Made by a program: the position numbers and the translations under genes. The notes under the pieces were generated by a model. That model was not told the DNA's origin. It ran no database searches and saw only the letters and a program-made list of their open reading frames with translations. Source: a virus. From it: a DNA stretch of 64,000 bases. The first letter of the stretch is position 1; each line of letters opens with the position of its first letter. The stretch spans positions 124,001 through 188,000 of the IMG/VR virus record IMGVR_UViG_3300029945_000001, one strand, 5' to 3'. Positions 1 through 64,000 of this stretch are shown in pieces.

Positions 1-1166
1 TACCGCGTCCACCAACCTTTTTCCATAACGGTCTAGTTGGAAGTTCAGATCTCTCCGTACTGTAATAGGTAACCTCAGGAGATATAAGCATGACCAGATC
101 ATGCAGGTTCGTTCTTCATAGATTGAACTTCTAAGACCACATCTGAGGTGCAATGCCTCGGCAGAGATAGCTATGTCATGTAGCATAAGTAAAAAAAACA
201 CCAACGATGAAGTTGTACTCTCTAAAGAGTTAATGAACATGTTCAGACATCTTAGGTGAACATTTACACCTTCAAAAAGATGGTAGCAACAGTATGGGTG
301 AGAACAAAGCCATCATGCTGGATATCTGGTAACAGTGTCCAGACCCATGTGCCCCCAAGAAACCATTGCGCTACGAGGATCTAGTGGAATTGATGCCATG
401 CTTCGCATGCGCACAGGTTATAATAACCACATTGTCCTTATCTGAACATTTTTATTGACTCTCTCGGAGAAAACCCTCGTTTGTTGAAATGTTTATCACA
501 AAGCTGTTATGACTCAATGACATAACAGTTTACCGCTTAAGGTTAACCATCTATCCCTCATCACCGTAGTACGCCTAGGAGTTGTCCTATGTGGTCCAAA
601 ATGATGAATGATGAGCGGTGGCGAACAGCCGGGTTTGGAGACTGTGTGATATGGCCTCCTAACTGGGCTCTGTTGTTCTTTCATGCATTGACACCCAGTG
701 TATCGAGAGAATATCGGTCCGTCTCGAACGGACAACTTTCCTGCTTTAGATCGTATGTTTTGGCATATGTCTTAATCCGCACCGGTCCGGCCGATGTATG
801 GATATGGGCGTAACTCGTCAACGATCTGCTAACAGGCTGAAGAACATGGAAGGTATACCAGGACTACGATCGCCGGCTCTAACTTAAGTCATCTGGAGTC
901 ACTCAGGGACTATCCTGCGGTGAACATACGATGAGAGTTATCTTGGGATCATTTCCGTATACACACAACTGCTGTGTCCATAAGTGTTCTGTGTCTGAAA
1001 GCAAGGCATGAAGTGATTTTGTCACCGCCAACCCGCTATGTGGGAGATCCGTGAAAAGGTCTCCCACTACGGTTTCTTTAGTGTAGATTAAGGTGAACAC
1101 CGAACACGGAATGGGCCTCCGCGCAACACAATCCCCCGATGTTGCTATGTTCGGTGTTCTCCTTAG
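1..1166 (+). ncRNA. candidate giant structured non-coding RNA (5' end outside window)
   Basis: No credible protein gene is visible in these 1.2 kb; the short ORFs present lack good ribosome sites and phage-like composition. The stretch is visibly richer in G and C than the coding DNA around it and is dense in perfect hairpins: 397-401/405-409, 416-420/424-428, 504-511/521-528 (8 bp), 717-722/728-733, 1040-1047/1060-1067 (8 bp) and a 12-bp stem 1095-1106/1148-1159. The last stem closes a multibranch with inner stems 1107-1110/1118-1121 and 1124-1128/1140-1144 and is extended by 1090-1093/1161-1164. A GC island full of stems next to tRNAs in a phage is the usual setting of GOLLD or ROOL giant RNAs; membership in either family is inference, and it may be a new class. 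Strand is inferred from the downstream promoter and tRNAs. Confidence 0.6.
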
Positions 1167-1217
1167 TTTATACATATTAAATTCTTCAGGCAGCTGCTTA
1201 TTTTTTATTTCAAAGAT

Positions 1218-1230
1218 AAATATATATTAA
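1218..1230 (+). promoter_or_regulatory. TATATTA-class promoter motif
   Basis: AT-rich box with core TATATATTAA lying in the gap between the hairpin-rich block and the first tRNA-like element. The same core recurs in ten intergenic gaps of this window, always pointing to the next gene. It resembles the PhiKZ early promoter core TATATTAC. Would start the RNA that runs to the terminator at 1873-1909. Confidence 0.55.
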
Positions 1231-1242
1231 TACATTGAATTC

Positions 1243-1322
1243 GCCGCAGTATCTCCTTGGCCTTCTAAGCTATTGAAAGAGTAACTGGACACATGGGGGT
1301 TCGAATCCCTCCTGCGGCGCCA
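1243..1322 (+). tRNA. atypical tRNA-like element with encoded CCA, D-arm missing
   Basis: A perfect 7-bp acceptor (1243-1249 with 1312-1318), discriminator G1319 and encoded CCA (1320-1322) are present. The T-arm is canonical: stem 1295-1299/1307-1311 and the seven-base loop TTCGAAT. The central part is not canonical. The best anticodon-like hairpin (stem 1258-1261/1269-1272) has a seven-base loop with TCT in anticodon position, read by Arg-type tRNAs. Only seven bases separate the acceptor from it, so no D-arm can form, and 21 bases separate it from the T-arm. It may be a degenerate tRNA-Arg, a tRNA mimic, or a domain of a larger RNA. The acceptor/T half is certain; tRNA function is not. Confidence 0.55.
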
Positions 1323-1346
1323 ATCATTTAAAATATTCTAATCCGG

Positions 1347-1437
1347 GATCGTCGGTCTGAGTCTGACCTGGAGACCACTAAGATACCATATATCTTCTAA
1401 GCGGCAGGTCGTAGGTTCGAGTCCTACTGGGATCGCT
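1347..1437 (+). tRNA. degenerate tRNA-like element, CAT anticodon position
   Basis: The T-arm (1411-1415/1423-1427, loop TTCGAGT) is identical to that of the tRNA-Asn at 2806. A 5-bp D-like stem (1354-1358/1372-1376) and a 5-bp anticodon stem (1380-1384/1392-1396) are present; the latter has a seven-base loop with CAT in anticodon position. The base before the anticodon is C, where tRNAs almost always have U. The acceptor is poor: GATC 1347-1350 can pair with 1431-1434, but the other pairs fail, and no CCA is encoded. It looks like a decayed Met/Ile-type tRNA or a tRNA-shaped domain of the surrounding RNA. Confidence 0.45.
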
Positions 1438-1909
1438 AAGCTGCCATACATCTTCTTCAGTTTCGGGTCCTTCTGAGTAAGGCATTTGAGTATGCACACC
1501 GATCCATGAAAGTGGGGACAGTGTATCGGTTCTTTTAAAAGTTTTGGCTCCGTTAACTGAGTCTGGACTGCTCACCGGCATGTATGTGTCAGTGTTGTCG
1601 GAAAAGCATACAAATGCATTAATGGTTAGAGGGTGTCCATCTTCGGATCGGCATTTTGGCCATAGTCGCTAGAAATCAGTGAAACGGGCTGGTCTCGGGA
1701 TAAATTGTAAGTCTGACGACCGAGATAAGATTAATGACTTACCAAAGTCCTGGTGTGTTAAAAAACTTATGGTGATGTAACCAGGGATGCGAACTATGTT
1801 TGCCATCGGACGCCAAGCGATCGATGAAACCATTCTAAATTCCACTTAACTTTTAGGTCGATGTTATCGGGCTGTCACATGCATGGACGTAATGTCCATG
1901 TATGTGACA
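1438..1909 (+). ncRNA. structured RNA with H-type pseudoknot and terminator
   Basis: No credible reading frame. Visible helices include 1498-1503/1525-1530, 1749-1754/1780-1785 and 1804-1808/1822-1826. Two further helices interlock: 1693-1698 pairs with 1720-1725 (6 bp) and 1707-1713 pairs with 1736-1742 (7 bp). Their order makes a classical H-type pseudoknot. The element ends in the long hairpin at 1873-1909. With the promoter motif at 1218-1230 it forms one plausible transcript of about 680 nt beginning with the two tRNA-like elements. I do not recognise the RNA family. Confidence 0.55.
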
Positions 1910-1926
1910 AGTTCATTTATTTTTTA
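1873..1926 (+). terminator. intrinsic terminator of the RNA locus
   Basis: 16-bp stem 1873-1888/1894-1909 containing one G-U pair, five-base loop, followed by a T-rich run (1911-1926). Confidence 0.85.
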
Positions 1927-1950
1927 ATACATTTTGAGTTTTATACAAAA

Positions 1951-1966
1951 AATAAATATATATTAC
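1951..1966 (+). promoter_or_regulatory. TATATTAC-class promoter motif
   Basis: Core TATATATTAC 27 bases upstream of the start of the antidote-like gene at 1993. Confidence 0.6.
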
Positions 1967-1992
1967 TTATTTAGAAATATGGAGTGACTATC

Positions 1993-2289
1993 ATGAATTA
2001 TCAAATGGTATCTATTGCTCATCCTATCGATGAGCTATCTCATCGTGAAGATATGGCTAAACATCTGGACGATCTCTTCAAAAAAGATCAAAACCACAAT
2101 ACGATATTTCCTGAAGAACTTCAAAATGCTATCAGACTTATCGGCGTCGAGAAAATCGTTAGTAACTCTGATGTTACTAAGCAGGGCATTTATTATGCTC
2201 TGCGACAGAATCGTCTTCCTAGACTTCTTACGATCTCTAGGATCTTGAAAAGTATGGGCCTTCGTCTTGCTATCGTTGTTGACGAATAA
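1993..2289 (+). CDS. addiction-module antidote-like HTH protein (HI1420 type), no partner toxin seen
   Basis: 98 aa. The C-terminal half reads like the helix-turn-helix of the 'probable addiction module antidote' family: residues about 63-98 contain SDVTKQGIYYALRQNRLP followed by an LLTISRILKSMGLRL-type segment, the family hallmark. The N-terminal part has the typical acidic helix (DMAKHLDDLF). ATG 1993 is chosen over GTG 1984 because GGAG at 1981-1984 gives normal spacing to it. A promoter motif lies just upstream and a decayed gene just downstream. Such proteins normally pair with a RelE/HigB-type toxin; none is adjacent. It may act as a decoy antitoxin against host toxins or simply as a repressor (inference). 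Confidence 0.8.
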   Translation: MNYQMVSIAHPIDELSHREDMAKHLDDLFKKDQNHNTIFPEELQNAIRLIGVEKIVSNSDVTKQGIYYALRQNRLPRLLTISRILKSMGLRLAIVVDE

Positions 2290-2575
2290 TAAAATCTGAA
2301 ATTACCAAAGCATATGGACATCTTGATAGTACATATATCCCAAAAGGAAATGATCCACAGCAACCCATCTCACTCTTACGAATTTAGAGTCTGTCTCTGT
2401 TGATAATACTCCAGACGAAGACGGACAATATGGAGTATTATTCCTCAATGGTGACAAAGGCACGGTATATACATATGTTCATTATAAAGATGCCGTTTCG
2501 GCACATGATGATTATGTTGGCAGAAAAAGAATATTTGATGTGCATAGAACCATGGCTGATGCATTACGTAAATAG
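2290..2575 (+). pseudogene. frameshifted remnant gene, unknown function
   Basis: Two protein-like stretches lie in different frames. One from about 2292 reads KSEITKAYGHLDSTYIP and onward to a stop near 2386. The other is open from 2354 to the TAG at 2573-2575, with residues such as TPDEDGQYGVLFLNGD. Neither has a good start codon with a ribosome site. A single frameshift around 2360-2385 would join them into a protein of about 90 aa. The longest ATG ORF here (2400-2582) is Met-rich noise in a third frame. I interpret the segment as a decayed gene; its product is unknown. Confidence 0.45.
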
Positions 2576-2604
2576 TCTTTAAAGTGAAGATGTATTAGAA
2601 TGAG

Positions 2605-2643
2605 TGTGTGATAGTCTAACAAACTATCACACATTTGTTTTTT
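2605..2643 (+). terminator. intrinsic terminator
   Basis: 11-bp perfect stem 2605-2615/2623-2633, seven-base loop, followed by a T-rich run. Confidence 0.85.
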
Positions 2644-2723
2644 GTATAAAACTTAACATTAAAAACAGATGATAATAATATGTCACAAAAAAGCAATTTA
2701 TTTATTTTATAATTTCATTTAGT

Positions 2724-2800
2724 GCCCGTATAGCTTTAGCTGGTAGAGCACCGGATTTGTAATCCGGGGGTCGTGGGTTCGAATCCTACTGCGGGCACCA
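2724..2800 (+). tRNA. tRNA-Thr (TGT)
   Basis: Complete cloverleaf with encoded CCA (2798-2800). Acceptor 2724-2730/2790-2796, anticodon stem 2751-2755/2763-2767, loop TTTGTAA giving anticodon TGT at 2758-2760, T-loop TTCGAAT. TGT reads ACA, a codon suited to the AT-rich phage genes. Confidence 0.95.
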
Positions 2801-2805
2801 AATGA

Positions 2806-2881
2806 TGGGATATAGCTCAGTTGGTAGAGCGGGTGGCTGTTAACCACCATGTCGTAGGTTCGAGTCCTACTATCCCAGCCA
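2806..2881 (+). tRNA. tRNA-Asn (GTT)
   Basis: Complete cloverleaf with encoded CCA (2879-2881). Perfect acceptor 2806-2812/2871-2877, anticodon GTT at 2839-2841 in loop CTGTTAA, T-arm with TTCGAGT loop. Only five bases separate it from tRNA-Thr, so the two are cotranscribed. Confidence 0.95.
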
Positions 2882-2899
2882 TTTTCTGCAAGATACGAC

Positions 2900-2947
2900 G
2901 AACAGGATGGTCCGACGGACCATCCTGTTCTCTATTTTATTTTTTTC
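2900..2947 (+). terminator. terminator of the tRNA pair
   Basis: 14-bp perfect stem 2900-2913/2917-2930, three-base loop, then a T-rich run to 2947. Confidence 0.9.
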
Positions 2948-2957
2948 ATAAAGTTAT

Positions 2958-2970
2958 AAAATATATATTA
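2958..2970 (+). promoter_or_regulatory. TATATTA-class promoter motif
   Basis: Core ATATATATTA about 43 bases upstream of the gene at 3013; a second-type box CTATAG lies at 2986-2991. Confidence 0.55.
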
Positions 2971-3012
2971 TTTAATTGAAACACACTATAGCTTCTCAAA
3001 AGGATAATGCTT

Positions 3013-3750
3013 ATGAAAATACGATCTGCTAATAAAAAGAGGCTGGCTAGATATAAAAAAGATAATATTAGAAAATTAAATGCTATACGTAAAATTAAAC
3101 AATATATCAACACTGCTATACCTGATTGTATTGTTGTTAATATTAAAATAAAGATAAAATTAAAAGACTATATCGATAATACTTATAAATCTGATAGCTA
3201 TTATTTACGTCTCATTATGAAAGCAAGAAACATAAATAGGGCAGTAATTTATTTTAATGATGTGATAAAACTTAGATGGAATTCCCTGTATGGTGCTTCT
3301 TGTAATAATAATCCATATTCTCTTAAAATGTATAAAGATATGTATGATAGATTTAGTAAAGTTGTTAAAGACTTCAATATTAATGTCATAACATCTACCC
3401 AGATAGATAGTACGAAAATATCATCTGGTATATATAGTACTGATTCAGAAAGCTTAACGGAACAAACAAATTCATATTTATCAATATCCAAAGATCCTGA
3501 AGTTCTTGATAAAATTGTTAGATTAGAAAATAGAAAAATGGTAAAATTATTTGGAGAAAATAACTATAAAGTCGATACAGAATTGAGTTTTACTTCTGAT
3601 GAATCAGTATTACAAGTTTTTAAAAGAGAAGTAAACGACTTGGATGCTGAGGTAGTTTATGGTCCAAGCAAAGTTCAGGTTCCTGGAAAACTTAATATAG
3701 AAATTAAATATATCAGTATTAATAAGGAAAATACAAATGGGGATGTATGA
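3013..3750 (+). CDS. hypothetical protein, basic N-terminus
   Basis: 245 aa, not recognised. The first about 35 residues are strongly basic (KKRLARYKKDNIRK), which suggests nucleic-acid or membrane-surface contact; the C-terminal third is acidic. No transmembrane segment or catalytic motif is evident. Of two possible ATGs (3007, 3013) the second has better spacing to the AAAGGA ribosome site at 2999-3004. It opens a run of small genes and its end overlaps the next gene by 14 bases, indicating translational coupling. Confidence 0.8.
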   Translation: MKIRSANKKRLARYKKDNIRKLNAIRKIKQYINTAIPDCIVVNIKIKIKLKDYIDNTYKSDSYYLRLIMKARNINRAVIYFNDVIKLRWNSLYGASCNNNPYSLKMYKDMYDRFSKVVKDFNINVITSTQIDSTKISSGIYSTDSESLTEQTNSYLSISKDPEVLDKIVRLENRKMVKLFGENNYKVDTELSFTSDESVLQVFKREVNDLDAEVVYGPSKVQVPGKLNIEIKYISINKENTNGDV

Positions 3751-4129
3751 TAATTTTTATATACCTACTGACAATAAATTTAATATATTTATTCCACACA
3801 GATTTAAAAACGAACCTTTTGTTACGTTTCAGACAAAACAACTATCATGCGATCTTATTCACTATGAATTTTCCAGAGAGGGTTATCTAAAAATAAGAGA
3901 TATTGGTAGATCTTCGCATAGTATTTTTACTCAAATATATATAGACATGGTTAATACAGGAAAATTTTCTACTAATGACGAATGGATAGATTTTGATAAC
4001 CGATTATTAACTCTATATCCTGCGTTTGGGTATCCAGATAGATTTGTAGAGTTTCATTTTAATATAATTAATAATAAAATACAAGAAGTTTATAATAATA
4101 AAAAAGATCTTATTTTTGAATTTAAGTGA
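3737..4129 (+). CDS. small phage protein, MGMYD N-terminus
   Basis: 130 aa. The opening MGMYDNFYIP and the later VTFQTKQLSCDL resemble a common small-phage-protein family that starts MGMYD and contains an FQTK segment, usually with zinc-binding cysteine pairs between them. Those cysteines are absent here, so if it belongs to that family it has lost the metal site. Function unknown. Overlaps the preceding gene and ends at a palindromic hairpin. Confidence 0.75.
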   Translation: MGMYDNFYIPTDNKFNIFIPHRFKNEPFVTFQTKQLSCDLIHYEFSREGYLKIRDIGRSSHSIFTQIYIDMVNTGKFSTNDEWIDFDNRLLTLYPAFGYPDRFVEFHFNIINNKIQEVYNNKKDLIFEFK

Positions 4130-4155
4130 TAGATGGACATTAATGTCCATCTATC
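4128..4155. terminator. palindromic hairpin between genes
   Basis: 13-bp perfect inverted repeat 4128-4140/4143-4155 overlapping the stop codon of the previous gene. No strong T-run follows, so it may be an attenuator or mRNA end-stabiliser rather than a strong terminator. Confidence 0.6.
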
Positions 4156-4175
4156 ATACCATTTAAGGAGAGGAA

Positions 4176-5048
4176 ATGTATCCGACATATGAGACTATAG
4201 ATCTTAATACCGATCAGTCACACCAAGAAGATAGAAAACTGTTCTTAATGAGTGGTGGTCTGGATTCAACATATATGATCTTAGAAGAATTAGAAAGTGG
4301 TAATAATATTGATATTTTGACTATTTATTGTGGCCAAGATGTCAATAAATATAAAAGAGAAAAACAAGCTATAAAAGACATCTTAAATGCACTAAAAGAA
4401 ATAAAAAACGAAAAAGACAAAAAAGATATTAAATTTGGTAAGGTTATAAAATGGTTTGTTGTCGACGATGGGCTTGATTTTAGAGGAGGTATTCTTAACA
4501 ATCATGTCTGTCTTTGTCAACCGCCGAGTTGGATTATAACAAGTATCTATGTATTACAACCTTACCACGCATCTTTAAATATCGGGTATATCACCGGAGA
4601 TAGTATTATTGGAATGTTAGATTATCTCGTCTATATTTTCGAAAATCTTACTTATATAACATTTGGAAAAACGACCAACCTTTTGTTCCCTTTATGTAGA
4701 CCTAATGGTAATGTGATGGCTGCGCGTACAAAAGAACAAGTTGTTAATGCTTTAAAAGATAGAGACTTATATCATTTGGTGTGGACTTGCGAATTCCCTT
4801 ATGAAAGAAATAATGAAATAATTGAATGTGGTGATTGTCATCCATGTCGTACTAAAAGAGCTTATGATGAACGGTTTAATAGAAAGATGTTTAAATTGCA
4901 TGCAGTATCTTTAGATACAGAAACATACGATGAAGAAAACAAGGACCAATTAAATCTTCCACCTATTCCTAAACTTTTAGTATCAAAATCAGAGTATATT
5001 GATAACAAAGAGATTACCGACGAAGCTTGTGAATCCGAACCACAATAA
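4176..5048 (+). CDS. queC: QueC-like 7-cyano-7-deazaguanine synthase
   Basis: 290 aa. An ATP-pyrophosphatase PP-loop SGGLDS is at residues 27-32 and a QueC-type zinc site CGDCHPCR follows about residue 217, preceded by the VWTCEFP segment typical of the family. QueC converts carboxydeazaguanine to preQ0 using ATP and ammonia. In phages this pathway usually feeds deazapurine insertion into DNA as protection against restriction, or tRNA queuosine. The C-terminal tail of about 50 residues is longer than usual and acidic. No other pathway gene (QueD, QueE, FolE, DpdA) is in the window, so they must be elsewhere or supplied by the host. Preceded by an AAGGAGAGG ribosome site. Confidence 0.88.
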   Translation: MYPTYETIDLNTDQSHQEDRKLFLMSGGLDSTYMILEELESGNNIDILTIYCGQDVNKYKREKQAIKDILNALKEIKNEKDKKDIKFGKVIKWFVVDDGLDFRGGILNNHVCLCQPPSWIITSIYVLQPYHASLNIGYITGDSIIGMLDYLVYIFENLTYITFGKTTNLLFPLCRPNGNVMAARTKEQVVNALKDRDLYHLVWTCEFPYERNNEIIECGDCHPCRTKRAYDERFNRKMFKLHAVSLDTETYDEENKDQLNLPPIPKLLVSKSEYIDNKEITDEACESEPQ

Positions 5049-5068
5049 TAAAAAGGAAAAATTCTATA

Positions 5069-5521
5069 ATGAATAATACTCTTCATGAGTTTGATGGGAA
5101 TGGTTGGGATCTTTTATGGTATTTATTCAATTTTCAATCAAGTAATAATGGAAAATCACTATTATTATTTCTTAATGATGAAGGTGAATATTTTGGAATG
5201 TATAAGTTTGTGCAATATAGTCATGCAGAGAATAGAATCATAGTTACTAAAAGAACGATTTATTCTTATGAAAAACATATACAAAATTCACAAGATATAA
5301 TAGACGGTGTTACAGTAACTACTGAATATTCTAATATTTGTAATAGTCCAGTTATGCTTGATAGTTATTTGTTATCATATATTTATACTAAAATGATAAG
5401 TTTTGGCGTCATTAAAGATATATACACATCTGGTCCTTATTGGTATAATACATTCGACCTAGAAAGATATACTAAAGAAATTATACAGGGAAATTTATAC
5501 ACAGATATGTTTTCCTTATAG
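5069..5521 (+). CDS. hypothetical protein
   Basis: 150 aa, not recognised; soluble, aromatic-rich, no signal or membrane segment. AAAGGAAAA precedes the ATG. Its last residues contain LERYTKEI, and the gene at 6005 starts with the near-identical LERYTKAI, encoded by an 18-base identical DNA string, so the two genes may share an origin or have recombined there. Confidence 0.75.
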   Translation: MNNTLHEFDGNGWDLLWYLFNFQSSNNGKSLLLFLNDEGEYFGMYKFVQYSHAENRIIVTKRTIYSYEKHIQNSQDIIDGVTVTTEYSNICNSPVMLDSYLLSYIYTKMISFGVIKDIYTSGPYWYNTFDLERYTKEIIQGNLYTDMFSL

Positions 5522-5573
5522 TAAATTATTGAGATATTTGTACATGTTCATGAAAAAAAACGGAGGTCCTAAG

Positions 5574-6011
5574 ATGAACGATATTGTATTAGAAATTCTA
5601 GAAACAATAGATCGTGCTATATATAACAAACCGGTAGTCTTTGTAACAAAAATTAATACGGATTATGTTTTAAATGTATTATTTAAAGATATGAAGAAAG
5701 ATATGCGTAGCTATGAAATAGCAAGTATGGTTAAAGAAAATGATTATCTTTCTATTGTGACAAAACAAGGTTATAAATTATCTGTATTTCAACACGACCG
5801 CGAACTTACTGATGAAATAGAAGCTCTTTTTGGTTCTGATAAAATAATATTTAAATCAGATGTTGATTCGATACATACTGAATATGAAACTGACCCTACC
5901 GATGATGAGTTATGTACAGTACCAGATAATTCTACAAACATACACAATGGTAGAACTAATGATAAGCAAAGGATGAATCATTACGATCCTGGGAGGGTAA
6001 AACGATGGTAA
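5574..6011 (+). CDS. hypothetical protein
   Basis: 145 aa starting at ATG 5574, placed by GGAGG at 5562-5566; an in-frame upstream ATG at 5529 lacks a ribosome site. The N-terminal part is a mixed alpha/beta-looking domain, residues about 85-125 are acidic, and the end is basic (GRVKRW). Not recognised. Overlaps the next gene by seven bases. Confidence 0.75.
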   Translation: MNDIVLEILETIDRAIYNKPVVFVTKINTDYVLNVLFKDMKKDMRSYEIASMVKENDYLSIVTKQGYKLSVFQHDRELTDEIEALFGSDKIIFKSDVDSIHTEYETDPTDDELCTVPDNSTNIHNGRTNDKQRMNHYDPGRVKRW

Positions 6012-6529
6012 ATTTAGAAAGATATACTAAAGCAATTGTTGACATTGAAGCTAGAAATATTTTTCATCAATATAATGCCTATGAAGCATCAATAGATTGG
6101 CCAAAGCCTTATTATCCTAGATATGATGAATGTAGATATTTAACACCTGAATTAACCAAAGAAGAGATAATATCGAGATTGCATAGAAAAATTTCTCAAA
6201 ACATATTAAAGAGCTATACTACATATACTAAAGAAATGTTGGATAATATTAGTACTATTATTTCTTTTAAAAGAAATAATAGCATAATGATAACGTGTGG
6301 AGGACATGGACTTTGTGTTGGTGATATTGTACGTCCTATCGAAATGATAAGTAATCTACCTGATACTTTCAATGGAATGTATACTGTTACTTCTCTATCT
6401 TCATACAATACTTATGTGATAGTTGAAACTCAATCACTTAGTGTGGGTAAACCAAAATCTAAGAATGATAGTTTAGGTAATCTTGTAGATCCTAGATTCA
6501 ATGCTAAATATGGACCAAAAAGGAGATAA
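6005..6529 (+). CDS. hypothetical protein with HGL-GD beta domain
   Basis: 174 aa. Residues about 97-150 hold the pattern C-G-G-HGL-x3-GDIV ... FNGMYTVTSL ... YVIVET, like a small beta domain often found in phage virion proteins (HGL..GD..NG.Y.V). Hence possibly a minor structural or receptor-contact protein, although it sits in an accessory block. Starts seven bases before the previous stop; ribosome site GGGAGG at 5991-5996. Confidence 0.7.
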   Translation: MVNLERYTKAIVDIEARNIFHQYNAYEASIDWPKPYYPRYDECRYLTPELTKEEIISRLHRKISQNILKSYTTYTKEMLDNISTIISFKRNNSIMITCGGHGLCVGDIVRPIEMISNLPDTFNGMYTVTSLSSYNTYVIVETQSLSVGKPKSKNDSLGNLVDPRFNAKYGPKRR

Positions 6530-6532
6530 CTA

Positions 6533-6697
6533 ATGTTGGTTGGATTGATTGTTGAATATTTTATTATTATTGTATTTGGTATTATTATTTTCATTCAGCG
6601 ATGTACAATCAATCACAAGAATACGATCATTCATACATATGAACATTTAATTAATATATCGAAAGATTCAGATACTATTAAAATAGATAATGAATAA
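6533..6697 (+). CDS. small membrane protein (54 aa)
   Basis: 54 aa. ATG 6533 follows an AAGGAGAT ribosome site (6520-6527). Residues 3-22 form one strongly hydrophobic helix made almost entirely of Ile, Val, Leu and Phe; the remainder is polar. A single-pass inner-membrane peptide of unknown role; such peptides in phages can modulate membrane or exclusion functions (inference). Its TAA is followed directly by the ATG of the HigA-like gene, so the two are coupled. Confidence 0.65.
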   Translation: MLVGLIVEYFIIIVFGIIIFIQRCTINHKNTIIHTYEHLINISKDSDTIKIDNE

Positions 6698-6985
6698 ATG
6701 GTAATATATAATCTTGATTTTCAATATGGTCCATATGTATTACCAGAACTAATTCATCCTGGAATAATTATCAAAGAAATGTTTATTAATAAATATCATT
6801 ATTCCTCAACTAAAGAATTCAGTAAAGTTCTTAATATATCAGAGTCAAAACTTGTAAAAATATTAAATGGTACTAGTGATATAACGAAATCGTTTGCTAG
6901 AAAATTAAGTAGTATAGATAAATTGTTTACAGAAAAACAACTTATTGATATGCAGGATAATTATAATAGAAGTATCTTTAAGTAA
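6698..6985 (+). CDS. HigA/VapI-like helix-turn-helix antitoxin homologue
   Basis: 95 aa. Residues about 20-60 follow the HigA pattern closely: IHPGIIIKEMF (family HPGEILKEEF), KEFSKVLNISESKLVKILNG (family ...LAKALGVSRSTISRILNG) and ITKSFARKLS. HigA proteins bind a HigB toxin and repress the operon. No HigB partner is adjacent. With the gene at 1993 this is the second solitary antitoxin-type protein in the window. Could neutralise a host toxin or act as a phage repressor. Confidence 0.8.
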   Translation: MVIYNLDFQYGPYVLPELIHPGIIIKEMFINKYHYSSTKEFSKVLNISESKLVKILNGTSDITKSFARKLSSIDKLFTEKQLIDMQDNYNRSIFK

Positions 6986-7020
6986 TTTAAACAGATTTTT
7001 CAAAATAAGGGGAACAAATC

Positions 7021-7554
7021 ATGAATATTAAACATATTCTAACAACTAATAAAAATAATGCATCATTTATTCTTGTTATTATTTTATTATTATGTATAGA
7101 ATTCTCTCTCGTAGGAGAGATATATTTGATTAATGGAGAAAAAATAAAACTTTCTAATATTGTTAAAAATACCAAAAATTATTTGGTATTAGATAATAAT
7201 AGTAATGTTACTGGGATAAATCATACAGTTGAACAATTTATTGATATGAGAAATGTAAGAGATTATCTTGCAATAGTATTTAATGATAGTGATCACGATG
7301 TCCGTAGGATTGAATGTTCACATGTTCTTAGAAGTAGAAAAACAGATATTATTTTAGGAAATGAAGGAATATATTCAAAAAGTAATCCTTCTGAAATTAA
7401 ATCACACCATGCTGCTATCATTAATTTTGAAACATATCTTGGAGAATGTGATGAATATAGCATCTCTTTCTATAATGAAAATAGTGAATTAATAAATTCT
7501 AAATTCTTTAATAGTTCTGGATATACTGATGCATTTAGAATTGAATTATATTGA
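7021..7554 (+). CDS. membrane-anchored hypothetical protein
   Basis: 177 aa. A hydrophobic helix at residues about 15-35 (SFILVIILLLCIEFSLVGEI) after a short basic N-terminus predicts an inner-membrane anchor with the rest outside the cytoplasm. The soluble part is beta-rich in appearance and has no recognised motif. Ribosome site AAGGGGAA upstream, strong terminator downstream. Confidence 0.75.
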   Translation: MNIKHILTTNKNNASFILVIILLLCIEFSLVGEIYLINGEKIKLSNIVKNTKNYLVLDNNSNVTGINHTVEQFIDMRNVRDYLAIVFNDSDHDVRRIECSHVLRSRKTDIILGNEGIYSKSNPSEIKSHHAAIINFETYLGECDEYSISFYNENSELINSKFFNSSGYTDAFRIELY

Positions 7555-7561
7555 AATTATA

Positions 7562-7610
7562 CCTGAGGGACATTATGTCCCTCAGGGTATTCTCCTCTTA
7601 TTTTTTATTT
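7562..7610 (+). terminator. intrinsic terminator
   Basis: 12-bp perfect inverted repeat 7562-7573/7575-7586 followed by a T-rich run (7598-7610). Confidence 0.85.
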
Positions 7611-7667
7611 AAAGATATCTATTGAATATAATTTAGAATACTTACTTTTTTAAAAAGGATAAAGTAA

Positions 7668-7997
7668 ATGAATAATATTTCACGTATTGATTTATCTACT
7701 ATTGAACTAATAGCTGATAATGTAGTTATTTTTATGAAACATAAATGTCATAGAGAAGTTGATGCTGAACAAATTGTTGATATCGTAGATATAGAAGGTA
7801 AATTAGTATATATGTTAAAAAATGATGCTCATAATTTAGAATCTGCTATATTGATATATCAAGAAGAAGATTTTTCAAGATTTCATAAAAAAGATTATAC
7901 TCCTGTTATTGGTGATTATTTGGTCACTCATGCAGATGGGGGTAGATCAGTTTGTCAACAGAAATTTTTTCAGTACTGGTATACAAAAATAGAATAA
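7668..7997 (+). CDS. hypothetical protein
   Basis: 109 aa, acidic, not recognised. AAAAGGATAAAG precedes ATG 7668. Residues 65-100 contain YTPVIGDYLVTHADGG, which looks like a small beta-barrel segment. Followed after 25 bases by the next gene. Confidence 0.72.
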   Translation: MNNISRIDLSTIELIADNVVIFMKHKCHREVDAEQIVDIVDIEGKLVYMLKNDAHNLESAILIYQEEDFSRFHKKDYTPVIGDYLVTHADGGRSVCQQKFFQYWYTKIE

Positions 7998-8022
7998 TTA
8001 AAATAGGCAGAAGGAACGTATT

Positions 8023-8283
8023 GTGAAGTCTTCGGTATTTATTAAACCAACCATCCCAGAAGTCATTAATCTTTTTATTTCATATAGATGTAATAATGGT
8101 ACATGGTATTCATTGTCAGAAGTTATGATAAATAAATGTATTAGTAAAGAAAGTGTAAAAAGATGTTTGTACAAAGCAGATGAACTCGACGATGAAGAAG
8201 GATTCGTATTAGCTAAAGTATTATTCTTAATGAGTAAAACACAAAGAAGAAAAATACCTTATATTGTAGAACAACTTTTATAA
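8023..8283 (+). CDS. hypothetical protein
   Basis: 86 aa with GTG start at 8023, supported by AGAAGGAA six bases upstream. Helical in appearance, with several Lys/Arg and no cysteine motif beyond scattered residues. Not recognised; could be a small DNA- or protein-binding factor. Confidence 0.65.
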   Translation: MKSSVFIKPTIPEVINLFISYRCNNGTWYSLSEVMINKCISKESVKRCLYKADELDDEEGFVLAKVLFLMSKTQRRKIPYIVEQLL

Positions 8284-8298
8284 TTCAAATTTGTTTCA

Positions 8299-8310
8299 GA
8301 TATATATTAC
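8299..8310 (+). promoter_or_regulatory. TATATTAC-class promoter motif
   Basis: Core ATATATATTAC immediately after the preceding gene and upstream of the structured RNA segment beginning about 8312. Confidence 0.6.
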
Positions 8311-8311
8311 T

Positions 8312-8665
8312 TTATTGTAGATGTATATGTGTGTCCATACATCTCAGCCAGTGTCATCTGATGATGATATTGGTAAATCTCCCACTGGGAGTGATCAATT
8401 GTCGATAGATCAAAAAACCAAAGAGTGTTAAGTCGACATTAACTCGATGGATCGTAATTTTCGTGAAGAGCTAGATGCGATAGCTTGTGGTGTAACTGGG
8501 ACATACAGAGCATGGCAACGCCTCTCGGTCACACTGCAAAATAAAGCTTCACGGAAAGTAACACTGAGGTCTTCTGTGCGGATTCCGGGACCGTCTCCTG
8601 CGGAAGCCAGACCTCCCCCAATCTGGTGTCTCTATCAAAAGAGATAGCCTCAGTGTTTTCTTCTT
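8312..8665 (+). ncRNA. structured leader or small RNA ending in a four-way junction
   Basis: About 350 bases without a convincing gene, transcribed from the promoter motif at 8299-8310. A 10-bp perfect long-range stem 8560-8569/8648-8657 closes three arms: 8584-8588/8601-8605, 8608-8612/8622-8626 (CCAGA/TCTGG) and 8629-8633/8640-8644 (approximate). A T-rich run follows the closing stem (8656-8660). This could be an independent RNA with a complex terminator or a 5' leader controlling the gene at 8694. Family not recognised. Confidence 0.5.
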
Positions 8666-8693
8666 CCTCTCCAACAAAAGGACAATTTCTACC

Positions 8694-8939
8694 ATGAACG
8701 ACGCTCGTTATTCCCAACTGTGCTTCGATACAGCGGCAAAGATCAGAAGTGTTCTGCGTGCTGAAAACAAAACAATAAAACAATTGTCCATGGACATGAA
8801 GTGCGAAGTTTCCGATATTTTGGAACTTCTGTCCGAGCTCGACAAAGCAGACAAAGAAATAAATTTGTACAAAATCCAGGCTGTGTTCCTGGCACTCAAA
8901 TACGAGTATCGATTTACGTATGATGAGGCTGTTGCTTAA
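8694..8939 (+). CDS. small helical protein, possible regulator
   Basis: 81 aa, predicted all-helical. Residues 17-50 (AKIRSVLRAENKTIKQLSMD ... SDILELLSELD) resemble a degenerate helix-turn-helix of the XRE type, so a small regulator is possible. It is preceded by the long structured RNA segment and AAAAGGAC; it uses more G/C-ending codons than the surrounding small genes, suggesting good expression. Confidence 0.75.
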   Translation: MNDARYSQLCFDTAAKIRSVLRAENKTIKQLSMDMKCEVSDILELLSELDKADKEINLYKIQAVFLALKYEYRFTYDEAVA

Positions 8940-8956
8940 ATTTAGCATCCGTTGTG

Positions 8957-8999
8957 TCTATGAGATGCTAATGCATCTCATAGATATTCTTTATTTTTT
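8957..8999 (+). terminator. intrinsic terminator
   Basis: 12-bp perfect stem 8957-8968/8973-8984 with TAAT loop and a T-rich run. Confidence 0.88.
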
Positions 9000-9015
9000 G
9001 TATTCAAAAATAAAA

Positions 9016-9028
9016 CAAATATATATTA
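9016..9028 (+). promoter_or_regulatory. TATATTA-class promoter motif
   Basis: Core AAATATATATTA 63 bases upstream of the NYN-domain gene start. Confidence 0.6.
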
Positions 9029-9090
9029 TTAAATTGAAGAAAATGTGCTTAACAGCATATCGGTTCAAATATATTCAGAGGAACAAGCAA

Positions 9091-10314
9091 ATGTCTAATA
9101 CGACCCTTATGGTTATTGATGGTGCTAATGTCACTAGTACTTGCATCTCTATCTACCCCAACAATCGTTTTGACTGGGATGTTATTCGTAGATACTTTGT
9201 TGATAACTACGATGTTGTGTTGTTTAATTATTACACATCTATTGTTACCGATGAAAACGGATACACAAAGAATCATGGCTTTTATCGTTGGTTGTCGACA
9301 AATGGATTTCGAATGATTACCAAAGATGCTAAGATCATCGTGGATCAGGCTACTGGAAGAACTATTATTAAAGGAAATATGGATCTTGATATCGCTTGCG
9401 ATACCTTGTCTATTAAAGGATATAAACGTGTTATTCTTGCGACGAATGATTCGGATTTTGTGAAGTTGGCAGACACCCTCTCCAAGCGCGGCGTCGTCCC
9501 TGTCTTTGCCGTGGTGAGTGGTCAGATCAGCCGCGAGATCATGTCGTCTGGATACGACCTCGTCGATCTGGCACAAATTTGCAATTTTAGACCGGAAGAA
9601 TCTTCTCTGCGTGGTGTGGTTGAGCAGCAGCGTAAAATGCTTGGTCGCGAATATACACGACATCCCGTGAATCAGACTAGAGATGTTTCGTTGTATCAAC
9701 AACAGAATAGTCGCCAGCCCGATAATGAGGAAGACATCGAAGATGAGTTTACAGTCTCCAATGTTTCTTCGACAGAAGATGCTGCCAGAATGTCGAATGC
9801 TCTTTATGTTCCTGGTATAGTTCGGACTGAGAGACTTGGTCCAGTGATGTTTCTGCGGAACGATGAGCATCGAGGTGATGTCGACGAAGATGGCGAAGAT
9901 GTCTTTCCGGTTGGCAGTAACTCTGTCGAAGAAAAGCCGACAGATATGCCTGAGGAAAAACAGGAGCCCGTCTCTAATGTTTCTTCTACTGAGGAAGCTC
10001 CGGCTCCTCGTAAATCCTCTGGCCGGCCGGCACCCATCGATATTCGTACATTGAATTTCGATAAAGATAACATCGAGACTGTTGTTGGAGCTCCTTCTCA
10101 GGATACTCAGATACAGACTTGGTGTAATTCTGGTGTGTTTGACAAGGACGGATACGAAGTCTGTATTACTGCGAGAAATACCGACGGAACTTTCGTGGTG
10201 AAATTCGAAGACGGGACGATCGAGACTGTAAGTCTCGGCATGTTGTTCATGCGTCGATATAACAAGTGGACACCGGCCAGTTTCTCAAAAGTTCAGTCCG
10301 TAATCGGAAAATAA
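9091..10314 (+). CDS. NYN/PIN-like domain protein (LabA/DUF88 type) with C-terminal beta domain
   Basis: 407 aa. The N-terminal about 165 residues match the NYN ribonuclease fold: VIDGANV (residues 9-15), the GNMDLDIACD segment near residue 97 and ATNDSDF near residue 115, which supply the acidic metal-binding residues. NYN domains cut or process RNA. A long acidic linker follows, containing two similar VSNVSSTE segments, and the last about 65 residues form a Tudor/SH3-like beta unit (GTFVVKFEDGTIETVSL). ATG 9091 is preferred over the longer upstream frame because of AGAGGAA at 9077-9083. More G/C-ending codons than its neighbours. Target RNA unknown; possible host-takeover or anti-defence nuclease (inference). 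Confidence 0.8.
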   Translation: MSNTTLMVIDGANVTSTCISIYPNNRFDWDVIRRYFVDNYDVVLFNYYTSIVTDENGYTKNHGFYRWLSTNGFRMITKDAKIIVDQATGRTIIKGNMDLDIACDTLSIKGYKRVILATNDSDFVKLADTLSKRGVVPVFAVVSGQISREIMSSGYDLVDLAQICNFRPEESSLRGVVEQQRKMLGREYTRHPVNQTRDVSLYQQQNSRQPDNEEDIEDEFTVSNVSSTEDAARMSNALYVPGIVRTERLGPVMFLRNDEHRGDVDEDGEDVFPVGSNSVEEKPTDMPEEKQEPVSNVSSTEEAPAPRKSSGRPAPIDIRTLNFDKDNIETVVGAPSQDTQIQTWCNSGVFDKDGYEVCITARNTDGTFVVKFEDGTIETVSLGMLFMRRYNKWTPASFSKVQSVIGK

Positions 10315-10326
10315 CTATGGTGGCAC

Positions 10327-10354
10327 GGAGGAGTTTCCTTAAGGAAACTCCTCC
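10327..10354. terminator. perfect 28-base palindrome
   Basis: 14-bp perfect inverted repeat without spacer; no clear T-run. Terminator or transcript-end stabiliser. Confidence 0.65.
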
Positions 10355-10384
10355 ACTATCCCACTTAATAATTCTGTTAAAATT

Positions 10385-10393
10385 CTATAGATT
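10385..10393 (+). promoter_or_regulatory. CTATAGAT-class promoter-like box
   Basis: CTATAGATT about 32 bases upstream of the next gene. The same box type (CTATA[AG]AT) recurs at 19979, 25054, 34109 and 42913. Confidence 0.35.
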
Positions 10394-10424
10394 TAAATAT
10401 TCTCAAAAGTAAGGAGGTTCGATG

Positions 10425-10661
10425 ATGTCAGATGATAAGATCACGGTTATCGTAAAACCAGATGCTGTCGGACAGATGGATGTCGAAGTACCAAAACATT
10501 TTAAAGATATAAGATATAGAAACGTTTCGGCCAGAACAAAAGATGATGAAGATAATGTTTTATTTTTATCATCTCATATGACGATAGTAAATACAGAACT
10601 AGTAAAATTCAGAGACATGAGCGAGTATGTTGACAGAGAACTCTATATACAATTTTTTTGA
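10425..10661 (+). CDS. hypothetical protein
   Basis: 78 aa from ATG 10425 (ATG 10422 is also possible; AAGGAGG at 10411-10417 suits the later one better). Beta-looking small acidic protein, not recognised. Flanked by two palindromic terminators, so it is a single-gene unit. Confidence 0.72.
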   Translation: MSDDKITVIVKPDAVGQMDVEVPKHFKDIRYRNVSARTKDDEDNVLFLSSHMTIVNTELVKFRDMSEYVDRELYIQFF

Positions 10662-10667
10662 AAAGAT

Positions 10668-10710
10668 AAGAAGAGTTGGCTAGTGCCAACTCTTCTTACT
10701 TATATTTTTT
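10668..10710 (+). terminator. intrinsic terminator
   Basis: 13-bp perfect stem 10668-10680/10685-10697, TAGT loop, T-rich run 10703-10710. Confidence 0.88.
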
Positions 10711-10819
10711 AATGATTATTTTCACTGAATATTATTTGAGGCATATTTTGAACATACTTTAATATTGAGAACACCACATTTGTTGATGTTTTTCTGAGTT
10801 AAAAAGGATTTACCTAAAA

Positions 10820-11143
10820 ATGGCTATCTACGATTTCATCGATGCTCAAATCGCTCTGGCTAAAACACTCTTTGTAGAACTAGAATCTGATCTAAAAGGT
10901 ACTAATATATTTACTGATATTAATTCACGAGAATTTAAAAATTCTATTGATAAAGATATAGCAGATAAGATCAAAGCTATTGTCGATATTGTTTTAACAT
11001 ACTGTATTGGTTCTAAAGGCATTATTACTTTTCCATATATGTTTAAAAAAGATCTTGATATCACAATTAATTATCATAAGAAAGTAAATGGTTATCAGTA
11101 TTATGTTATCATGACAAAAGTAGGTCTTATCATTTTTGAATAA
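10820..11143 (+). CDS. hypothetical protein
   Basis: 107 aa, helical N-terminal half and a beta-like C-terminal half; not recognised. AAAAAGGAT ribosome site upstream. The first gene of a short three-gene run (10820-12581). Confidence 0.72.
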   Translation: MAIYDFIDAQIALAKTLFVELESDLKGTNIFTDINSREFKNSIDKDIADKIKAIVDIVLTYCIGSKGIITFPYMFKKDLDITINYHKKVNGYQYYVIMTKVGLIIFE

Positions 11144-11177
11144 CAAACAAAAAACATGTATTGTGAGATCAGAGAAA

Positions 11178-12107
11178 ATGCCAGAAATCACTACTTTATA
11201 TGTCGCGAGCGAAGAAGCAGAAAAGAAATATTCCTTTGAAGGTTCAGTTATTTCAATTGATAGTATTATTAATAGTCAAGATTTTTTAAGTCATCTAAAT
11301 AGTATTTATGAAAGAGATAAACATATTTTTAATAAGATGATAAATTTACCTATTTATAAATCATTTAAAAGTGAAGCTATTAATGTTTTTAATACTAAGG
11401 TTCATTCTCCTACTGCATACGACAAAGCTTCTGAATATGCGAATAAACTTGTTTCTAGTTATAGAAGAATACACAATAGAACTAAGTTAAGTTATGATAT
11501 CAATAAAGTTATTTTTTCATTTCTGTACCCTACTGGTGGTATTTTAAAAGAACTTTTGCATTATATCAGACAGCATTATTTTAAAGCTCAATTAGATCTT
11601 ATTGAAAATTTTAATGCACAATATAACTTTGAAGGAAACCGTATTATTGTTATATGTTATGATTTTGAAAAGTATAATCATTCTTTTGGTTTTGAAAAGA
11701 ACTACAAACGTATTAGATATGCATTAAGTCATAGTGGATTTCATACATATAGTTTGTGTAACTTTGATGATGTTTCGATAAAATCAAAATTGTTTGATAT
11801 GATGGCATTTAATAATAAAGATGCTAGTCATAAACAAGCTCTTATTATAGATAGATCGCACTTTATAACAAATGTTTTTGACTTCAAGAATGTTGATAAA
11901 GTTTATATCTTTGGAGAATCTACTGATAGCATTAAAAAGAACATAAATTTTGATAAATATAAAGATACGGAATTCATTAAAGTAGAATTTAAAAATGACG
12001 AAGAATTTATTAATTCTATCACAACAGATCCTCAAGAAATTATTGAATATTATAAGAAATCACTTGATTTTGAAAAGTTACATAAGCGCCTTATTATCAA
12101 TTCATAA
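11178..12107 (+). CDS. hypothetical protein
   Basis: 309 aa from ATG 11178; the frame is open back to a TTG at 11136 that overlaps the previous gene, but the sequence there is less protein-like. Residues about 165-270 show alternating hydrophobic strands (RIIVICYDFE, ALIIDRSHF, KVYIFGES) like a Rossmann or toprim-type alpha/beta core, but no diagnostic motif is present. Function unknown. Confidence 0.72.
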   Translation: MPEITTLYVASEEAEKKYSFEGSVISIDSIINSQDFLSHLNSIYERDKHIFNKMINLPIYKSFKSEAINVFNTKVHSPTAYDKASEYANKLVSSYRRIHNRTKLSYDINKVIFSFLYPTGGILKELLHYIRQHYFKAQLDLIENFNAQYNFEGNRIIVICYDFEKYNHSFGFEKNYKRIRYALSHSGFHTYSLCNFDDVSIKSKLFDMMAFNNKDASHKQALIIDRSHFITNVFDFKNVDKVYIFGESTDSIKKNINFDKYKDTEFIKVEFKNDEEFINSITTDPQEIIEYYKKSLDFEKLHKRLIINS

Positions 12108-12119
12108 CGTTTATTATGA

Positions 12120-12581
12120 ATGCATACAGAACGAGAAAGAAATATCTTAAAAGAGAATAAATTACCATTCTTGGTATCTATAAGTATTCGTGATTATATT
12201 AAGAAATTGGATAAAAACATCCCTATTGTATTTAAAGAATATGCTAACAATATTTTAAAATCCATAAAGGATAGTAAAAATAATAAATTCATAAAAGTGT
12301 TTTCAACATACATAGAACCAGTAGATATTTTAGAAACAAAATTTAGGATAGATATCGCTAGAAAGATAGAACAAAATATAAGGTTAAATTTATTTAGGTA
12401 TAAGAAAAGAATAGTCATTATCGAATATAAATCACCATATTTTTATAGAGAATATTATTTATGTTTTAAACCATTAAATATATTTAATAGAATTAAGATA
12501 ATAATAAAGTTTAAAAAATATTCACGTATATATTACATAAATGAAGATGGATCTGAAGGACAATTCAAACTGTTCTTTTAA
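12120..12581 (+). CDS. hypothetical basic protein
   Basis: 153 aa, rich in Lys, Ile and Tyr with a high predicted charge. No recognised domain. Starts 13 bases after the preceding stop without a strong ribosome site, so translational coupling is likely. A TATATATTAC string occurs by chance or as an internal promoter at 12527-12536 near its end. Confidence 0.68.
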   Translation: MHTERERNILKENKLPFLVSISIRDYIKKLDKNIPIVFKEYANNILKSIKDSKNNKFIKVFSTYIEPVDILETKFRIDIARKIEQNIRLNLFRYKKRIVIIEYKSPYFYREYYLCFKPLNIFNRIKIIIKFKKYSRIYYINEDGSEGQFKLFF

Positions 12582-12615
12582 TCTGTCTTTTAAGTTATTT
12601 TGAATACCTTGCCAT

Positions 12616-12667
12616 GGAGAGTGAAGAAGACAACATCTTCTTCACTTCTCCTAGCTATTGTTTTTTA
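12616..12667 (+). terminator. intrinsic terminator
   Basis: Stem 12616-12630/12636-12651 with one bulged T, five-base loop, T-run 12659-12667. Confidence 0.82.
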
Positions 12668-12688
12668 TAGATTTCAATGACATTACCC

Positions 12689-12699
12689 TTATATATTAC
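12689..12699 (+). promoter_or_regulatory. TATATTAC-class promoter motif
   Basis: Core TATATATTAC 59 bases upstream of the next gene. The motif and the 19 bases after it are repeated almost exactly inside that gene (12882-12906). Confidence 0.5.
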
Positions 12700-12757
12700 T
12701 AGAAGTAGTAGACTTCGGTCATAAACTAAAGACAAGACAGAAGAGGAGAATTTTGAT

Positions 12758-13225
12758 ATGGTTGAACCTGTATATTCTTCTTCGCCCATTACTATTGTTT
12801 GTGGTGGAGGAGATGGTGGCAGTGTTCTTGGTTATTGTGATATTGGAGTAAATGATATTTACGCTACTTTTGCTACTAAACATATTACTAAAGTAGTAGA
12901 CTTTGGATACTATATTAGAATTGGTAACCATTATAATCCGTATTTTGAAAAAGATGTAATTGTAAATATTGATGACTATGTCAGAGATAAAGAGAATGTT
13001 AAAGTTGTAAATTCATTAACAGATGCAGATAAGGTAAATACTTGGTATAAACTAAAAGACAGTTTTTATTTTAAGAATATTGAAGATGTTATTAGTCCTA
13101 GTATGATATCTTCGATTTATATCGATAATATCTTTAATAAATTTGATCGTGATATGGACAAGATGAGAGATCGTATTAATTATCGTATTCGTAAAGCTTG
13201 TAATAATATTAAGCAATTTAAATAA
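12758..13225 (+). CDS. hypothetical protein
   Basis: 155 aa. Residues about 8-28 contain ITIVCGGGDGGSVLG, a Gly-rich turn after a beta strand reminiscent of nucleotide-binding loops but not a Walker A. The C-terminal third is helical and basic. Not recognised. The segment coding HITKVVDFG is repeated at DNA level in its own leader. Ends one base before the MBL-fold gene, so they are cotranscribed. Confidence 0.72.
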   Translation: MVEPVYSSSPITIVCGGGDGGSVLGYCDIGVNDIYATFATKHITKVVDFGYYIRIGNHYNPYFEKDVIVNIDDYVRDKENVKVVNSLTDADKVNTWYKLKDSFYFKNIEDVISPSMISSIYIDNIFNKFDRDMDKMRDRINYRIRKACNNIKQFK

Positions 13226-13226
13226 G

Positions 13227-14003
13227 ATGAGTAAAACTGCCGAGATAACAGCATTGGGTATTAATAATTGTTTTTCATTTAAAGAAGGAAGTTATCATAG
13301 CCACATGTTATTGAAATGTAATGATGAATATGGTCTTATCGACTGCCCTATGGATGTTAGATATACATTGGGTAAAAGAGGATTGTCTTTTAAAGATATT
13401 AAATATATTTTCTTAACACATTGTCATATGGACAACATTGCCGCTTTAGAATTATTTGCTTTTTCAAATAGATTTTGTGGTGGTAATACTAAAATTATTA
13501 CATCAAAAGAATTAATTAATACATTAACTATTCCCGGTTTAAGAGTTACAAATAATTCTAATAGAATACAAACTATTTATGATTATTTTGATATTATTTT
13601 TTATGATGATATAGAATGTTTTGTATTTAATGATTTGATTATTGATAGTTTTGAACTACCACATGTATCATCTCCTAATAACAAATTTAATGTTATGTCA
13701 AATGCTATAAGAATTTGTAATGTGAGTACAAAAAATAGAATTTTCTATACTGGTGATTATAACTTGACAGATGATCTATATAGATTATTACTGTCGAATA
13801 TATTTGATGGTGTTGATATTATATTTAGTGAAGTTGAATTTGGAAATCCATCTGGTGTGCATGCTAATGTTCAAGATATTAAAAGATTATTTAGTGAAGA
13901 TCATATTAAAAAATCATATTTTTATCATTATGACGAAATGTATAATAGAGAGATTCGTGATGATATACAACTATTGCAAAAAGGTAAGGTTATCTCATTT
14001 TAA
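13227..14003 (+). CDS. metallo-beta-lactamase-fold hydrolase
   Basis: 258 aa. MBL-fold landmarks are present in order: LTHCHMDNIAALE (about residue 66), PHVSSP (about 148), FYTGDYN (about 176) and SYFYHYDEM (about 229). The canonical HxHxDH motif reads HCHMDN, so the second-metal histidine is replaced by Asn; the bridging Asp (TGD) and late His are kept. Relatives include RNase Z-like enzymes and the phage anti-Pycsar phosphodiesterases (Apyc1), which have similar length. Cyclic-nucleotide cleavage is an attractive inference but not shown by the sequence. Lies between an unknown gene and thymidylate kinase. Confidence 0.78.
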   Translation: MSKTAEITALGINNCFSFKEGSYHSHMLLKCNDEYGLIDCPMDVRYTLGKRGLSFKDIKYIFLTHCHMDNIAALELFAFSNRFCGGNTKIITSKELINTLTIPGLRVTNNSNRIQTIYDYFDIIFYDDIECFVFNDLIIDSFELPHVSSPNNKFNVMSNAIRICNVSTKNRIFYTGDYNLTDDLYRLLLSNIFDGVDIIFSEVEFGNPSGVHANVQDIKRLFSEDHIKKSYFYHYDEMYNREIRDDIQLLQKGKVISF

Positions 14004-14042
14004 ATATTTTTTTCTTTTTCCAAAAGTATCAGGGGGAACACC

Positions 14043-14855
14043 ATGTTCATTACGATCGAAGGACCGGACAGGGTTGGAAAAAGTACCTTGTCGAAAGGTT
14101 TGCGTGTATATATAGGTGATAAATTTAGAATATATCATCCGAATGGGCCTTGGGAAGTTCATGATTATTTTTTACATCATAGAGATTTTATTCCTGTTAG
14201 AGAACCTGGTACTACGAAAGAAGCTGAAGCAATACGAAGTTTATTATTAAATAATGATATTGATTTAAATTTTGATAATACAACGGAATTCTTATTGTTT
14301 ATGGCGTGTAGAAACGAATTGAATAAAAAGATTCTTAAAAATTCCAATAGTAGAATTATTATGAGCGATCGTTACGATCTTTCTACATTTGTATATCAAT
14401 GTGTTGTTGGCAAACTATCTATAGATTTCTTTAGATATATGAGTACTATGATGTTCTTTAAGATTCCAGAAATTACTATTCTCTTATGTCCCATGGGCAA
14501 TGATAGCAATTTTATTAAAAGATTATCTCCAGATAAGAATAAGTTTGATAATAATACAACTGAAGATAAATTTGAAAATAGAGGTCTCCAATATCAATTA
14601 GATATTTTAGAAGGATATAGAAATATTGTTAAGTATAATGTTGAAGGGTTCATTGATGAAACTGAATTAAATACATTTAATCATCATAAATTTAAGTTTC
14701 AAGATAATAGAAAGTTTATTTTTGTTGATACGACCAATAAATCGGAAGAAGAGATTTATCAAGAAACTTTATATAAATTAGATACATATTTTCAAGAAGT
14801 ACTTGGTTGCGATATCGATACATTTATTAAGAATAAGAATTATGTCCAAGATTAA
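14043..14855 (+). CDS. tmk: thymidylate kinase
   Basis: 270 aa. P-loop EGPDRVGKST at residues 6-15, the dTMP-binding REPGTT at about 58-63 and the DRY motif (SDRYDLSTFVYQ) near residue 108 are all present. It phosphorylates dTMP to dTDP for phage DNA synthesis. About 55 residues longer than typical bacterial enzymes, with an inserted acidic segment at about 165-225 (from the LSPDKN region to the CGG-free KFQDNRK region). Preceded by AGGGGGAA; follows the MBL-fold gene after 39 bases. Confidence 0.92.
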   Translation: MFITIEGPDRVGKSTLSKGLRVYIGDKFRIYHPNGPWEVHDYFLHHRDFIPVREPGTTKEAEAIRSLLLNNDIDLNFDNTTEFLLFMACRNELNKKILKNSNSRIIMSDRYDLSTFVYQCVVGKLSIDFFRYMSTMMFFKIPEITILLCPMGNDSNFIKRLSPDKNKFDNNTTEDKFENRGLQYQLDILEGYRNIVKYNVEGFIDETELNTFNHHKFKFQDNRKFIFVDTTNKSEEEIYQETLYKLDTYFQEVLGCDIDTFIKNKNYVQD

Positions 14856-14900
14856 ATTAAAATATTATATGTATAATCCCTTCTGATCGGATGAGAACTC

Positions 14901-15122
14901 ATGTCAATTCACATTGCTAAAGATCCTCAGGAAATAATAACGAACCGTAATCTTGAACAGATACGAAAAACATCAGCTAAACTAATGATAGAATCTGATA
15001 CTGATGTATGCATTGTTTGTGGTAAAGATATCACTGCTCGTAAATCTTTCATTCCTGCTGCTAAGCGATGTGTTGATTGTGAAGAAACTTATCAGAAATC
15101 TCGCAATAACAAAAGATGGTGA
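14901..15122 (+). CDS. TraR/DksA-like C4 zinc-finger protein
   Basis: 73 aa. The C-terminal half has CIVCGKDI ... RCVDCEETYQK, the C-x2-C ... C-x2-C zinc finger of TraR/DksA proteins, together with the basic spacer ARKSFIP typical of the family. Like TraR it is short and lacks the long coiled coil of DksA. TraR-type proteins bind the RNA polymerase secondary channel and alter host transcription without ppGpp. Thus a possible host-RNAP modulator in a phage that also brings its own polymerase. Confidence 0.85.
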   Translation: MSIHIAKDPQEIITNRNLEQIRKTSAKLMIESDTDVCIVCGKDITARKSFIPAAKRCVDCEETYQKSRNNKRW

Positions 15123-15134
15123 TGTGGCCATTTT

Positions 15135-15176
15135 AACAGATGAGAACAGTCACCTAGGTGACTGTTCTCATCTGTT
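15135..15176. terminator. perfect 42-base palindrome after zinc-finger gene
   Basis: 21-bp perfect inverted repeat with no spacer. GATGTGGCCA at 15121-15130 is also perfectly complementary to 15259-15268, so the palindrome can sit inside a larger fold. Confidence 0.7.
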
Positions 15177-15182
15177 CTATAT

Positions 15183-15361
15183 CTTATAGATCTTTTTTCT
15201 CTCTGCCATTTTTTGCAGGCCCAAGAGAAAGAGGTCTTTGAGATGGGGTTTCCCCCCTTGGCCACATCTCTTATTTTGTGTCGAGTATATTTCACGTCGA
15301 AGTCCCTTTTAACTCCGTCGAAACTGAGAGACAGCTGGGATATCCCAGCTGTCTCTTTTTT
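15183..15361 (+). ncRNA. candidate small RNA with strong terminator
   Basis: The about 290-base gap 15123-15415 has no convincing gene. After a CTTATAGAT box (15182-15190) the sequence carries stems such as 15240-15245/15265-15270 and a repeated GTCGAA pair, and ends in a strong terminator (stem 15327-15340/15343-15356, T-run to 15361). The short ORF at 15213-15446 crosses the terminator and is unlikely. Either an independent RNA of about 175 nt or a leader of the next gene that is attenuated. Confidence 0.45.
15327..15361 (+). terminator. intrinsic terminator
   Basis: 14-bp perfect stem 15327-15340/15343-15356, followed by an uninterrupted T-run. Confidence 0.9.
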
Positions 15362-15415
15362 ATATATAAAACCATTGTATGAAAATCTTGTTATACATAT
15401 CACAAGAGACTTTAC

Positions 15416-15937
15416 ATGGAGCACCAGGATCTCCCATGGAGCATAGTAGCCCATGATGTATTATTAGAAGTTCTAAAAAACTTTAATTCGAGTAGTCAGA
15501 TAGTTCAAATTGTTTCTATTATATCACTTGTTGTTATTTTTTGTATTAGTATGTTTTTTATGGGTAGAGTAAAAGATATTATTATGATCCTTGTGGATAA
15601 AAATAATAATAAACAAGATGACATATATGAAGATGATGAAGATAACCCAATGTCTAGAAAGTATATTAAATCTAGACGTGGCGATGATGCTGATTTTATA
15701 GAAAGAAAAAATGAAGAAAATAATAATCTTAATCCTATGTTATTGATATCACATATGAGTGAAGAATACAATAGACAGTTTTCTTCATTAGTTGAATCAA
15801 ATGAAAGATTAGCAAAAGTTGTTGATAGACTTTCTGATAAAGTAGAAAAGATTTCAGATAGATTAGATAAGAATATTACCTGTCCTCACGAAACACCTAT
15901 TTGTGCTCAATTTGCACAACCTGAAAGGAAACCATAA
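15416..15937 (+). CDS. single-pass membrane protein with coiled coil
   Basis: 173 aa. A hydrophobic helix at residues about 28-50 (IVQIVSIISLVVIFCISMFF) precedes an acidic, asparagine-rich region. Residues about 125-160 (SSLVESNERLAKVVDRLSDK) have heptad spacing and predict a coiled coil. The layout recalls inner-membrane spanins or membrane scaffolds, but no lysis neighbours are present. It overlaps by one base the first inner-body-type gene, so a role in virion morphogenesis is equally possible. Confidence 0.72.
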   Translation: MEHQDLPWSIVAHDVLLEVLKNFNSSSQIVQIVSIISLVVIFCISMFFMGRVKDIIMILVDKNNNKQDDIYEDDEDNPMSRKYIKSRRGDDADFIERKNEENNNLNPMLLISHMSEEYNRQFSSLVESNERLAKVVDRLSDKVEKISDRLDKNITCPHETPICAQFAQPERKP

Positions 15938-16953
15938 TGTTTGCTAAAGGTAATCCTCACATTACACATAAGAAAGAAGTTGCTGTTGTTAAAGAAGATA
16001 CTTCATCAATGTCATTTGCTTTAGAGAATTTACTAATGAACATGAACTCTGAAAAAGTCATTTCTTCAAAAGTTGATACTCATTTAAGTAATATTAAATC
16101 TTTATGTTATGGTCTTGAGAGAATGTCAGAAGTAAGAGATATTATTTCTGAACATGGCGTTAACAAATCATTTTTAAGTTATATTAATAAAGAAAATTGT
16201 TTAACGAATCTGGTTCCCCAAATTCCTTCCTTAGAGAATTTTACATTTGATATGTCTAAGAATAAATCACAGCACGTTGTTGATGGTTTAGAGGCTTATA
16301 TTAAATATAAGAATAATGAATTAGAGGCTGCTACTGAAGGTTTATTTAAAGATTTTAGTATATGGATTTTGAAGATGGTTAATAAGGTTAAACATGCTCA
16401 GGCTTGTATCGATGAAGCTTATAAGAAAACAGAACATAAGAAGTATGATACTGAAAGAGCTAAGACTATAAAAGTAGAAGCTATTGATTATCACAAACTT
16501 ATGAAGATCATTGAGAATTGTGGTAAAGCTCCTGATATTGCAATTCGTTTAATCGAAACATTAAAGCCTTCAGAGTCTTTTAATAATAATGATGTTAGAC
16601 ATATGGAAAATAAGATAGAAGAAGAATTTAATCATATCCTAAAATCACTTAATATTGATATTCATGGAGCGACTATTAAAGGCGATGGTATTACAAGTTC
16701 TGGTACCTGGAATAGTTTTGGATATTCAGAACATAGTATTAAATCTATAATCGAACATCTTAATAAAACAGTTCATAACTTTAGTAAGTTCAATACAGTT
16801 GTTGAGAAGATTATTGCTGCTAAGAACAAAGATTATGCTCGGCATTATTCTGAGTTAGTCGATCATATGAAACGTCTTATTAATACTATCTATGAACATT
16901 GTATTCATCTGTCTATGCTTATTATTGTAAAACTTTCTCATAATTACAACTAA
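15937..16953 (+). CDS. inner-body-type virion protein homologue
   Basis: 338 aa, helical. Shares with the genes at 17850, 18909 and 20020 an N-terminal region ending in a SLEN-type motif (PSLENF, about residue 94) and a later A-x-E-G site (EAATEGLFKD, about residue 128). The A-x-E pattern fits the S/A/G-x-E sites used by PhiKZ-type prohead proteases, so a propeptide may be removed. It would be packaged inside the capsid (inference). Overlaps the preceding gene by one base. AT-rich codons, unlike its paralogue at 17850. Confidence 0.68.
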   Translation: MFAKGNPHITHKKEVAVVKEDTSSMSFALENLLMNMNSEKVISSKVDTHLSNIKSLCYGLERMSEVRDIISEHGVNKSFLSYINKENCLTNLVPQIPSLENFTFDMSKNKSQHVVDGLEAYIKYKNNELEAATEGLFKDFSIWILKMVNKVKHAQACIDEAYKKTEHKKYDTERAKTIKVEAIDYHKLMKIIENCGKAPDIAIRLIETLKPSESFNNNDVRHMENKIEEEFNHILKSLNIDIHGATIKGDGITSSGTWNSFGYSEHSIKSIIEHLNKTVHNFSKFNTVVEKIIAAKNKDYARHYSELVDHMKRLINTIYEHCIHLSMLIIVKLSHNYN

Positions 16954-17011
16954 ATATAAAATTAAATCAAATAGACATAGTGTAGATCTTTTACACAAGA
17001 GAGACTGCGCT

Positions 17012-17776
17012 ATGTCTAATAATGGACTCGTGAGTGTTTGGGCAGAAATGCCCAATGATAAACAAGAAAGTGACAGTGCTGAAATGAATACATTAGCGAA
17101 TGAAGAAACAACCGATCGCGAAGTTGTCGATAAAGAAGTTATTGTTGAATGGCCTGTTGTTATTGAAGACGATTCTGAAGAAGAACTTGTTGATGAAAAT
17201 GTTGTAACTGAAATTACACATTTAGATGTATCAGATTGTGAAATAATTTATAAATCTCCTTCTGATATATCTAAAACAGTAATAGACCTTCCTGAAGTTT
17301 GGACGAATGGTAGTTCTAAAGAAGATAAATTAATCTTGAGTGAAATTAATCCTATTGAAGAAGATAAATCAGCTGAAGACATTGCTACTGAATTTCCTTT
17401 AAGTGATTTCATATATGAAGATGATGGATTTGGAAAAGCTCAGTCGTCATTAGATGGCCCTTCTCCTTCTATTATCGAAAAGACTGTTACAACCGGACTT
17501 GGTATTTTTGAAGGATCTACTAGAATTAATGGTCTTAATGAAGCACAGACTGTTGCTGTTAGAGAAATTGCAAAGATACATCAGAAGCTATATATTGAAA
17601 TGGCAACTATGTGTAAAGATATGGAATCTATTATTAATACTCTTATTAATATGTCAGAACTTCCAAAAGATATGGTCCCTTGCAATGCGGTTCATTTTAG
17701 ACATCTCATCGAAAAACACCCACTATTCTTTAAGTTTAGAAAGACTGCTAAACTAAAAGGACGTGTTGGTAAATAA
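17012..17776 (+). CDS. acidic protein of the inner-body gene cluster
   Basis: 254 aa. The N-terminus (MSNNGLVSVWAEMP) carries the SVWA signature that also opens the paralogues downstream (SVWAG, SIWAG, SVWGG). Residues about 20-155 are very acidic, rich in Glu and Asp, and the C-terminal 80 residues are helical. Possibly a scaffold-like or packaged internal protein with a shared N-terminal targeting signal. A hairpin GTGTA/TACAC (16980-16984/16993-16997) lies in its leader. Confidence 0.68.
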   Translation: MSNNGLVSVWAEMPNDKQESDSAEMNTLANEETTDREVVDKEVIVEWPVVIEDDSEEELVDENVVTEITHLDVSDCEIIYKSPSDISKTVIDLPEVWTNGSSKEDKLILSEINPIEEDKSAEDIATEFPLSDFIYEDDGFGKAQSSLDGPSPSIIEKTVTTGLGIFEGSTRINGLNEAQTVAVREIAKIHQKLYIEMATMCKDMESIINTLINMSELPKDMVPCNAVHFRHLIEKHPLFFKFRKTAKLKGRVGK

Positions 17777-17849
17777 TAATATAGAGAAATGGCAATCTAG
17801 ATTGCTACTCTGTTGTATGCATCCAACAACTTCTTCAAGGAAATTTACG

Positions 17850-18827
17850 ATGGCTATCAATTCAGTTTGGGCCGGCACCGAGTCCTTCGGTACTGCCGTT
17901 AAGTCGATCAGTGCGATCGACGCTACCATCAATATGCTCGGCAACACTTCCTGTGACATGTCTTCGGCTTTCGCCATGGAGTCGCTGAGCTCACAGATCG
18001 ACGTGATGAAGCATGCCTATGGGCAGATCAAGGCCGGCAAGTCAATCGGTGGCATGGAAACTCTTTATCCGAACGTCTTCGGCAGCGTCGCCGGCCTGGA
18101 ATCTGGTGCGTTCAACAAGGCCGCTGCCCTGGAAGGCCTTGGCGAGAAGATCAAGGAGACGGCCTCTCGTTGGTGGCAGGCTGCCAAGGAACATGTGGTC
18201 AAGTACAAGAAGTGGTACATCGGCGCCGCCATTGCCATTGCCACTACCGCCGCTGTCATCGCCGGATTCAAGACCGAAACTGGCCGCAACGTTGCGACCT
18301 GGGTTGGCAAGAAGGCCGTCAAGATCCCCGGCGTCCAGGCCGTCAAGAATTGGCTGGAGTGCATTCGTCGTTCGCGTGCTGAGCTGAATCGTGCTGCCGC
18401 CCTGGCCAAGGACAATCCTGCTGCCGCCAAGACCTGTGCCGAGAACGCCAGCAAGATCATCGCCGGCGAAAAGATGGAACTGACTCAGGTCCATCTGGAT
18501 GCTGCCGCTGCTCAGAAAGAGCTGATCGATTACAAAGCTGCCACCATTGCGGCCGCCAAAGAATCGAACTTCGCCAAGGCCGATATCGCCAAGATCGAAG
18601 CGCTCTGCGACAAGAACATCAATGCCAAGGACCCCGGCGCCAACGCCACCGCCGCTCGTGGTGCTTGGAACATGATCCTGGCTGTTCTGAAGAGCTTCGG
18701 TCATCTGATCGTCTCCGGCTTCGCCAAGGTCAGCGGTGCTGCCAAGTGGTTGTGGAGCCAGCTGTCCAGCAAGGAAGCTCGTGCCGAGACCAAGGGCAAG
18801 ATCGCTGGCGCGGCGGCCAGTGCTTAA
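17850..18827 (+). CDS. highly expressed inner-body-type virion protein
   Basis: 325 aa from ATG 17850, chosen by AAGGAAA at 17837-17843. The N-terminus AINSVWAGTESFG aligns with those at 18909 and 20020. LESGAF and AAALEGLGEK (about residues 83-100) match the SLEN and A-x-E-G landmarks of the family. A hydrophobic stretch rich in Ala/Ile (about residues 125-145, IGAAIAIATTAAVIAGF) may be a membrane helix, and the rest is Ala/Lys-rich helix. Codons are strongly G/C-ending, unlike the AT-rich neighbours, pointing to very high copy number. Probably an abundant internal or ejected virion protein. Confidence 0.72.
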   Translation: MAINSVWAGTESFGTAVKSISAIDATINMLGNTSCDMSSAFAMESLSSQIDVMKHAYGQIKAGKSIGGMETLYPNVFGSVAGLESGAFNKAAALEGLGEKIKETASRWWQAAKEHVVKYKKWYIGAAIAIATTAAVIAGFKTETGRNVATWVGKKAVKIPGVQAVKNWLECIRRSRAELNRAAALAKDNPAAAKTCAENASKIIAGEKMELTQVHLDAAAAQKELIDYKAATIAAAKESNFAKADIAKIEALCDKNINAKDPGANATAARGAWNMILAVLKSFGHLIVSGFAKVSGAAKWLWSQLSSKEARAETKGKIAGAAASA

Positions 18828-18854
18828 GTCATAAGGCCGGCATTTTCGAAGAGA

Positions 18855-18889
18855 GACTGGAGGGGTAAAACCCTCTAGTCTTCCTTTTT
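18855..18889 (+). terminator. intrinsic terminator
   Basis: Stem 18855-18858/18877-18880 and 18860-18864/18871-18875, loop GGTAAAA-like, then a T-run 18881-18889. Confidence 0.75.
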
Positions 18890-18908
18890 AAAGAAAGGAT
18901 ATAAGTAA

Positions 18909-19916
18909 ATGTCAATTGGATCTATATGGGCTGGAGTTGAGAGTATTTCTCATACTCCAAATGTAAGTACTATCGATGTTGCTGTTAATCTATTAGATAA
19001 TTCATATATGGATCTTACGAATATTATTGCTATTGAGCATCTTGAAGATAATATTTCAGTTTTACAGAATGCTTCTAAAGCTATTAAAGATGGTAAATAT
19101 GTTTCTGGCATGGAATCTTATCTCCCTACTCATCTTTCTCGTAAGTTATTTGCTTTAGAAAATTATTCTGATACTGTAAAGGATCAGTCTATTGCCGAAG
19201 TAGATGGTGCTATTGAAGGATTTGTTGAGAAAGTTTGGGAACATCTTAAAATATTTGCTAAAGCCTTTAAAGAACATATCTTATTAGGTATCACATCAAT
19301 GCTTGTGGCTAGAACTGCTATTGCTGCAATGACCAATGGTTTGACTTCTAACAAATTTAATCCTACCTTAATTGGAACAGCCGTCGGGGCCGCTCTTGTA
19401 TTGCGTATAGTATCTGGTATCTATTTCTTTGTTGGTATCTTTAGACTCTTTAAACACTATAGTACCAAAACCAACGAAGCTATTGACAATGCTGAAAAAG
19501 ATCCTGGTAGTTATGATACTGAAATGGATAATCTTATTAATAATTTTGATAATGCTAAAAAATCTAAACCTACTGGTGGTACTAAAGATATTAAAACAGC
19601 TATGAAGGATGCTGAGAAGGTTGTAGATGAATCTAAAAATAATATGGAAATGATTAATAGTTTAGTTAAAAAGGTTGAAGTTAGAGTGTCTAATCTTGAG
19701 GCTAAGAAAAGTATAGAAGATACCGAAAAACAATCCAAGATCCGTAAAGTATATCAGAAGATCTTAGGGTTTTTAAATAAGCTTTATGAATTCTGTAAGT
19801 CTGGTGTTGTTAAGTCTTATAATTTTGTAAAATCTGTTTATAATAAAGTTATGGGAAAAGATGCAAATAAGAGTACTACAGATAAAGGCGATGTAGCTAT
19901 CAAAAAGCTTGATTAA
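18909..19916 (+). CDS. inner-body-type virion protein homologue
   Basis: 335 aa. N-terminus MSIGSIWAGVESIS matches the 17850 and 20020 products; FALENY (about residue 81) and DGAIEGFVEK (about 100) match the family's two landmarks, the second a likely A-x-E processing site. A hydrophobic segment at about 130-185 contains two possible membrane helices (TAVGAALVLRIVSGIYFFVG is the clearest). The C-terminal half is Lys-rich helix. AT-rich codons. Tandem duplication origin with neighbours is clear from shared motifs and order. Confidence 0.7.
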   Translation: MSIGSIWAGVESISHTPNVSTIDVAVNLLDNSYMDLTNIIAIEHLEDNISVLQNASKAIKDGKYVSGMESYLPTHLSRKLFALENYSDTVKDQSIAEVDGAIEGFVEKVWEHLKIFAKAFKEHILLGITSMLVARTAIAAMTNGLTSNKFNPTLIGTAVGAALVLRIVSGIYFFVGIFRLFKHYSTKTNEAIDNAEKDPGSYDTEMDNLINNFDNAKKSKPTGGTKDIKTAMKDAEKVVDESKNNMEMINSLVKKVEVRVSNLEAKKSIEDTEKQSKIRKVYQKILGFLNKLYEFCKSGVVKSYNFVKSVYNKVMGKDANKSTTDKGDVAIKKLD

Positions 19917-19925
19917 TGTGTGACA

Positions 19926-19956
19926 TGATAGATAGCCCATTATGGGCTATCTATCA
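19926..19956. terminator. palindromic hairpin
   Basis: 15-bp perfect inverted repeat 19926-19940/19942-19956 just after the stop codon; weak T-run. Confidence 0.65.
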
Positions 19957-19978
19957 GTTAACTTATCTTAATAAAATA

Positions 19979-19987
19979 CTATAGATG
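19979..19987 (+). promoter_or_regulatory. CTATAGAT-class promoter-like box
   Basis: CTATAGATG preceded by AATAAAATA, 33 bases upstream of the next start. Confidence 0.35.
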
Positions 19988-20019
19988 TTTCTTCTGAATT
20001 CCGAAGGGGAGTCTAGATT

Positions 20020-21021
20020 GTGACATTATCTTCCGTCTGGGGAGGCTTGGAAGATCTAAGTCTCCCGGTAAAACGAATCAGTACACTCGAAGTTAATCTT
20101 AATCTACTTGAAGATATGAATATAGATAAAACTTCTCTTGTTGCTTTTGAACATCTTGAACGACAGATCGTGACATTAAGAAATATGAGACATGCCTTAG
20201 AGAATAATACATTTAATGAAAGTATGATTTCGTTCTTAGATCCTAGTGTTTTAACTAGGGTTCCTTCTTTAGAAAACTTTGCTATTTATAATAAAGATGA
20301 TATTTATAAAACTGTTCATAGTGCACTAGAATCTATGTCAAATCAGTCTTCAGGATTGTTAACCAGATTTTTTGATCCATTCGCTAAAGTTGTTTCTACG
20401 GCTTCTGGTGTTATGGGTGGATTATCTGGCGTGATTATTAGTTATGGTGTTAAAGCTTTAGGATTTAGTCCACAGTTTGCTGCTATTTCGTCTGCTATAT
20501 CTGTGGCTTCTATGGTTGTTAATGGTGTTAATATTGCTAGACAAGTTTCTAATTATGTTGGTATGGCACAAGATGCTGCTGCTACAGTAGATACCGATCC
20601 TGAAGCTGCTGAAGCTAAGATAGCTAAAATCGAAAATAATATGAATGGTGTAGATGAGGCAAATAAGGGCAAGAAAGAGTTAAAGAACGGATCTGAAGTT
20701 AGTTCTTCTGTTCGTTCGGCTCAGGATGCTACCAAAGCTGCTAAATCTACAACAGACAAAATCAAGGATGTTGCTTCTAATGTCGAATCGCAGTTAAAGA
20801 AAGTTGATGATGGCGATGGTAAAGATAAAGATAAGAAGAGAAGTTTATTTAAACGTATTTTAAATATCTTAGAGAATGCATTTAAAAAGGTTAAAGGTGT
20901 TTTTGCTAGTGCTGGTAGATTTGTGTTAAAGATGTATAATTGGGTTAAGTCTAAAGTGACGAAGAGTAATCTTTCTCCTGAAGATCAGACTGTTGAAGCT
21001 AAAATAGACAGTATTAAATAA
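20020..21021 (+). CDS. inner-body-type virion protein homologue
   Basis: 333 aa with GTG start (AAGGGGAG upstream). N-terminus TLSSVWGGLEDLS aligns with the two preceding paralogues; PSLENF (about residue 86) and HSALESMSNQ (about 105) are its landmark motifs, the latter an A-x-E candidate cleavage site. A Gly/Ala/Ile-rich segment (about 125-165) may insert in a membrane. The C-terminal half is Lys/Ala-rich with possible coiled coil. Last gene of the cluster, ending at a bidirectional terminator. Confidence 0.7.
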   Translation: MTLSSVWGGLEDLSLPVKRISTLEVNLNLLEDMNIDKTSLVAFEHLERQIVTLRNMRHALENNTFNESMISFLDPSVLTRVPSLENFAIYNKDDIYKTVHSALESMSNQSSGLLTRFFDPFAKVVSTASGVMGGLSGVIISYGVKALGFSPQFAAISSAISVASMVVNGVNIARQVSNYVGMAQDAAATVDTDPEAAEAKIAKIENNMNGVDEANKGKKELKNGSEVSSSVRSAQDATKAAKSTTDKIKDVASNVESQLKKVDDGDGKDKDKKRSLFKRILNILENAFKKVKGVFASAGRFVLKMYNWVKSKVTKSNLSPEDQTVEAKIDSIK

Positions 21022-21061
21022 GTTATAGATAATAGGTTATTATTCTCCGAAGCTAGCTGTG

Positions 21062-21093
21062 TGCAGAGAGGAGCCATATGGCTCCTCTCTGCA
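21062..21093. terminator. bidirectional palindromic terminator
   Basis: Perfect 32-base palindrome between convergent genes. Confidence 0.82.
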
Positions 21094-21108
21094 TATCGCT
21101 TATATATT

Positions 21109-23667
21109 TTACAATCTATCAATTTTAACATGTTCATTATAAACTTCAGGTACTAAAATATTAGTATCATTTAAAACAATAACATTAGAATTCGAAATAC
21201 CATCACTAACAATAGCATGATGATTGATCATAAACAATTGACCAACAATGTGTTCATCTATGATAGTGTTTAATAATGTTAATAACTTTTGTTTATGATA
21301 AACATCTAAAGGCCTATCTATCTCATCGAGATATAAAGGAAATGTACTAAGCTCTAACTTAACAGCTAATCCTAATATAAAACAAAGATCTAATATAGCT
21401 TTTTGTCCATCAGAACAATTACCAATCTCATTAGGTTCATCTTGATCACCAATATTAATATACAAAACATAATCTAACGGATCATTCATATCAATTACTT
21501 TAAACTCTAAGGGATATGCTGAAATATACTGAATAAAGAAATTAGCATTTTCCAAAACACCATTTATAAAATCAACAGTATACTCGTGCGGTATACCCAT
21601 ATTAGGAGAAAGTATCTTTTCAAATTCAATATATAAAGCTTTTCTTTCTTCAATCTTACTGATTGAAACTAATATCTCTTCTGAGTATCGTGCATTGATA
21701 TTTTCTTGTTTACTAATAATACTACTAATTTCACCTAATCTTTGAACATTATTATTTTTTCTTTCTATTTCAAACTCTAATAATTTTTTGTTTAACAATA
21801 TTTCAAATTCGAGAGTAGTATTTCTTTCATAAGTTTTTATAAGATCTTTTGAAGTCTCTATAAAGTTCATAATTTCTTTATATTTCTGTATTAATAATAG
21901 TTCTTCTTTCTTATTTGATATTTCAGTATTGAGTTTAAAAAATATGTTTTTGTTCTCTTGTATCTTCATAGATTTCTCTATTGATAACTTTTCCATAAAT
22001 TCAATACTAATAGATTTAGATTGTTCTATTTTTAGTTTTAAGTCAAGTGTCTCATTATATTCTTTTTCTATTTTCTTAAATTCATAATAATGTTTAGAAT
22101 TTAAGAAATGGTTATATATTTTACTAGTAATGATTAGTGGATTTGTATTTAAAACTTCTTTAATATTGACATCTTGTATAGTAGTACGTAAGTATCTATA
22201 TTCGTTCAGATAGTTCATGACAGACTTAATATTTTCAAATACTATTTCCATGTTTCTAATCTTAATGTTAAGATGAACTAAGTAGTTTTTAAGTCTATTT
22301 AATCTATGATTAAATATATGCATATCTTTTATGTTTTTATCATCTTGAACTTTATATTCATCATAAGACGTCATATACATTTTAAAGAGTTGACAACCAG
22401 ATAATTTACAGTCTTGTGGTATTCCTATTTCATATCTCTGCATTCTTTCTTTAAGATAATTTTCTTTTTCTAAACATTGAATAAGCTTAGAACTATAAGA
22501 AGCAGATTTCAAAGACCATTTGTCTAGTTTTTGTTTATATCTAAGAATATCTACATTTGTAAACAACGGACCTTTGTATTCAATGAAATATTGAAGATGA
22601 TTTTCTAGTATATCGATATGATCTTGTGTAAATTCTAATAAGTCTTCAGAAATAGGATTTTCTATAGTTTTATAATTCTTTAATAAATCAAATCTGCCTT
22701 TTAAATAAACAAGTTTATCTTCAGTATCGATAATGAGTGTAGTGTCTTCATGTTCTTTTATATATGTCTGACATTGTTCATAATCTTTAACAAGTTCCAT
22801 TAAATCTTGTTCTAAAGTTTCTTTCTGTGTCGTTAGTTTATTAATATTCATATTTGTATCGGTTTCTAATATATTGATATCTACATTAATAAATTGTTTA
22901 AATTCAGAAAACCATTTTCTATATGACAGTAGTCTTTTATTAAGAGAGTTCAAGTCTATAGTACCAATATTGATATTATTCTTTTCTTTAATGTACTCAT
23001 CTATTTTAGATTCTAATCTAGCAATAGTTGTAATTTGATTTGGAATATCATTAACAAGTTGTTTATTCTCTTCTATTAAACTATTATAAATCTCTTCAGA
23101 TAACAATTGTTGTTCTAATGCATTTTTCCTAGAATATAAAGATGATAGATTATTCTGACAAGATCTTATTTGACCGGTTACTTTTTTATAATAGTCAAAA
23201 ATGAATTTTAGATTACATGGATTTATGATCATTAGAAATGTTTTTAAATTACCGGGAGCCATGCCGCTTACTTTATAATTTAGATAACATAAATCATGTA
23301 CATTTTTAGAATAACCAAAATATTGTTCTACTAACTCTTCTTGGATACTCGTATTCCCACTTTCATTTAATTCTTCATCTGTACTAATTTTATAGAAAGA
23401 ATGAGGAGATGTCTTTTTCTTATAGTCTGATGTTAAAATGTAATCTTCTCCATGGTCATCGGTAGCATATATTTTTCTATATCCATCTTCATAATAATTT
23501 GTTTTTACAGACGGTCTTAAGTTACATTCTTTTAACAATGATGTTTTACCATGACCATTTGGACTAATAATAATTTGAACTAATTCTTCAAATGTAATAT
23601 CAAGTGTTTCAATTCCAGTAAATCTAAACATAATTAACTTATGTATTATAAGTCTTGTTATTTTCAT
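21109..23667 (-). CDS. Rad50/SbcC-like SMC-family ATPase
   Basis: 852 aa. Walker A SPNGHGKTSLLK lies at residues 34-45. Near the C-terminus are the signature segment NCSDGQKAILDL (about 750) and Walker B FPLYLDEIDRPL (about 777). The middle about 550 residues are helical coiled coil with a central C-x4-C (DCKLSGCQL, near residue 415) where Rad50 normally has its C-x2-C zinc hook. With an Mre11/SbcD nuclease it would process DNA ends; the likely partner begins at 63426. AT-rich leader on the opposite strand shared with the next gene's promoter region. Confidence 0.88.
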   Translation of the reverse strand: MKITRLIIHKLIMFRFTGIETLDITFEELVQIIISPNGHGKTSLLKECNLRPSVKTNYYEDGYRKIYATDDHGEDYILTSDYKKKTSPHSFYKISTDEELNESGNTSIQEELVEQYFGYSKNVHDLCYLNYKVSGMAPGNLKTFLMIINPCNLKFIFDYYKKVTGQIRSCQNNLSSLYSRKNALEQQLLSEEIYNSLIEENKQLVNDIPNQITTIARLESKIDEYIKEKNNINIGTIDLNSLNKRLLSYRKWFSEFKQFINVDINILETDTNMNINKLTTQKETLEQDLMELVKDYEQCQTYIKEHEDTTLIIDTEDKLVYLKGRFDLLKNYKTIENPISEDLLEFTQDHIDILENHLQYFIEYKGPLFTNVDILRYKQKLDKWSLKSASYSSKLIQCLEKENYLKERMQRYEIGIPQDCKLSGCQLFKMYMTSYDEYKVQDDKNIKDMHIFNHRLNRLKNYLVHLNIKIRNMEIVFENIKSVMNYLNEYRYLRTTIQDVNIKEVLNTNPLIITSKIYNHFLNSKHYYEFKKIEKEYNETLDLKLKIEQSKSISIEFMEKLSIEKSMKIQENKNIFFKLNTEISNKKEELLLIQKYKEIMNFIETSKDLIKTYERNTTLEFEILLNKKLLEFEIERKNNNVQRLGEISSIISKQENINARYSEEILVSISKIEERKALYIEFEKILSPNMGIPHEYTVDFINGVLENANFFIQYISAYPLEFKVIDMNDPLDYVLYINIGDQDEPNEIGNCSDGQKAILDLCFILGLAVKLELSTFPLYLDEIDRPLDVYHKQKLLTLLNTIIDEHIVGQLFMINHHAIVSDGISNSNVIVLNDTNILVPEVYNEHVKIDRL

Positions 23668-23783
23668 AACAAACCTTTCTTTGAAAGGAAGTTATAAAAT
23701 GAACCTATTTATTAATATGTAACTTTTATTAAAATACTTAATTTCTTTATTTTATAAGAATGTTCCAAAAATGGGTGATGTTA

Positions 23784-23797
23784 CAAATATATATTAC
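23784..23797 (+). promoter_or_regulatory. TATATTAC-class promoter motif
   Basis: Core AAATATATATTAC 57 bases upstream of the highly expressed gene at 23854. Followed by a short leader; the 186-base gap to the divergent Rad50-like gene holds no gene. Confidence 0.65.
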
Positions 23798-23853
23798 TCA
23801 TAAGGAGCATTTCAACAGAAGTTCCTTTTTAGATATATCAATCGGAGTTAGAC

Positions 23854-24357
23854 ATGACTAAGACCGCTGAAGTTACCACCAAGGAAGTCACCATCAAGGA
23901 AGTCACCACCAAACCCCGTTATGTGGAGCTGGCTGAAAAGCTGACTGAGCTCGCCAAGGCTGGTGACAAGAGCACTGTCGTTGCCTGGGGTGCCGCCGCT
24001 CCCATCGTCGAAGCTGTGACCGGGACCGATGCCGGCATGTTCAAGCAGGTCAATGACACCATCGGCGACCTCTCGAATGCCGCTATCACCATGGCCGGCA
24101 CCGGACTTATTCCCAAGATCGAAGAAGCCAAGAAGGACGGTATCGATCCGTCTGAATTGACCTATCGTGCACGCATCGCCATTCCGGGCGGATCTGTTGC
24201 TGCGATCGTTCGTGCCGAATCGACCTCGCGCAATCCTCGCACTGGCGAAACGAAAGCTGTCTATGGCCGGGCAGCCGTCGAAGTCAACTTCGATGCCGCC
24301 ATCGACAAGGACAATGTGGCTTCATTCTCGAATCGTATCGCCACGCTCCTGGGTTAA
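23854..24357 (+). CDS. abundant small protein of unknown function
   Basis: 167 aa. The N-terminus has imperfect repeats of TKEVT (about residues 3-20), followed by a compact alpha/beta domain with a Gly/Ala-rich centre; no known motif. Codons are almost all G/C-ending, in sharp contrast to the flanking genes, and a promoter motif of the TATATTAC class precedes it. These features indicate very high expression, perhaps early. Candidates include a DNA-coating or shell protein; not determined. Confidence 0.75.
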   Translation: MTKTAEVTTKEVTIKEVTTKPRYVELAEKLTELAKAGDKSTVVAWGAAAPIVEAVTGTDAGMFKQVNDTIGDLSNAAITMAGTGLIPKIEEAKKDGIDPSELTYRARIAIPGGSVAAIVRAESTSRNPRTGETKAVYGRAAVEVNFDAAIDKDNVASFSNRIATLLG

Positions 24358-24377
24358 GCCGACGTCATCGGCTTTGA

Positions 24378-24415
24378 ACATACGAGGAGCCACTGGCTCC
24401 TCGTATGTCATTTTT
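24378..24415. terminator. bidirectional terminator
   Basis: 14-bp stem 24378-24391/24395-24408 followed by TTTTT, between convergent genes. Confidence 0.85.
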
Positions 24416-25019
24416 AGTTTTTAGCTCGTACAGATTCTGCTAAGATAAGATCGTCTAAATATATCTTAATAAATGTATGGCCAATAGCAATAGCATCAGC
24501 TTCGTGTTCAGTTAGTAATTTGATAGGATTTGCTTTAGTATCTCTAATGATAATATCTTTATTATTAAGAACACAATACTGAACAGTATCTTTATCAGAT
24601 CCACCACTATTAGAAATACATTTCTTTACTTCTCTAGGAGCAATAGTTACAATATTCTTTTTAACGTGTTTGTGAGATAATCTACGAATAAGATGAATGA
24701 TCAATACAAGGACACTAAATGCATCAATGAATTTATGAGCAAATGCACCTTCACAACAAACGTAGTCTGGCCCATACATACTAAACATTTTATTTAAAGC
24801 AATTTCTAAACTAGAAAGAACAAAGTATCGTTCTCCGAATTCACTAATAACTAATTTATCTTCATCAGTTTTAGCTTTTAATAATGATTTTGCAGTTAAT
24901 GTTCCATAAGCATATACTGTTTCAGTGCCTTTCTTAATATTGTAATCGATGACACTCCATCCAAGATTTCTTAATCCAGGATCTATAGAGAAAATTCTAT
25001 AATTTACTTTTTCTGTCAT
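24414..25019 (-). CDS. RuvC-like Holliday junction resolvase
   Basis: 201 aa from ATG at 25019, placed by AGGGTGA upstream. RuvC motifs are in order: FSIDPGLRNLGW (first Asp, about residue 10), VCCEGAF (Glu, about 82) and TEHEADAIAIGHTF (late Asp, about 172). It would resolve branched DNA during replication or packaging. Fits PhiKZ-like and other jumbo phage resolvases in length. Lies convergent to the abundant 23854 gene. Confidence 0.88.
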   Translation of the reverse strand: MTEKVNYRIFSIDPGLRNLGWSVIDYNIKKGTETVYAYGTLTAKSLLKAKTDEDKLVISEFGERYFVLSSLEIALNKMFSMYGPDYVCCEGAFAHKFIDAFSVLVLIIHLIRRLSHKHVKKNIVTIAPREVKKCISNSGGSDKDTVQYCVLNNKDIIIRDTKANPIKLLTEHEADAIAIGHTFIKIYLDDLILAESVRAKN

Positions 25020-25053
25020 CTTAATTATCACCCTAATAAATTTTAACCTAGCC

Positions 25054-25062
25054 CTATAAATA
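25054..25062 (+). promoter_or_regulatory. CTATAAATA promoter-like box
   Basis: CTATAAATA 26 bases upstream of the next gene; resembles the T4 late promoter box TATAAATA, here as part of a recurring CTATA[AG]AT class. Confidence 0.38.
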
Positions 25063-25087
25063 TGTTTATCAAAAGAAAGGACAAACT

Positions 25088-25645
25088 ATGGCTTTTTCAA
25101 AATGGTTAGTTTTTAAACATCGTACAAAAGAAATTACGGGAGATATTGATTTATCGAATTATATAATTGGTAAACTCGATATCGATGAAAAAGAAGTTGA
25201 AACTATTAGTAGTTATATGAATGAACTTATTAAATATGGCGGTATTCCTTATGGTATTAATATGGAGTTTTTAATTAAAACTATTAGAAATACTTTTAAA
25301 TCTACACACATTCCGGCATATATTGTATCTTTATTTAGTGTTATGGTTGGTGAATTTGTTTTATTGAGTCTCATTCTACTACAGAAAATAGGATACATTA
25401 TTGGATTTACGAGATTAACATTTATTTCAGATAAAGTAGATAATTCATATAAGAAATTTAAATTTGGTGTATCTTTGAATTTATACATTTCTAGAACATA
25501 TTCTCATACAACAAGTATTATTGGTTTAGTAGTTTTTATTATATTTATTCCAGTATTTGTTATTAAAGATATCATAGACTTTATTCGTATGTTTATATAT
25601 GTTGAGAAAATTAAATATACACGTTTTTCCATGGAGGATCTGTAA
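25088..25645 (+). CDS. membrane protein, unknown
   Basis: 185 aa. Two to three hydrophobic helices: about 80-105 (YIVSLFSVMVGEFVLLSLIL) and 139-160 (IIGLVVFIIFIPVFVIKDI). Short cytoplasmic loops are basic. Not recognised. Its stop overlaps the ATG of the 805-aa gene, so the two are translated together and may function together. Confidence 0.75.
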   Translation: MAFSKWLVFKHRTKEITGDIDLSNYIIGKLDIDEKEVETISSYMNELIKYGGIPYGINMEFLIKTIRNTFKSTHIPAYIVSLFSVMVGEFVLLSLILLQKIGYIIGFTRLTFISDKVDNSYKKFKFGVSLNLYISRTYSHTTSIIGLVVFIIFIPVFVIKDIIDFIRMFIYVEKIKYTRFSMEDL

Positions 25646-28062
25646 TGGAGTTTTCATCATCTAAAATTATTAAAACAGAATATGTACGTATTATTAATGA
25701 GATTACTGATGTTTATACAAAACGTCACATCGTTGATTATAAAAAGAGTATTCTTATACAAGACCTTTATCCAAATTTAGATAAATATATGAAAGAAACT
25801 TATACTATTGATAAATATCTAAACGATCTTGTTAGTAGATTGGAAGGTAATATTTTTGTTGACTATGTCACTATTTATCATGAGTCAAAACGTATTCTTA
25901 TTTCTATAAATCCTGATGCTATTAAATACGGTGCCGCAAAAGCAAAAACCCTACATATGCAATATGTTACTGATTTGTATGGTAAAATTTCTAAAGCTAT
26001 TATTGATGGCGATGGTAAGATATTTACTGTATATGAATATATGAAAAATAAAGTTTTCAAGGATGTTCGTGAAGCATTAACAGATTGTCCCCCAACTAAG
26101 TATATCACATTTAAATGTTTTGATAAAGAGTTTAAATTGAATGTTGTCGAATATAAACTTATTAAAACAATTACTGAAGGTACTAGGGTAATATTCCAGT
26201 TTGAGAAATATAATGAAAAATCAACTGATGATGTAGCTAATTATGAACATACATTGAAACGCCTTTCGGATTTTATTATTTCTGCATATAATAAAAGAAA
26301 GACTAAACTGACAATTAAATCAGGATTGATAGTAGAACTATTGTTAGAGAAAGAAAAATTTGGTATTACTAAAGATATTATTAACTATATTAATGAAAAA
26401 TATGGTTATAGTCTTTTTAATATAAACGAAGCTACATGTATTGTTGTATTCACTAATAATAAGTTTAATAACACACAAGACAACGAGGTCTGCATGACAA
26501 CGATACAAGAATATACCGAAAATATTTGTAATGTGGCTCGTGAAAAAACTGAAGAATATATTCAAAACATTACTTCAGGTGATATTATTTCTGGTACTAC
26601 TTTTATTATGGAAAAAGATAATAACATTGATTTAAATAAAGTTATTAAACTCTTAAAAACTCTTACTATTTATGCTGAAAAGAAATTCTATCTTAATGAT
26701 ATTGCATATCCTATTGCTAGATATAATGTAAATTTTGATAAATCTGAAGAATGTATTGCGGGTACAAGATTTTACTTTAATTTTACTAAAGCAAATATTG
26801 ATGAAATTAATATGAATCAAAGAATTAAATATGAAGAAAATTTGAAGATTAAAGAAGCTATACATACACTTAAATCCGAAACAGATCATTTTAAACATAT
26901 TAAAATTACTAGTAATAAATATGTCTGCGATGAACTTTATAAACATAAACAATATATTGAAGAAGTATATAACTTTGTGACATTGTGGGGTGTGACTATA
27001 GATGGTGAACAACTAAGTATTACTTTTCATCGCTTTTGTTTACTGGCAAAAAAGCCGTATCGTGTTAAAATAATTTTACATAATGAGAAAGAAAAATTAA
27101 ATAAAAAATCTGAATATAAAACTACTGGTCGTGAAGGTACAGAAGGTGTTATTGAACATATCGTTCCAGATAGCTATGTACATGTTGATGAGAATGACCA
27201 CTATTCAAAGTTTAGAGACATTTGTAATCAGATTGTTCTTAAAGCTTGTAAAATTGGTGAAGATGTTGTTAATGATAGTAAATTTAATATTATACATACA
27301 AATGATATCCATGTCCAAACTACTGAACTTAGTTTTCTTAAAATAGATGATATTATTAAATATATTAAGAATAAATCTATTTATGTTGAGGAATATTTTA
27401 CTATAAACGATATTAAATATCCTATTCGTAAGTATGGTTTGAAGTATAGAAGTTATAGTAATGATTGTTTTATATTTAGTATTAGGGTAAAACCACCAGA
27501 ACTTATTGAGTGGTCAGAACATCATACATACTCTAACAATATTGATTTGAAAACAATACTTGGAACCTTGGTACTGAGAAAAGATATACCGAGCAAATGT
27601 AATACTAATGAAATCGTAATTAGTAATCCTTATATTGTTAAAGAACTAGTTAAACATCATAAGTATATTGAGAAGATTACTAATTGGAAGCTGATGAGCT
27701 ATATAGAGGATTGTGTTACATTTAAATACTTTGATGATTATGATAAAGTTGAGAAAAACACCAGTCCTACCATTAAAGTAGATTATACAGATAATCTTAT
27801 TAATTATAAAACTTATATTAAAGAATTCCGTAAAGATATGGATGCTGTTGCTTTTATTAATATACTTCTTCGTTCCAGTATATTTGTTTTAAATAATAAA
27901 CATATTGGTCAAGATTTTCATCAGTCTTCATACATTATTGATATTATTGGAGATGATGTATATGATAAATTAACTCCAGAAGTTAATGAAATCTTTAATA
28001 ACAATGATTATTATACTGGTGATATGGATGAAAATGGTATTCGTATTAAATTGAAGAAATAG
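25645..28062 (+). CDS. large protein with internal repeats, unknown
   Basis: 805 aa. Two segments are clearly related: about 331-360 (IYAEKKFYLNDIAYPIARY) and about 568-600 (IYVEEYFTINDIKYPIRKY), each preceded by an amphipathic helix; a weaker third copy may lie near 735-765. This suggests a duplicated domain. No catalytic motif or membrane segment is visible. Coupled to the membrane protein upstream, so perhaps a peripheral membrane complex or virion component. Large, AT-rich codons, single terminator downstream. Confidence 0.75.
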   Translation: MEFSSSKIIKTEYVRIINEITDVYTKRHIVDYKKSILIQDLYPNLDKYMKETYTIDKYLNDLVSRLEGNIFVDYVTIYHESKRILISINPDAIKYGAAKAKTLHMQYVTDLYGKISKAIIDGDGKIFTVYEYMKNKVFKDVREALTDCPPTKYITFKCFDKEFKLNVVEYKLIKTITEGTRVIFQFEKYNEKSTDDVANYEHTLKRLSDFIISAYNKRKTKLTIKSGLIVELLLEKEKFGITKDIINYINEKYGYSLFNINEATCIVVFTNNKFNNTQDNEVCMTTIQEYTENICNVAREKTEEYIQNITSGDIISGTTFIMEKDNNIDLNKVIKLLKTLTIYAEKKFYLNDIAYPIARYNVNFDKSEECIAGTRFYFNFTKANIDEINMNQRIKYEENLKIKEAIHTLKSETDHFKHIKITSNKYVCDELYKHKQYIEEVYNFVTLWGVTIDGEQLSITFHRFCLLAKKPYRVKIILHNEKEKLNKKSEYKTTGREGTEGVIEHIVPDSYVHVDENDHYSKFRDICNQIVLKACKIGEDVVNDSKFNIIHTNDIHVQTTELSFLKIDDIIKYIKNKSIYVEEYFTINDIKYPIRKYGLKYRSYSNDCFIFSIRVKPPELIEWSEHHTYSNNIDLKTILGTLVLRKDIPSKCNTNEIVISNPYIVKELVKHHKYIEKITNWKLMSYIEDCVTFKYFDDYDKVEKNTSPTIKVDYTDNLINYKTYIKEFRKDMDAVAFINILLRSSIFVLNNKHIGQDFHQSSYIIDIIGDDVYDKLTPEVNEIFNNNDYYTGDMDENGIRIKLKK

Positions 28063-28070
28063 ACAATTAT

Positions 28071-28102
28071 AAGGGGGTACGGGCAATTGCCCGTACCCCC
28101 TT
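28071..28102. terminator. bidirectional palindromic terminator
   Basis: Perfect 32-base palindrome between convergent genes, with G-rich and C-rich arms. Confidence 0.85.
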
Positions 28103-28105
28103 ATT

Positions 28106-29884
28106 TCAATATCGTGCTACATTCTTATGTTCTATGCATACAGGGTTATTTTTTAAACTTTCTAAGAATAATTTGTTCATATCACTATAATTCGGTAATC
28201 CAAAATAAGTATTCATTATCTGTACACTATTTTCATCAGTACTAATAAATAATGAGAAGAATCTCTGTGTTTTATTTTTATCCATACCTTCAATTAAATA
28301 AGCACTATTTAATTTAGTTTCTTTACTGATATTCATAACACATTCTACTGTTGGATAAAATGCGCTAAAATCAATATCATTCACGAAACTTCGCATTAGT
28401 GATTTAATACCAGTCATATCTCTAAAGATATTAATGCCTAGATCATAAGTCTTTTCTGGTCTTAGAACTGCACCACCAGTTTTACCCAACATCCAATCAA
28501 ATTCATTAAACATAGTTCGTCCTGTACTAACAAGGACTTTACCTTCTTGTAGAATATCAAAGTAGAGATCGTCAGCAGCTTTGCGAGTTTGTCTAGACCA
28601 TTTACACAATCTACTTGGCCCAGCCAACATAACCATCTGTTCTTCATCACGATTTTTCCATTCCATGATTTGTAATGAAATACAATCGAATTGGTTATAA
28701 AGAATGTATTTCAAAAATTCATTTCTTTGCATATACCGATGCCAGTTGGTATCAGTTAATTCTGCAATAATTGGATCGGCATCTTTAAATGTTAATTTGC
28801 CAACACCGATATTCTTATGCAAGATATCATCTAGTTTATAAGAGGTTTCTTTACCAATAACTGTTCTTAATAAGCTATATAACGAAGTGGCATTCGTGAA
28901 TTGACTTCCGCTAGTTGAATGAAACCAATCCCATTTCTTTGTAAAATGATCTACTTTGCTATGGTCGGTGTCATACTTAACTTTTTTATATTTTTTCGCT
29001 AATCCTGGATAACACATGATATCTTCTACATTACCATTTAATCTTTGAATGTTTCTAATAACTTGAGGAATATCATAACCCATATTCCATATACCAATAA
29101 AATCAGTCATATTAACATGGATCTGTTCAAAGATCCATTTGATACATTCTAATAAGTCATCGTGTAAAAAATACTGATATTCAAATTTAGGAATCCTAAC
29201 TTTAGGAAGGGCTTTTCTAATAGATTCGATATGTGGCTCCAATACTTCGTCTTTTAATTTAATTAATTCATCTAGAGAAGCATCGACAAACCTATCTTTA
29301 CCATCGATGATTATTCTTTTCTTAAAGAACTTTTTCCATATAGCAGTATAGACTTTATTTTCATGAGTCACAGTAATGAGATTAATATCTTTACCATTTG
29401 TTTCTAACATATCAGCTTCAGTATCGAAAAATCCAGTTGTAACAGCAGATGGTCTTAATCCACTTTTTTCAAATGTTTTCTGTAAAGCTCCTTTAATTAA
29501 TACTTCAATATGGATATCAGCACCATAGACATAAGGACTATCGCATAATTGATTTAATTGAGGATTTCTTCTAGGATAAAATCCATTTAGCCTATGAAAT
29601 AACTCTCTTGGTAATTCATGATTATAAACATCATACTTATCAAGATTTTCCATATATTCATATTCTTTTTTATACTTATGTGTTCTTAATCCAGGTTTTG
29701 TTAAATAAAAACTCCTTTTAGGTTTATCGATAACAATAACTTCTGGGGTTGATATTCCCATGTGGTGTCTATTAACTTTAGCAACAACTGCATCACCGTC
29801 TTCATAATCAACATGACAACTATGAACAAATTCATAAACAGGTTTTTCATTATAGACATTGATAGGTTCTGGGTTACTTGACAT
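28106..29884 (-). CDS. family-B DNA polymerase, N-terminal (exonuclease plus motif A) part
   Basis: 592 aa. Exonuclease motifs are present: FFDTEAD (ExoI, about residue 152), GIWNMGYDIP (ExoII, about 265) and YNQFDCISLQ (ExoIII, about 383). Polymerase motif A appears as NDIDFSAFYPT (about 494). The protein ends about 90 residues later at a terminator palindrome, without motif B (K-x3-N-S-x-Y-G) or motif C (Y-G-D-T-D). It is therefore either a split polymerase whose catalytic C-terminal half is encoded elsewhere, or an exonuclease-only derivative. AAGGA precedes the start. Confidence 0.82.
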   Translation of the reverse strand: MSSNPEPINVYNEKPVYEFVHSCHVDYEDGDAVVAKVNRHHMGISTPEVIVIDKPKRSFYLTKPGLRTHKYKKEYEYMENLDKYDVYNHELPRELFHRLNGFYPRRNPQLNQLCDSPYVYGADIHIEVLIKGALQKTFEKSGLRPSAVTTGFFDTEADMLETNGKDINLITVTHENKVYTAIWKKFFKKRIIIDGKDRFVDASLDELIKLKDEVLEPHIESIRKALPKVRIPKFEYQYFLHDDLLECIKWIFEQIHVNMTDFIGIWNMGYDIPQVIRNIQRLNGNVEDIMCYPGLAKKYKKVKYDTDHSKVDHFTKKWDWFHSTSGSQFTNATSLYSLLRTVIGKETSYKLDDILHKNIGVGKLTFKDADPIIAELTDTNWHRYMQRNEFLKYILYNQFDCISLQIMEWKNRDEEQMVMLAGPSRLCKWSRQTRKAADDLYFDILQEGKVLVSTGRTMFNEFDWMLGKTGGAVLRPEKTYDLGINIFRDMTGIKSLMRSFVNDIDFSAFYPTVECVMNISKETKLNSAYLIEGMDKNKTQRFFSLFISTDENSVQIMNTYFGLPNYSDMNKLFLESLKNNPVCIEHKNVARY

Positions 29885-29949
29885 AAGAGATCCTTGATGT
29901 CTTATGTTGAAAATACATATGATGTCGGTCTTTAAGTTAATTTAATTTT

Positions 29950-29998
29950 TGATTTATACAAAAAAATACACAGGATGGTGAGCTTTCGCCCACCATCC
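29950..29998 (-). terminator. terminator of the capsid operon
   Basis: On the minus strand, stem 29991-29998/29973-29980 extended by a GC pair around a GAAA loop, followed by a T-run (plus-strand A-run 29960-29967). Confidence 0.85.
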
Positions 29999-30039
29999 CA
30001 TGCATCACGTGTTTTTCGACTTTGACTTATTCGCAGGTA

Positions 30040-32355
30040 TTAAGCCTGGGGATCAGTCTCATCGATTTCAGCATCGGCATTAACTAAGGCCTGACCGACA
30101 CCATCGACACCTGAAGTCAGAACGCCATCGTTGCCAACCAGAGGATTGTTGTTCACCTGGATGGATTCAGACAACATCAGCTTCAGAATGGCATCGAGAC
30201 CCTTAACGCTGATGATCATGCCGATCGGGTTCGTCGGGTAGACGACCTCACGGCTGTTGGCGACAGCGCGCTGAGTCACGGCCATGGCGTTGTTGAACGT
30301 GAACTTGCCGGCGAAGATGCCACGGTCCAGATTCTTGCCAAAGCTGATGACGCTTTCCGGGTCAGCATCGCGAACCGGGACGATGAGCATCAGACCTTCA
30401 AAGTTCTTGTACGACGTGGCGACGCAGTCGATGCGTGAGCCGTTCGGAAGATAGAAGCTGTAGTCTGCCGACGGAGCTTCTTCGACGCGAGTGTCGTTCA
30501 GTTCGTTGAAGTAGGTTTTGATGGCCAGCAGGGTTGCAATGATCGTCGGGGTGGTGACCAGACGATACACAGCCTTTTCGCCAGGGTTCAGCTGGTTCAG
30601 GTACAGCGAGGTCAGCTGCGAGTCGGCGATGATCGCATTCAGACGATTCATAACCAGCGAATGCATGTCCGAGTTACGCTCGGTTTCACGCATAACGACG
30701 GCATTGGAAACGTCCAGAACACCACGCCAGACATTCGGGTTACACAGAGTGCCGGCCAGGAAGTCCTGAGCCACCGAATTGTACCAGTCGATGAGGGGAT
30801 CGGTTTCCTCGTGCTTCAGGCGATTGTAGACGTTGTTCAGGCACTCGCCGATCATGCGAACGGCCTTGGCATCATTGCCCAGCGACATGATATCATTGAG
30901 GATCTTGATGATGTCTTCGGCCGACTTGCCTTCAGTGTCCTTGATGCTGTATTCGGCGGTGTACATGCGAGACACGGGAATATAGAAGGACTGCTCCTTC
31001 TGTGTCACGCGAGCCGAAATATTCGCCTTGCGCATATTTTCTTCGCTGTACTGGGCGAAGGGTTCGAAAGCGAACAGCGAGAAGGACAGCTTGTTGTAAG
31101 CAGTATTCACGGCATCCGCAACGGTCGTGCCGGCGGCAGGGAAAAGCTGGGCGTTCAAGCTACCATAGCCTGTCGAGGCGCCGGTCTTGAGGTTAAGCTT
31201 CATGGTGAAGTTGAGATCGATTTCGGCACCGGCGTCACCAAGAACAGACAACAACGATGACGCAGTGCCCGCAGCGGTAACAGCAGTCGAAGGAATGACA
31301 CGCTGGATACGAGGAGCTGCTTCACGATCGGCCGAGTCGTTCGTGTTGGTGCGCTGCACCAGACGCGAGGCTGCCTGATATTCGGTACGAACAGGGATAT
31401 ATTCCGTGGTCGTGCCGTCGGTGACGGCGATCCAGACTTCGCGAACATAGGCGCCTTCGCCGATGATGTCAGTCCAGTTCAGATTGTCGTAGCCGACGGT
31501 GTTGGAGCTGACGCCGAGCTTGAACATGTTGAACGGCACGCCGACCTTAACCAAGTTCTGGTGAACCAGGACAGGGTTGGTCGAATCGTCGTTTTCCATG
31601 AACAGTTCGACACGTTTGGCGGTGGTGTCGACGAACGAAGGATCGCGCATCAGCCGGATCAGAGGAGTGCGAATGGCGTTCGAATAGCGAATATCGGCGT
31701 TCGGGTTCTGCGAAGCAGCCAGATCGTAAACATCGCCATTGGCGATCTTGGTGACGACGACGGTTTCTTCGGTAGCGATGCGCGGCAGGATACGATCGAT
31801 CAGCGACTTGAAGACGCGCAGCATGGTCAGCGAGATCGACAGACGAACATCGGTGACGACGCTATCGATGCCTTCACCGAACGACTCGCCGGCAGCGATA
31901 TCGTTAGTGACAGCATTGACACCACCATTGCCGAACAGCGAGCCCAGAGCGATGCATTCGGTTCCGGCAACGCCGCCCTTGGCATCAGCAAAGTTGGCAT
32001 TGGTCGAATGCAGATGCCCCATGACACCAAGCGTAGCAGCTTCGATGGCCGCCGCAATGCGAGGATTGGTACGATCCAGACGATTGTTCTGGGTCGAGCC
32101 GCTCATCGATTCGATGGTACCGATGACGAAGTTTTCAACGGCGGCCAGGTCGATGCGCTCTTCAGCGCCACGAATGACGGTCATCGGCTTGTCGAAATAT
32201 TCCAGGCCGGCAGCATTGGTGACCGAAGCAACCAATGAATTCGAACTCAGAAATGATTCTGTCGCCGCAGCCAGAGTGAACGCAGCACCCAGAGACAGAC
32301 CGCTGTTCTGGGCAACACCACGCAGCTGCTGCTTCCATGAATTAAGTTTGCTCAT
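30040..32355 (-). CDS. probable major capsid protein precursor
   Basis: 771 aa from ATG at 32355 (AGGAGT upstream). The length matches PhiKZ-type capsid precursors of about 750 aa. Composition and codon use (G/C-ending, unlike neighbours) indicate extreme expression, as expected of the shell protein. The first about 110 residues are Ala/Ser-rich helix typical of a removable propeptide, with A-x-E sites such as AAIEAATLG (about 108). The body is beta-rich. No definitive capsid motif can be read by eye, so assignment rests on size, expression signature, operon position next to an acidic morphogenesis-like gene, and a dedicated terminator. An abundant tail-sheath protein is the main alternative. 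Confidence 0.7.
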   Translation of the reverse strand: MSKLNSWKQQLRGVAQNSGLSLGAAFTLAAATESFLSSNSLVASVTNAAGLEYFDKPMTVIRGAEERIDLAAVENFVIGTIESMSGSTQNNRLDRTNPRIAAAIEAATLGVMGHLHSTNANFADAKGGVAGTECIALGSLFGNGGVNAVTNDIAAGESFGEGIDSVVTDVRLSISLTMLRVFKSLIDRILPRIATEETVVVTKIANGDVYDLAASQNPNADIRYSNAIRTPLIRLMRDPSFVDTTAKRVELFMENDDSTNPVLVHQNLVKVGVPFNMFKLGVSSNTVGYDNLNWTDIIGEGAYVREVWIAVTDGTTTEYIPVRTEYQAASRLVQRTNTNDSADREAAPRIQRVIPSTAVTAAGTASSLLSVLGDAGAEIDLNFTMKLNLKTGASTGYGSLNAQLFPAAGTTVADAVNTAYNKLSFSLFAFEPFAQYSEENMRKANISARVTQKEQSFYIPVSRMYTAEYSIKDTEGKSAEDIIKILNDIMSLGNDAKAVRMIGECLNNVYNRLKHEETDPLIDWYNSVAQDFLAGTLCNPNVWRGVLDVSNAVVMRETERNSDMHSLVMNRLNAIIADSQLTSLYLNQLNPGEKAVYRLVTTPTIIATLLAIKTYFNELNDTRVEEAPSADYSFYLPNGSRIDCVATSYKNFEGLMLIVPVRDADPESVISFGKNLDRGIFAGKFTFNNAMAVTQRAVANSREVVYPTNPIGMIISVKGLDAILKLMLSESIQVNNNPLVGNDGVLTSGVDGVGQALVNADAEIDETDPQA

Positions 32356-32357
32356 TG

Positions 32358-34034
32358 TCAAAGAACTCCTGAAATACGCGTATTAAGACCAAGCTTGGTC
32401 AAGAGCGTTTTGGTTGCATCAATGGAAGATGTGAATAACCACAGCTTACACCATTCGTCAAGATAGGCTTTAGTTTCTGAAGAATACTGAGGATCATTCT
32501 TAATATCACCATTGAGTTTAGCAACAGCGAGTCTAACAAAATGATCATTTAGAGTCTCTTTGGAATCGATCAGCGGAATGAACAGCTGAGAATTCTCATC
32601 TTCGGAGATTTCATCAGAGACTTCAGATGATGCAGAACCATCGTCTTGATTGTCTATATTATCATCATCACCATTATCTATAGTGTTTGTATCACCAAAG
32701 TTAGCGTCATCAGATGTTCCATCGCCAGATTCATCGGTTCCTTGTGAATTGGTGTCATCATCGCTGATAGTACTATCAGGATTAGCATCACTATTACTAT
32801 TATTATTGGTAGTATCTTCACCAGAAATATCAGAACTTGGGGAAGCATCAGACGAATCATCTTTGTTAGGAACTTTCGTTTCATCGTCTGATCCCTTTGT
32901 GTCTTTATTATCTACTGTATTTTCAGGATCATCTTCTTCTGATATGGGTTTATCTGCTTCGATATTATCATCTTGATTATTTTCAGTGGCATCTGTTTTA
33001 TCTTCATTTTCCTCATCGTCTTCTTCATCATCTTTAACATCGCCTAGAGCTTCTAATCCATAAAAATATCCAGTATCGTGTCCACTACCGGATACGAAAC
33101 CATTTGGTGATTTTTTATAATAATAATCATCAACATAAATAAGAACTCTATCAATACTATCATAATTTTCAATTCCTTCTAAAGCATCACGTATTCTTTC
33201 CCAATAACGAGTGGCGTCTTTAACATCATAAATGTAATAACCAGTATTGTCGGCACCAACATTTTCAAAATTGCTAACATGTATGGCAAATGCTTTATTC
33301 TTAGTATATTTCAAACAAAGATTTGCACAGACAAAATTCTTATATGAAATAATACCATTATTAATAGCATTAATAGGAAGAGCAGTCAATGCAATAACTT
33401 TAGCAATTTCTAAAAAGCTAGGTTTCATCGTAAGAAACTTAAGACTATTTATCATCTTCCAGTAATTATCCGAATTCTTATTAAATTTGCTATTACAAAT
33501 CAATTCATCTGTATCAATGACAACATGATGGATAGGATCTAATTGTAATGGGAATAGATCGCTTTTCAAATTGACTCTAGGGACATAAAAAATAGTTTTT
33601 GTATTGGTAGTTTCAAAATTAATAGCTGAGAAGATAGCTAGAATACCATTTAATTTAGATAATCCGTGTTTCAGATATAATCCTTTTAATAAAGGAATAT
33701 CACTATCAATAATATTGTTTGTATGAATATACTTATTTACATATTGACCAATCTGGCTATCTTTAACTGATTGAGACATAGTAATGATATTATCTTTAAC
33801 CAATGATAATAAAGCAAGAACATGAGAATGAGTATTAGATTCAACAAATATATTAAAATATTTATACATAATAATTTGTTCTAAAAGAAGCTTATCATTA
33901 TCAAGATCGACATTTCTAATGTCTATATTTATTTTAAGATCTAAATTAATAGCAGTATCATCAAAAATAACTTTATCAAGTACTGAAATATTTCTGAAAA
34001 TATCATTTAAAACAATAAGTGGCTGTCTGTCCAT
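32358..34034 (-). CDS. morphogenesis-type protein with long acidic linker
   Basis: 558 aa from ATG at 34034 (AAGGAC upstream; a GTG at 34052 is an alternative). Residues 1-335 form a folded domain of unknown type, residues about 336-480 are a low-complexity stretch made almost wholly of Asp, Glu, Ser, Asn and Thr, and the last 75 residues are folded and helical. The stop lies two bases before the capsid gene start, so the two are translationally coupled. Scaffold, portal-like or capsid-assembly role is inferred from position; no portal motif was recognised. Confidence 0.72.
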   Translation of the reverse strand: MDRQPLIVLNDIFRNISVLDKVIFDDTAINLDLKINIDIRNVDLDNDKLLLEQIIMYKYFNIFVESNTHSHVLALLSLVKDNIITMSQSVKDSQIGQYVNKYIHTNNIIDSDIPLLKGLYLKHGLSKLNGILAIFSAINFETTNTKTIFYVPRVNLKSDLFPLQLDPIHHVVIDTDELICNSKFNKNSDNYWKMINSLKFLTMKPSFLEIAKVIALTALPINAINNGIISYKNFVCANLCLKYTKNKAFAIHVSNFENVGADNTGYYIYDVKDATRYWERIRDALEGIENYDSIDRVLIYVDDYYYKKSPNGFVSGSGHDTGYFYGLEALGDVKDDEEDDEENEDKTDATENNQDDNIEADKPISEEDDPENTVDNKDTKGSDDETKVPNKDDSSDASPSSDISGEDTTNNNSNSDANPDSTISDDDTNSQGTDESGDGTSDDANFGDTNTIDNGDDDNIDNQDDGSASSEVSDEISEDENSQLFIPLIDSKETLNDHFVRLAVAKLNGDIKNDPQYSSETKAYLDEWCKLWLFTSSIDATKTLLTKLGLNTRISGVL

Positions 34035-34058
34035 GGGAGCATTGTCCTTCACTGGAGA

Positions 34059-34084
34059 TTTAATAGATAAAAAAATCTATTAAA
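34059..34084. repeat. inverted repeat in divergent leader
   Basis: 10-bp inverted repeat 34059-34068/34075-34084 around an A-run, between the divergent genes at 34034 and 34144. Could be an operator or a leader hairpin. Confidence 0.4.
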
Positions 34085-34108
34085 GACTTATAATATGTTA
34101 ATTTGACG

Positions 34109-34117
34109 CTATAAATA
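34109..34117 (+). promoter_or_regulatory. CTATAAATA promoter-like box
   Basis: CTATAAATA 27 bases upstream of the helicase gene. Confidence 0.38.
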
Positions 34118-34143
34118 TTAGGAAACAGAAAGGGGATTTGTTG

Positions 34144-35712
34144 ATGCTTTTTTCTCCTGACTTTTTTATTGATTGTATGATTCTACTTATTTATGAAAAT
34201 TCAGATAAGACTAAAGCAACTGTTAAGGATCTTATTAAAATATATGACGATGATAGTAAAACAAATACGCCATCAGAAAATGACAATAGTCGTTTTTATG
34301 TTAAACTTATTAAAGAGATCCTGAGGAACAATATAACTAAAAATGACGAAGCTGGTCTAAAATCATTATTGTTGAAAATCAATACAGATAAGAGTGCTTT
34401 TAATAAATCAGAAACTTTAAAATTACTTGAAAGTATTTTCTTAAGTAAAGTGGAAATCAGTTTTCAACAATTAGAAGAGACTGCTAAGAAAGTACAAATG
34501 GCACTCATGTGGCATTTGATCAGTAAACATCAAAGACGCGGTTATATTGCTCTTAGTAAATTTGCAGATAGTTTAAATAGTGAAGACCAAGAACAAGAAT
34601 TAAGTGAAATTAATAAACAAGCAAATGCTATTCAACAAATATTTGAAGAAGCTATGTCTTCTATGATGAAAAATACATTGGCTAAAAAACCAGTAGAAAG
34701 TATAGATTTCTCTGAGAAAGATTCTCTCAAGAAAGGTATTACAAAATATAAAGATAGAGCTATTAATGGTATATTCAAAACAGGCCTTCAAGGTTTGAAT
34801 ATCATGACTGGTCCTGGTCGTGGTGGAATCATGGAAGGTGAGTCTGTTGTTTTTTATGCTCTTCCGCATAACTATAAATCTGGTCTATGTATGAGTGTTG
34901 CTACTCATGCTATCTTGTACAATAAACCAAATCTCAAAGATATTTCTAAAAAACCATTAGCATTGTTCATATCATTAGAAAATGAAGCCTTCCAGAACAT
35001 GATGTGGGTCTTCAAGCATTATTATGAAAATATTAATAATAAAGATTCTAGCGATATGGATGATGATGCTATTATTGATTGGATGTACAAATTCTTTAAT
35101 AAGATGGGATGGTCGTTTATTATTCTTCGTTATCTTCCTTCAGAATTTGGATTTAAAGATTTTGTTAATGTTGTTGAATATTATGAGAACTCTGGATATG
35201 AAATAAAATTAGCTGTTATCGACTATATGAATCTTATGTATAAAGGAAATGGATCTGAACGATCTTCATCAGTCGGAACCCATCTTCTTGTTAAGGAACT
35301 TTTTAGTAATGCTTGTAATTACACAAAATCAAAAGGTATTAGTCTTATTACGGCACATCCTCTAAATCGTAAAGCAACCGAACTTGTAAATACTGGTATT
35401 AAGAATATTGTTAAACGATTTGATACAGAGCATATTGCAGAAAGTATGGATGTCGCTAGAGAAGTTGATCTTGAAATATTTATTCATATTGAAAAGAACC
35501 AAGATGGTATTTATTATCTCACGTTTAAACGTGGTAAACATAGATATCAAGATAAAACAAAAGATGCACATAAATTCTTTGCGTATAGATTTTCTGATTA
35601 TGGTATTAAAGACGACATTGATGGTAAACCTACATTTACAAGAGATATTTATGCTATTCCTACAAATGATGATGATAGACAAAAACAACATGTTGTTATG
35701 GACATTTTCTAA
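34144..35712 (+). CDS. DnaB-like replicative helicase
   Basis: 522 aa from ATG 34144 (AAAGGGGA upstream; in-frame TTG codons precede it). The C-terminal half follows the DnaB RecA-type core: VVFYALPHNYKSGLCMS in Walker A position (about residue 240), LFISLENE (about 278), AVIDYMNLMY as Walker B (about 360), TAHPLNRKATEL (about 407) and FKRGKHRYQD as the arginine-finger region (about 463). The Walker A lacks both canonical glycines (ALPHNYKS), so ATP binding may be altered. N-terminal 200 residues are helical. Drives fork unwinding with the phage polymerase (family knowledge). Confidence 0.85.
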   Translation: MLFSPDFFIDCMILLIYENSDKTKATVKDLIKIYDDDSKTNTPSENDNSRFYVKLIKEILRNNITKNDEAGLKSLLLKINTDKSAFNKSETLKLLESIFLSKVEISFQQLEETAKKVQMALMWHLISKHQRRGYIALSKFADSLNSEDQEQELSEINKQANAIQQIFEEAMSSMMKNTLAKKPVESIDFSEKDSLKKGITKYKDRAINGIFKTGLQGLNIMTGPGRGGIMEGESVVFYALPHNYKSGLCMSVATHAILYNKPNLKDISKKPLALFISLENEAFQNMMWVFKHYYENINNKDSSDMDDDAIIDWMYKFFNKMGWSFIILRYLPSEFGFKDFVNVVEYYENSGYEIKLAVIDYMNLMYKGNGSERSSSVGTHLLVKELFSNACNYTKSKGISLITAHPLNRKATELVNTGIKNIVKRFDTEHIAESMDVAREVDLEIFIHIEKNQDGIYYLTFKRGKHRYQDKTKDAHKFFAYRFSDYGIKDDIDGKPTFTRDIYAIPTNDDDRQKQHVVMDIF

Positions 35713-35720
35713 ATATTACA

Positions 35721-35750
35721 AGAGTGATGTGGGATATCCCACATCACTCT
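35721..35750. terminator. perfect 30-base palindrome
   Basis: 15-bp inverted repeat without spacer, nine bases after the helicase stop; weak T-run. Confidence 0.72.
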
Positions 35751-35801
35751 GTTTAAATCCATCTTATGAATTCCTCTCTCCTGAAAAGGACTCGTATATA
35801 A

Positions 35802-38060
35802 ATGGTCGAATTTACGACAAAACCGCCAAAAATAACTTCAGATCCTACTGTCATATCTCCTAATGTAGTTCCTAACACTATTGCTTTACATAAAGCTCTT
35901 GGTAACTTAAATAAAAATTGGATGGATGTTTTAGATAAGTTAAGTGCTAACTTTACAAATATATTTAGTGAATCGTTATTATCATCAACATTTACAAATT
36001 CATCTACTGATATCCAATATGGTTGGATCTATTCTGGTTGGGAGAGTTTAGATGGTTCATTAACGATAGATTATGTTGAAGGTAGTATAAATAATTTTAT
36101 TACAATACCTAATGTTTATGACAGTGCCGGGTATTATTTCTTATGTTTTGATATTAAAGAATTGACTGGATATTTAAATATAACTTTAAACGGCGAATCT
36201 TTAAGAACTATTACAACAACCGGTAGATGTGGTACAGTTTATCCTGTTAGTAGTTCACTTACTGATACATTAACAATTCAACAAGTTGATCCTGATACAA
36301 ATGGATCAACTACTATTCTAAATGGTTATCTTATCAAAGTTAGTCAAGAGCTTTATGATTATATTAATTCACAAATAGCAAGTTATTTTAATTATTCTGA
36401 TTTAAGTAATTATATTACAAAGAATGATATGGATCAGGCAGTTGGTACTATTCTAGCAACGACTATGCAAGCACACCTTGCTGCTAAAAATCCTCACAAT
36501 ATTACGCCAGAACTTATTAATGCTGCTCCTGTTAACCACACGCATAGTCAGTATGCTTTAAAAACAGATCTTTCTCTCATTGGAACATATAAACCAAATA
36601 CGATCGTTTGTAATCTAAATGGTAATTATCCTAAAGAACTTTTTTCTGGATATATTGATGTTCCTGTTACCTTCATAACACAATATTTAAACCATATTTC
36701 CAAAACTAATTTTTGTTTACAATCAGGAACAATATTGATTAATGATAAAGATATAGATTGTGTTTCTATGATAGATGCAACAGTTCCTATCGATTCTAGA
36801 TATGCAGTCATTCCTTCTTCAAAACTACCAACAGTTACATATACATTTACACAAACTCGACTATTAGAAACAATTAATATTGTTAGTAATGCATCTTTAG
36901 ATACTGGATGTCCTTTAAAACTTATTGTTAGTACAAATGGATATGTAAAAGAATTTACATCCGTCTTTAATGAGAATATTTCTGGGTATCAATTATATTC
37001 TATTCCTATGAATTCTATTTCAGCAGATTCTATTACAGTTTCAATTGAACAGACTGATACAACTCTTGAAAATTATACATTCGGATTTGATATTATTTTT
37101 GCAGATACTAATTTAAATGATATTGCTATAAATACCAATATCGGTGTTGCTATGAGAACACCAGATAATTCAGCTACTTCTTTGATGTCTGTCATATCTC
37201 CTTTTTATTTTGATATAAATACCCTGGTACAAAATCATACATATATGGTTGCATATACATCTACAGATCAAGAAACTATTTCTTTAGAATTATATCCACT
37301 TCCTTATCTCTACACAAATAAAAAGAATTCCAATGGAATAAATGTATTTTCTGAATGCACAATAACGGATGCGTATTATAATATCCCTACTCTTACAAAT
37401 ATAGATATTACTGAAAATAATTACGATATTTATAAATACAATATGTCAACATCAACTTCTAATATTCTGTCAATCAATCAAGTTTTAATAAATCCATTAG
37501 TTATAAATGAAATAACAGTTCATTTTAATAAAGAAACAACAAATACTATTCCTAACACATTTAGTATTATAGTTAATTATGAAGATAATACAATAGATAC
37601 ATTTACTGTATCTACTTCAAATGTAAGTATTATTGATGGTCCTATTGGATATGCTACGATACAATCAAAACCAGTATCTTCTTTTATTATTTCATTGCAG
37701 ACAGATGAGAATACTATTTGCGATTTAAATTATATTAATGTAAAAGTAAATACATTAACATATAACAATAATAAATGGTCTGATGGTAATATGAGAGGTC
37801 TCATTGGATACTTAACTGTTTTAGAAAATGGTTTTCAGTTAGATCCTATTTTTTATAACGACGTTTGTTCTTTACCTATTGCTAATTTAAGTGATTTAGA
37901 ATTTTATACATATACAACTATTAGTAATCCATATCCTAATTTTATTATAAACGAATCTTCTTCGGATGATATTATTTATTATGAAAAATACAATCATACT
38001 ACTAAACTAATATACACTTCTGCTGGTCCTAAAACAATGACTATTTTAGCAGATAGTTAA
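35802..38060 (+). CDS. tail fibre-type protein
   Basis: 752 aa. Residues about 222-255 contain AHLAAKNPHNITPELINAAP followed by NHTHSQY, the NPHxxT-type collagen-fibre/attachment motif common in phage tail fibres. The rest is rich in Ser, Thr, Asn and Tyr and looks beta-structured. It probably makes a distal or short fibre for receptor contact. Stands alone on the plus strand between terminators; AAAAGGAC upstream. Functional partner genes on the minus strand at 39529-42823 have similar composition. Confidence 0.78.
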   Translation: MVEFTTKPPKITSDPTVISPNVVPNTIALHKALGNLNKNWMDVLDKLSANFTNIFSESLLSSTFTNSSTDIQYGWIYSGWESLDGSLTIDYVEGSINNFITIPNVYDSAGYYFLCFDIKELTGYLNITLNGESLRTITTTGRCGTVYPVSSSLTDTLTIQQVDPDTNGSTTILNGYLIKVSQELYDYINSQIASYFNYSDLSNYITKNDMDQAVGTILATTMQAHLAAKNPHNITPELINAAPVNHTHSQYALKTDLSLIGTYKPNTIVCNLNGNYPKELFSGYIDVPVTFITQYLNHISKTNFCLQSGTILINDKDIDCVSMIDATVPIDSRYAVIPSSKLPTVTYTFTQTRLLETINIVSNASLDTGCPLKLIVSTNGYVKEFTSVFNENISGYQLYSIPMNSISADSITVSIEQTDTTLENYTFGFDIIFADTNLNDIAINTNIGVAMRTPDNSATSLMSVISPFYFDINTLVQNHTYMVAYTSTDQETISLELYPLPYLYTNKKNSNGINVFSECTITDAYYNIPTLTNIDITENNYDIYKYNMSTSTSNILSINQVLINPLVINEITVHFNKETTNTIPNTFSIIVNYEDNTIDTFTVSTSNVSIIDGPIGYATIQSKPVSSFIISLQTDENTICDLNYINVKVNTLTYNNNKWSDGNMRGLIGYLTVLENGFQLDPIFYNDVCSLPIANLSDLEFYTYTTISNPYPNFIINESSSDDIIYYEKYNHTTKLIYTSAGPKTMTILADS

Positions 38061-38075
38061 ATTTGAAATAAAAAA

Positions 38076-38091
38076 TACATATATATTAATA
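38076..38091 (+). promoter_or_regulatory. TATATTA-class promoter motif with structured leader
   Basis: Core CATATATATTAATA 75 bases upstream of the next gene. The transcript start region folds into a nested hairpin (38095-38105 with 38130-38141 approximately), probably a leader stabiliser. Confidence 0.58.
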
Positions 38092-38166
38092 TGTAGAGAA
38101 GACTGGTTAAGAACGCGTCTTGATCAGTCTATTCTCTAAAATCCGTTAAAATTGGGAATTAAATAA

Positions 38167-39462
38167 ATGCACTTTGATATTTCCACGCTGACTGCTGACG
38201 CTTTGACTTCTGCTACCATGATTGGTACTCTTGTTTCGGAGTCCGCAGCCCCCCTCATCGACTGGGACAGCATGCGCAAGGAGATCGAATCCTGGCCGCT
38301 GGTCTCGGAGGTGCCGCAGGACAAGGACGTTCCGCAGCTGAACATGACTTCGATCACCGGCAAGACCTGCCGTGAGCTGGTCAAGGGCGGCATCAAGACC
38401 GAGAATTTCATCGCCATCATCAAGTCGATGCTGAATGTCCGCGCCCATGTCATGTCCTCGAACGCCGGCAAGGCCCAGACTCTTTATCCGACCGTGAACG
38501 AATATGGCGCCCGTGAAGTCGGCAATGTCATCGTCGTCGCCAACAAGCATGCCGGCAAGCCCCGGTCGATCAACATCAATCGCCAGGCTTATGACCATCC
38601 GAAGAATGCCAATGACGAGACCCGTGGTCGTCAGCGGCACGTCAGCTGCGTCGTCGAAGTCGGTGGCTATATCGGTTTCGCTTTCTACAACAAGTTCTCT
38701 CCGAACACCCTGATCCAGACTTTCTTCCAGGTCACGCATGTCATTCCGCTCGGCGGCGACAGCAAGCTGTTCGAAATCGGCATGACCCTGGTTCATGCGG
38801 CGTTCGCTTCGGCCGCCGACGGCAAGGTCCTGGCCACTCCTCTGGAAGATGATACTCCGCTGGCCAATCTGATCGATGCGATGCAGCGTCGTTTGGCCGT
38901 CGGTGCTCTTCAACTGGATTGGCCGCTGTACAGTCAGATCTTCGTTCCGCATTTCGGCCTGAAGAATGACACCGCCGCCGGCATCGCCAAGATCGATCAT
39001 TGGAAGGATCTGCACTCCGACACCGTGACTGCCAATCTCGACAAGCCGGTCAGTGCCGACATCACCGACATTGAAATCGATCTGATGCACAATCTGGTCG
39101 AAGCGCGTGCCACCTCCACGCCGAAGACCGACGGCGATGGCAATGCCGTCTATGATGAAACTGCTCTGGTCATCAGCCATCACATGGACGACACCGGCAA
39201 TACCATCCGTGCGATGATGACCCTGATCAACAACAACGAAACCATCTGGACCGGCGTCACCGACATCACGGCCAACAACTTCGATCGTCCGGTCGGTGAT
39301 GACATCACCTATCCGAGCGGCAAGTTGAAGGCGGCGGTTCTCGATCCGGCCCTGATTCTCGGCGCCACCACGTTCCAGCGTCTGAAGACCGACGTCATCA
39401 ATCGTCAGGTCGAAGGAAAGCATCCTGTGGAGAACCCGACCATCCTGGGCATTCTGCGTTAA
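38167..39462 (+). CDS. very highly expressed protein of unknown function
   Basis: 431 aa. No domain recognised; soluble, mixed alpha/beta, with a duplicated-looking arrangement of VGG/GGY turns near residues 160-190. Codons are strongly G/C-ending, the gene has its own TATATTA-class promoter, a structured leader and a strong terminator, so it is a dedicated single-gene high-output unit. Candidates are a tail-tube or other major virion protein or a nucleus-shell-type protein of a PhiKZ-like phage; the sequence read by eye does not decide. Ribosome site weak (GGGAAT). Confidence 0.75.
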   Translation: MHFDISTLTADALTSATMIGTLVSESAAPLIDWDSMRKEIESWPLVSEVPQDKDVPQLNMTSITGKTCRELVKGGIKTENFIAIIKSMLNVRAHVMSSNAGKAQTLYPTVNEYGAREVGNVIVVANKHAGKPRSININRQAYDHPKNANDETRGRQRHVSCVVEVGGYIGFAFYNKFSPNTLIQTFFQVTHVIPLGGDSKLFEIGMTLVHAAFASAADGKVLATPLEDDTPLANLIDAMQRRLAVGALQLDWPLYSQIFVPHFGLKNDTAAGIAKIDHWKDLHSDTVTANLDKPVSADITDIEIDLMHNLVEARATSTPKTDGDGNAVYDETALVISHHMDDTGNTIRAMMTLINNNETIWTGVTDITANNFDRPVGDDITYPSGKLKAAVLDPALILGATTFQRLKTDVINRQVEGKHPVENPTILGILR

Positions 39463-39482
39463 GCAGAAAACCAACTAAAGTA

Positions 39483-39530
39483 GATACGGAGGAGCGCAAG
39501 CTCCTCCGTATCTCTTTATTTTTTTATTTT
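39483..39530 (+). terminator. intrinsic terminator
   Basis: 13-bp perfect stem 39483-39495/39500-39512 with GCAA (GNRA) loop and a long T-run. Confidence 0.92.
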
Positions 39531-40332
39531 AATCATAAACCAATTTACTCAAAGTCAATTTAAAATTATGTTCTACCATTTGAAATGATTGAATAACTGT
39601 AGCATATGCATCTATTTGAATAGCAAATATTCTTAATATATTACTCAAGTCACGAATATCATCAGTTGTTAAGTTAAATGTTTTCTTGTTGTTTTCTAAT
39701 TGTGAAATTATTTTATCTGTTTCTTTCTCTAAATCAAATATATGTTTTCCATGAGAAATAGAGTCTTTGAAAGTATCATCTAGTTTCAGTAAATGATCTG
39801 TAATATAATTTAAATCTTCTACGGAAGAAACAACATTTTTCAAAATGGTATTAGAAATACTATTTTTTACAAATATAGTTTGTAGTTGTTTTTCAAGATA
39901 TGAAATATCTACTTTATTGATCTTTTCTAGAATATGTCTAATTTTATGAAATTCTTTATTTATTATAAATTTATGCATAACCTCTATAGTGTCATTGATA
40001 TCTATTTTATCAAGAAGTTTAAATAATGTATCTGTAGCATATCTATACGTACATATCATTCCGGTTGGTATATAGATCATAGAAAACATATTTATTTCTT
40101 TATTTTTTAGATAAGAATTTACAGCAGTATGATTAGAATCAACAAATACTTTTAATTCTGATCTTTTAAAATCACTAAATAAGCCTAATATACTTGTACT
40201 AAGATTCTTAAAATATTTAATAAAGAAATCAAATATTTTATTTTGGAATGAAATATTTTCTAATCCATAATAGTCAATATCTGTCAGATACTGATTTAAA
40301 GGAACATACGAAATGTCTGTTCTGTAAATCAT
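39529..40332 (-). CDS. hypothetical virion-associated protein
   Basis: 267 aa, mostly helical with heptad-like stretches in the C-terminal third. Not recognised. It is the last gene of a minus-strand run 42823-39529 in which the two upstream members look like fibre proteins; two bases separate it from the fibre gene, so it is likely coupled to it and may be an attachment or assembly factor. Confidence 0.7.
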   Translation of the reverse strand: MIYRTDISYVPLNQYLTDIDYYGLENISFQNKIFDFFIKYFKNLSTSILGLFSDFKRSELKVFVDSNHTAVNSYLKNKEINMFSMIYIPTGMICTYRYATDTLFKLLDKIDINDTIEVMHKFIINKEFHKIRHILEKINKVDISYLEKQLQTIFVKNSISNTILKNVVSSVEDLNYITDHLLKLDDTFKDSISHGKHIFDLEKETDKIISQLENNKKTFNLTTDDIRDLSNILRIFAIQIDAYATVIQSFQMVEHNFKLTLSKLVYD

Positions 40333-40334
40333 GT

Positions 40335-41906
40335 CTACGATGCTCCTACTAAAAATGTTAATTGATTTCCATTGGTATCACTACTATTATAAGATGTAAA
40401 TTCTCCAACATAACCATTTAATGGATATTGAGTATCTCCTATCGTCATTAATGTTGTATTGTCCATCGTAAATCCATATGCTTCTAATGATACTAATGTT
40501 TTATTCTTTGCTAGAATAGAAATACCATCTACAGAATATCCAAATGCTATCGCTGTTTCAATTCCAGTATTTATTGATGTTGTAATCTGTAAGTTCGTAT
40601 CTTCGTATGGACAGGTTATAGTTAAAATGCTATTCATAATAACAAACGTCAATCCATTATCAAACGATAATAATACTTTTTCAGTCGTATCATTAAATGC
40701 TACAAATCTTAATACGAACATACCTTCTTGAGAATTTAATGAAATAGGAATATTTAAAGTATTAACAGGAATTGTTTGTTGTGATCCGTTCGTAATAATA
40801 AGAGGATGTAAGCCAGGAATAATAGTTTGTTGTAATCCATAGATAATAAATAAAGGAGCATCTGTTCCTAAATATATATCGCTGTCTAATGAAGGAACTG
40901 AAATTACACTAACCGAAGAAGTAATATCATTTGTTGATTTATAATCAAATCCTAATTTAATAGAACCATTCGGTAAAAAAGAATAATAGGTTGTAAAGTC
41001 GCTACATGTAGAGATGATAGTTTGTTCTTGAAGATCAATATAAAAATAATCAGATACTTTATCTGTTATAAATACTTTTATATATCTATTTGAATTTAAT
41101 GGATATATCATAAAATTTAAATTCAATATATTTGAAGAAGATAAAGAAAATGGATACGTAAATCCAAACATATTCGTAGAAGAATTATCATTCAATTGAT
41201 AGTATTTAGATAATGAAGAAATAGAAGATGGTCTTATAGATGTATTTACTAATGATATATTTGATAGATCTTCACTAGATGTATTAATATTTGATAAAGC
41301 TCCATAAATAGGATACATCGGATCATTGAATGTATAATCTCCAACTAATCCATTTATATTAGAAAGATTACCATTAATATCAATAGTATTAATTTTCTGA
41401 ATACTTAAAGAATATGATCCGAGAATAGAATTTATAAATCCATTAAAAGAAAAGACAGGATCTGATGTAGGAGGAATACCAGGCATAAAAGAGTTTATAA
41501 GATTAGAGTGTGCATTCTTATCCAGATTATGAAGGGATATCAAGTCTTCAACTTCTGTATTCGTAACAATAACAGAATCAAAAGAAGATTCTCCCATAAC
41601 ACCAAATATCTGTATTTCAAAATCTTTGTAAGTCCCAACATTTCCAGATAATAACCAGGCATTGTAAATAGCTTGCATAACATCAAGATTAATACTCATA
41701 GTATCGATATTGTGAGGATTTGAGTTATCCATTAAGTGATTATTGATAATATCTTTTAATGTTGAAATAGTATTCGGATCAAAGTCTTTTTCAATTGTTT
41801 TTATTCTATCTACAAGTGCCGACAATGAAAGAGTATCTTTATTTATTTTTACAGTATCATCTCCAGTTGTAATAGAGTCAAACCCTGTTATAGTTCCTTT
41901 GACCAT
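40335..41906 (-). CDS. tail fibre-type protein
   Basis: 523 aa. N-terminal helical segment followed by MDNSNPHNIDTMS (about residue 56) and later DKNAHSNLINSF, both of the H/NPH type found in tail fibres; the remainder is Ser/Thr/Asn-rich and beta-looking, with repeated SLSSSN- and NGYVGEF-like turns. A YVGEFTSYN segment near the C-terminus resembles one at about residue 190 (LVGDYTFND), suggesting a repeated LamG/concanavalin-like domain that may bind glycans (inference). Confidence 0.75.
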   Translation of the reverse strand: MVKGTITGFDSITTGDDTVKINKDTLSLSALVDRIKTIEKDFDPNTISTLKDIINNHLMDNSNPHNIDTMSINLDVMQAIYNAWLLSGNVGTYKDFEIQIFGVMGESSFDSVIVTNTEVEDLISLHNLDKNAHSNLINSFMPGIPPTSDPVFSFNGFINSILGSYSLSIQKINTIDINGNLSNINGLVGDYTFNDPMYPIYGALSNINTSSEDLSNISLVNTSIRPSSISSLSKYYQLNDNSSTNMFGFTYPFSLSSSNILNLNFMIYPLNSNRYIKVFITDKVSDYFYIDLQEQTIISTCSDFTTYYSFLPNGSIKLGFDYKSTNDITSSVSVISVPSLDSDIYLGTDAPLFIIYGLQQTIIPGLHPLIITNGSQQTIPVNTLNIPISLNSQEGMFVLRFVAFNDTTEKVLLSFDNGLTFVIMNSILTITCPYEDTNLQITTSINTGIETAIAFGYSVDGISILAKNKTLVSLEAYGFTMDNTTLMTIGDTQYPLNGYVGEFTSYNSSDTNGNQLTFLVGAS

Positions 41907-41932
41907 TTTTTAAAGATCCTTTCCTCTGTTTC

Positions 41933-42823
41933 CTAGAAAAATAAATTTATTAAATCATCAGATAAACATCTATTATAAACAAATAATTCAGAAATAGATG
42001 TATCTTGAAATTTTATAGCATTTATTATGATGTTTGTTTTTAATGATTTAGATATATACTGAAATGAATTCGAAGTATCTGTATAGTAAATGTTTACAGA
42101 TGTAGTATTCATACTTAACATAAATTTATTAATACCCATAACAAGAGGTAAAGATTGTGTTTCGGTAAAATCAGGACCATTGACAGTCAATATAAGTACA
42201 TCTTCTTTTTTCAAGAAAATGATATCCGAATATCCAGCATTTGATATAAAAGTTAATAGATTTTTAGTTGATGTTAATTCATCTATATTAAAAGAAATAG
42301 AAATTGTATTTCCTATATCAGAACTAATTTGATTAATAGTAACATTTTCAATAAAATCACTAGGGATATAAGAGTATGCATATGTTGGAATATATTGAGG
42401 TATATTTAGATTCTTAAATTGTGTAAAGAGATCTGGATGTGTATCTATATTACTATTATGATCTGATATGTCATTCTTTGTTTCTTTTAAAGTAGCAAAT
42501 AGATCTTTTGAACTTAAGAAAAACTTTATAAAACTTTGATAAGACATTGGGTATAAAACAGTTTTACAATATGCAGCATATACAACACTCAATATATTGT
42601 TTTGGATATAAATAAGTAGAGCAGTATAGTAACTATCAGTTTCACTTAAATTATAAAGATGACTGTAGAACATCGTTAATAGATTATCTATTTCAGTACA
42701 ATCATAAATACTTTCTAATTGTGTTATCTTTTCATTTAATCTAGACCATGTTTTAAATGATAAAAGTTCTTGTTTTTTAGATCCTAAAATAGATGTAAAA
42801 TTATGTATAGTATTGGTACTCAT
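41933..42823 (-). CDS. tail fibre or adaptor-type protein
   Basis: 296 aa. The N-terminal 130 residues are helical and contain HNSNIDTHPDLF, a DTHPDL motif often seen in phage fibre and adaptor proteins; the C-terminal half is beta-rich and similar in style to the end of the following gene product. First gene of the minus-strand run; AAGGGAAAT upstream. Probably a component of the same fibre. Confidence 0.7.
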   Translation of the reverse strand: MSTNTIHNFTSILGSKKQELLSFKTWSRLNEKITQLESIYDCTEIDNLLTMFYSHLYNLSETDSYYTALLIYIQNNILSVVYAAYCKTVLYPMSYQSFIKFFLSSKDLFATLKETKNDISDHNSNIDTHPDLFTQFKNLNIPQYIPTYAYSYIPSDFIENVTINQISSDIGNTISISFNIDELTSTKNLLTFISNAGYSDIIFLKKEDVLILTVNGPDFTETQSLPLVMGINKFMLSMNTTSVNIYYTDTSNSFQYISKSLKTNIIINAIKFQDTSISELFVYNRCLSDDLINLFF

Positions 42824-42912
42824 ACTGATTTCCCTTTCTTTTAAAAAGGATTAGTCATAAAATGACAAAGTAAATAATAGTAAAAAATATATCTTTAAAT
42901 AAAGTAAAAATA

Positions 42913-42921
42913 CTATAAATT
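42913..42921 (+). promoter_or_regulatory. CTATAAAT promoter-like box
   Basis: CTATAAATT 30 bases upstream of the recombinase gene. Confidence 0.38.
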
Positions 42922-42950
42922 AACTTTAGTTCAGAAAAGGTATAAAAGAT

Positions 42951-44339
42951 ATGGTTAGTATCTTTTCATCTGTTTCTATCAAAGAAACTGCATTTACTCC
43001 ACATTTTAATACTGGTACTCATTATGATAGTGCAACTGGTGTTTTTGTTCCTGGTCATCATGGTGGTATGATTATGAATGGTGGATTAACGTCCACGAAT
43101 GCTACAGTTGGTCGTGAACAAATGTTTAAATCGACTGAAGCTATTAGTAAAGTTTTATTTACATTGATATTCTATCCAGATACTGATTGTATTATTTATG
43201 ATACTGAATTTGCTCAGAAGATCCAGAGACTTCTCAAGTTTATTCCTGAAAGTCTTCGTAAAGGTATCGAAGAGCGCATTCGTATTATTAAAACAACTGA
43301 CTATACTCCTGAAGAAGTCTTTAAACTTATTATTCAAATTGGTAAAATGAAATTAGAACATAAGAAAGATTTTACTGAAGAGTCTCCATTTACTGATATT
43401 AAAGGCGAGAAAATTAAAATCTTAAGACCTACTATTGTCGTATTCGATAGTTGGACAAAAATGAATAGCACTAAAGTTGTTGAAAGTTTTGAAAAAGTTG
43501 ATGTTGGATCTTCTGATCAGAACATGGTATTCATGACAGATGGTAAGATGAAAACATTGATGATGTCACAACTTCCTGTGTTTGCTGTTAAGTACGGATT
43601 TATCTTTGTGTTGACTGCGCACATTGGTGATAAAATGGATCTTAATCCATATGCTGCTACACCTAAAGACTTACAGCATATGAAAGGATCTGATAAGATC
43701 AAAGGCGTTGGTGCTGATTTTACATTCTTGATTTCTAATCTAAGTGATACTCGTAAAGTTGAGTTATTGTTAGATAGCAATAAAAAATGTTTATATCCGA
43801 TTAAGAACGGATCTGATGTTGAGCTTAGTGAATTAACAACGATTATTGCTAGAAATAAGAATAACGTTTCTGGTTCTATTTGTCCCTTTGTTGTTTCGCA
43901 ATATGAAGGCATTCGTACTTCCTTATCATTTTATCATTATCTTAGAAATCATGATTATTATGGTTTAAATGGTAATAAGCAAGATCATGAGCTTTGTATT
44001 TATCCTGGTGAAAAACTATCAAGAACGACTATTCGTGTTAAGACTGATAGCGATCCTAAACTTCGTAGAGGATTAGAAATTGTAAGTCAATTTAAGTATA
44101 TTAAAGATAATTGGAATCTATCTCTATTAGATGTTGATTTTACAATTGATATTAATAAATTTGCAGAAGGTATCTTGGGAAAAGATGGATTGGCTAATGA
44201 TATATTAGAGTCTCGCGGATTTTGGACTTATGATAAAGAAAATACAACTCCATATTTATCTGTTTATGATATTGTTGCTATTGTTACTGGTAAATATGAG
44301 TCTAAGTATTTCAACCTCGGACAAAAGAAGGATAAATAA
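42951..44339 (+). CDS. UvsX/RecA-like recombinase
   Basis: 462 aa. Walker A has the UvsX form GREQMFKST (about residues 45-53; UvsX has G-x4-FKS). Further RecA-family landmarks are CIIYDTEFAQK (about 78), TIVVFDSWTKM as Walker B (about 160), FVLTAHIGDKM (about 218) and the MKGSDKIKGVGADFTFLIS loop (about 238). It would coat single-stranded DNA and drive strand exchange in recombination-dependent replication. C-terminal about 120 residues are phage-specific. Three bases separate its stop from the next gene. Confidence 0.85.
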   Translation: MVSIFSSVSIKETAFTPHFNTGTHYDSATGVFVPGHHGGMIMNGGLTSTNATVGREQMFKSTEAISKVLFTLIFYPDTDCIIYDTEFAQKIQRLLKFIPESLRKGIEERIRIIKTTDYTPEEVFKLIIQIGKMKLEHKKDFTEESPFTDIKGEKIKILRPTIVVFDSWTKMNSTKVVESFEKVDVGSSDQNMVFMTDGKMKTLMMSQLPVFAVKYGFIFVLTAHIGDKMDLNPYAATPKDLQHMKGSDKIKGVGADFTFLISNLSDTRKVELLLDSNKKCLYPIKNGSDVELSELTTIIARNKNNVSGSICPFVVSQYEGIRTSLSFYHYLRNHDYYGLNGNKQDHELCIYPGEKLSRTTIRVKTDSDPKLRRGLEIVSQFKYIKDNWNLSLLDVDFTIDINKFAEGILGKDGLANDILESRGFWTYDKENTTPYLSVYDIVAIVTGKYESKYFNLGQKKDK

Positions 44340-44342
44340 AAT

Positions 44343-44735
44343 ATGGATGCTATGAGTTTGGGTAAGGATTATGTTAGTAGTGAAATTATTAAAACCATTG
44401 ATCTTATTAAAAGTATTAAAAATAAAGATTTGATGTATCACAGAATTACAAGTTTTCAAGATGTTAATCGTAGAGAAACGAATGAAGTTTTAGGAAATAG
44501 TATTAAAAAGTATATGTTTAAAGAAGATGGTACTGTTATTAAGAAAAGACTTTATAATCCAAGCACGACTACTTTTATTCTCGTCGAATTGGTTAATAAG
44601 AATAATATTAAAAAGATTTATTATTTTGATACTACTTTGTTCTTTAAGAAAATGGGATTAACATTACAAGATGTTAGTGAAGAGATAGTTCATCTTGAAA
44701 GTTTATTAAGTATGATCTCACAAAGGATCATCTAG
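44343..44735 (+). CDS. hypothetical protein downstream of recombinase
   Basis: 130 aa, alpha/beta-looking and basic, not recognised. Coupled to the UvsX-like gene (three-base gap), so it may be an accessory factor of recombination such as a mediator, but nothing in the sequence proves this. Confidence 0.7.
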   Translation: MDAMSLGKDYVSSEIIKTIDLIKSIKNKDLMYHRITSFQDVNRRETNEVLGNSIKKYMFKEDGTVIKKRLYNPSTTTFILVELVNKNNIKKIYYFDTTLFFKKMGLTLQDVSEEIVHLESLLSMISQRII

Positions 44736-44746
44736 ACAATATAGAT

Positions 44747-44777
44747 AACAGAAGAGAGGCTAAGCCTCTCTTCTGTT
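44747..44777. terminator. bidirectional palindromic terminator
   Basis: 15-bp perfect inverted repeat with one-base centre between convergent genes. Confidence 0.82.
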
Positions 44778-44781
44778 GTCA

Positions 44782-45156
44782 TTACACTGTAGACCAGCTT
44801 GTACCATCAAATACACAAATAGCACTATCGCCATTATGTCTTAACAAAACACTATCTTGTTCATCGATCTTATTTCCATTACCACAAATTGTTATATTAA
44901 AGTACTGTGCTATATTTTTAGTATCTTTAATAAAATATACCGTATTTGTATCTGGAGTAGCAGGAAGATTGATTGTTACATTTTCTGGATTGTCATATCG
45001 AATACTGACGATAACAACATTTGATTGATAAATACCTAAGGTATAAACAGATCCTGATGTAAGACACGTAGTATAAACTGGATTTGTTTGTGAATTACCA
45101 TATGCCAACATAAATGGTTTTATAGTTGCGATAATGTAGTCTTTTAAGTTGATCAT
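44782..45156 (-). CDS. small fibre-associated protein
   Basis: 124 aa, beta-rich, ending with SAICVFDGTSWSTV, which is a typical phage fibre/head-fibre C-terminal strand pattern ('w-dGt.W'). Probably a short fibre domain or decoration protein. Last of three small minus-strand genes (46314-44782) with near-zero spacing. Confidence 0.68.
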   Translation of the reverse strand: MINLKDYIIATIKPFMLAYGNSQTNPVYTTCLTSGSVYTLGIYQSNVVIVSIRYDNPENVTINLPATPDTNTVYFIKDTKNIAQYFNITICGNGNKIDEQDSVLLRHNGDSAICVFDGTSWSTV

Positions 45157-45165
45157 GTATTTCTC

Positions 45166-45675
45166 CTATTTATACCAGTAAGCATTGCTAGACGAACTAT
45201 TACCAGAATCAAATGCATTTATATACCATACATCATTATACCCAAGAAGACTCATTTTATTGTTTTTTGCTAATACATATGTAGTATTATCATTGATAGA
45301 AAATGTATTGGTTGGTGCACAATTCAAGACAATAGCATCTGTAGTCATATTTAAAAATTCAATATTGAAGTAATTTGTTAGTGAACTTATATCTGGTAGA
45401 ACAATAAATTTAGTACCATTTAAAAGACATCTAGAATTATTGTTTGTATTGTCTACTTCTAATATCGGTATTGTTACTTCATCAACAACGAGCGATTGAG
45501 GAGCCCATAATGCAGTCTGAGCATCTCCAGATTGTATACATGTCCAAAATATACCACTATTTTTATCATAACAAATATCTGGAGGAGATCCATTAAACGA
45601 TACTTCTCCAGCTAAAATACCATTAGGGTTTTTAGGTACTAAAAAACAAGTTACAGCAGATAGATCGCTTGACAT
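45166..45675 (-). CDS. small fibre-associated protein
   Basis: 169 aa, beta-rich and Asn/Ser-rich, ending SSNAYWYK. The repeating strand-turn pattern is like that of the next gene product, so both may form trimeric beta domains of a fibre. No catalytic motif. Ribosome site not strong; nine bases before the following gene. Confidence 0.68.
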   Translation of the reverse strand: MSSDLSAVTCFLVPKNPNGILAGEVSFNGSPPDICYDKNSGIFWTCIQSGDAQTALWAPQSLVVDEVTIPILEVDNTNNNSRCLLNGTKFIVLPDISSLTNYFNIEFLNMTTDAIVLNCAPTNTFSINDNTTYVLAKNNKMSLLGYNDVWYINAFDSGNSSSSNAYWYK

Positions 45676-45678
45676 GAA

Positions 45679-46314
45679 TTATGTATTCCCCTGATCTATA
45701 GTTGTATTAATAGCATCAAATGGCGCCATCAAATCTAACGTAACTAATTCATCAAAGTTGTTATTATTACATAATGTTTCTATCTGATTTGAAAGATCAA
45801 ATTGTGTTTTATAAATTGTTTGAATACACTGATTAATGAATGTGGTAATTGATGTTATATCTGAAACTTCTAGTGCTATACGACCACACCAATAGATGGG
45901 AGAAGCGATAGTACCATTTGTTAATTGAGATAATAGAGAATTCAAATCGTTATTTAGAATACTAATATTAACACCGTTATAAATAACAGATTTACTAAGT
46001 GCAGTATCTCTGTTTGCTTTAGCGATATTTGATAATGTAGTTAATAGTTCAGTATAAGCTTTAGGTGTTGCCGTATATGTGATATCTGGACCATTTCTGT
46101 TTTCAACAACATCGTAATACGTAATATCAGGAAGAGTATCATGATAGTTAATATCAACAAATCCATTTAATGTTCTAAAATCAGGATTGGATATCATAGA
46201 TCCATGATACTGAAATCCATTTAACGTAAAGAATGCGCCATCACTAAAGTATTCATTTAAAACAGGGTGATAATATTTTTCGGTATCTAAGAAACCTGTT
46301 GTCTGACTTGTCAT
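45679..46314 (-). CDS. hypothetical virion-associated protein
   Basis: 211 aa. Residues about 24-60 repeat the phrase TLNGF (FFTLNGFQYHG and RTLNGFVDI), the rest is helical. Not recognised. Sits directly downstream of the remodelled glycine-rich fibre locus on the minus strand and may be its fibre-assembly or attachment partner. Confidence 0.68.
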   Translation of the reverse strand: MTSQTTGFLDTEKYYHPVLNEYFSDGAFFTLNGFQYHGSMISNPDFRTLNGFVDINYHDTLPDITYYDVVENRNGPDITYTATPKAYTELLTTLSNIAKANRDTALSKSVIYNGVNISILNNDLNSLLSQLTNGTIASPIYWCGRIALEVSDITSITTFINQCIQTIYKTQFDLSNQIETLCNNNNFDELVTLDLMAPFDAINTTIDQGNT

Positions 46315-46350
46315 CTTTAGTTTTCCTTGTATGTGTTTGCTTTATTAAAA

Positions 46351-46530
46351 CTATTTAGTGAGACCTAAAATAAGCCCAGTTCCTGTTATGGTAGCATAAC
46401 TTATGCCCACAATACAATTACCGGCAGCACCGCCACCAGATCCAGAATTTCCAAGACCGTCGTCAGTACCACGAGATCCAGCCTGACCGAAATCGCTCCA
46501 TCCGCCAGCTAAGACGCTTCCGCCTGCCGG
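46351..46530 (-). pseudogene. stranded original C-terminal end of a glycine-rich fibre tip
   Basis: On the minus strand a frame without start codon reads PAGGSVLAGGWSDFGQ ... SGSGGGAAGNCIVGISYATI and ends at TAG 46351-46353. This is the style of the C-terminus of glycine-rich tail-fibre tips, parallel to GYAITGISNVTW at the end of the intact gene at 46683. It starts abruptly where the foreign GC-rich segment ends. Best read as the old tip, cut off when a new tip was inserted upstream. Confidence 0.6.
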
Positions 46531-46670
46531 CGTTGCTGAAGGCGAGCCGACATTTCCGACAAGACTTCGGGATGAGCCAGGATGTAGTGGTGCACGGCGG
46601 CATCGAAGCCGTATTTGCCCAGCACCAGGCCCATCGATGCCGCTGCAATAAGGTGAAAACGTGATTTCAT
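46509..46670 (-). CDS. captured DsbA/ScsC-type N-terminal fragment
   Basis: 53 aa. ATG at 46670 follows AGGAGAAA. The first 20 residues look like a signal or membrane anchor (FHLIAAASMGLVLG). The rest, HYILAHPEVLSEMSARLQQR, closely follows the N-terminal dimerisation helix of DsbA/ScsC-type thiol-disulfide proteins of alphaproteobacteria (pattern DYLLAHPEV..E.M..L..R). The thioredoxin domain is missing: the frame stops exactly where the stranded fibre end begins. High GC, unlike the phage. Probably host or prophage DNA carried in by recombination; whether it is made and does anything is unknown. Confidence 0.6.
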   Translation of the reverse strand: MKSRFHLIAAASMGLVLGKYGFDAAVHHYILAHPEVLSEMSARLQQRRQAEAS

Positions 46671-46682
46671 TTCAAATTTCTC

Positions 46683-47408
46683 CTACTGCGTCGGGCCAAG
46701 GATCGTGCCCTTAGCTATCCAAGTCACATTTGAAATGCCGGTGATCGCATAACCGGGCGGGCCACCGTTCCCGCCGCCGTTGTATGATCCGACAGACCCG
46801 TTTTGGCCGTACGCACCGGGGGCTCCCCCAGCACCACTGGAACCAGCACCAGAGGTGCCGCCGCCCTGAGCGCCGCCACCTACCGACAGGGTTCCTGAAT
46901 TGCCGGCGCCGTTATATCCGTTTGACGGACTCCATCCGGGAACTGCCCCTGCGCCGCCGCCACCGTTGCCGCCCCAGCCATAAGTCGTGTATTCACATCC
47001 GCCACCGCCACCACCACCACCGCCACTCTGGATCGTGCCTAAATTTGTGATTGTGATTTTCTGCAAGGTGGAAATGGCAGGGCCACCGCTGCCACCGCTA
47101 CCGCCACCGCCATCACCACCACCGCCACCGCCGCCCTGGCCGCCGGCACCTACAATATAAGCACCAACCATTACATTAAGAGAAATATTAGAACTAGCAG
47201 GAAAACTATTGATAGTTAGTGCATACGTACTTGTTGATATCGATCCGATAATTGCAGATGAAGCAATATTTAATTTGACATTAATAGGATTTTTACCATT
47301 CCAACCATAATTAGTAGTAAGATCAGTATTTAATACGTAATTATAAATAGTTCCAGATAAATTTATTACTACTGATTGTACAGAGCTGGCAGGATTGAGT
47401 ATAAACAT
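46683..47408 (-). CDS. glycine-rich tail-fibre tip, mosaic
   Basis: 241 aa. Residues 1-85 (AT-rich codons) form a beta domain; residues about 86-220 are glycine-rich with runs of Gly interrupted by Ala, Ser and Asn, and the end GYAITGISNVTWIAKGT is the standard cap of this fibre-tip family. Codon composition switches abruptly to GC-rich at about 47155, within the first Gly run, so the distal two-thirds came from a GC-rich relative. These tips form polyglycine II-type lattices whose loops contact the receptor (family knowledge from T-even gp38-like adhesins). Expected effect: changed host range. Confidence 0.82.
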   Translation of the reverse strand: MFILNPASSVQSVVINLSGTIYNYVLNTDLTTNYGWNGKNPINVKLNIASSAIIGSISTSTYALTINSFPASSNISLNVMVGAYIVGAGGQGGGGGGGDGGGGSGGSGGPAISTLQKITITNLGTIQSGGGGGGGGGCEYTTYGWGGNGGGGAGAVPGWSPSNGYNGAGNSGTLSVGGGAQGGGTSGAGSSGAGGAPGAYGQNGSVGSYNGGGNGGPPGYAITGISNVTWIAKGTILGPTQ

Positions 47409-47505
47409 AGTTAATAAACTTTTTTGTTTGAATAGAATTCTAATCTATTTAAAATATACATAATGATTCCTCCTAATAGAAATACAGATCATATAATGGA
47501 TTTAA

Positions 47506-47538
47506 AGATAGGAGAAGGCGCGATACCTTCTCCTATCT
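47506..47538 (-). terminator. hairpin after radical-SAM remnant
   Basis: 13-bp stem 47506-47518/47526-47538 with seven-base loop, between the remnant gene and the fibre-tip gene. Confidence 0.7.
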
Positions 47539-47551
47539 CATATCAGTTGTC

Positions 47552-48124
47552 TTAAGAACCCCAGATATTCCGTCTATTTTCAGGAAGATTATCTCTATCA
47601 ATATAAACAGGAATATATCCAGTTTTCATTTCAAAAGCAAGAACAAAAGGAACAATATAAGAAGTATAATTCATTTCACAATTTTGATCAAAGAGTTCAC
47701 CGTATAACGACATACAAGAACCAGTACAAATACCAACAACAGGACATGATTTACAATTATCTCTTTGAGACCAGTGAGTAATTGCATCTAATTTAACATT
47801 AGTAATATCAGTAATAGATCCACGTTGTGTGATTTTCCATTTAAAGCAATATCAAGACTGCTAGCATTAGGGCAAGAAATAATATTACCTGACATATCAA
47901 CAGCTAAATAAAAAGCACTATTCATATTACAGAAATTATAACTGGTTATCTGACTTTCATCAAATAGAACATATGTTTTATCTCTGATGAAACTAATGAT
48001 ATTGCCAAGATTAAAATTAGCATAACTTTTATCGTTTGTCCAATCGAGTGTTTTTTTGAGTATCTTAGTTATTTAAATTAGCAGCAATATTTACCATAGT
48101 AATTGTTCCTGTATTTTCTGCCAC
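47552..48124 (-). pseudogene. decayed radical-SAM/SPASM protein gene
   Basis: On the minus strand the distal part reads LAVDMSGNIISCPNAS, then after a one-base frameshift DNCKSCPVVGICTGSCMS, a later Cys and a C-terminal tail ending at 47552. This cysteine layout is the SPASM iron-sulfur domain of peptide-modifying radical-SAM enzymes. The frameshift lies in the A-run at 47833-47836 (one A missing restores the frame). The radical-SAM core with its CxxxCxxC is absent. A GTG start with AGGAGA at 48124 now gives only a 19-residue peptide (48065-48124). So the gene has lost its core by deletion and its frame by a point indel. Confidence 0.7.
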
Positions 48125-48192
48125 AGTATATGTCTCCTGTGTCTCTATGGTTGATACTATATATAATTTATTCTATACGATAAATTGTAAAA

Positions 48193-48232
48193 GTTAAGGA
48201 TAGGATGAGCCTAGGCTCATCCTATCCTTAAC
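48193..48232. terminator. perfect 40-base palindrome, terminator of the S74-type fibre gene
   Basis: 20-bp inverted repeat without spacer, just downstream (minus strand) of the fibre gene at 48246, followed by a short T-rich stretch on that strand. Confidence 0.85.
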
Positions 48233-48245
48233 CACATAAAATAAA

Positions 48246-49436
48246 TCATTTATTTTCTATAATTGACAATCGTCTATCTATATCTTTTATTGCTTCTACA
48301 ATAATACCCATCATATTTCCATAAGCAACACTTAATGTATCATTATTATTAATGACAACTTCTGGTAAAACCTTTTGAATATCCTGGGCAATAAGACCAG
48401 ACTGGCGTTCTCCAGTATCTATACGAGTGTATGTATATCCAGTCAATTGTTTAATCTTACTGATAGAATCCTCAATAACTTTTAAATCTTTCTTTAATTT
48501 AATATCAGAATATGCAGTAAGATTTGCCAGTGCCACTAAGTTACCAGAAGTATCAATAGTCATTAGTGCATTTCCAGCATCGGTATTGTCCATAATTCTG
48601 AAATAGCCATTACTAGCATCAATAAATTTATCAGCCGGTGTTGTTCCAGTACCAACAACCCGAATAGAATTAAATGGAGTATTGGAATTTGCACTCACAT
48701 TAGATGTATAATCTTCTAATGTAGTATTTAATACTGTCGTTGATACATATTCGGAAAGATCAATGTTTGCTAAAGCTGTAGCTAATGCAGTATTCGTTAC
48801 ATAGTTCTGTAAAGTTGCTGTTAGTATTTTATTTGTTACATAATCAGTTAAATATGTACTAATATTATCAGACATGACATAATCGCCAGCAGGGCTATAT
48901 TCAGCCAATATTTTATTTAATGCATCTAAAGTGACATAATCCAATAATGTAGTATCAAGATCGGTGATTTTTTCATAACTATTTAAATCTTGTATAATCT
49001 GAGCAATACTGCTATCAACTGATTGTTCGAATGTAACAAGTTCGTTTGTTAAATCTGATTGTCCAGTACCAACTGTCTGTGTAATCTCTGATAGAGCTGT
49101 TGTGATAGCAGCATTCACAAACCTGGTATTGGCAGCGCCAGATGAATTATTATCAGTAGCAAGATCTGGAACATTACAACTTTCTGTAAAGGTAGCATTG
49201 GTTGTATCGGCTTTCGAATTTAAAATATTGAAAAGATTAATATAATCATTTATATTACATAATGTTTTTAAATTGGCATAAAGTGTAACACCATCACCTA
49301 TTTTAATGATACCCGTGCTACTATCTATAGTAATTAGACCATATGGAATAGGAACTGATGTATTATTCCAATCTGCTTGTGTGGCATTTAATCTTTGAAA
49401 AATACCTTGAATAACTATGGGTGTTGACATAGACAT
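48246..49436 (-). CDS. tail fibre with C-terminal S74-type autoproteolytic chaperone
   Basis: 396 aa. N-terminal about 60 residues (ADWNNTSVPIPYGLITIDSS then KIGDG) form an Mtd-N/fibre N-domain. The middle is repeated TxLxxYVT-type coiled/beta repeats. The last 100 residues contain SDIKLKKDL, LTGYTYTRID, QSGLIAQDIQKVLPEVV and a terminal helix, the intramolecular chaperone (Peptidase S74) that trims itself after trimer folding. The Ser of SDIKLKKD and the Lys pair are the catalytic positions in this family. AGGAG precedes the start. Receptor-binding fibre. Confidence 0.9.
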   Translation of the reverse strand: MSMSTPIVIQGIFQRLNATQADWNNTSVPIPYGLITIDSSTGIIKIGDGVTLYANLKTLCNINDYINLFNILNSKADTTNATFTESCNVPDLATDNNSSGAANTRFVNAAITTALSEITQTVGTGQSDLTNELVTFEQSVDSSIAQIIQDLNSYEKITDLDTTLLDYVTLDALNKILAEYSPAGDYVMSDNISTYLTDYVTNKILTATLQNYVTNTALATALANIDLSEYVSTTVLNTTLEDYTSNVSANSNTPFNSIRVVGTGTTPADKFIDASNGYFRIMDNTDAGNALMTIDTSGNLVALANLTAYSDIKLKKDLKVIEDSISKIKQLTGYTYTRIDTGERQSGLIAQDIQKVLPEVVINNNDTLSVAYGNMMGIIVEAIKDIDRRLSIIENK

Positions 49437-49452
49437 ATACTTCTCCTATCTC

Positions 49453-50496
49453 TTAAACGAGTTCATTGATTGAAACACCAGTATTGACCAATAATTTATT
49501 AACAGAATCATAAGCAAATGACAAGACACATATTCCTGTTAATGTAGGAATAGATCCTTGAGGAAAGAATATGTTTGTAGACCAATTAGGACTATAACCA
49601 TTTGAGTAAATCATTAACTGATATGTAGCATTTGGAACAGGATTACAAAATGCTATATTGCAGTTTCCTACTAATGTAACATTAGCACTCTGCCACATAC
49701 TTAAATCCCAAGTTATATTTGATGAAAACTGTATAGGACCTCCGGCTGGAGCCTGTACGGCTTTCCAAGTGTTAGGTTTATCCAGTTTCGCAGTTTTTTC
49801 TAACTGACCATATATCTGTATTGCTGTTAAGTAATTACTTAGAGTACTGGACAATGTATTTGTTGATACATAATTCTGTAATGCAGATGAAATAGAGTCA
49901 TTCATAAAATCTGTTGTAGAATACTCACTTATTATTGAATCGAAAGACGATATTGATAAATATTCTTGCAAAGTAGACGCCAATATAATGGATGTTACAT
50001 AGTCAGTAAGAGTTTCGGCTAAGACTACATTTGTTACATAATTATTTAAAGTATCTGTAAGATCGGCTGTTTTTACATAGTTTCCAATAGTACTAAGAAA
50101 TATATTAGTTGTGACAAATGTATCTGCCGTACCACTAATGGCTCCAGATAATTCATCATAGAGTGTTTGTAATGCAGCCGTTACCCATTTTGTATTTGCA
50201 GCATATAAACTATTATCTCCACTAGGAGGGGTAGGGACTTCAACACTGTTTTGAAAAATAGGATCTTTAATAGGAGCATATGATGAGACATCTCCCAATG
50301 CAATAAGGTCAGCAACAGTAATTATAACAGGAAGATCTCCGTATAGGGAAGTACCATCGCCTAATTTTATATTTCCATCTGATGAAATAACAACAAGACC
50401 ATAAGGAATAGCAACATTAACATTTGACCATGTTTGATCACTACTTGCTATTCTTTGTATTAATCCATTAATAGGAATAACATTTGGTTCTGTCAT
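49453..50496 (-). CDS. tail fibre protein, paralogous N-terminus
   Basis: 347 aa from ATG at 50496 (AAGGAAGG upstream; a longer frame from 50535 lacks a ribosome site). The first 60 residues align with those of the S74 fibre (WSNVNVAIPYGLVVISSDGN then KLGDGTSLYGDLP), so the two derive from one duplication. The middle repeats LxxYVTxxxLxxTL. The C-terminal 100 residues differ completely (beta-rich, no S74 domain). Likely a second fibre type sharing the same attachment point. Confidence 0.82.
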   Translation of the reverse strand: MTEPNVIPINGLIQRIASSDQTWSNVNVAIPYGLVVISSDGNIKLGDGTSLYGDLPVIITVADLIALGDVSSYAPIKDPIFQNSVEVPTPPSGDNSLYAANTKWVTAALQTLYDELSGAISGTADTFVTTNIFLSTIGNYVKTADLTDTLNNYVTNVVLAETLTDYVTSIILASTLQEYLSISSFDSIISEYSTTDFMNDSISSALQNYVSTNTLSSTLSNYLTAIQIYGQLEKTAKLDKPNTWKAVQAPAGGPIQFSSNITWDLSMWQSANVTLVGNCNIAFCNPVPNATYQLMIYSNGYSPNWSTNIFFPQGSIPTLTGICVLSFAYDSVNKLLVNTGVSINELV

Positions 50497-50584
50497 AGAA
50501 AAATCCTTCCTTAATACAGGTAGAAAATTATTCATACTATGGCTTAAAATACGTCATATATTTTATTATATAACTTTTAACATC

Positions 50585-50593
50585 CTATAGTAA
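50585..50593 (+). promoter_or_regulatory. CTATAG promoter-like box
   Basis: CTATAGTAA 27 bases upstream of the virion gene at 50620. Confidence 0.3.
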
Positions 50594-50619
50594 TTTTCTC
50601 AAATTATGGAGTTATTTAT

Positions 50620-52386
50620 ATGCCATTTAGAGATACCAAAATAGAAGAATCAGTCATTCAAATATTTGATCCTGTTATTGAACAAGTCGTTCGAGGTATG
50701 CTTATTCGCTTAGGTTTGTATGAAAAGGTAAGAGATTATATTTCTATTACTACAGATTATAGATCTGCTTCTAAGACATCGGATGATTATCATAATGCAT
50801 TATTAACAAGTGATCGCTGCGATGTTTCAGTCGAGTATAACTTAAATCCTTCAGATACAAAGTGGGAGAATTTAAAGTTTAAGCATGTCAATCCTGCTTA
50901 TTATGCTATAAAAAATACTCAACATGGTATCTTCTATGATAAGTTTGCTGATATAAAGATTGTTGAAATAGATCTTCCTGCATCGATTCAGCTCAATTTT
51001 GCTATTACATATAAGAATACTCAAGATGCATATAGTGTTTTAAATACACTATATCTTTTAAATCCAAAAGATACAACTTTTAACTTTACAGATGTTGTTT
51101 ATCATTATCCCATTAATAGTGATTTACTTTATATATTAAATACGATTTACAATATGCTCGAGTTAGATCAGACAAAACTACCATTTGAAGATTACATTAA
51201 TAAATTTTCTGACAACGCATTGACTAAATTAGTTTCTAGAGATGGAACACAGGAACAATATGTCATCAAAAGAAAGTTATTAAATATTTTAGGAACATTT
51301 GATATTCAACAGTCAAAACCAGAACCTAATAATCTAGAAGAATCCCTTGATTCATTTACTATTAATTTCACATATACTTTTCAGTTCAATAATCCTATCT
51401 TATTAAGAGCATGTTTTCCAAGTGTTATAAATAATAAACTTATCCCGACATATATGATCCCACCATATAAAGAAACATACTTTCCAGCATTGGCAGGAAT
51501 CTATCAAGAGAAATGTATTAATAGTTTTTTGAATAATAATAAATCTTTACCAAATCCTGTATTACGAATTCCAATCTGGAATGATTTTGTTGTCCCAGAT
51601 TCTCTTTCCAAATTCTATAAATTTCAGCCATTTTTTATATCTGTTGTATTGTTAGATGATGGTGATGTGACTAATATCCCATTACAAGAATTACCGGACG
51701 ACTTAAAGTTTCATGATATTGTTATAGGATTAATGAAAGAACACGGTCCTGAAATTTTTGATAATACTGGCTTGTTAAATATATCTGTATATTGTAATGG
51801 TGTTCTTGTTGATAAAAGTAAATTGTCTATAGATAATGAGCTTAATCTACTTATTAATGTTTCGAATAGAAGAGCACAATATCAGCTCGTTGTATCAGAA
51901 TGCACATCTTTTAATTTTATTTCACAAAAATGGATACCTTATTTAATAAGATACAAAAGTTTCTTTCCATTATTGATTTGTAGGAATCTTAATAGTATTT
52001 TGAAATTAGGTCATTTTAGATTAGTTCACAATGAAAGATTATTATCTATCATGAAGAATTTATTGAATAGTGGAGGAATGGATAATATCTTAAATGAATT
52101 CATTGAGAATGGAAAGTGTACAGAATCTATCTATGGCTATACGACTTCTGCCGAACAATTATTGGATTATATGACATCTGTGGGTAATGATAAAGGATCT
52201 ACTATTTTTGATACGTTCTTGTTATACTGTATGAATAATTGTATTTTAACAACAAGAGATATTGAACCACTAGATATCATGAGTTCGCCTAATAAAAACT
52301 ATTTAATTCGTGGTGTAAATACAATGAACTCTGGTTCTATTAATCTTCCATTGCGAGCTTTTAATACTAATATTTATATAGATTAA
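50620..52386 (+). CDS. virion structural protein (probable baseplate)
   Basis: 588 aa, mixed alpha/beta, no catalytic motif. First of a run of six plus-strand genes (50620-56757) with short gaps and uniform AT-rich codons, flanked by fibre genes on one side. By size and position it fits a baseplate wedge or tail-assembly protein. Not recognised by sequence. Confidence 0.68.
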   Translation: MPFRDTKIEESVIQIFDPVIEQVVRGMLIRLGLYEKVRDYISITTDYRSASKTSDDYHNALLTSDRCDVSVEYNLNPSDTKWENLKFKHVNPAYYAIKNTQHGIFYDKFADIKIVEIDLPASIQLNFAITYKNTQDAYSVLNTLYLLNPKDTTFNFTDVVYHYPINSDLLYILNTIYNMLELDQTKLPFEDYINKFSDNALTKLVSRDGTQEQYVIKRKLLNILGTFDIQQSKPEPNNLEESLDSFTINFTYTFQFNNPILLRACFPSVINNKLIPTYMIPPYKETYFPALAGIYQEKCINSFLNNNKSLPNPVLRIPIWNDFVVPDSLSKFYKFQPFFISVVLLDDGDVTNIPLQELPDDLKFHDIVIGLMKEHGPEIFDNTGLLNISVYCNGVLVDKSKLSIDNELNLLINVSNRRAQYQLVVSECTSFNFISQKWIPYLIRYKSFFPLLICRNLNSILKLGHFRLVHNERLLSIMKNLLNSGGMDNILNEFIENGKCTESIYGYTTSAEQLLDYMTSVGNDKGSTIFDTFLLYCMNNCILTTRDIEPLDIMSSPNKNYLIRGVNTMNSGSINLPLRAFNTNIYID

Positions 52387-52399
52387 AAAATCAAACTTC

Positions 52400-52426
52400 T
52401 GTAAGAGAGGCAAAACCTCTCTTACA
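52400..52426. repeat. intercistronic hairpin
   Basis: 11-bp perfect stem 52400-52410/52416-52426 with CAAAA loop but no T-run, inside the baseplate-type operon; likely attenuator or mRNA processing site. Confidence 0.6.
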
Positions 52427-52451
52427 AGAAAACAGATAGAAAGGTGAAAAT

Positions 52452-53780
52452 ATGCCACTTCCTACTGGAAAAGGTATCCCTCCGGTTATTACAGATGGAT
52501 CACAATCTCCTGGACAAGATCCAGTTGTTGCATTAGATAAAGTAAAGTATGTAAAAGATACTTTTATTACAAGAACTGCTATTGATCCAAAAACATATGC
52601 TGAAGAATATGGTAATTTATTAGGATATATTAAAGGATCGTATGTTATAGTTACATATTACAATAACGATACTGTATCAGATCTAAAATCTCAGACTATT
52701 GATCAGACAACAATTTCAAATACGATTCATGAATCATATACTAAAATTAATAAAATGGAATTGATCTTTTCAGAACAACTTCAATTTAGTTATGATAAGG
52801 ATAGAAATGTTTCTATTATCAGTGGTGTTGCTTTAGTATATCCTGGCATTGTCCCTATAAAAGGGGATTTATTTATTATGACATTAAACGATGGTAAATC
52901 CGGTATTATGCATATTGGTTCGGTTGAACGTATTGGTTATAGACAAGGAGCGTTTCATAAAGTTACATTTACACAGAGATATTACGCAGAAGATGATTCT
53001 TTTGCTAAAATAGAAGCAAGTGTTTCTAATACTGTAAATTTTGTAAAGTCTACATTTCTTGGAGATAGTACAACATTATTAAAAACAGATCAGTTTAATC
53101 AATTAAAAAGATTAGAAGCTATTAAAGATACAATTATTAAATATTATTATACTAGATATTTTAGATCTGATATTGGCAGTATCATGCATCCTTCACCAGA
53201 AAACTATTATGATCCTTATTTGGTTAATTTCTTAACAAGTAGAATAAGTATTAGACAGTCTATTAATAGAGCAAAACAATTATATCCATCATTACCGTAT
53301 TATGAATTTTCTATATGGGATATGTTCAATGATAAATTTAATACCGATGTTACAATCCTTATGAATAATTTTTCTTTTTATCAGTTAACCCCAACATACT
53401 TTGATGCAAACATTACATCGCTTATTAATCAGAAATTTATTATTTTATCAAATCCGAATGATATCCAAACTCCATTAACAGGATCTATTGATGGTGATGA
53501 ACTGATCGGTTATTCGATGTATAAGAATTCAACTAAGATAAGTGAAGATTCTTATTATATCTTTAGTAAAGCTTTTTATGATGCAGAAATTGATAAGATG
53601 AACGATTTAGAGAAATTAGTTTATGATACAATTACTAATAAGTCTGTAACGGATATTACATCATTTTTAGATATAGTTACAGTATATAACAAGCTATCGC
53701 TCAGTGATGGTTTTTATACCATTCCTATTTATATGTGGCTTATTGATATGGCTATTGCGACTCTAACTATAAAGGATTAA
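52452..53780 (+). CDS. virion structural protein (probable baseplate)
   Basis: 442 aa. A beta-rich region at about 50-190 (YIKGSYVIVTYYNND; VALVYPGIVPIKGDLFIMTL) is followed by a helical C-terminal part. The middle resembles beta-barrel hubs of baseplate proteins only in style. Not recognised. AGAAAGGTG ribosome site; six bases separate it from the next gene. Confidence 0.68.
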   Translation: MPLPTGKGIPPVITDGSQSPGQDPVVALDKVKYVKDTFITRTAIDPKTYAEEYGNLLGYIKGSYVIVTYYNNDTVSDLKSQTIDQTTISNTIHESYTKINKMELIFSEQLQFSYDKDRNVSIISGVALVYPGIVPIKGDLFIMTLNDGKSGIMHIGSVERIGYRQGAFHKVTFTQRYYAEDDSFAKIEASVSNTVNFVKSTFLGDSTTLLKTDQFNQLKRLEAIKDTIIKYYYTRYFRSDIGSIMHPSPENYYDPYLVNFLTSRISIRQSINRAKQLYPSLPYYEFSIWDMFNDKFNTDVTILMNNFSFYQLTPTYFDANITSLINQKFIILSNPNDIQTPLTGSIDGDELIGYSMYKNSTKISEDSYYIFSKAFYDAEIDKMNDLEKLVYDTITNKSVTDITSFLDIVTVYNKLSLSDGFYTIPIYMWLIDMAIATLTIKD

Positions 53781-53785
53781 TTATC

Positions 53786-54484
53786 ATGCAACGAAGCATG
53801 CCGCGTATTTATAATTCATTCACTGATCATATCAATATGGCATTATACGATTTAAGAGTTCCTAGTACAACAGCCAATGTACCACAAGCTGTTCTAGATG
53901 GTGATTTTTTAGCGATGCCATCTGTTCTAGATTCTTTCTTTTGTAACCACGATGAGATCGATGAAGCTGATGAAGAAACAGGATTATTGAGAACTGTATA
54001 TGAAGATATTAGTGAGACTTTTTTTACAAGAAGAACAATTAACAATATGGTTCAATTTAATAAATCTAAAATATTATTTACGATTGTGAACGATATGGAT
54101 GTATTATACATTCTTCACAATATCGATGGTTATTTAAGAGAAATTAAAAATCTATTAAATGAAACAGAAGTCAGAGAGTATGTAAGAGATCTTATTTTTC
54201 TAAGAGAAAATATTGTTACATTGGCTAAGAGAGTTCTAAATATTCATAAAGACTGGAAAGAAAAATATATTAAAAATACTAATGCTGCTACTGCAATTGC
54301 TATGTTTTCTGGTGAAAATCCAGATGATATTATTTCTGCTATTTTTGCATGTCCTATTAATATTAAAGCACTGGAAGCTATGGATAAAAAGAAGAATATT
54401 ATCCTAGAAAAAGATCCTACTATAAATGTCGACCCATTAGAAAATGACAAATCTTCATCAAGTAACTTTAGTTCATATATTTAA
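53786..54484 (+). CDS. virion structural protein
   Basis: 232 aa, mainly helical with an acidic middle (DEIDEADEETG about residue 55) and Ser-rich C-terminus. No motif recognised. AAGGATTAA upstream; part of the baseplate-type operon. Confidence 0.66.
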   Translation: MQRSMPRIYNSFTDHINMALYDLRVPSTTANVPQAVLDGDFLAMPSVLDSFFCNHDEIDEADEETGLLRTVYEDISETFFTRRTINNMVQFNKSKILFTIVNDMDVLYILHNIDGYLREIKNLLNETEVREYVRDLIFLRENIVTLAKRVLNIHKDWKEKYIKNTNAATAIAMFSGENPDDIISAIFACPINIKALEAMDKKKNIILEKDPTINVDPLENDKSSSSNFSSYI

Positions 54485-54499
54485 AATGGAGTTGGATGT

Positions 54500-55852
54500 A
54501 TGTCTACAACATTAAGTCCGGCTATGCAGCTGGCTATGAATTCAGTTATTGCATCACAGAAAACAAATGAATTCATTGTAGATTTTACAATTTTAAATGA
54601 TGATGATGCTACTTATAAATACTCACCAGAAATTATTGATAAAATTGTTATTGGATGTAAATATATTGAAACTATTACAGATGCTATCTATATTTACTTT
54701 AAAGTAGCTCCTACTGATTATATCAATCTTTATAAAAACCTATCTAATATTAGAATAAGTATGGTATTAACTTATAAAGATCCCATTACTGGAGAAAAAG
54801 ATTATACAAAAAATCCTATTAAGATATCTGGAATTGCTATGTTAAAGAACCCCAAAGACCTTTATAAAGAATATAGCCCAGAACAATTACATCCTACAGA
54901 TCAAGTTTCAAAAGTAGAATCTCATGTTAGTTTAAAAATACCTGTAGAACTACATGTTGTTAACTTTAATTTATATGCTATTAAGCAGATACAATTTCAT
55001 ACTACCTTTACAAAGACATATATAAATGATGCATTAGGTCATATTGCTAAAGCATTAAATATTTCAAATATGGAAATAAAACAGTCAGATAATACATACC
55101 AGTGGGAATATATTGTCATTCCTCCTGCTTATGATATTTCTAATATATTTACATTTCTTCAGAATAAATATGGTGTCTATAATAAAGGATGTTGTTGGTA
55201 TTATACAAATGATGATGTTTTGTATGTATATCCATCATTTGAGACAAATCCTAATAATCAAAATATTGCAAAGATTTATAATGTTCCAGATTCTGTTATT
55301 AAAGGTTCTAAAAATTATCACAAGATAACAAATGATGTTATTGAAATCGTTAGTAATAGTAAAGTTAGTCACGTCGATAAATCACAACATAGTGCCGAAA
55401 ACGGCGCTACTAGTTACAGCTTTGTTAGACAATCTTCTATATTAGATAATTTTGTTAATAATGATAGTGGTCAATCTTCTGCTAGTGTTAATAATACATT
55501 GACTGTAGCTACTGCTAAAAATAGAACTCTCTCATCCATCAATAATAATAATGATAAATTTATTCAAAACGCATCAGACAACTTATGTATGTATAGTAGT
55601 AGAATAGCTGAAGGAGATTGTTCTATGATCTCCTGTGAATGGTTCCAATGTATTCCTCTTTATTTTAGACCAGGACATCGAATAGAATATTACTTTGATA
55701 ATAATGGAGCATTCTCAAAACAGACGGGTATATTAGATGGAGTTATTTACAAGATAGAACCTGTAAAAAGACAATCGAGTGAACTTAGTTATTCTGCAAA
55801 AGCAAAGATGGTAATAAGAGCTTCGTCCGATATAACAGCATTGATATCGTAG
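54500..55852 (+). CDS. possible baseplate hub protein
   Basis: 450 aa. The order of features resembles gp27/gpD-like hub proteins: an N-terminal beta domain (about 15-150), a helix-strand segment NIFTFLQNKYGVYNKGCCWYY (about 209-230) followed by VLYVYPSFETN, and a C-terminal beta domain containing IPLYFRPGHRIEYYF (about 392). Such hubs form the trimeric base of the cell-puncturing device. The similarity is one of layout only; no search could be done. Ser/Asn-rich segment at about 300-355 looks disordered. Confidence 0.62.
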   Translation: MSTTLSPAMQLAMNSVIASQKTNEFIVDFTILNDDDATYKYSPEIIDKIVIGCKYIETITDAIYIYFKVAPTDYINLYKNLSNIRISMVLTYKDPITGEKDYTKNPIKISGIAMLKNPKDLYKEYSPEQLHPTDQVSKVESHVSLKIPVELHVVNFNLYAIKQIQFHTTFTKTYINDALGHIAKALNISNMEIKQSDNTYQWEYIVIPPAYDISNIFTFLQNKYGVYNKGCCWYYTNDDVLYVYPSFETNPNNQNIAKIYNVPDSVIKGSKNYHKITNDVIEIVSNSKVSHVDKSQHSAENGATSYSFVRQSSILDNFVNNDSGQSSASVNNTLTVATAKNRTLSSINNNNDKFIQNASDNLCMYSSRIAEGDCSMISCEWFQCIPLYFRPGHRIEYYFDNNGAFSKQTGILDGVIYKIEPVKRQSSELSYSAKAKMVIRASSDITALIS

Positions 55853-55873
55853 AAATCGAGAAAGGGGGGTCTT

Positions 55874-56326
55874 ATGATGGACGATTTTATAGAATATTTA
55901 ATTAATTGTATGCGACTAAATACAGTAGACAAAGCTGGTTATATTGATGATATTAATGAGATACTTACAACTATTAATAAAAAATCACCGATCTATCAAA
56001 CTTGTTTATTGTCTAAGAAAGATAAAGGTAAGAACATTTCAATGTATATCCTTGTTATAAATTATTGCATAGATCCAAATATAGCATCTGTTTACATTAT
56101 GAATAATAACTCTAACAGTTATAATTATGCCGAGTTGTACACAACAGTTCTTAATAATATCAATGATTATAAGAATGCTAATATAGATACAAGTATACAT
56201 TATTTTGTTGTTGTTGATAAGTTTAAGAATATTGAAGAATTTGTCGATACTATTCATATTCAAAATATGAATAATCTCTTAGTACATAATGCATTATATC
56301 ACAGAAAACACTTTATGGTACATTAA
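55874..56326 (+). CDS. hypothetical virion-operon protein
   Basis: 150 aa, alpha/beta, not recognised. Start 55874 or 55877 (both after GGGGGG). Strand and helix pattern (SVYIMNNNSNSYNY ... NNINDYKN ... YFVVVDKF) parallels that of the next gene product, suggesting distant paralogy. One-base overlap with it. Confidence 0.66.
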   Translation: MMDDFIEYLINCMRLNTVDKAGYIDDINEILTTINKKSPIYQTCLLSKKDKGKNISMYILVINYCIDPNIASVYIMNNNSNSYNYAELYTTVLNNINDYKNANIDTSIHYFVVVDKFKNIEEFVDTIHIQNMNNLLVHNALYHRKHFMVH

Positions 56327-56757
56327 TGGCTATCTTTGATACATTTGATATTCTTGGTGATGTTCTTTCTAAAGATAAATTTAATTATTATACATTTAAT
56401 TTTGGTAGAATTATTGATAAAAAATATAGTATTGAAAACTTAAAAGTTATCAGACCTATAGCATCGGACAAATATGATATCATAGTTTTAACATTAGAAA
56501 CTGTAGAAAAATTTATATTAGTCGTAACAGTAAATAGATCTATTAGTGATTTTAAATATGATGTATCAGAAGTAACGAAATCTATTTATAGTTTTGTTAA
56601 TGATTACAACACTGATAATGATTACGTATTTGTTTATAATGCTGAAACAAATAACTTTAATAAATCAATAGGCGACCTTTATTTTTCATTAGAACAATAT
56701 GACAATTGGTTAAAACAAATGATAGATACTGTGAAGAGATTTACTATCTCTATTTAG
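56326..56757 (+). CDS. hypothetical virion-operon protein
   Basis: 143 aa. Strand-helix-strand pattern (FILVVTVNRSISDFKYD ... YSFVNDYNTDNDYVFVYN) parallels the preceding gene product. Last gene of the operon, overlapping the previous one by one base and ending at a bidirectional palindrome. Function unknown. Confidence 0.66.
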   Translation: MAIFDTFDILGDVLSKDKFNYYTFNFGRIIDKKYSIENLKVIRPIASDKYDIIVLTLETVEKFILVVTVNRSISDFKYDVSEVTKSIYSFVNDYNTDNDYVFVYNAETNNFNKSIGDLYFSLEQYDNWLKQMIDTVKRFTISI

Positions 56758-56758
56758 C

Positions 56759-56792
56759 GTATGAAGGGATGGCCTAGGCCATCCCTTCATAC
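56759..56792. terminator. bidirectional palindromic terminator
   Basis: Perfect 34-base palindrome lying between convergent genes and overlapping the stop codon of the minus-strand gene. Confidence 0.82.
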
Positions 56793-57956
56793 ATCTTGAT
56801 CTTTCATCAATGTAAATATATTGAATGTTAATTCATGTTCTATCAATTTTCGTGTATTCTCTATTTTACAATTTGACCAGAACTTATTACCTATGAGAAT
56901 AGGGATATCTCTATTCATAGCCTTCATTAAATTCTGGCTATGTACAGTATCCCGTTGTAGAAAATATGTATACATAATGATCTCTAAGTATCTATAGTCT
57001 CTTAAGAATTCCATCCAATTATATTGTCTTAAGTTTTTAATATAACAATATTTTAAAATATGTTTTATATAAGATACAAAATCTCTATCTCCTAGTCTTA
57101 AACTATTAAGAAACATATCGCTTCTTAATGATTTCTCTTTTACTAATTTTATATTTGTAACCATTTCTTCTATAAATAAATTATATTCACTTCCTCTAAA
57201 TCCAAAGAATTGATCTTTTGCAACTTCTTTTGTATAATCATAATTATCATTGAAATAAGCATCTCTTAGTAATGACTGGTACTGATTTATCAACCAGTTA
57301 TTCATGAGATCATCTAACATAAAACATAATACATATCTGTGAATATAATTAGAAACATTGTCATCTGTTTTCTGTAGATTAAAGGTCTTTAAATAATTAA
57401 CAAACTGTAGACCTAAAGCAACAACATCAATACCAATAACAATATGAGAAGGACATTGTTCTTTGAATATTATCTTATCTAGATAAGTATTAAAAGTTAA
57501 CTCATTACTCTTTATATCCATTATACGAACGGGACGAATATGTTTCCACATATCCCATCCTTGTTCAAATGGTAATGTTTGTAAAGGATCTGTACTTTCG
57601 ATTGGAATAATGTATTCATTACATCTACCTTTGTCAGAACTCACAAAACTATTTATTCTAATAGTATTTGTTTCATTCATATCAAATATACTTTCTAATT
57701 GATCTTTGTCATTTAACATAACATCAAAGTATCTAGAAACATCAGTTTTTCTTTTAAGTACCATATTCTCTACATCCATATCTAACAAGATTTTCTTTAT
57801 AAGTTTAATAGCACCACTTTCAAAACTATTAGAATATAAAAACCTTTTATAAATAAGATTCTTTCTTACATTTAAACTATTTATATACATATTTGTTTTT
57901 GGAAATACTTTTCCATTTAAATGTGGTAAATATGTTTGCATAGATCGAAATAACAT
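56787..57956 (-). CDS. hypothetical protein
   Basis: 389 aa, helical, basic, no motif recognised. AGAGAGGAAA lies upstream of the ATG at 57956. Single-gene minus-strand unit between the baseplate-type operon and the highly expressed 58189 gene. Confidence 0.72.
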   Translation of the reverse strand: MLFRSMQTYLPHLNGKVFPKTNMYINSLNVRKNLIYKRFLYSNSFESGAIKLIKKILLDMDVENMVLKRKTDVSRYFDVMLNDKDQLESIFDMNETNTIRINSFVSSDKGRCNEYIIPIESTDPLQTLPFEQGWDMWKHIRPVRIMDIKSNELTFNTYLDKIIFKEQCPSHIVIGIDVVALGLQFVNYLKTFNLQKTDDNVSNYIHRYVLCFMLDDLMNNWLINQYQSLLRDAYFNDNYDYTKEVAKDQFFGFRGSEYNLFIEEMVTNIKLVKEKSLRSDMFLNSLRLGDRDFVSYIKHILKYCYIKNLRQYNWMEFLRDYRYLEIIMYTYFLQRDTVHSQNLMKAMNRDIPILIGNKFWSNCKIENTRKLIEHELTFNIFTLMKDQDV

Positions 57957-58058
57957 AAACCATTTCCTCTCTAAAAGAGTTAATCATATAATAGATTTTT
58001 AAATGATACTTTTATTGTAAAAAAATAAATGTGAATATAATATTGTGTAGAGACTTCG

Positions 58059-58078
58059 CCGAGAAATCGGTGATTTCT
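58059..58078 (+). promoter_or_regulatory. alternative-pairing leader hairpin
   Basis: Two mutually exclusive hairpins: CCGA/TCGG around a GAAA loop (58059-58070) or AGAAATC/GATTTCT around GGT (58062-58078). Lies upstream of the promoter motif at 58118, so it may belong to an upstream transcript. Confidence 0.3.
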
Positions 58079-58117
58079 TAGAGGGATATATATGTCGCAT
58101 TTTTCAAACGAAATGTG

Positions 58118-58130
58118 AACATATATTATT
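58118..58130 (+). promoter_or_regulatory. TATATTA-class promoter motif
   Basis: Core ACATATATTATTT 59 bases upstream of the gene at 58189. The 230-base gap 57957-58188 has no gene. Confidence 0.5.
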
Positions 58131-58188
58131 TATTTGGTTATAACCATGTTCCTTGTCGACGAGGAACACAAGTAAAAGGGACTAAAAA

Positions 58189-59775
58189 ATGTCTAGTGTT
58201 TCCGGTTTTGGTACTCAGGAAAGCGATTCTCCCAAGGCTCCGCAGGGCGAAAAGCAGGCTCCTGGTTTCAGCAATTCTCAGCAGGAAAAGAAGCGTTCTC
58301 TCCTGCACAGTTCATTGTCCGAATTTGACAGCTTCTCGACGCAGTCCCCGCAGCTATCGAAGTTCGTCGAGCGTATGGAAAAGGAAATCCCCGGCGCCAA
58401 GGTCGTTCGCATCCCTGAGCCGTCCAACACTCTGGCGGTGATGGTCGACAACATGTTCTATGTTCTGCTGTTCCCCGACATGGGCGTTCAGTTCGGAACT
58501 CTTGAATTCAAGCGCAAGGCGTTCATCGCTTATTTCCCGAGCGTTCGCAAGCGCCTCGAAGCTGATTTCGCGAATTGCACCATCATTCAGAATGCCATCG
58601 TCATTCCCGAAGACTACCAGAACGAAACTCGCGTCGGCGCCATCATCGCCCATCTGCGGTCTACGTTCTCGGCGAACAAGCCTGGCAATCTGGATGTCTA
58701 CGGGTCGATCAGCTTCTTCAAGGGTTCGACCTTGACGATCTCGACGTCGTTGGCTGAAGTCCACAACTACTACGATCGCCATTGGCCGTTCGTGACCAAG
58801 CCGCGTTTCGACTACGGCATCGTTGTCAGCTCTCCTGTTCGTGACGAACTGTCGGTCTCCAACAACGAACCGACGGAACCGAAACAGCTGTTCGTCGTCG
58901 GCGGCTACACCAGCTTCGTTCGGACCAATCCTCCGAACAACTCATTGGCTCGCGAAAAGCTTCCGCATGTTCTGGCTCCGATCGTGCACATTTCTTCTGT
59001 GTTCTCGATCATGCCGATCAATGCCTTCGCTCCTCTCGCCATCGGCCTGGGTGGGTCGAAGTTCCTCTATGATGGTCTGTGGCTGTCGCCTTATACTTCA
59101 TTCGAAAGCGGAAAGCCGAACCTCGGCCGCCTGATGCCGGATGTTCTGGACAACAGCCGCAATGAACTGATGTCGTGCGACAACATGGACGACGTTAAGC
59201 AGTTCGTCCAGATCGCCTGCTTGACTCCTGTTCTGGCTATCGATAACATCCCTGGCGTTCCGACGCTGTCCATGCTCAAGCTGTTCATGGACGATGGCAA
59301 CAACAAGCGGGTCATCGATGCCTTCAGTGACTTTATGGGCAAGCCGTATGATGGCAATAGCGACATCTTTTCGGTCGCTTCGACGGTCATCACCGGCATC
59401 GTCAACTACCCTGACAGCCCGACCGATAGTCGCGTCGTCGACTATATGTCACTGGTCAGCGGTAAGGGATATCCTGCTGAGGAAATCTCGAACCTGCTGG
59501 ACGTCTATGAGAACCAGCATTACCAGGCTTCGATTGTCGCCAAGCATTCGAAGTTCATTCCGCTGTCGTACAACATTGTCAGCATCCTGAAGCCGTCTTT
59601 TGTGCAGGCCCTGGTCAATGCTATCAACAACGGCGTGACCATCAAGCAGTCCAACAGCAATACCAGCAGCAGTAACACCAACTGGCTGATCGATATGGCC
59701 AAGGGCTATAGCGAGGCTCGTCTGAGCATGGGTGCCAATACTGTCGAAGGTGGTCTCGGCGGCATGTACCTGTAA
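58189..59775 (+). CDS. very highly expressed protein of unknown function (528 aa)
   Basis: 528 aa. The first 45 residues are polar and disordered-looking. The remainder is a well-folded alpha/beta protein with no motif I recognise; residues about 480-500 are a Ser/Asn-rich loop and the end is GGLGGMYL. Codon use is strongly G/C-ending and the gene has its own promoter and a strong terminator, the same layout as the 38167 gene. Among abundant phage proteins of this size the options are tail sheath, or the nucleus-shell protein of PhiKZ-like phages, which is of comparable size; neither can be confirmed here. Confidence 0.75.
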   Translation: MSSVSGFGTQESDSPKAPQGEKQAPGFSNSQQEKKRSLLHSSLSEFDSFSTQSPQLSKFVERMEKEIPGAKVVRIPEPSNTLAVMVDNMFYVLLFPDMGVQFGTLEFKRKAFIAYFPSVRKRLEADFANCTIIQNAIVIPEDYQNETRVGAIIAHLRSTFSANKPGNLDVYGSISFFKGSTLTISTSLAEVHNYYDRHWPFVTKPRFDYGIVVSSPVRDELSVSNNEPTEPKQLFVVGGYTSFVRTNPPNNSLAREKLPHVLAPIVHISSVFSIMPINAFAPLAIGLGGSKFLYDGLWLSPYTSFESGKPNLGRLMPDVLDNSRNELMSCDNMDDVKQFVQIACLTPVLAIDNIPGVPTLSMLKLFMDDGNNKRVIDAFSDFMGKPYDGNSDIFSVASTVITGIVNYPDSPTDSRVVDYMSLVSGKGYPAEEISNLLDVYENQHYQASIVAKHSKFIPLSYNIVSILKPSFVQALVNAINNGVTIKQSNSNTSSSNTNWLIDMAKGYSEARLSMGANTVEGGLGGMYL

Positions 59776-59792
59776 GTTCGTTTCTGGAATGT

Positions 59793-59838
59793 ATGGTAGG
59801 GGTCGAAAGATCCCTACCATCATTTCTTTTATTTTTCT
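59793..59838 (+). terminator. intrinsic terminator
   Basis: 12-bp stem 59793-59804/59809-59820 capped by a GAAA tetraloop, followed by a T-rich run. Confidence 0.9.
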
Positions 59839-59883
59839 TAATTGAGGTTAATTATAAATTATGATATTATCTTTAGATAATAT

Positions 59884-59897
59884 ACATATATATTACA
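59884..59897 (+). promoter_or_regulatory. TATATTAC-class promoter motif
   Basis: Core ACATATATATTACA 28 bases upstream of the RNA polymerase gene, the clearest match to the PhiKZ-type TATATTAC core. Confidence 0.62.
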
Positions 59898-59924
59898 TTT
59901 TTGCATACATACAGAGGGGATCAA

Positions 59925-61206
59925 ATGCATATTAACAAACTCAATCCTGATGCTATTTTAAATTTAGAATCTACATCTACGTCTACTAAAGAGATCGTTA
60001 GACATGTTGGTTTTTGTAACTTAGAAGAATTATATGCTGGATCAAAAGAAGCTATTTGTTTAAATGAAATTCCTTTAGGAAATAAAGATTATGCACAACA
60101 GCGTAATCGTATGTTATTCTCAAGAAGTGGTGATTTGAGTTTTATTGCATCTTGTGAATGTGGGCATTATTTTGGTAATTATTATAAAGGACAAATTTGT
60201 AATATTTGTCACAGTGAAGTTATTGACGATTTCGCTGCTTATAACAAAATTCAACATAAAACTTGGTTATCTATTCCACATGGTATCAAAGTACTTCATC
60301 CTATGTTTTATAAGCTTCTTACAAATTCTTGGTTAAAGAGTGGGTACCTAGAAGCAATTTTAAACCCTAATGCACAATTACCTCCTGAATTAGAAATGCA
60401 TATTGATGGACAAGGTTATGTTTATTTCTATGAAAATTTTGATAAGATCATAGATTACTTTGCACGTATCAATAGTGTTACAAGTAAGAAACCAATTACG
60501 AAAGATATTTTAGAAGTTATTGCAAAGAATAGAGATTTGGTCTTTACAAATAAGCTTCCTATTTTGTCTAGTGTTGTTCATTCTGTTACAAACGATGGAA
60601 CACATGGTGGTCGTCAATTTGTTGATTCTGGATCTAAACTTATCCTTAATGCTGCTACTGATTTACAATGTATTTCAGATAGAGAAACAGTTCGAGTAAA
60701 AACATTATTGAAAACTATTTATGATGTTTATTCATCTTATATCAGTTATATCGATGAAATCATTAGTGATCGTATTGGTGCAAAAAGATCTATTTTCAGA
60801 GGTCAGATTTTAGGGACTAGAACACACTTTTCTTTTAGAGGTGTTATTTGTCCACATGAAGATAAATATGATCATTTGTACTTGCCATGGTCTATGGGTG
60901 TTAATACTTATAAAGATCACATTATTGGTAGATTAATTGATGATTACAAAATGGCTCCTGGAGATGCTGTTCTTAGACAACGTATCGCCTTGGTTGAATT
61001 TGATAAAGATATCAATGATATATTTATTAAACTTATTAACGATAGTCCATTTGAAGGATTACCAACGACATTTTGTAGACACCCTTGTTTAAAACGTGGC
61101 GGTGTTCAATTCTTGTATATTACTAAATTTAAAACAAACATACATGATAATACTATTAATATTGGTGTTCCTGTTAGTCATGTTACGAAGGACCCGAATG
61201 CAAAGT
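59925..61206 (+). CDS. RNA polymerase beta-prime-like subunit, N-terminal part, exon 1
   Basis: About 427 codons from ATG 59925 (AGAGGGGA at 59913-59920; the longer TTG frame from 59901 is not preferred). Beta-prime landmarks in order: a zinc ribbon with Cys77, Cys79, Cys92 and Cys95 (CECGHYFGNYYKGQICNIC); FRGQILGTRTHFSFRGVICP (about 293), matching the F-R-x-x-L-G-x-R-x-x-x-S-x-R-x-V-I motif; RHPCLKRGGVQFLYI (about 385), matching the PTLHRLGIQAF segment; then NTINIGVP leading to the active site. The active-site residues are in exon 2. The frame as read continues into the intron to a stop at 61271. Spliced product about 489 aa. Like PhiKZ-type polymerases, beta-prime appears split into several proteins. 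Confidence 0.88.
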
Positions 61207-61580
61207 TAATTGGCCTACTTGAAAGTAATTTCAAGATAGAATTCTCCTTAATTGCGGGAAAACCTCGTTAAGCATCATATACCAAACATCCCTCAGAAAT
61301 GAGATATACAGGATGTGGCCAATCTAATCAATTGGGTATGGTAAAAACTATGATGATAGAGAAAGTCCGCAGCGAAGCTTCTACGGAACATCGGATGATG
61401 TGCTATGAAGAACGTTCAACGATCATGGGTTTATCACCCAGTAGACTCCCAAGTGGGAAAGAAATAGGAGATACCCTACTCCAATTGGACAGGGTAAAGA
61501 TATGATCTGGTCCACATAAAGATATGTGGCGGGTAGAACATACCGGGATATGAGAGAGATAACTTCAACGACATATCTGG
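61207..61580 (+). ncRNA. group I intron, no endonuclease ORF
   Basis: About 374 nt. Core elements are visible: 5' end TTAATTGGCC like the T4 td intron; P2 with GUAA tetraloop (61218-61224/61229-61235); the P3/P4 strand AATTGCGGGAAA (61250-61261); P4 pairing 61253-61257/61367-61371; P7 GATCAT 61421-61426 with ATGATC 61502-61507 in the AAAGATATGATC context typical of the S element; P8 (61473-61477/61491-61495); P9 (61512-61517/61524-61529). Boundaries are inferred: 5' site after U61206 by td alignment and 3' site after G61580 to keep frame; alternatives such as U61199/G61588 exist. No ORF of endonuclease size lies inside. Confidence 0.88.
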
Positions 61581-61768
61581 ACACAACGGACTTTGACGGA
61601 GATGAGATGACTGGTAATCCTATCTTTGAAAATGAAGCTGCTCGTAAGTTCAGTGTTCTGCATCCAGCAAATCGTATTCATAATACAAAATCATTTGGTA
61701 TTGCATCTGGCGTATCTTTGACATATCCTGTTCTGTCTACATTAAGTGCATTCTTGTCTTCTGATTAG
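61581..61768 (+). CDS. RNA polymerase beta-prime-like subunit, exon 2 with catalytic motif
   Basis: About 62 codons ending at TAG 61766-61768. It begins with TTDFDGDEM, the D-x-D-x-D Mg2+ triad of all multisubunit RNA polymerases (NADFDGD in bacteria, 61589-61603), and continues with a segment resembling the helix after it (EAARKFSVLHPANRI). The protein stops about 58 residues after the motif, so bridge helix and trigger loop must be in another subunit, as in PhiKZ-like phages. Without intron splicing the catalytic triad is not joined to exon 1. Confidence 0.85.
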
Positions 61769-61780
61769 GAGTATAACCAT

Positions 61781-62392
61781 ATGTCATTTACTATGACACA
61801 GTTAGGTGCATTTCCTCTTGCTGGTAATCTTTTAGGTGGTGGCGGAAACGATGCCATTGTTAACAAGATCAATAACTCATTTCAAAGTAATAACTTCTTT
61901 GGAAATATTCAAGACGATTTTACAAGTATTCGTAAATCCTTTGTTGATACAGTCATTCGTGATATTCGTATGTCTGAAGTTAAGTTCAATGAGGCCATGA
62001 CTACTATCGATGTACAAGAAAATAATATCAAACCGTTAGAAACATTAGATGATCTTAGAGATACACCTTCTATTATGTTCCATCCTATTATTACATATGC
62101 GCCAGTATTGAATCTATTAAAACAAGGAAGAATTAGTGGATTTGGATTTGATCCAGAACATATTGATGAAGAAGATGTTTATGGAAGATTAATTAATAAT
62201 GGTAGAGTTGATGATGTTATGGAAGCCATGGATGAAAATGGAATTGTTACATTTAAAAATGTTTGGTATAGTGACGATCCTGTATTAACAAGAAGTGAAT
62301 TAGATGCCATTGAACGAACTCGTGATTTTGTTGATACTGTTATTAGAGTAATGAAGTTAGATCCTACAAATCCAGATTGTGATTTAGGATAA
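61781..62392 (+). CDS. hypothetical virion-type protein
   Basis: 203 aa, acidic, alpha/beta, not recognised; a Gly-rich patch (LLGGGGND) lies at about residue 19. Thirteen bases after the polymerase stop with TTAGGAG upstream, so it belongs to the same transcript. Confidence 0.68.
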   Translation: MSFTMTQLGAFPLAGNLLGGGGNDAIVNKINNSFQSNNFFGNIQDDFTSIRKSFVDTVIRDIRMSEVKFNEAMTTIDVQENNIKPLETLDDLRDTPSIMFHPIITYAPVLNLLKQGRISGFGFDPEHIDEEDVYGRLINNGRVDDVMEAMDENGIVTFKNVWYSDDPVLTRSELDAIERTRDFVDTVIRVMKLDPTNPDCDLG

Positions 62393-62399
62393 AATTTTA

Positions 62400-62431
62400 T
62401 GATGGGGATGGGTGAAAATCCATCCTCATTA
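62400..62431. repeat. intercistronic hairpin with GNRA loop
   Basis: Imperfect 14-bp stem 62400-62413/62418-62431 with three G-U pairs and a GAAA loop; no T-run. Attenuator or processing site. Confidence 0.55.
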
Positions 62432-62452
62432 TAAACTACAAGGATGTAGAAA

Positions 62453-62845
62453 ATGGCAACAATTGTCATTCCAACATTAGGACCAACTGGTTTATTAAAA
62501 ACCGGTACCGATAAAGTAACATATATGTTGAATTATTTTTTTAGTATGAAGGCGGGTATTTCTGACTTATTTCCAGATCTATTAATTAGTAATCATGACT
62601 TATTAACTCGATATGAAAATACTCCTGATCAGTATGTAGCAAATACTAAAAAACAACTAATGAATGTTATGGCAAGATTATTTGGAGAAAATAACTATAC
62701 AGTTGAAGTTACTTATAATGCATCAAGTAAAGTTGGATTTTATGATATTACTATTGAAATAATGTGGATCGAAGATGGACAATGGAATAGTTTAACTTCT
62801 AATGTTAATATAACCAATAATCAAATAACCATGTCATTCACATAA
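62453..62845 (+). CDS. small virion-type protein, gp25-like in size
   Basis: 130 aa, alpha/beta. A central helix (NTKKQLMNVMARLFGEN) followed by two long strands (YTVEVTYNAS; YDITIEIMWIEDG) is the layout of baseplate wedge gp25/lysozyme-like family members, but the key motif of that family is not evident, so the match is weak. GGATGTAGAAA upstream. Confidence 0.62.
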   Translation: MATIVIPTLGPTGLLKTGTDKVTYMLNYFFSMKAGISDLFPDLLISNHDLLTRYENTPDQYVANTKKQLMNVMARLFGENNYTVEVTYNASSKVGFYDITIEIMWIEDGQWNSLTSNVNITNNQITMSFT

Positions 62846-62857
62846 GGGAGAACTAAA

Positions 62858-63469
62858 ATGTCATTTGATTTTACAAGAGATTTATTAGCGAAACTCGGTG
62901 GACATAGTGCTGTAGATGAAATTAATAGTTTTTGTAAGACTGCTTTAAAAACCCTTGATGATATTTCAAAAAAGAATAATACTTTTACATTAATGCAGTT
63001 TAAAAAGTTTATGCCTATTTTTTATTCTAACAATAGTAATAGAGAAGATGAAAAATATAAAAAATTAGTGGAAGAATTTATGGATCGTAAAATAGATTTC
63101 TTTGAAATGATTTATGTTGTTGATAACAATGATCCCAATCTTGTTCTTTTCAGATTACCAAGATTATTTAGACGCCCTAAAGATACTGCCGAAAGAAGTA
63201 GAAATGATAGAATTGGTTTAAATGCATATGTTAATAAAACATCAAGTCAGATTCCTAGAGACTCAAGTGCCGCTTGGGGTGTTTTATATAGAGTTTTAGA
63301 TAAAAAATTTAATGTAGATGGTATAGAGATTGAAGAAGCACAGAAAGAATTTATGGACTGTATTAAGTCTATTAGAGATTTTATTCAGAATGGTCCTCCT
63401 AAAGAGATAGAAGAAACAAAAATCAATGAACAAGATAGCACAGAATGGGAAGTCCCAGACGACAACTGA
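62858..63469 (+). CDS. hypothetical protein
   Basis: 203 aa, helical and charged, with a basic centre (RLPRLFRRPKDTAERSR about residue 98). Not recognised. AAGGGAGA upstream. Its last 44 bases overlap the start of the SbcD-like gene in another frame. Confidence 0.68.
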   Translation: MSFDFTRDLLAKLGGHSAVDEINSFCKTALKTLDDISKKNNTFTLMQFKKFMPIFYSNNSNREDEKYKKLVEEFMDRKIDFFEMIYVVDNNDPNLVLFRLPRLFRRPKDTAERSRNDRIGLNAYVNKTSSQIPRDSSAAWGVLYRVLDKKFNVDGIEIEEAQKEFMDCIKSIRDFIQNGPPKEIEETKINEQDSTEWEVPDDN

Positions 63470-64000
63470 TTTTGGTATTATTAATTTAACTGATGTTCAT
63501 TTAGGACATTATAAAACACCGAGTCAATATATCATTGATAATCTTTATATGTATTTATTTCCATTATTAAAACAAGAAACTACAAAACTTCTTTTGATCA
63601 ATGGTGATTTTCTAGATACACTTTTGTATTTAAATCCTAGTGTAAATATCATTCTTGGTTTTATAGTTGATCTTCTTTATCGGTGTAATAAAGAAAGTAT
63701 TGTTGTTCGTGTTGTGAGGGGTACATATTCTCACGATAGAAATCAAATGTCATTATTTAAATTACTGTATGATAAACACAAGTTTACAAACGATTTAAAA
63801 TACATAGATAAATTAACATATGAAAACATCAATAGTTTAAATAGATCTTTTATCTATATACCTGACGATTTACCATATGAGGATAGTTATGCTATTATAG
63901 AAGAAGTAAAGAATTTGCTATCTATTAATAACGTATCTCATGTTGACTATGTGACAGTTCATGGCAACTTTGCACATGCTCTTCCAGAAAATATATCATT
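63426..64000 (+). CDS. SbcD/Mre11-like nuclease subunit (3' end outside window)
   Basis: Partial, 191 codons to the window edge. Starts at ATG 63426 inside the previous gene. Metallophosphatase motifs: INLTDVHLGH (D-x-H, about residues 19-28), INGDFLD (G-D, about 62), VRGTYSHD in the position of the G-N-H-D/E motif (about 99, with TYS replacing N), and VTVHGNFAHA as the late His motif (about 178). Mre11/SbcD works with the Rad50-like ATPase, here encoded 40 kb away at 21109-23667. Expected to trim or open DNA ends. Confidence 0.85.
   Translation, partial: MNKIAQNGKSQTTTDFGIINLTDVHLGHYKTPSQYIIDNLYMYLFPLLKQETTKLLLINGDFLDTLLYLNPSVNIILGFIVDLLYRCNKESIVVRVVRGTYSHDRNQMSLFKLLYDKHKFTNDLKYIDKLTYENINSLNRSFIYIPDDLPYEDSYAIIEEVKNLLSINNVSHVDYVTVHGNFAHALPENIS

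What the first reader, a model, noticed from the sequence alone, without database searches (positions are those of the whole stretch)
61200..61600. ORF-less group I intron cutting an RNA polymerase beta-prime gene at its catalytic DFDGD motif
Exon 1 carries beta-prime landmarks up to the run before the active site, and exon 2 resumes at TTDFDGDEM. Between them about 374 nt has group I core elements (P2 GNRA hairpin, AATTGCGGGAAA strand, P7 GATCAT/ATGATC, P8, P9) and a td-like 5' end. Placing an intron in the one motif the polymerase cannot change is typical of homing elements. It could also make polymerase activity depend on splicing. Splice sites are inferred and at least two frame-keeping pairs are possible. 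Introns in PhiKZ-like phage RNA polymerase genes have been described, so the site class is known; this instance and its ORF-less state are what merit checking.
Basis: partly seen in the sequence, partly recalled or inferred. Interest (0 to 1): 0.9.

Follow-up and report, generated by a model that had tools for sequence, protein, structure and literature searches.

The report
Self-splicing intron in phage polymerase gene
A jumbo phage's RNA polymerase gene is interrupted, right at the codons for its catalytic metal-binding site, by a short self-splicing RNA intron that carries no gene of its own; related phages are interrupted at many neighbouring points of the same few codons, so this is one case of a recurrent invasion hot spot.

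Summary
Window 59925-61202 plus 61589-61768 encodes a phiKZ gp55-type beta' N-half subunit (phrog_2987), split at NA/DFDGD by a 386-nt group I intron. Rfam RF00028 scores 59.6 bits (cut-off 50). The fold is more stable than all 100 shuffles, and P4 and P7 differ from related introns by paired changes. Exon 1's frame stops inside the segment.

The 3' splice site (61588|61589) is firm. The 5' site is one of two, a codon apart. Joining 61202 to 61589 restores the invariant NADFDGD but puts A, not U, before the intron. Joining 61199 to 61589 has a better P1 but loses the Ala. No endonuclease gene lies in the intron, and three Pfam endonuclease families find none in the 208-kb record.

The kind is known. 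phiKZ has an HNH-bearing intron here (PDB 7OGP carries the joined product), and Goslar's GenBank record annotates one. Comparison found eight other inferred insertion points within 27 nt of this motif. In Goslar and Aeromonas PS1, two introns flank inferred 13-nt and 9-nt micro-exons at DFDGD. All splicing in the window is inferred; no RNA data were available.

The parts
59925..61202 (+). Exon 1 of the phiKZ gp55-type beta' N-half subunit, ending ...KDPNA (or 61199, ending ...KDPN)
   Evidence: phrog_2987 E 1.3e-60; PDB 7ogp_A E 1.2e-28; best-scoring join
61203..61588 (+). ORF-less group I intron, 386 nt (389 nt if the 5' site is 61199)
   Evidence: RF00028 59.6 bits; fold z -3.63; paired changes in P4 and P7
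61589..61768 (+). Exon 2, DFDGDEMTGN... to stop
   Evidence: phrog_2987 profile positions 417-475, E 1.3e-4; found again at 8.1e-5
61218..61235 (+). P2 hairpin with GUAA loop
   Evidence: sequence; in MFE and centroid structures
61243..61248 (+). P3 5' strand UCUCCU
   Evidence: pairs with 61466-61471
61252..61257 (+). P4 5' strand UUGCGG
   Evidence: pairs with 61367-61372
61367..61372 (+). P4 3' strand CCGCAG
61421..61426 (+). P7 5' strand GAUCAU
   Evidence: pairs with 61502-61507
61466..61471 (+). P3 3' strand AGGAGA
61502..61507 (+). P7 3' strand AUGAUC
61512..61529 (+). P9 hairpin CCACAUA-AAGA-UAUGUGG
61547..61577 (+). 3' hairpin (P9.2-like) GAUAUG...CAUAUC, 11 nt before the 3' splice site
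   Evidence: spacing compared by eye with phiKZ and LucasX

Best explanation
An endonuclease-less group I intron (subgroup IA-like) interrupts the beta' N-half subunit gene of a phiKZ-type non-virion RNA polymerase inside the codons of the invariant NADFDGD motif. The precursor RNA folds into the ribozyme, guanosine attacks the 5' splice site, and the exons are joined, most likely 61202 to 61589, giving ...KDPNA-DFDGDEM.... Identity and position are shown from sequence. Splicing, its chemistry and the exact 5' site are inferred. It most likely persists as the remnant of a mobile intron that lost its endonuclease gene, because imprecise loss from this motif would be expected to kill the polymerase; that history is inference.
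For: RF00028 59.6 bits, E 1.3e-14. Fold z -3.63. P4 and P7 differ from related introns by paired changes. Stop in frame within the segment. Of 1054 frame-keeping joins, 61202|61589 scores highest (371.2 bits) and is the only one of the three tied joins whose intron ends in G. The same join scoring recovers U-before / G-at-end sites in the controls and, for phiKZ, the product carried by PDB 7ogp_A. HNH-bearing and ORF-less introns share insertion points in relatives. phiKZ055 knock-down strongly reduced plaque formation (PMC12571901).
Against: No RNA data. With the preferred join the base before the intron is A and P1 is weak; the 13 other introns compared have U there. Loss of an endonuclease was not tested by phylogeny.
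Confidence: 0.9

Rival explanations
1. Same intron, but spliced at the phiKZ position (61199|61589), giving ...KDPN-DFDGD, so the subunit lacks the otherwise invariant Ala.
For: U before the intron; AAU can pair with GUU, or with AUUGG if a G is bulged. Same position as phiKZ, KEN51, L197 and G001.
Against: Scores 360.1 against 371.2 bits. 79 of 79 uninterrupted homologues keep N[A/C] before DFDGD, and the inferred products of the other interrupted genes do too.
Confidence: 0.22
2. The intron no longer splices efficiently and the gene is decaying in this phage.
For: Weak P1 with A before the presumed 5' site.
Against: Both exons are open and keep the family's invariant residues. The core helices are intact. 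The three fetched contigs match the window over 10,076 bases with at most one substitution.
Confidence: 0.05
3. Gene in pieces: exon 2 is translated on its own from a start inside the 3' part of the segment and assembles with the exon 1 product.
For: An 80-residue ORF (61526-61768, GTG start) covers exon 2.
Against: It would separate DFDGD from the rest of its fold. phiKZ, with an intron at the neighbouring codon, has the joined chain in its solved polymerase.
Confidence: 0.03

Closest known systems
phiKZ gp55 / gp56 / gp56.1 (AF399011, NC_004629)
   Same: Homologous gene, RF00028 intron at 75.6 bits, insertion within NADFDGD
   Different: One codon upstream (N^A), 1372 nt, carries gp56, annotated as HNH endonuclease; U before the intron and a full P1
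Escherichia phage Goslar gp55 homologue (MK327938), annotated Intron_gpI
   Same: Group I intron annotated at the same motif
   Different: Inserted in the Phe codon, carries a NUMOD1/HNH gene, and a second intron is inferred here
Pseudomonas phage PS119XW and Xanthomonas phage LucasX gp55 homologues
   Same: ORF-less group I introns of 362 and 411 nt next to or in the motif
   Different: Insertion after DFDGD (PS119XW) or before PNA (LucasX); U before the intron
PhiPA3 gp210 intron (PMC11620839)
   Same: Group I intron next to conserved Asp codons of a jumbo-phage RNA polymerase gene
   Different: Beta subunit of the virion polymerase; encodes an HNH endonuclease that acts on phiKZ gp178; PhiPA3's gp55 homologue is uninterrupted

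Membership tests
Group I intron (RF00028) | Covariance-model match above the curated cut-off | tested here: met
   59.6 bits, cut-off 50
Group I intron (RF00028) | Core helices P3, P4, P7, P8 with paired changes among relatives | tested here: met
   P4 and P7 paired changes, P3 fully paired; P8 in the MFE structure
Group I intron (RF00028) | Intron ends in G | tested here: met
   61588 is G in the best join
Group I intron (RF00028) | U before the intron, paired with G of the guide strand | tested here: inconclusive
   A at the preferred site; U at the alternative site one codon upstream
Group I intron (RF00028) | Self-splicing in vitro | not testable with these tools
   No RNA experiment possible
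phiKZ gp55-type nvRNAP beta' N-half subunit | Family profile match over both exons, with DFDGD | tested here: met
   phrog_2987; PDB 7ogp_A
Mobile (homing) intron | Own endonuclease gene | tested here: not met
   No endonuclease-size ORF in the intron; no PF13392, PF01844 or PF01541 match in the record. LAGLIDADG and other families were not searched
Nucleus-forming phage (Chimalliviridae) | Chimallin gene, found just upstream of gp55 in the relatives inspected | tested here: inconclusive
   ORF 58189-59775 lies there, but profile comparison gives 0.4% probability and the single-sequence model is unusable, pLDDT 36

The most novel reading that the evidence does not exclude
The intron sits at an insertion point not seen in the other members (A^D) and uses a 5' splice site without the usual U-G pair, so that splicing is slow or needs a helper and gates the supply of the phage's own polymerase.
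Probability: 0.08. Interest if true: 0.75.

Novelty: new member of a known kind. Interest (0 to 1): 0.45.

Why it matters
The catalytic-motif codons of this polymerase gene are a recurrent invasion target. Besides the window's site, eight different inferred insertion points within 27 nt are occupied in other jumbo phages, with and without HNH genes, and two phages are hit twice. That makes the gene a natural series for testing how introns choose sites, lose endonucleases and create micro-exons in an essential active site. It also suggests a reciprocal experiment: phiKZ carries an HNH intron where the PhiPA3 homologue has none, the mirror image of the published gp210 case. Practically, such genes are annotated as truncated or hypothetical proteins.

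Tried and rejected
The whole-window Rfam scan at gathering threshold missed the intron, resolved by a focused scan. BLASTN of the intron found only short core matches. A core-pattern scan of IMG/VR gave 80 stretches, of which only the window's phage and PA7 lay at DFDGD. A guide-strand plus P4 pattern found only the same phage. A pattern for the window's 3' junction found no other gp55 intron. The first LucasX join used a wrong exon 2 frame, corrected. Chimallin identity of the upstream ORF was not supported. A translated insertion was rejected because of the in-frame stop.

Full report
What was checked. The window is bases 124001-188000 of a 208,374-base IMG/VR virus record. ORF 59925-61272 and an open frame ending at 61768 flank the reported segment. 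Exon 1 matches phrog_2987 (RNA polymerase beta subunit, the phiKZ gp55 family) at profile positions 7-409 and exon 2 at 417-475. The exon 1 frame stops at 61270-61272, so the segment is not simply translated. The downstream ORFs match phrog_3254, 3294, 5171 and an SbcD-like family, an arrangement resembling that of EaH1 and Moabite.

Is it a group I intron? A fast Rfam scan of the whole window gave only tRNAs. A focused scan gave RF00028 over 61186-61529, 59.6 bits against a cut-off of 50, E 1.3e-14, and a search of the whole record found the same single place. The 386-nt RNA folds to -103.4 kcal/mol against a shuffle mean of -85.3, z -3.63, none of 100 shuffles as stable. P4 is UUGCGG/CCGCAG, where all ten other introns compared have UUGCUG on the 5' strand and nine have CAGCAG opposite. 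P7 is GAUCAU/AUGAUC, where nine have GACU... with ...AGUC and Goslar intron 2 has GAAUAC/GUAUUC. These are the paired changes expected of a folded RNA. Hairpins between P7 and the 3' strand of P3 point to subgroup IA; that assignment rests on general knowledge.

Splice sites. A profile was built from 79 uninterrupted IMG/VR homologues, all selected by and reading N[A/C]DFDGD. The search pattern that brought them in was N[A/C]DFDGD, so this set cannot show how rare other residues are. The alignment of eight reference proteins also has the motif throughout. All 1054 frame-keeping open joins in the scanned ranges of the window were scored. The best, 371.2 bits, is CCGAATGCA^GACTTTGAC (61202|61589). 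Two joins tie with it by sliding, but their introns do not end in G. The phiKZ-like join 61199|61589 scores 360.1. As a control, eight other genes (phiKZ, PS119XW, L197, G001, phi9_PA9, KEN51, XC32, PA7) gave a top join, or a tie including one, with U before the intron and G at its end. LucasX first failed because exon 2 was read in the wrong frame; in the right frame it also fits. For phiKZ the inferred product PNADFDGDQLN equals PDB chain 7ogp_A, named PHIKZ055 and PHIKZ056.1.

The unresolved point. At 61202 the base before the intron is A and P1 is weak, whereas the 13 other introns compared have U there. For Goslar and PS1 I placed the sites by hand, and ties elsewhere were broken in favour of U, so that count is not fully independent. 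At 61199 there is a U, and AAU can pair with GUU, or with AUUGG if a G is bulged, but the product would lack the Ala. I favour 61202 on the protein evidence, about 3 to 1. The 3' site is common to both.

Relatives and what is known. phiKZ carries an RF00028 intron one codon upstream, with gp56 inside it, annotated as HNH endonuclease. Introns without an endonuclease-size ORF occur in PS119XW, LucasX, L197 and phi9_PA9. KEN51 has an annotated HNH gene there; PA7 and G001 have long intron ORFs that look HNH-like by eye, not by profile search. So one insertion point can have both states: PA7 with, PS119XW without; phiKZ, KEN51 and G001 with, L197 and phi9_PA9 without. In the window's own record no HNH, HNH_3 or GIY-YIG match was found; other endonuclease families were not searched and the record may be incomplete. 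Two phiKZ polymerase structure papers do not use the word intron in the main text (PMC8287921, PMC7618050). PMC11878797 says that of phiKZ and PhiPA3 only PhiPA3 has an intron in the RNA polymerase gene, which overlooks gp55. Goslar's GenBank record does annotate Intron_gpI here. The kind is therefore known; I found no description of the series in the open-access papers searched, and most subscription papers are not held.

A hot spot. The inferred insertion points are: before PNA (LucasX); N^A (phiKZ, KEN51, phi9_PA9, L197, G001); A^D (window); D^F and G^D (PS1, two introns); within the Phe codon and after the Ala that follows DFDGD (Goslar, two introns); FD^GD (XC32); and after DFDGD (PS119XW, PA7). 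That is eight besides the window's, spanning 27 nt. In Goslar a 13-nt micro-exon CGACGGTGACGCT gives NADFDGDAMN and outscored the other candidates among 429 by 13 bits. Rfam lists only the first Goslar intron, at 46.9 bits, below the cut-off; the second core was recognised by its motifs. In PS1 a 9-nt micro-exon TTCGACGGT gives NAD-FDG-DNMYLF; including it raised the profile score from 265.8 to 288.6. Rfam finds both PS1 cores, at 79.6 and 42.4 bits, the latter below the cut-off. fnug and Bobae have a further intron upstream, at HRN^PTLQ. All these joins are predictions from sequence.

Mechanism. Without removal of the segment no continuous catalytic motif can be made, so splicing is the most economical reading. 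Knock-down of phiKZ055 strongly reduced plaque formation (PMC12571901). Persistence as the remnant of a homing intron fits the mix of states at shared sites, but no intron phylogeny was made. I found no evidence bearing on regulated splicing.

Limits. The three fetched IMG/VR contigs match the window over 10,076 bases with at most one substitution, so they add no independent variation. Intron-bearing phages were not sampled systematically, so no prevalence is claimed.

Noticed in passing
L216 (Escherichia phage Goslar, MK327938) 3757-5564: Two group I introns appear to flank a 13-nt micro-exon (L216 5197-5209, CGACGGTGACGCT) so that NADFDGDAMN is made from three exons; GenBank annotates only the first intron.
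   Followed up: partly
L215 (Aeromonas phage PS1, NC_070998) 3767-5401: Two introns appear to flank a 9-nt micro-exon (L215 4241-4249, TTCGACGGT), splitting the motif as D / FDG / D; exon 3 starts at 5402. The second intron holds the annotated HNH gene.
   Followed up: partly
L214 (fnug) 5140-6370 and L212 (Bobae) near 3140: A further group I intron lies upstream in the same gene, at HRN^PTLQRG, with ORFs of endonuclease size in fnug and none in Bobae.
   Followed up: partly
window 17817-18827, 23854-24357, 30043-32358, 38167-39462, 58189-59775: Five genes have third-position GC of 0.64-0.74 while most genes of the window have 0.10-0.23. No PHROG function was found for them; they might be highly expressed genes with adapted codon usage.
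   Followed up: partly
window 58189-59775: A 528-residue GC-rich ORF stands where relatives have the chimallin (nuclear shell) gene, but profile comparison does not link it to chimallin.
   Followed up: partly
window 61150-61202: Exon 1 has three residues more between INI and NADFDGD (INIGVPVSHVTKDPNA) than the uninterrupted homologues listed.
   Followed up: no
window 1243-1319: A tRNA match just at the cut-off (29.2 bits) with an odd structure.
   Followed up: no
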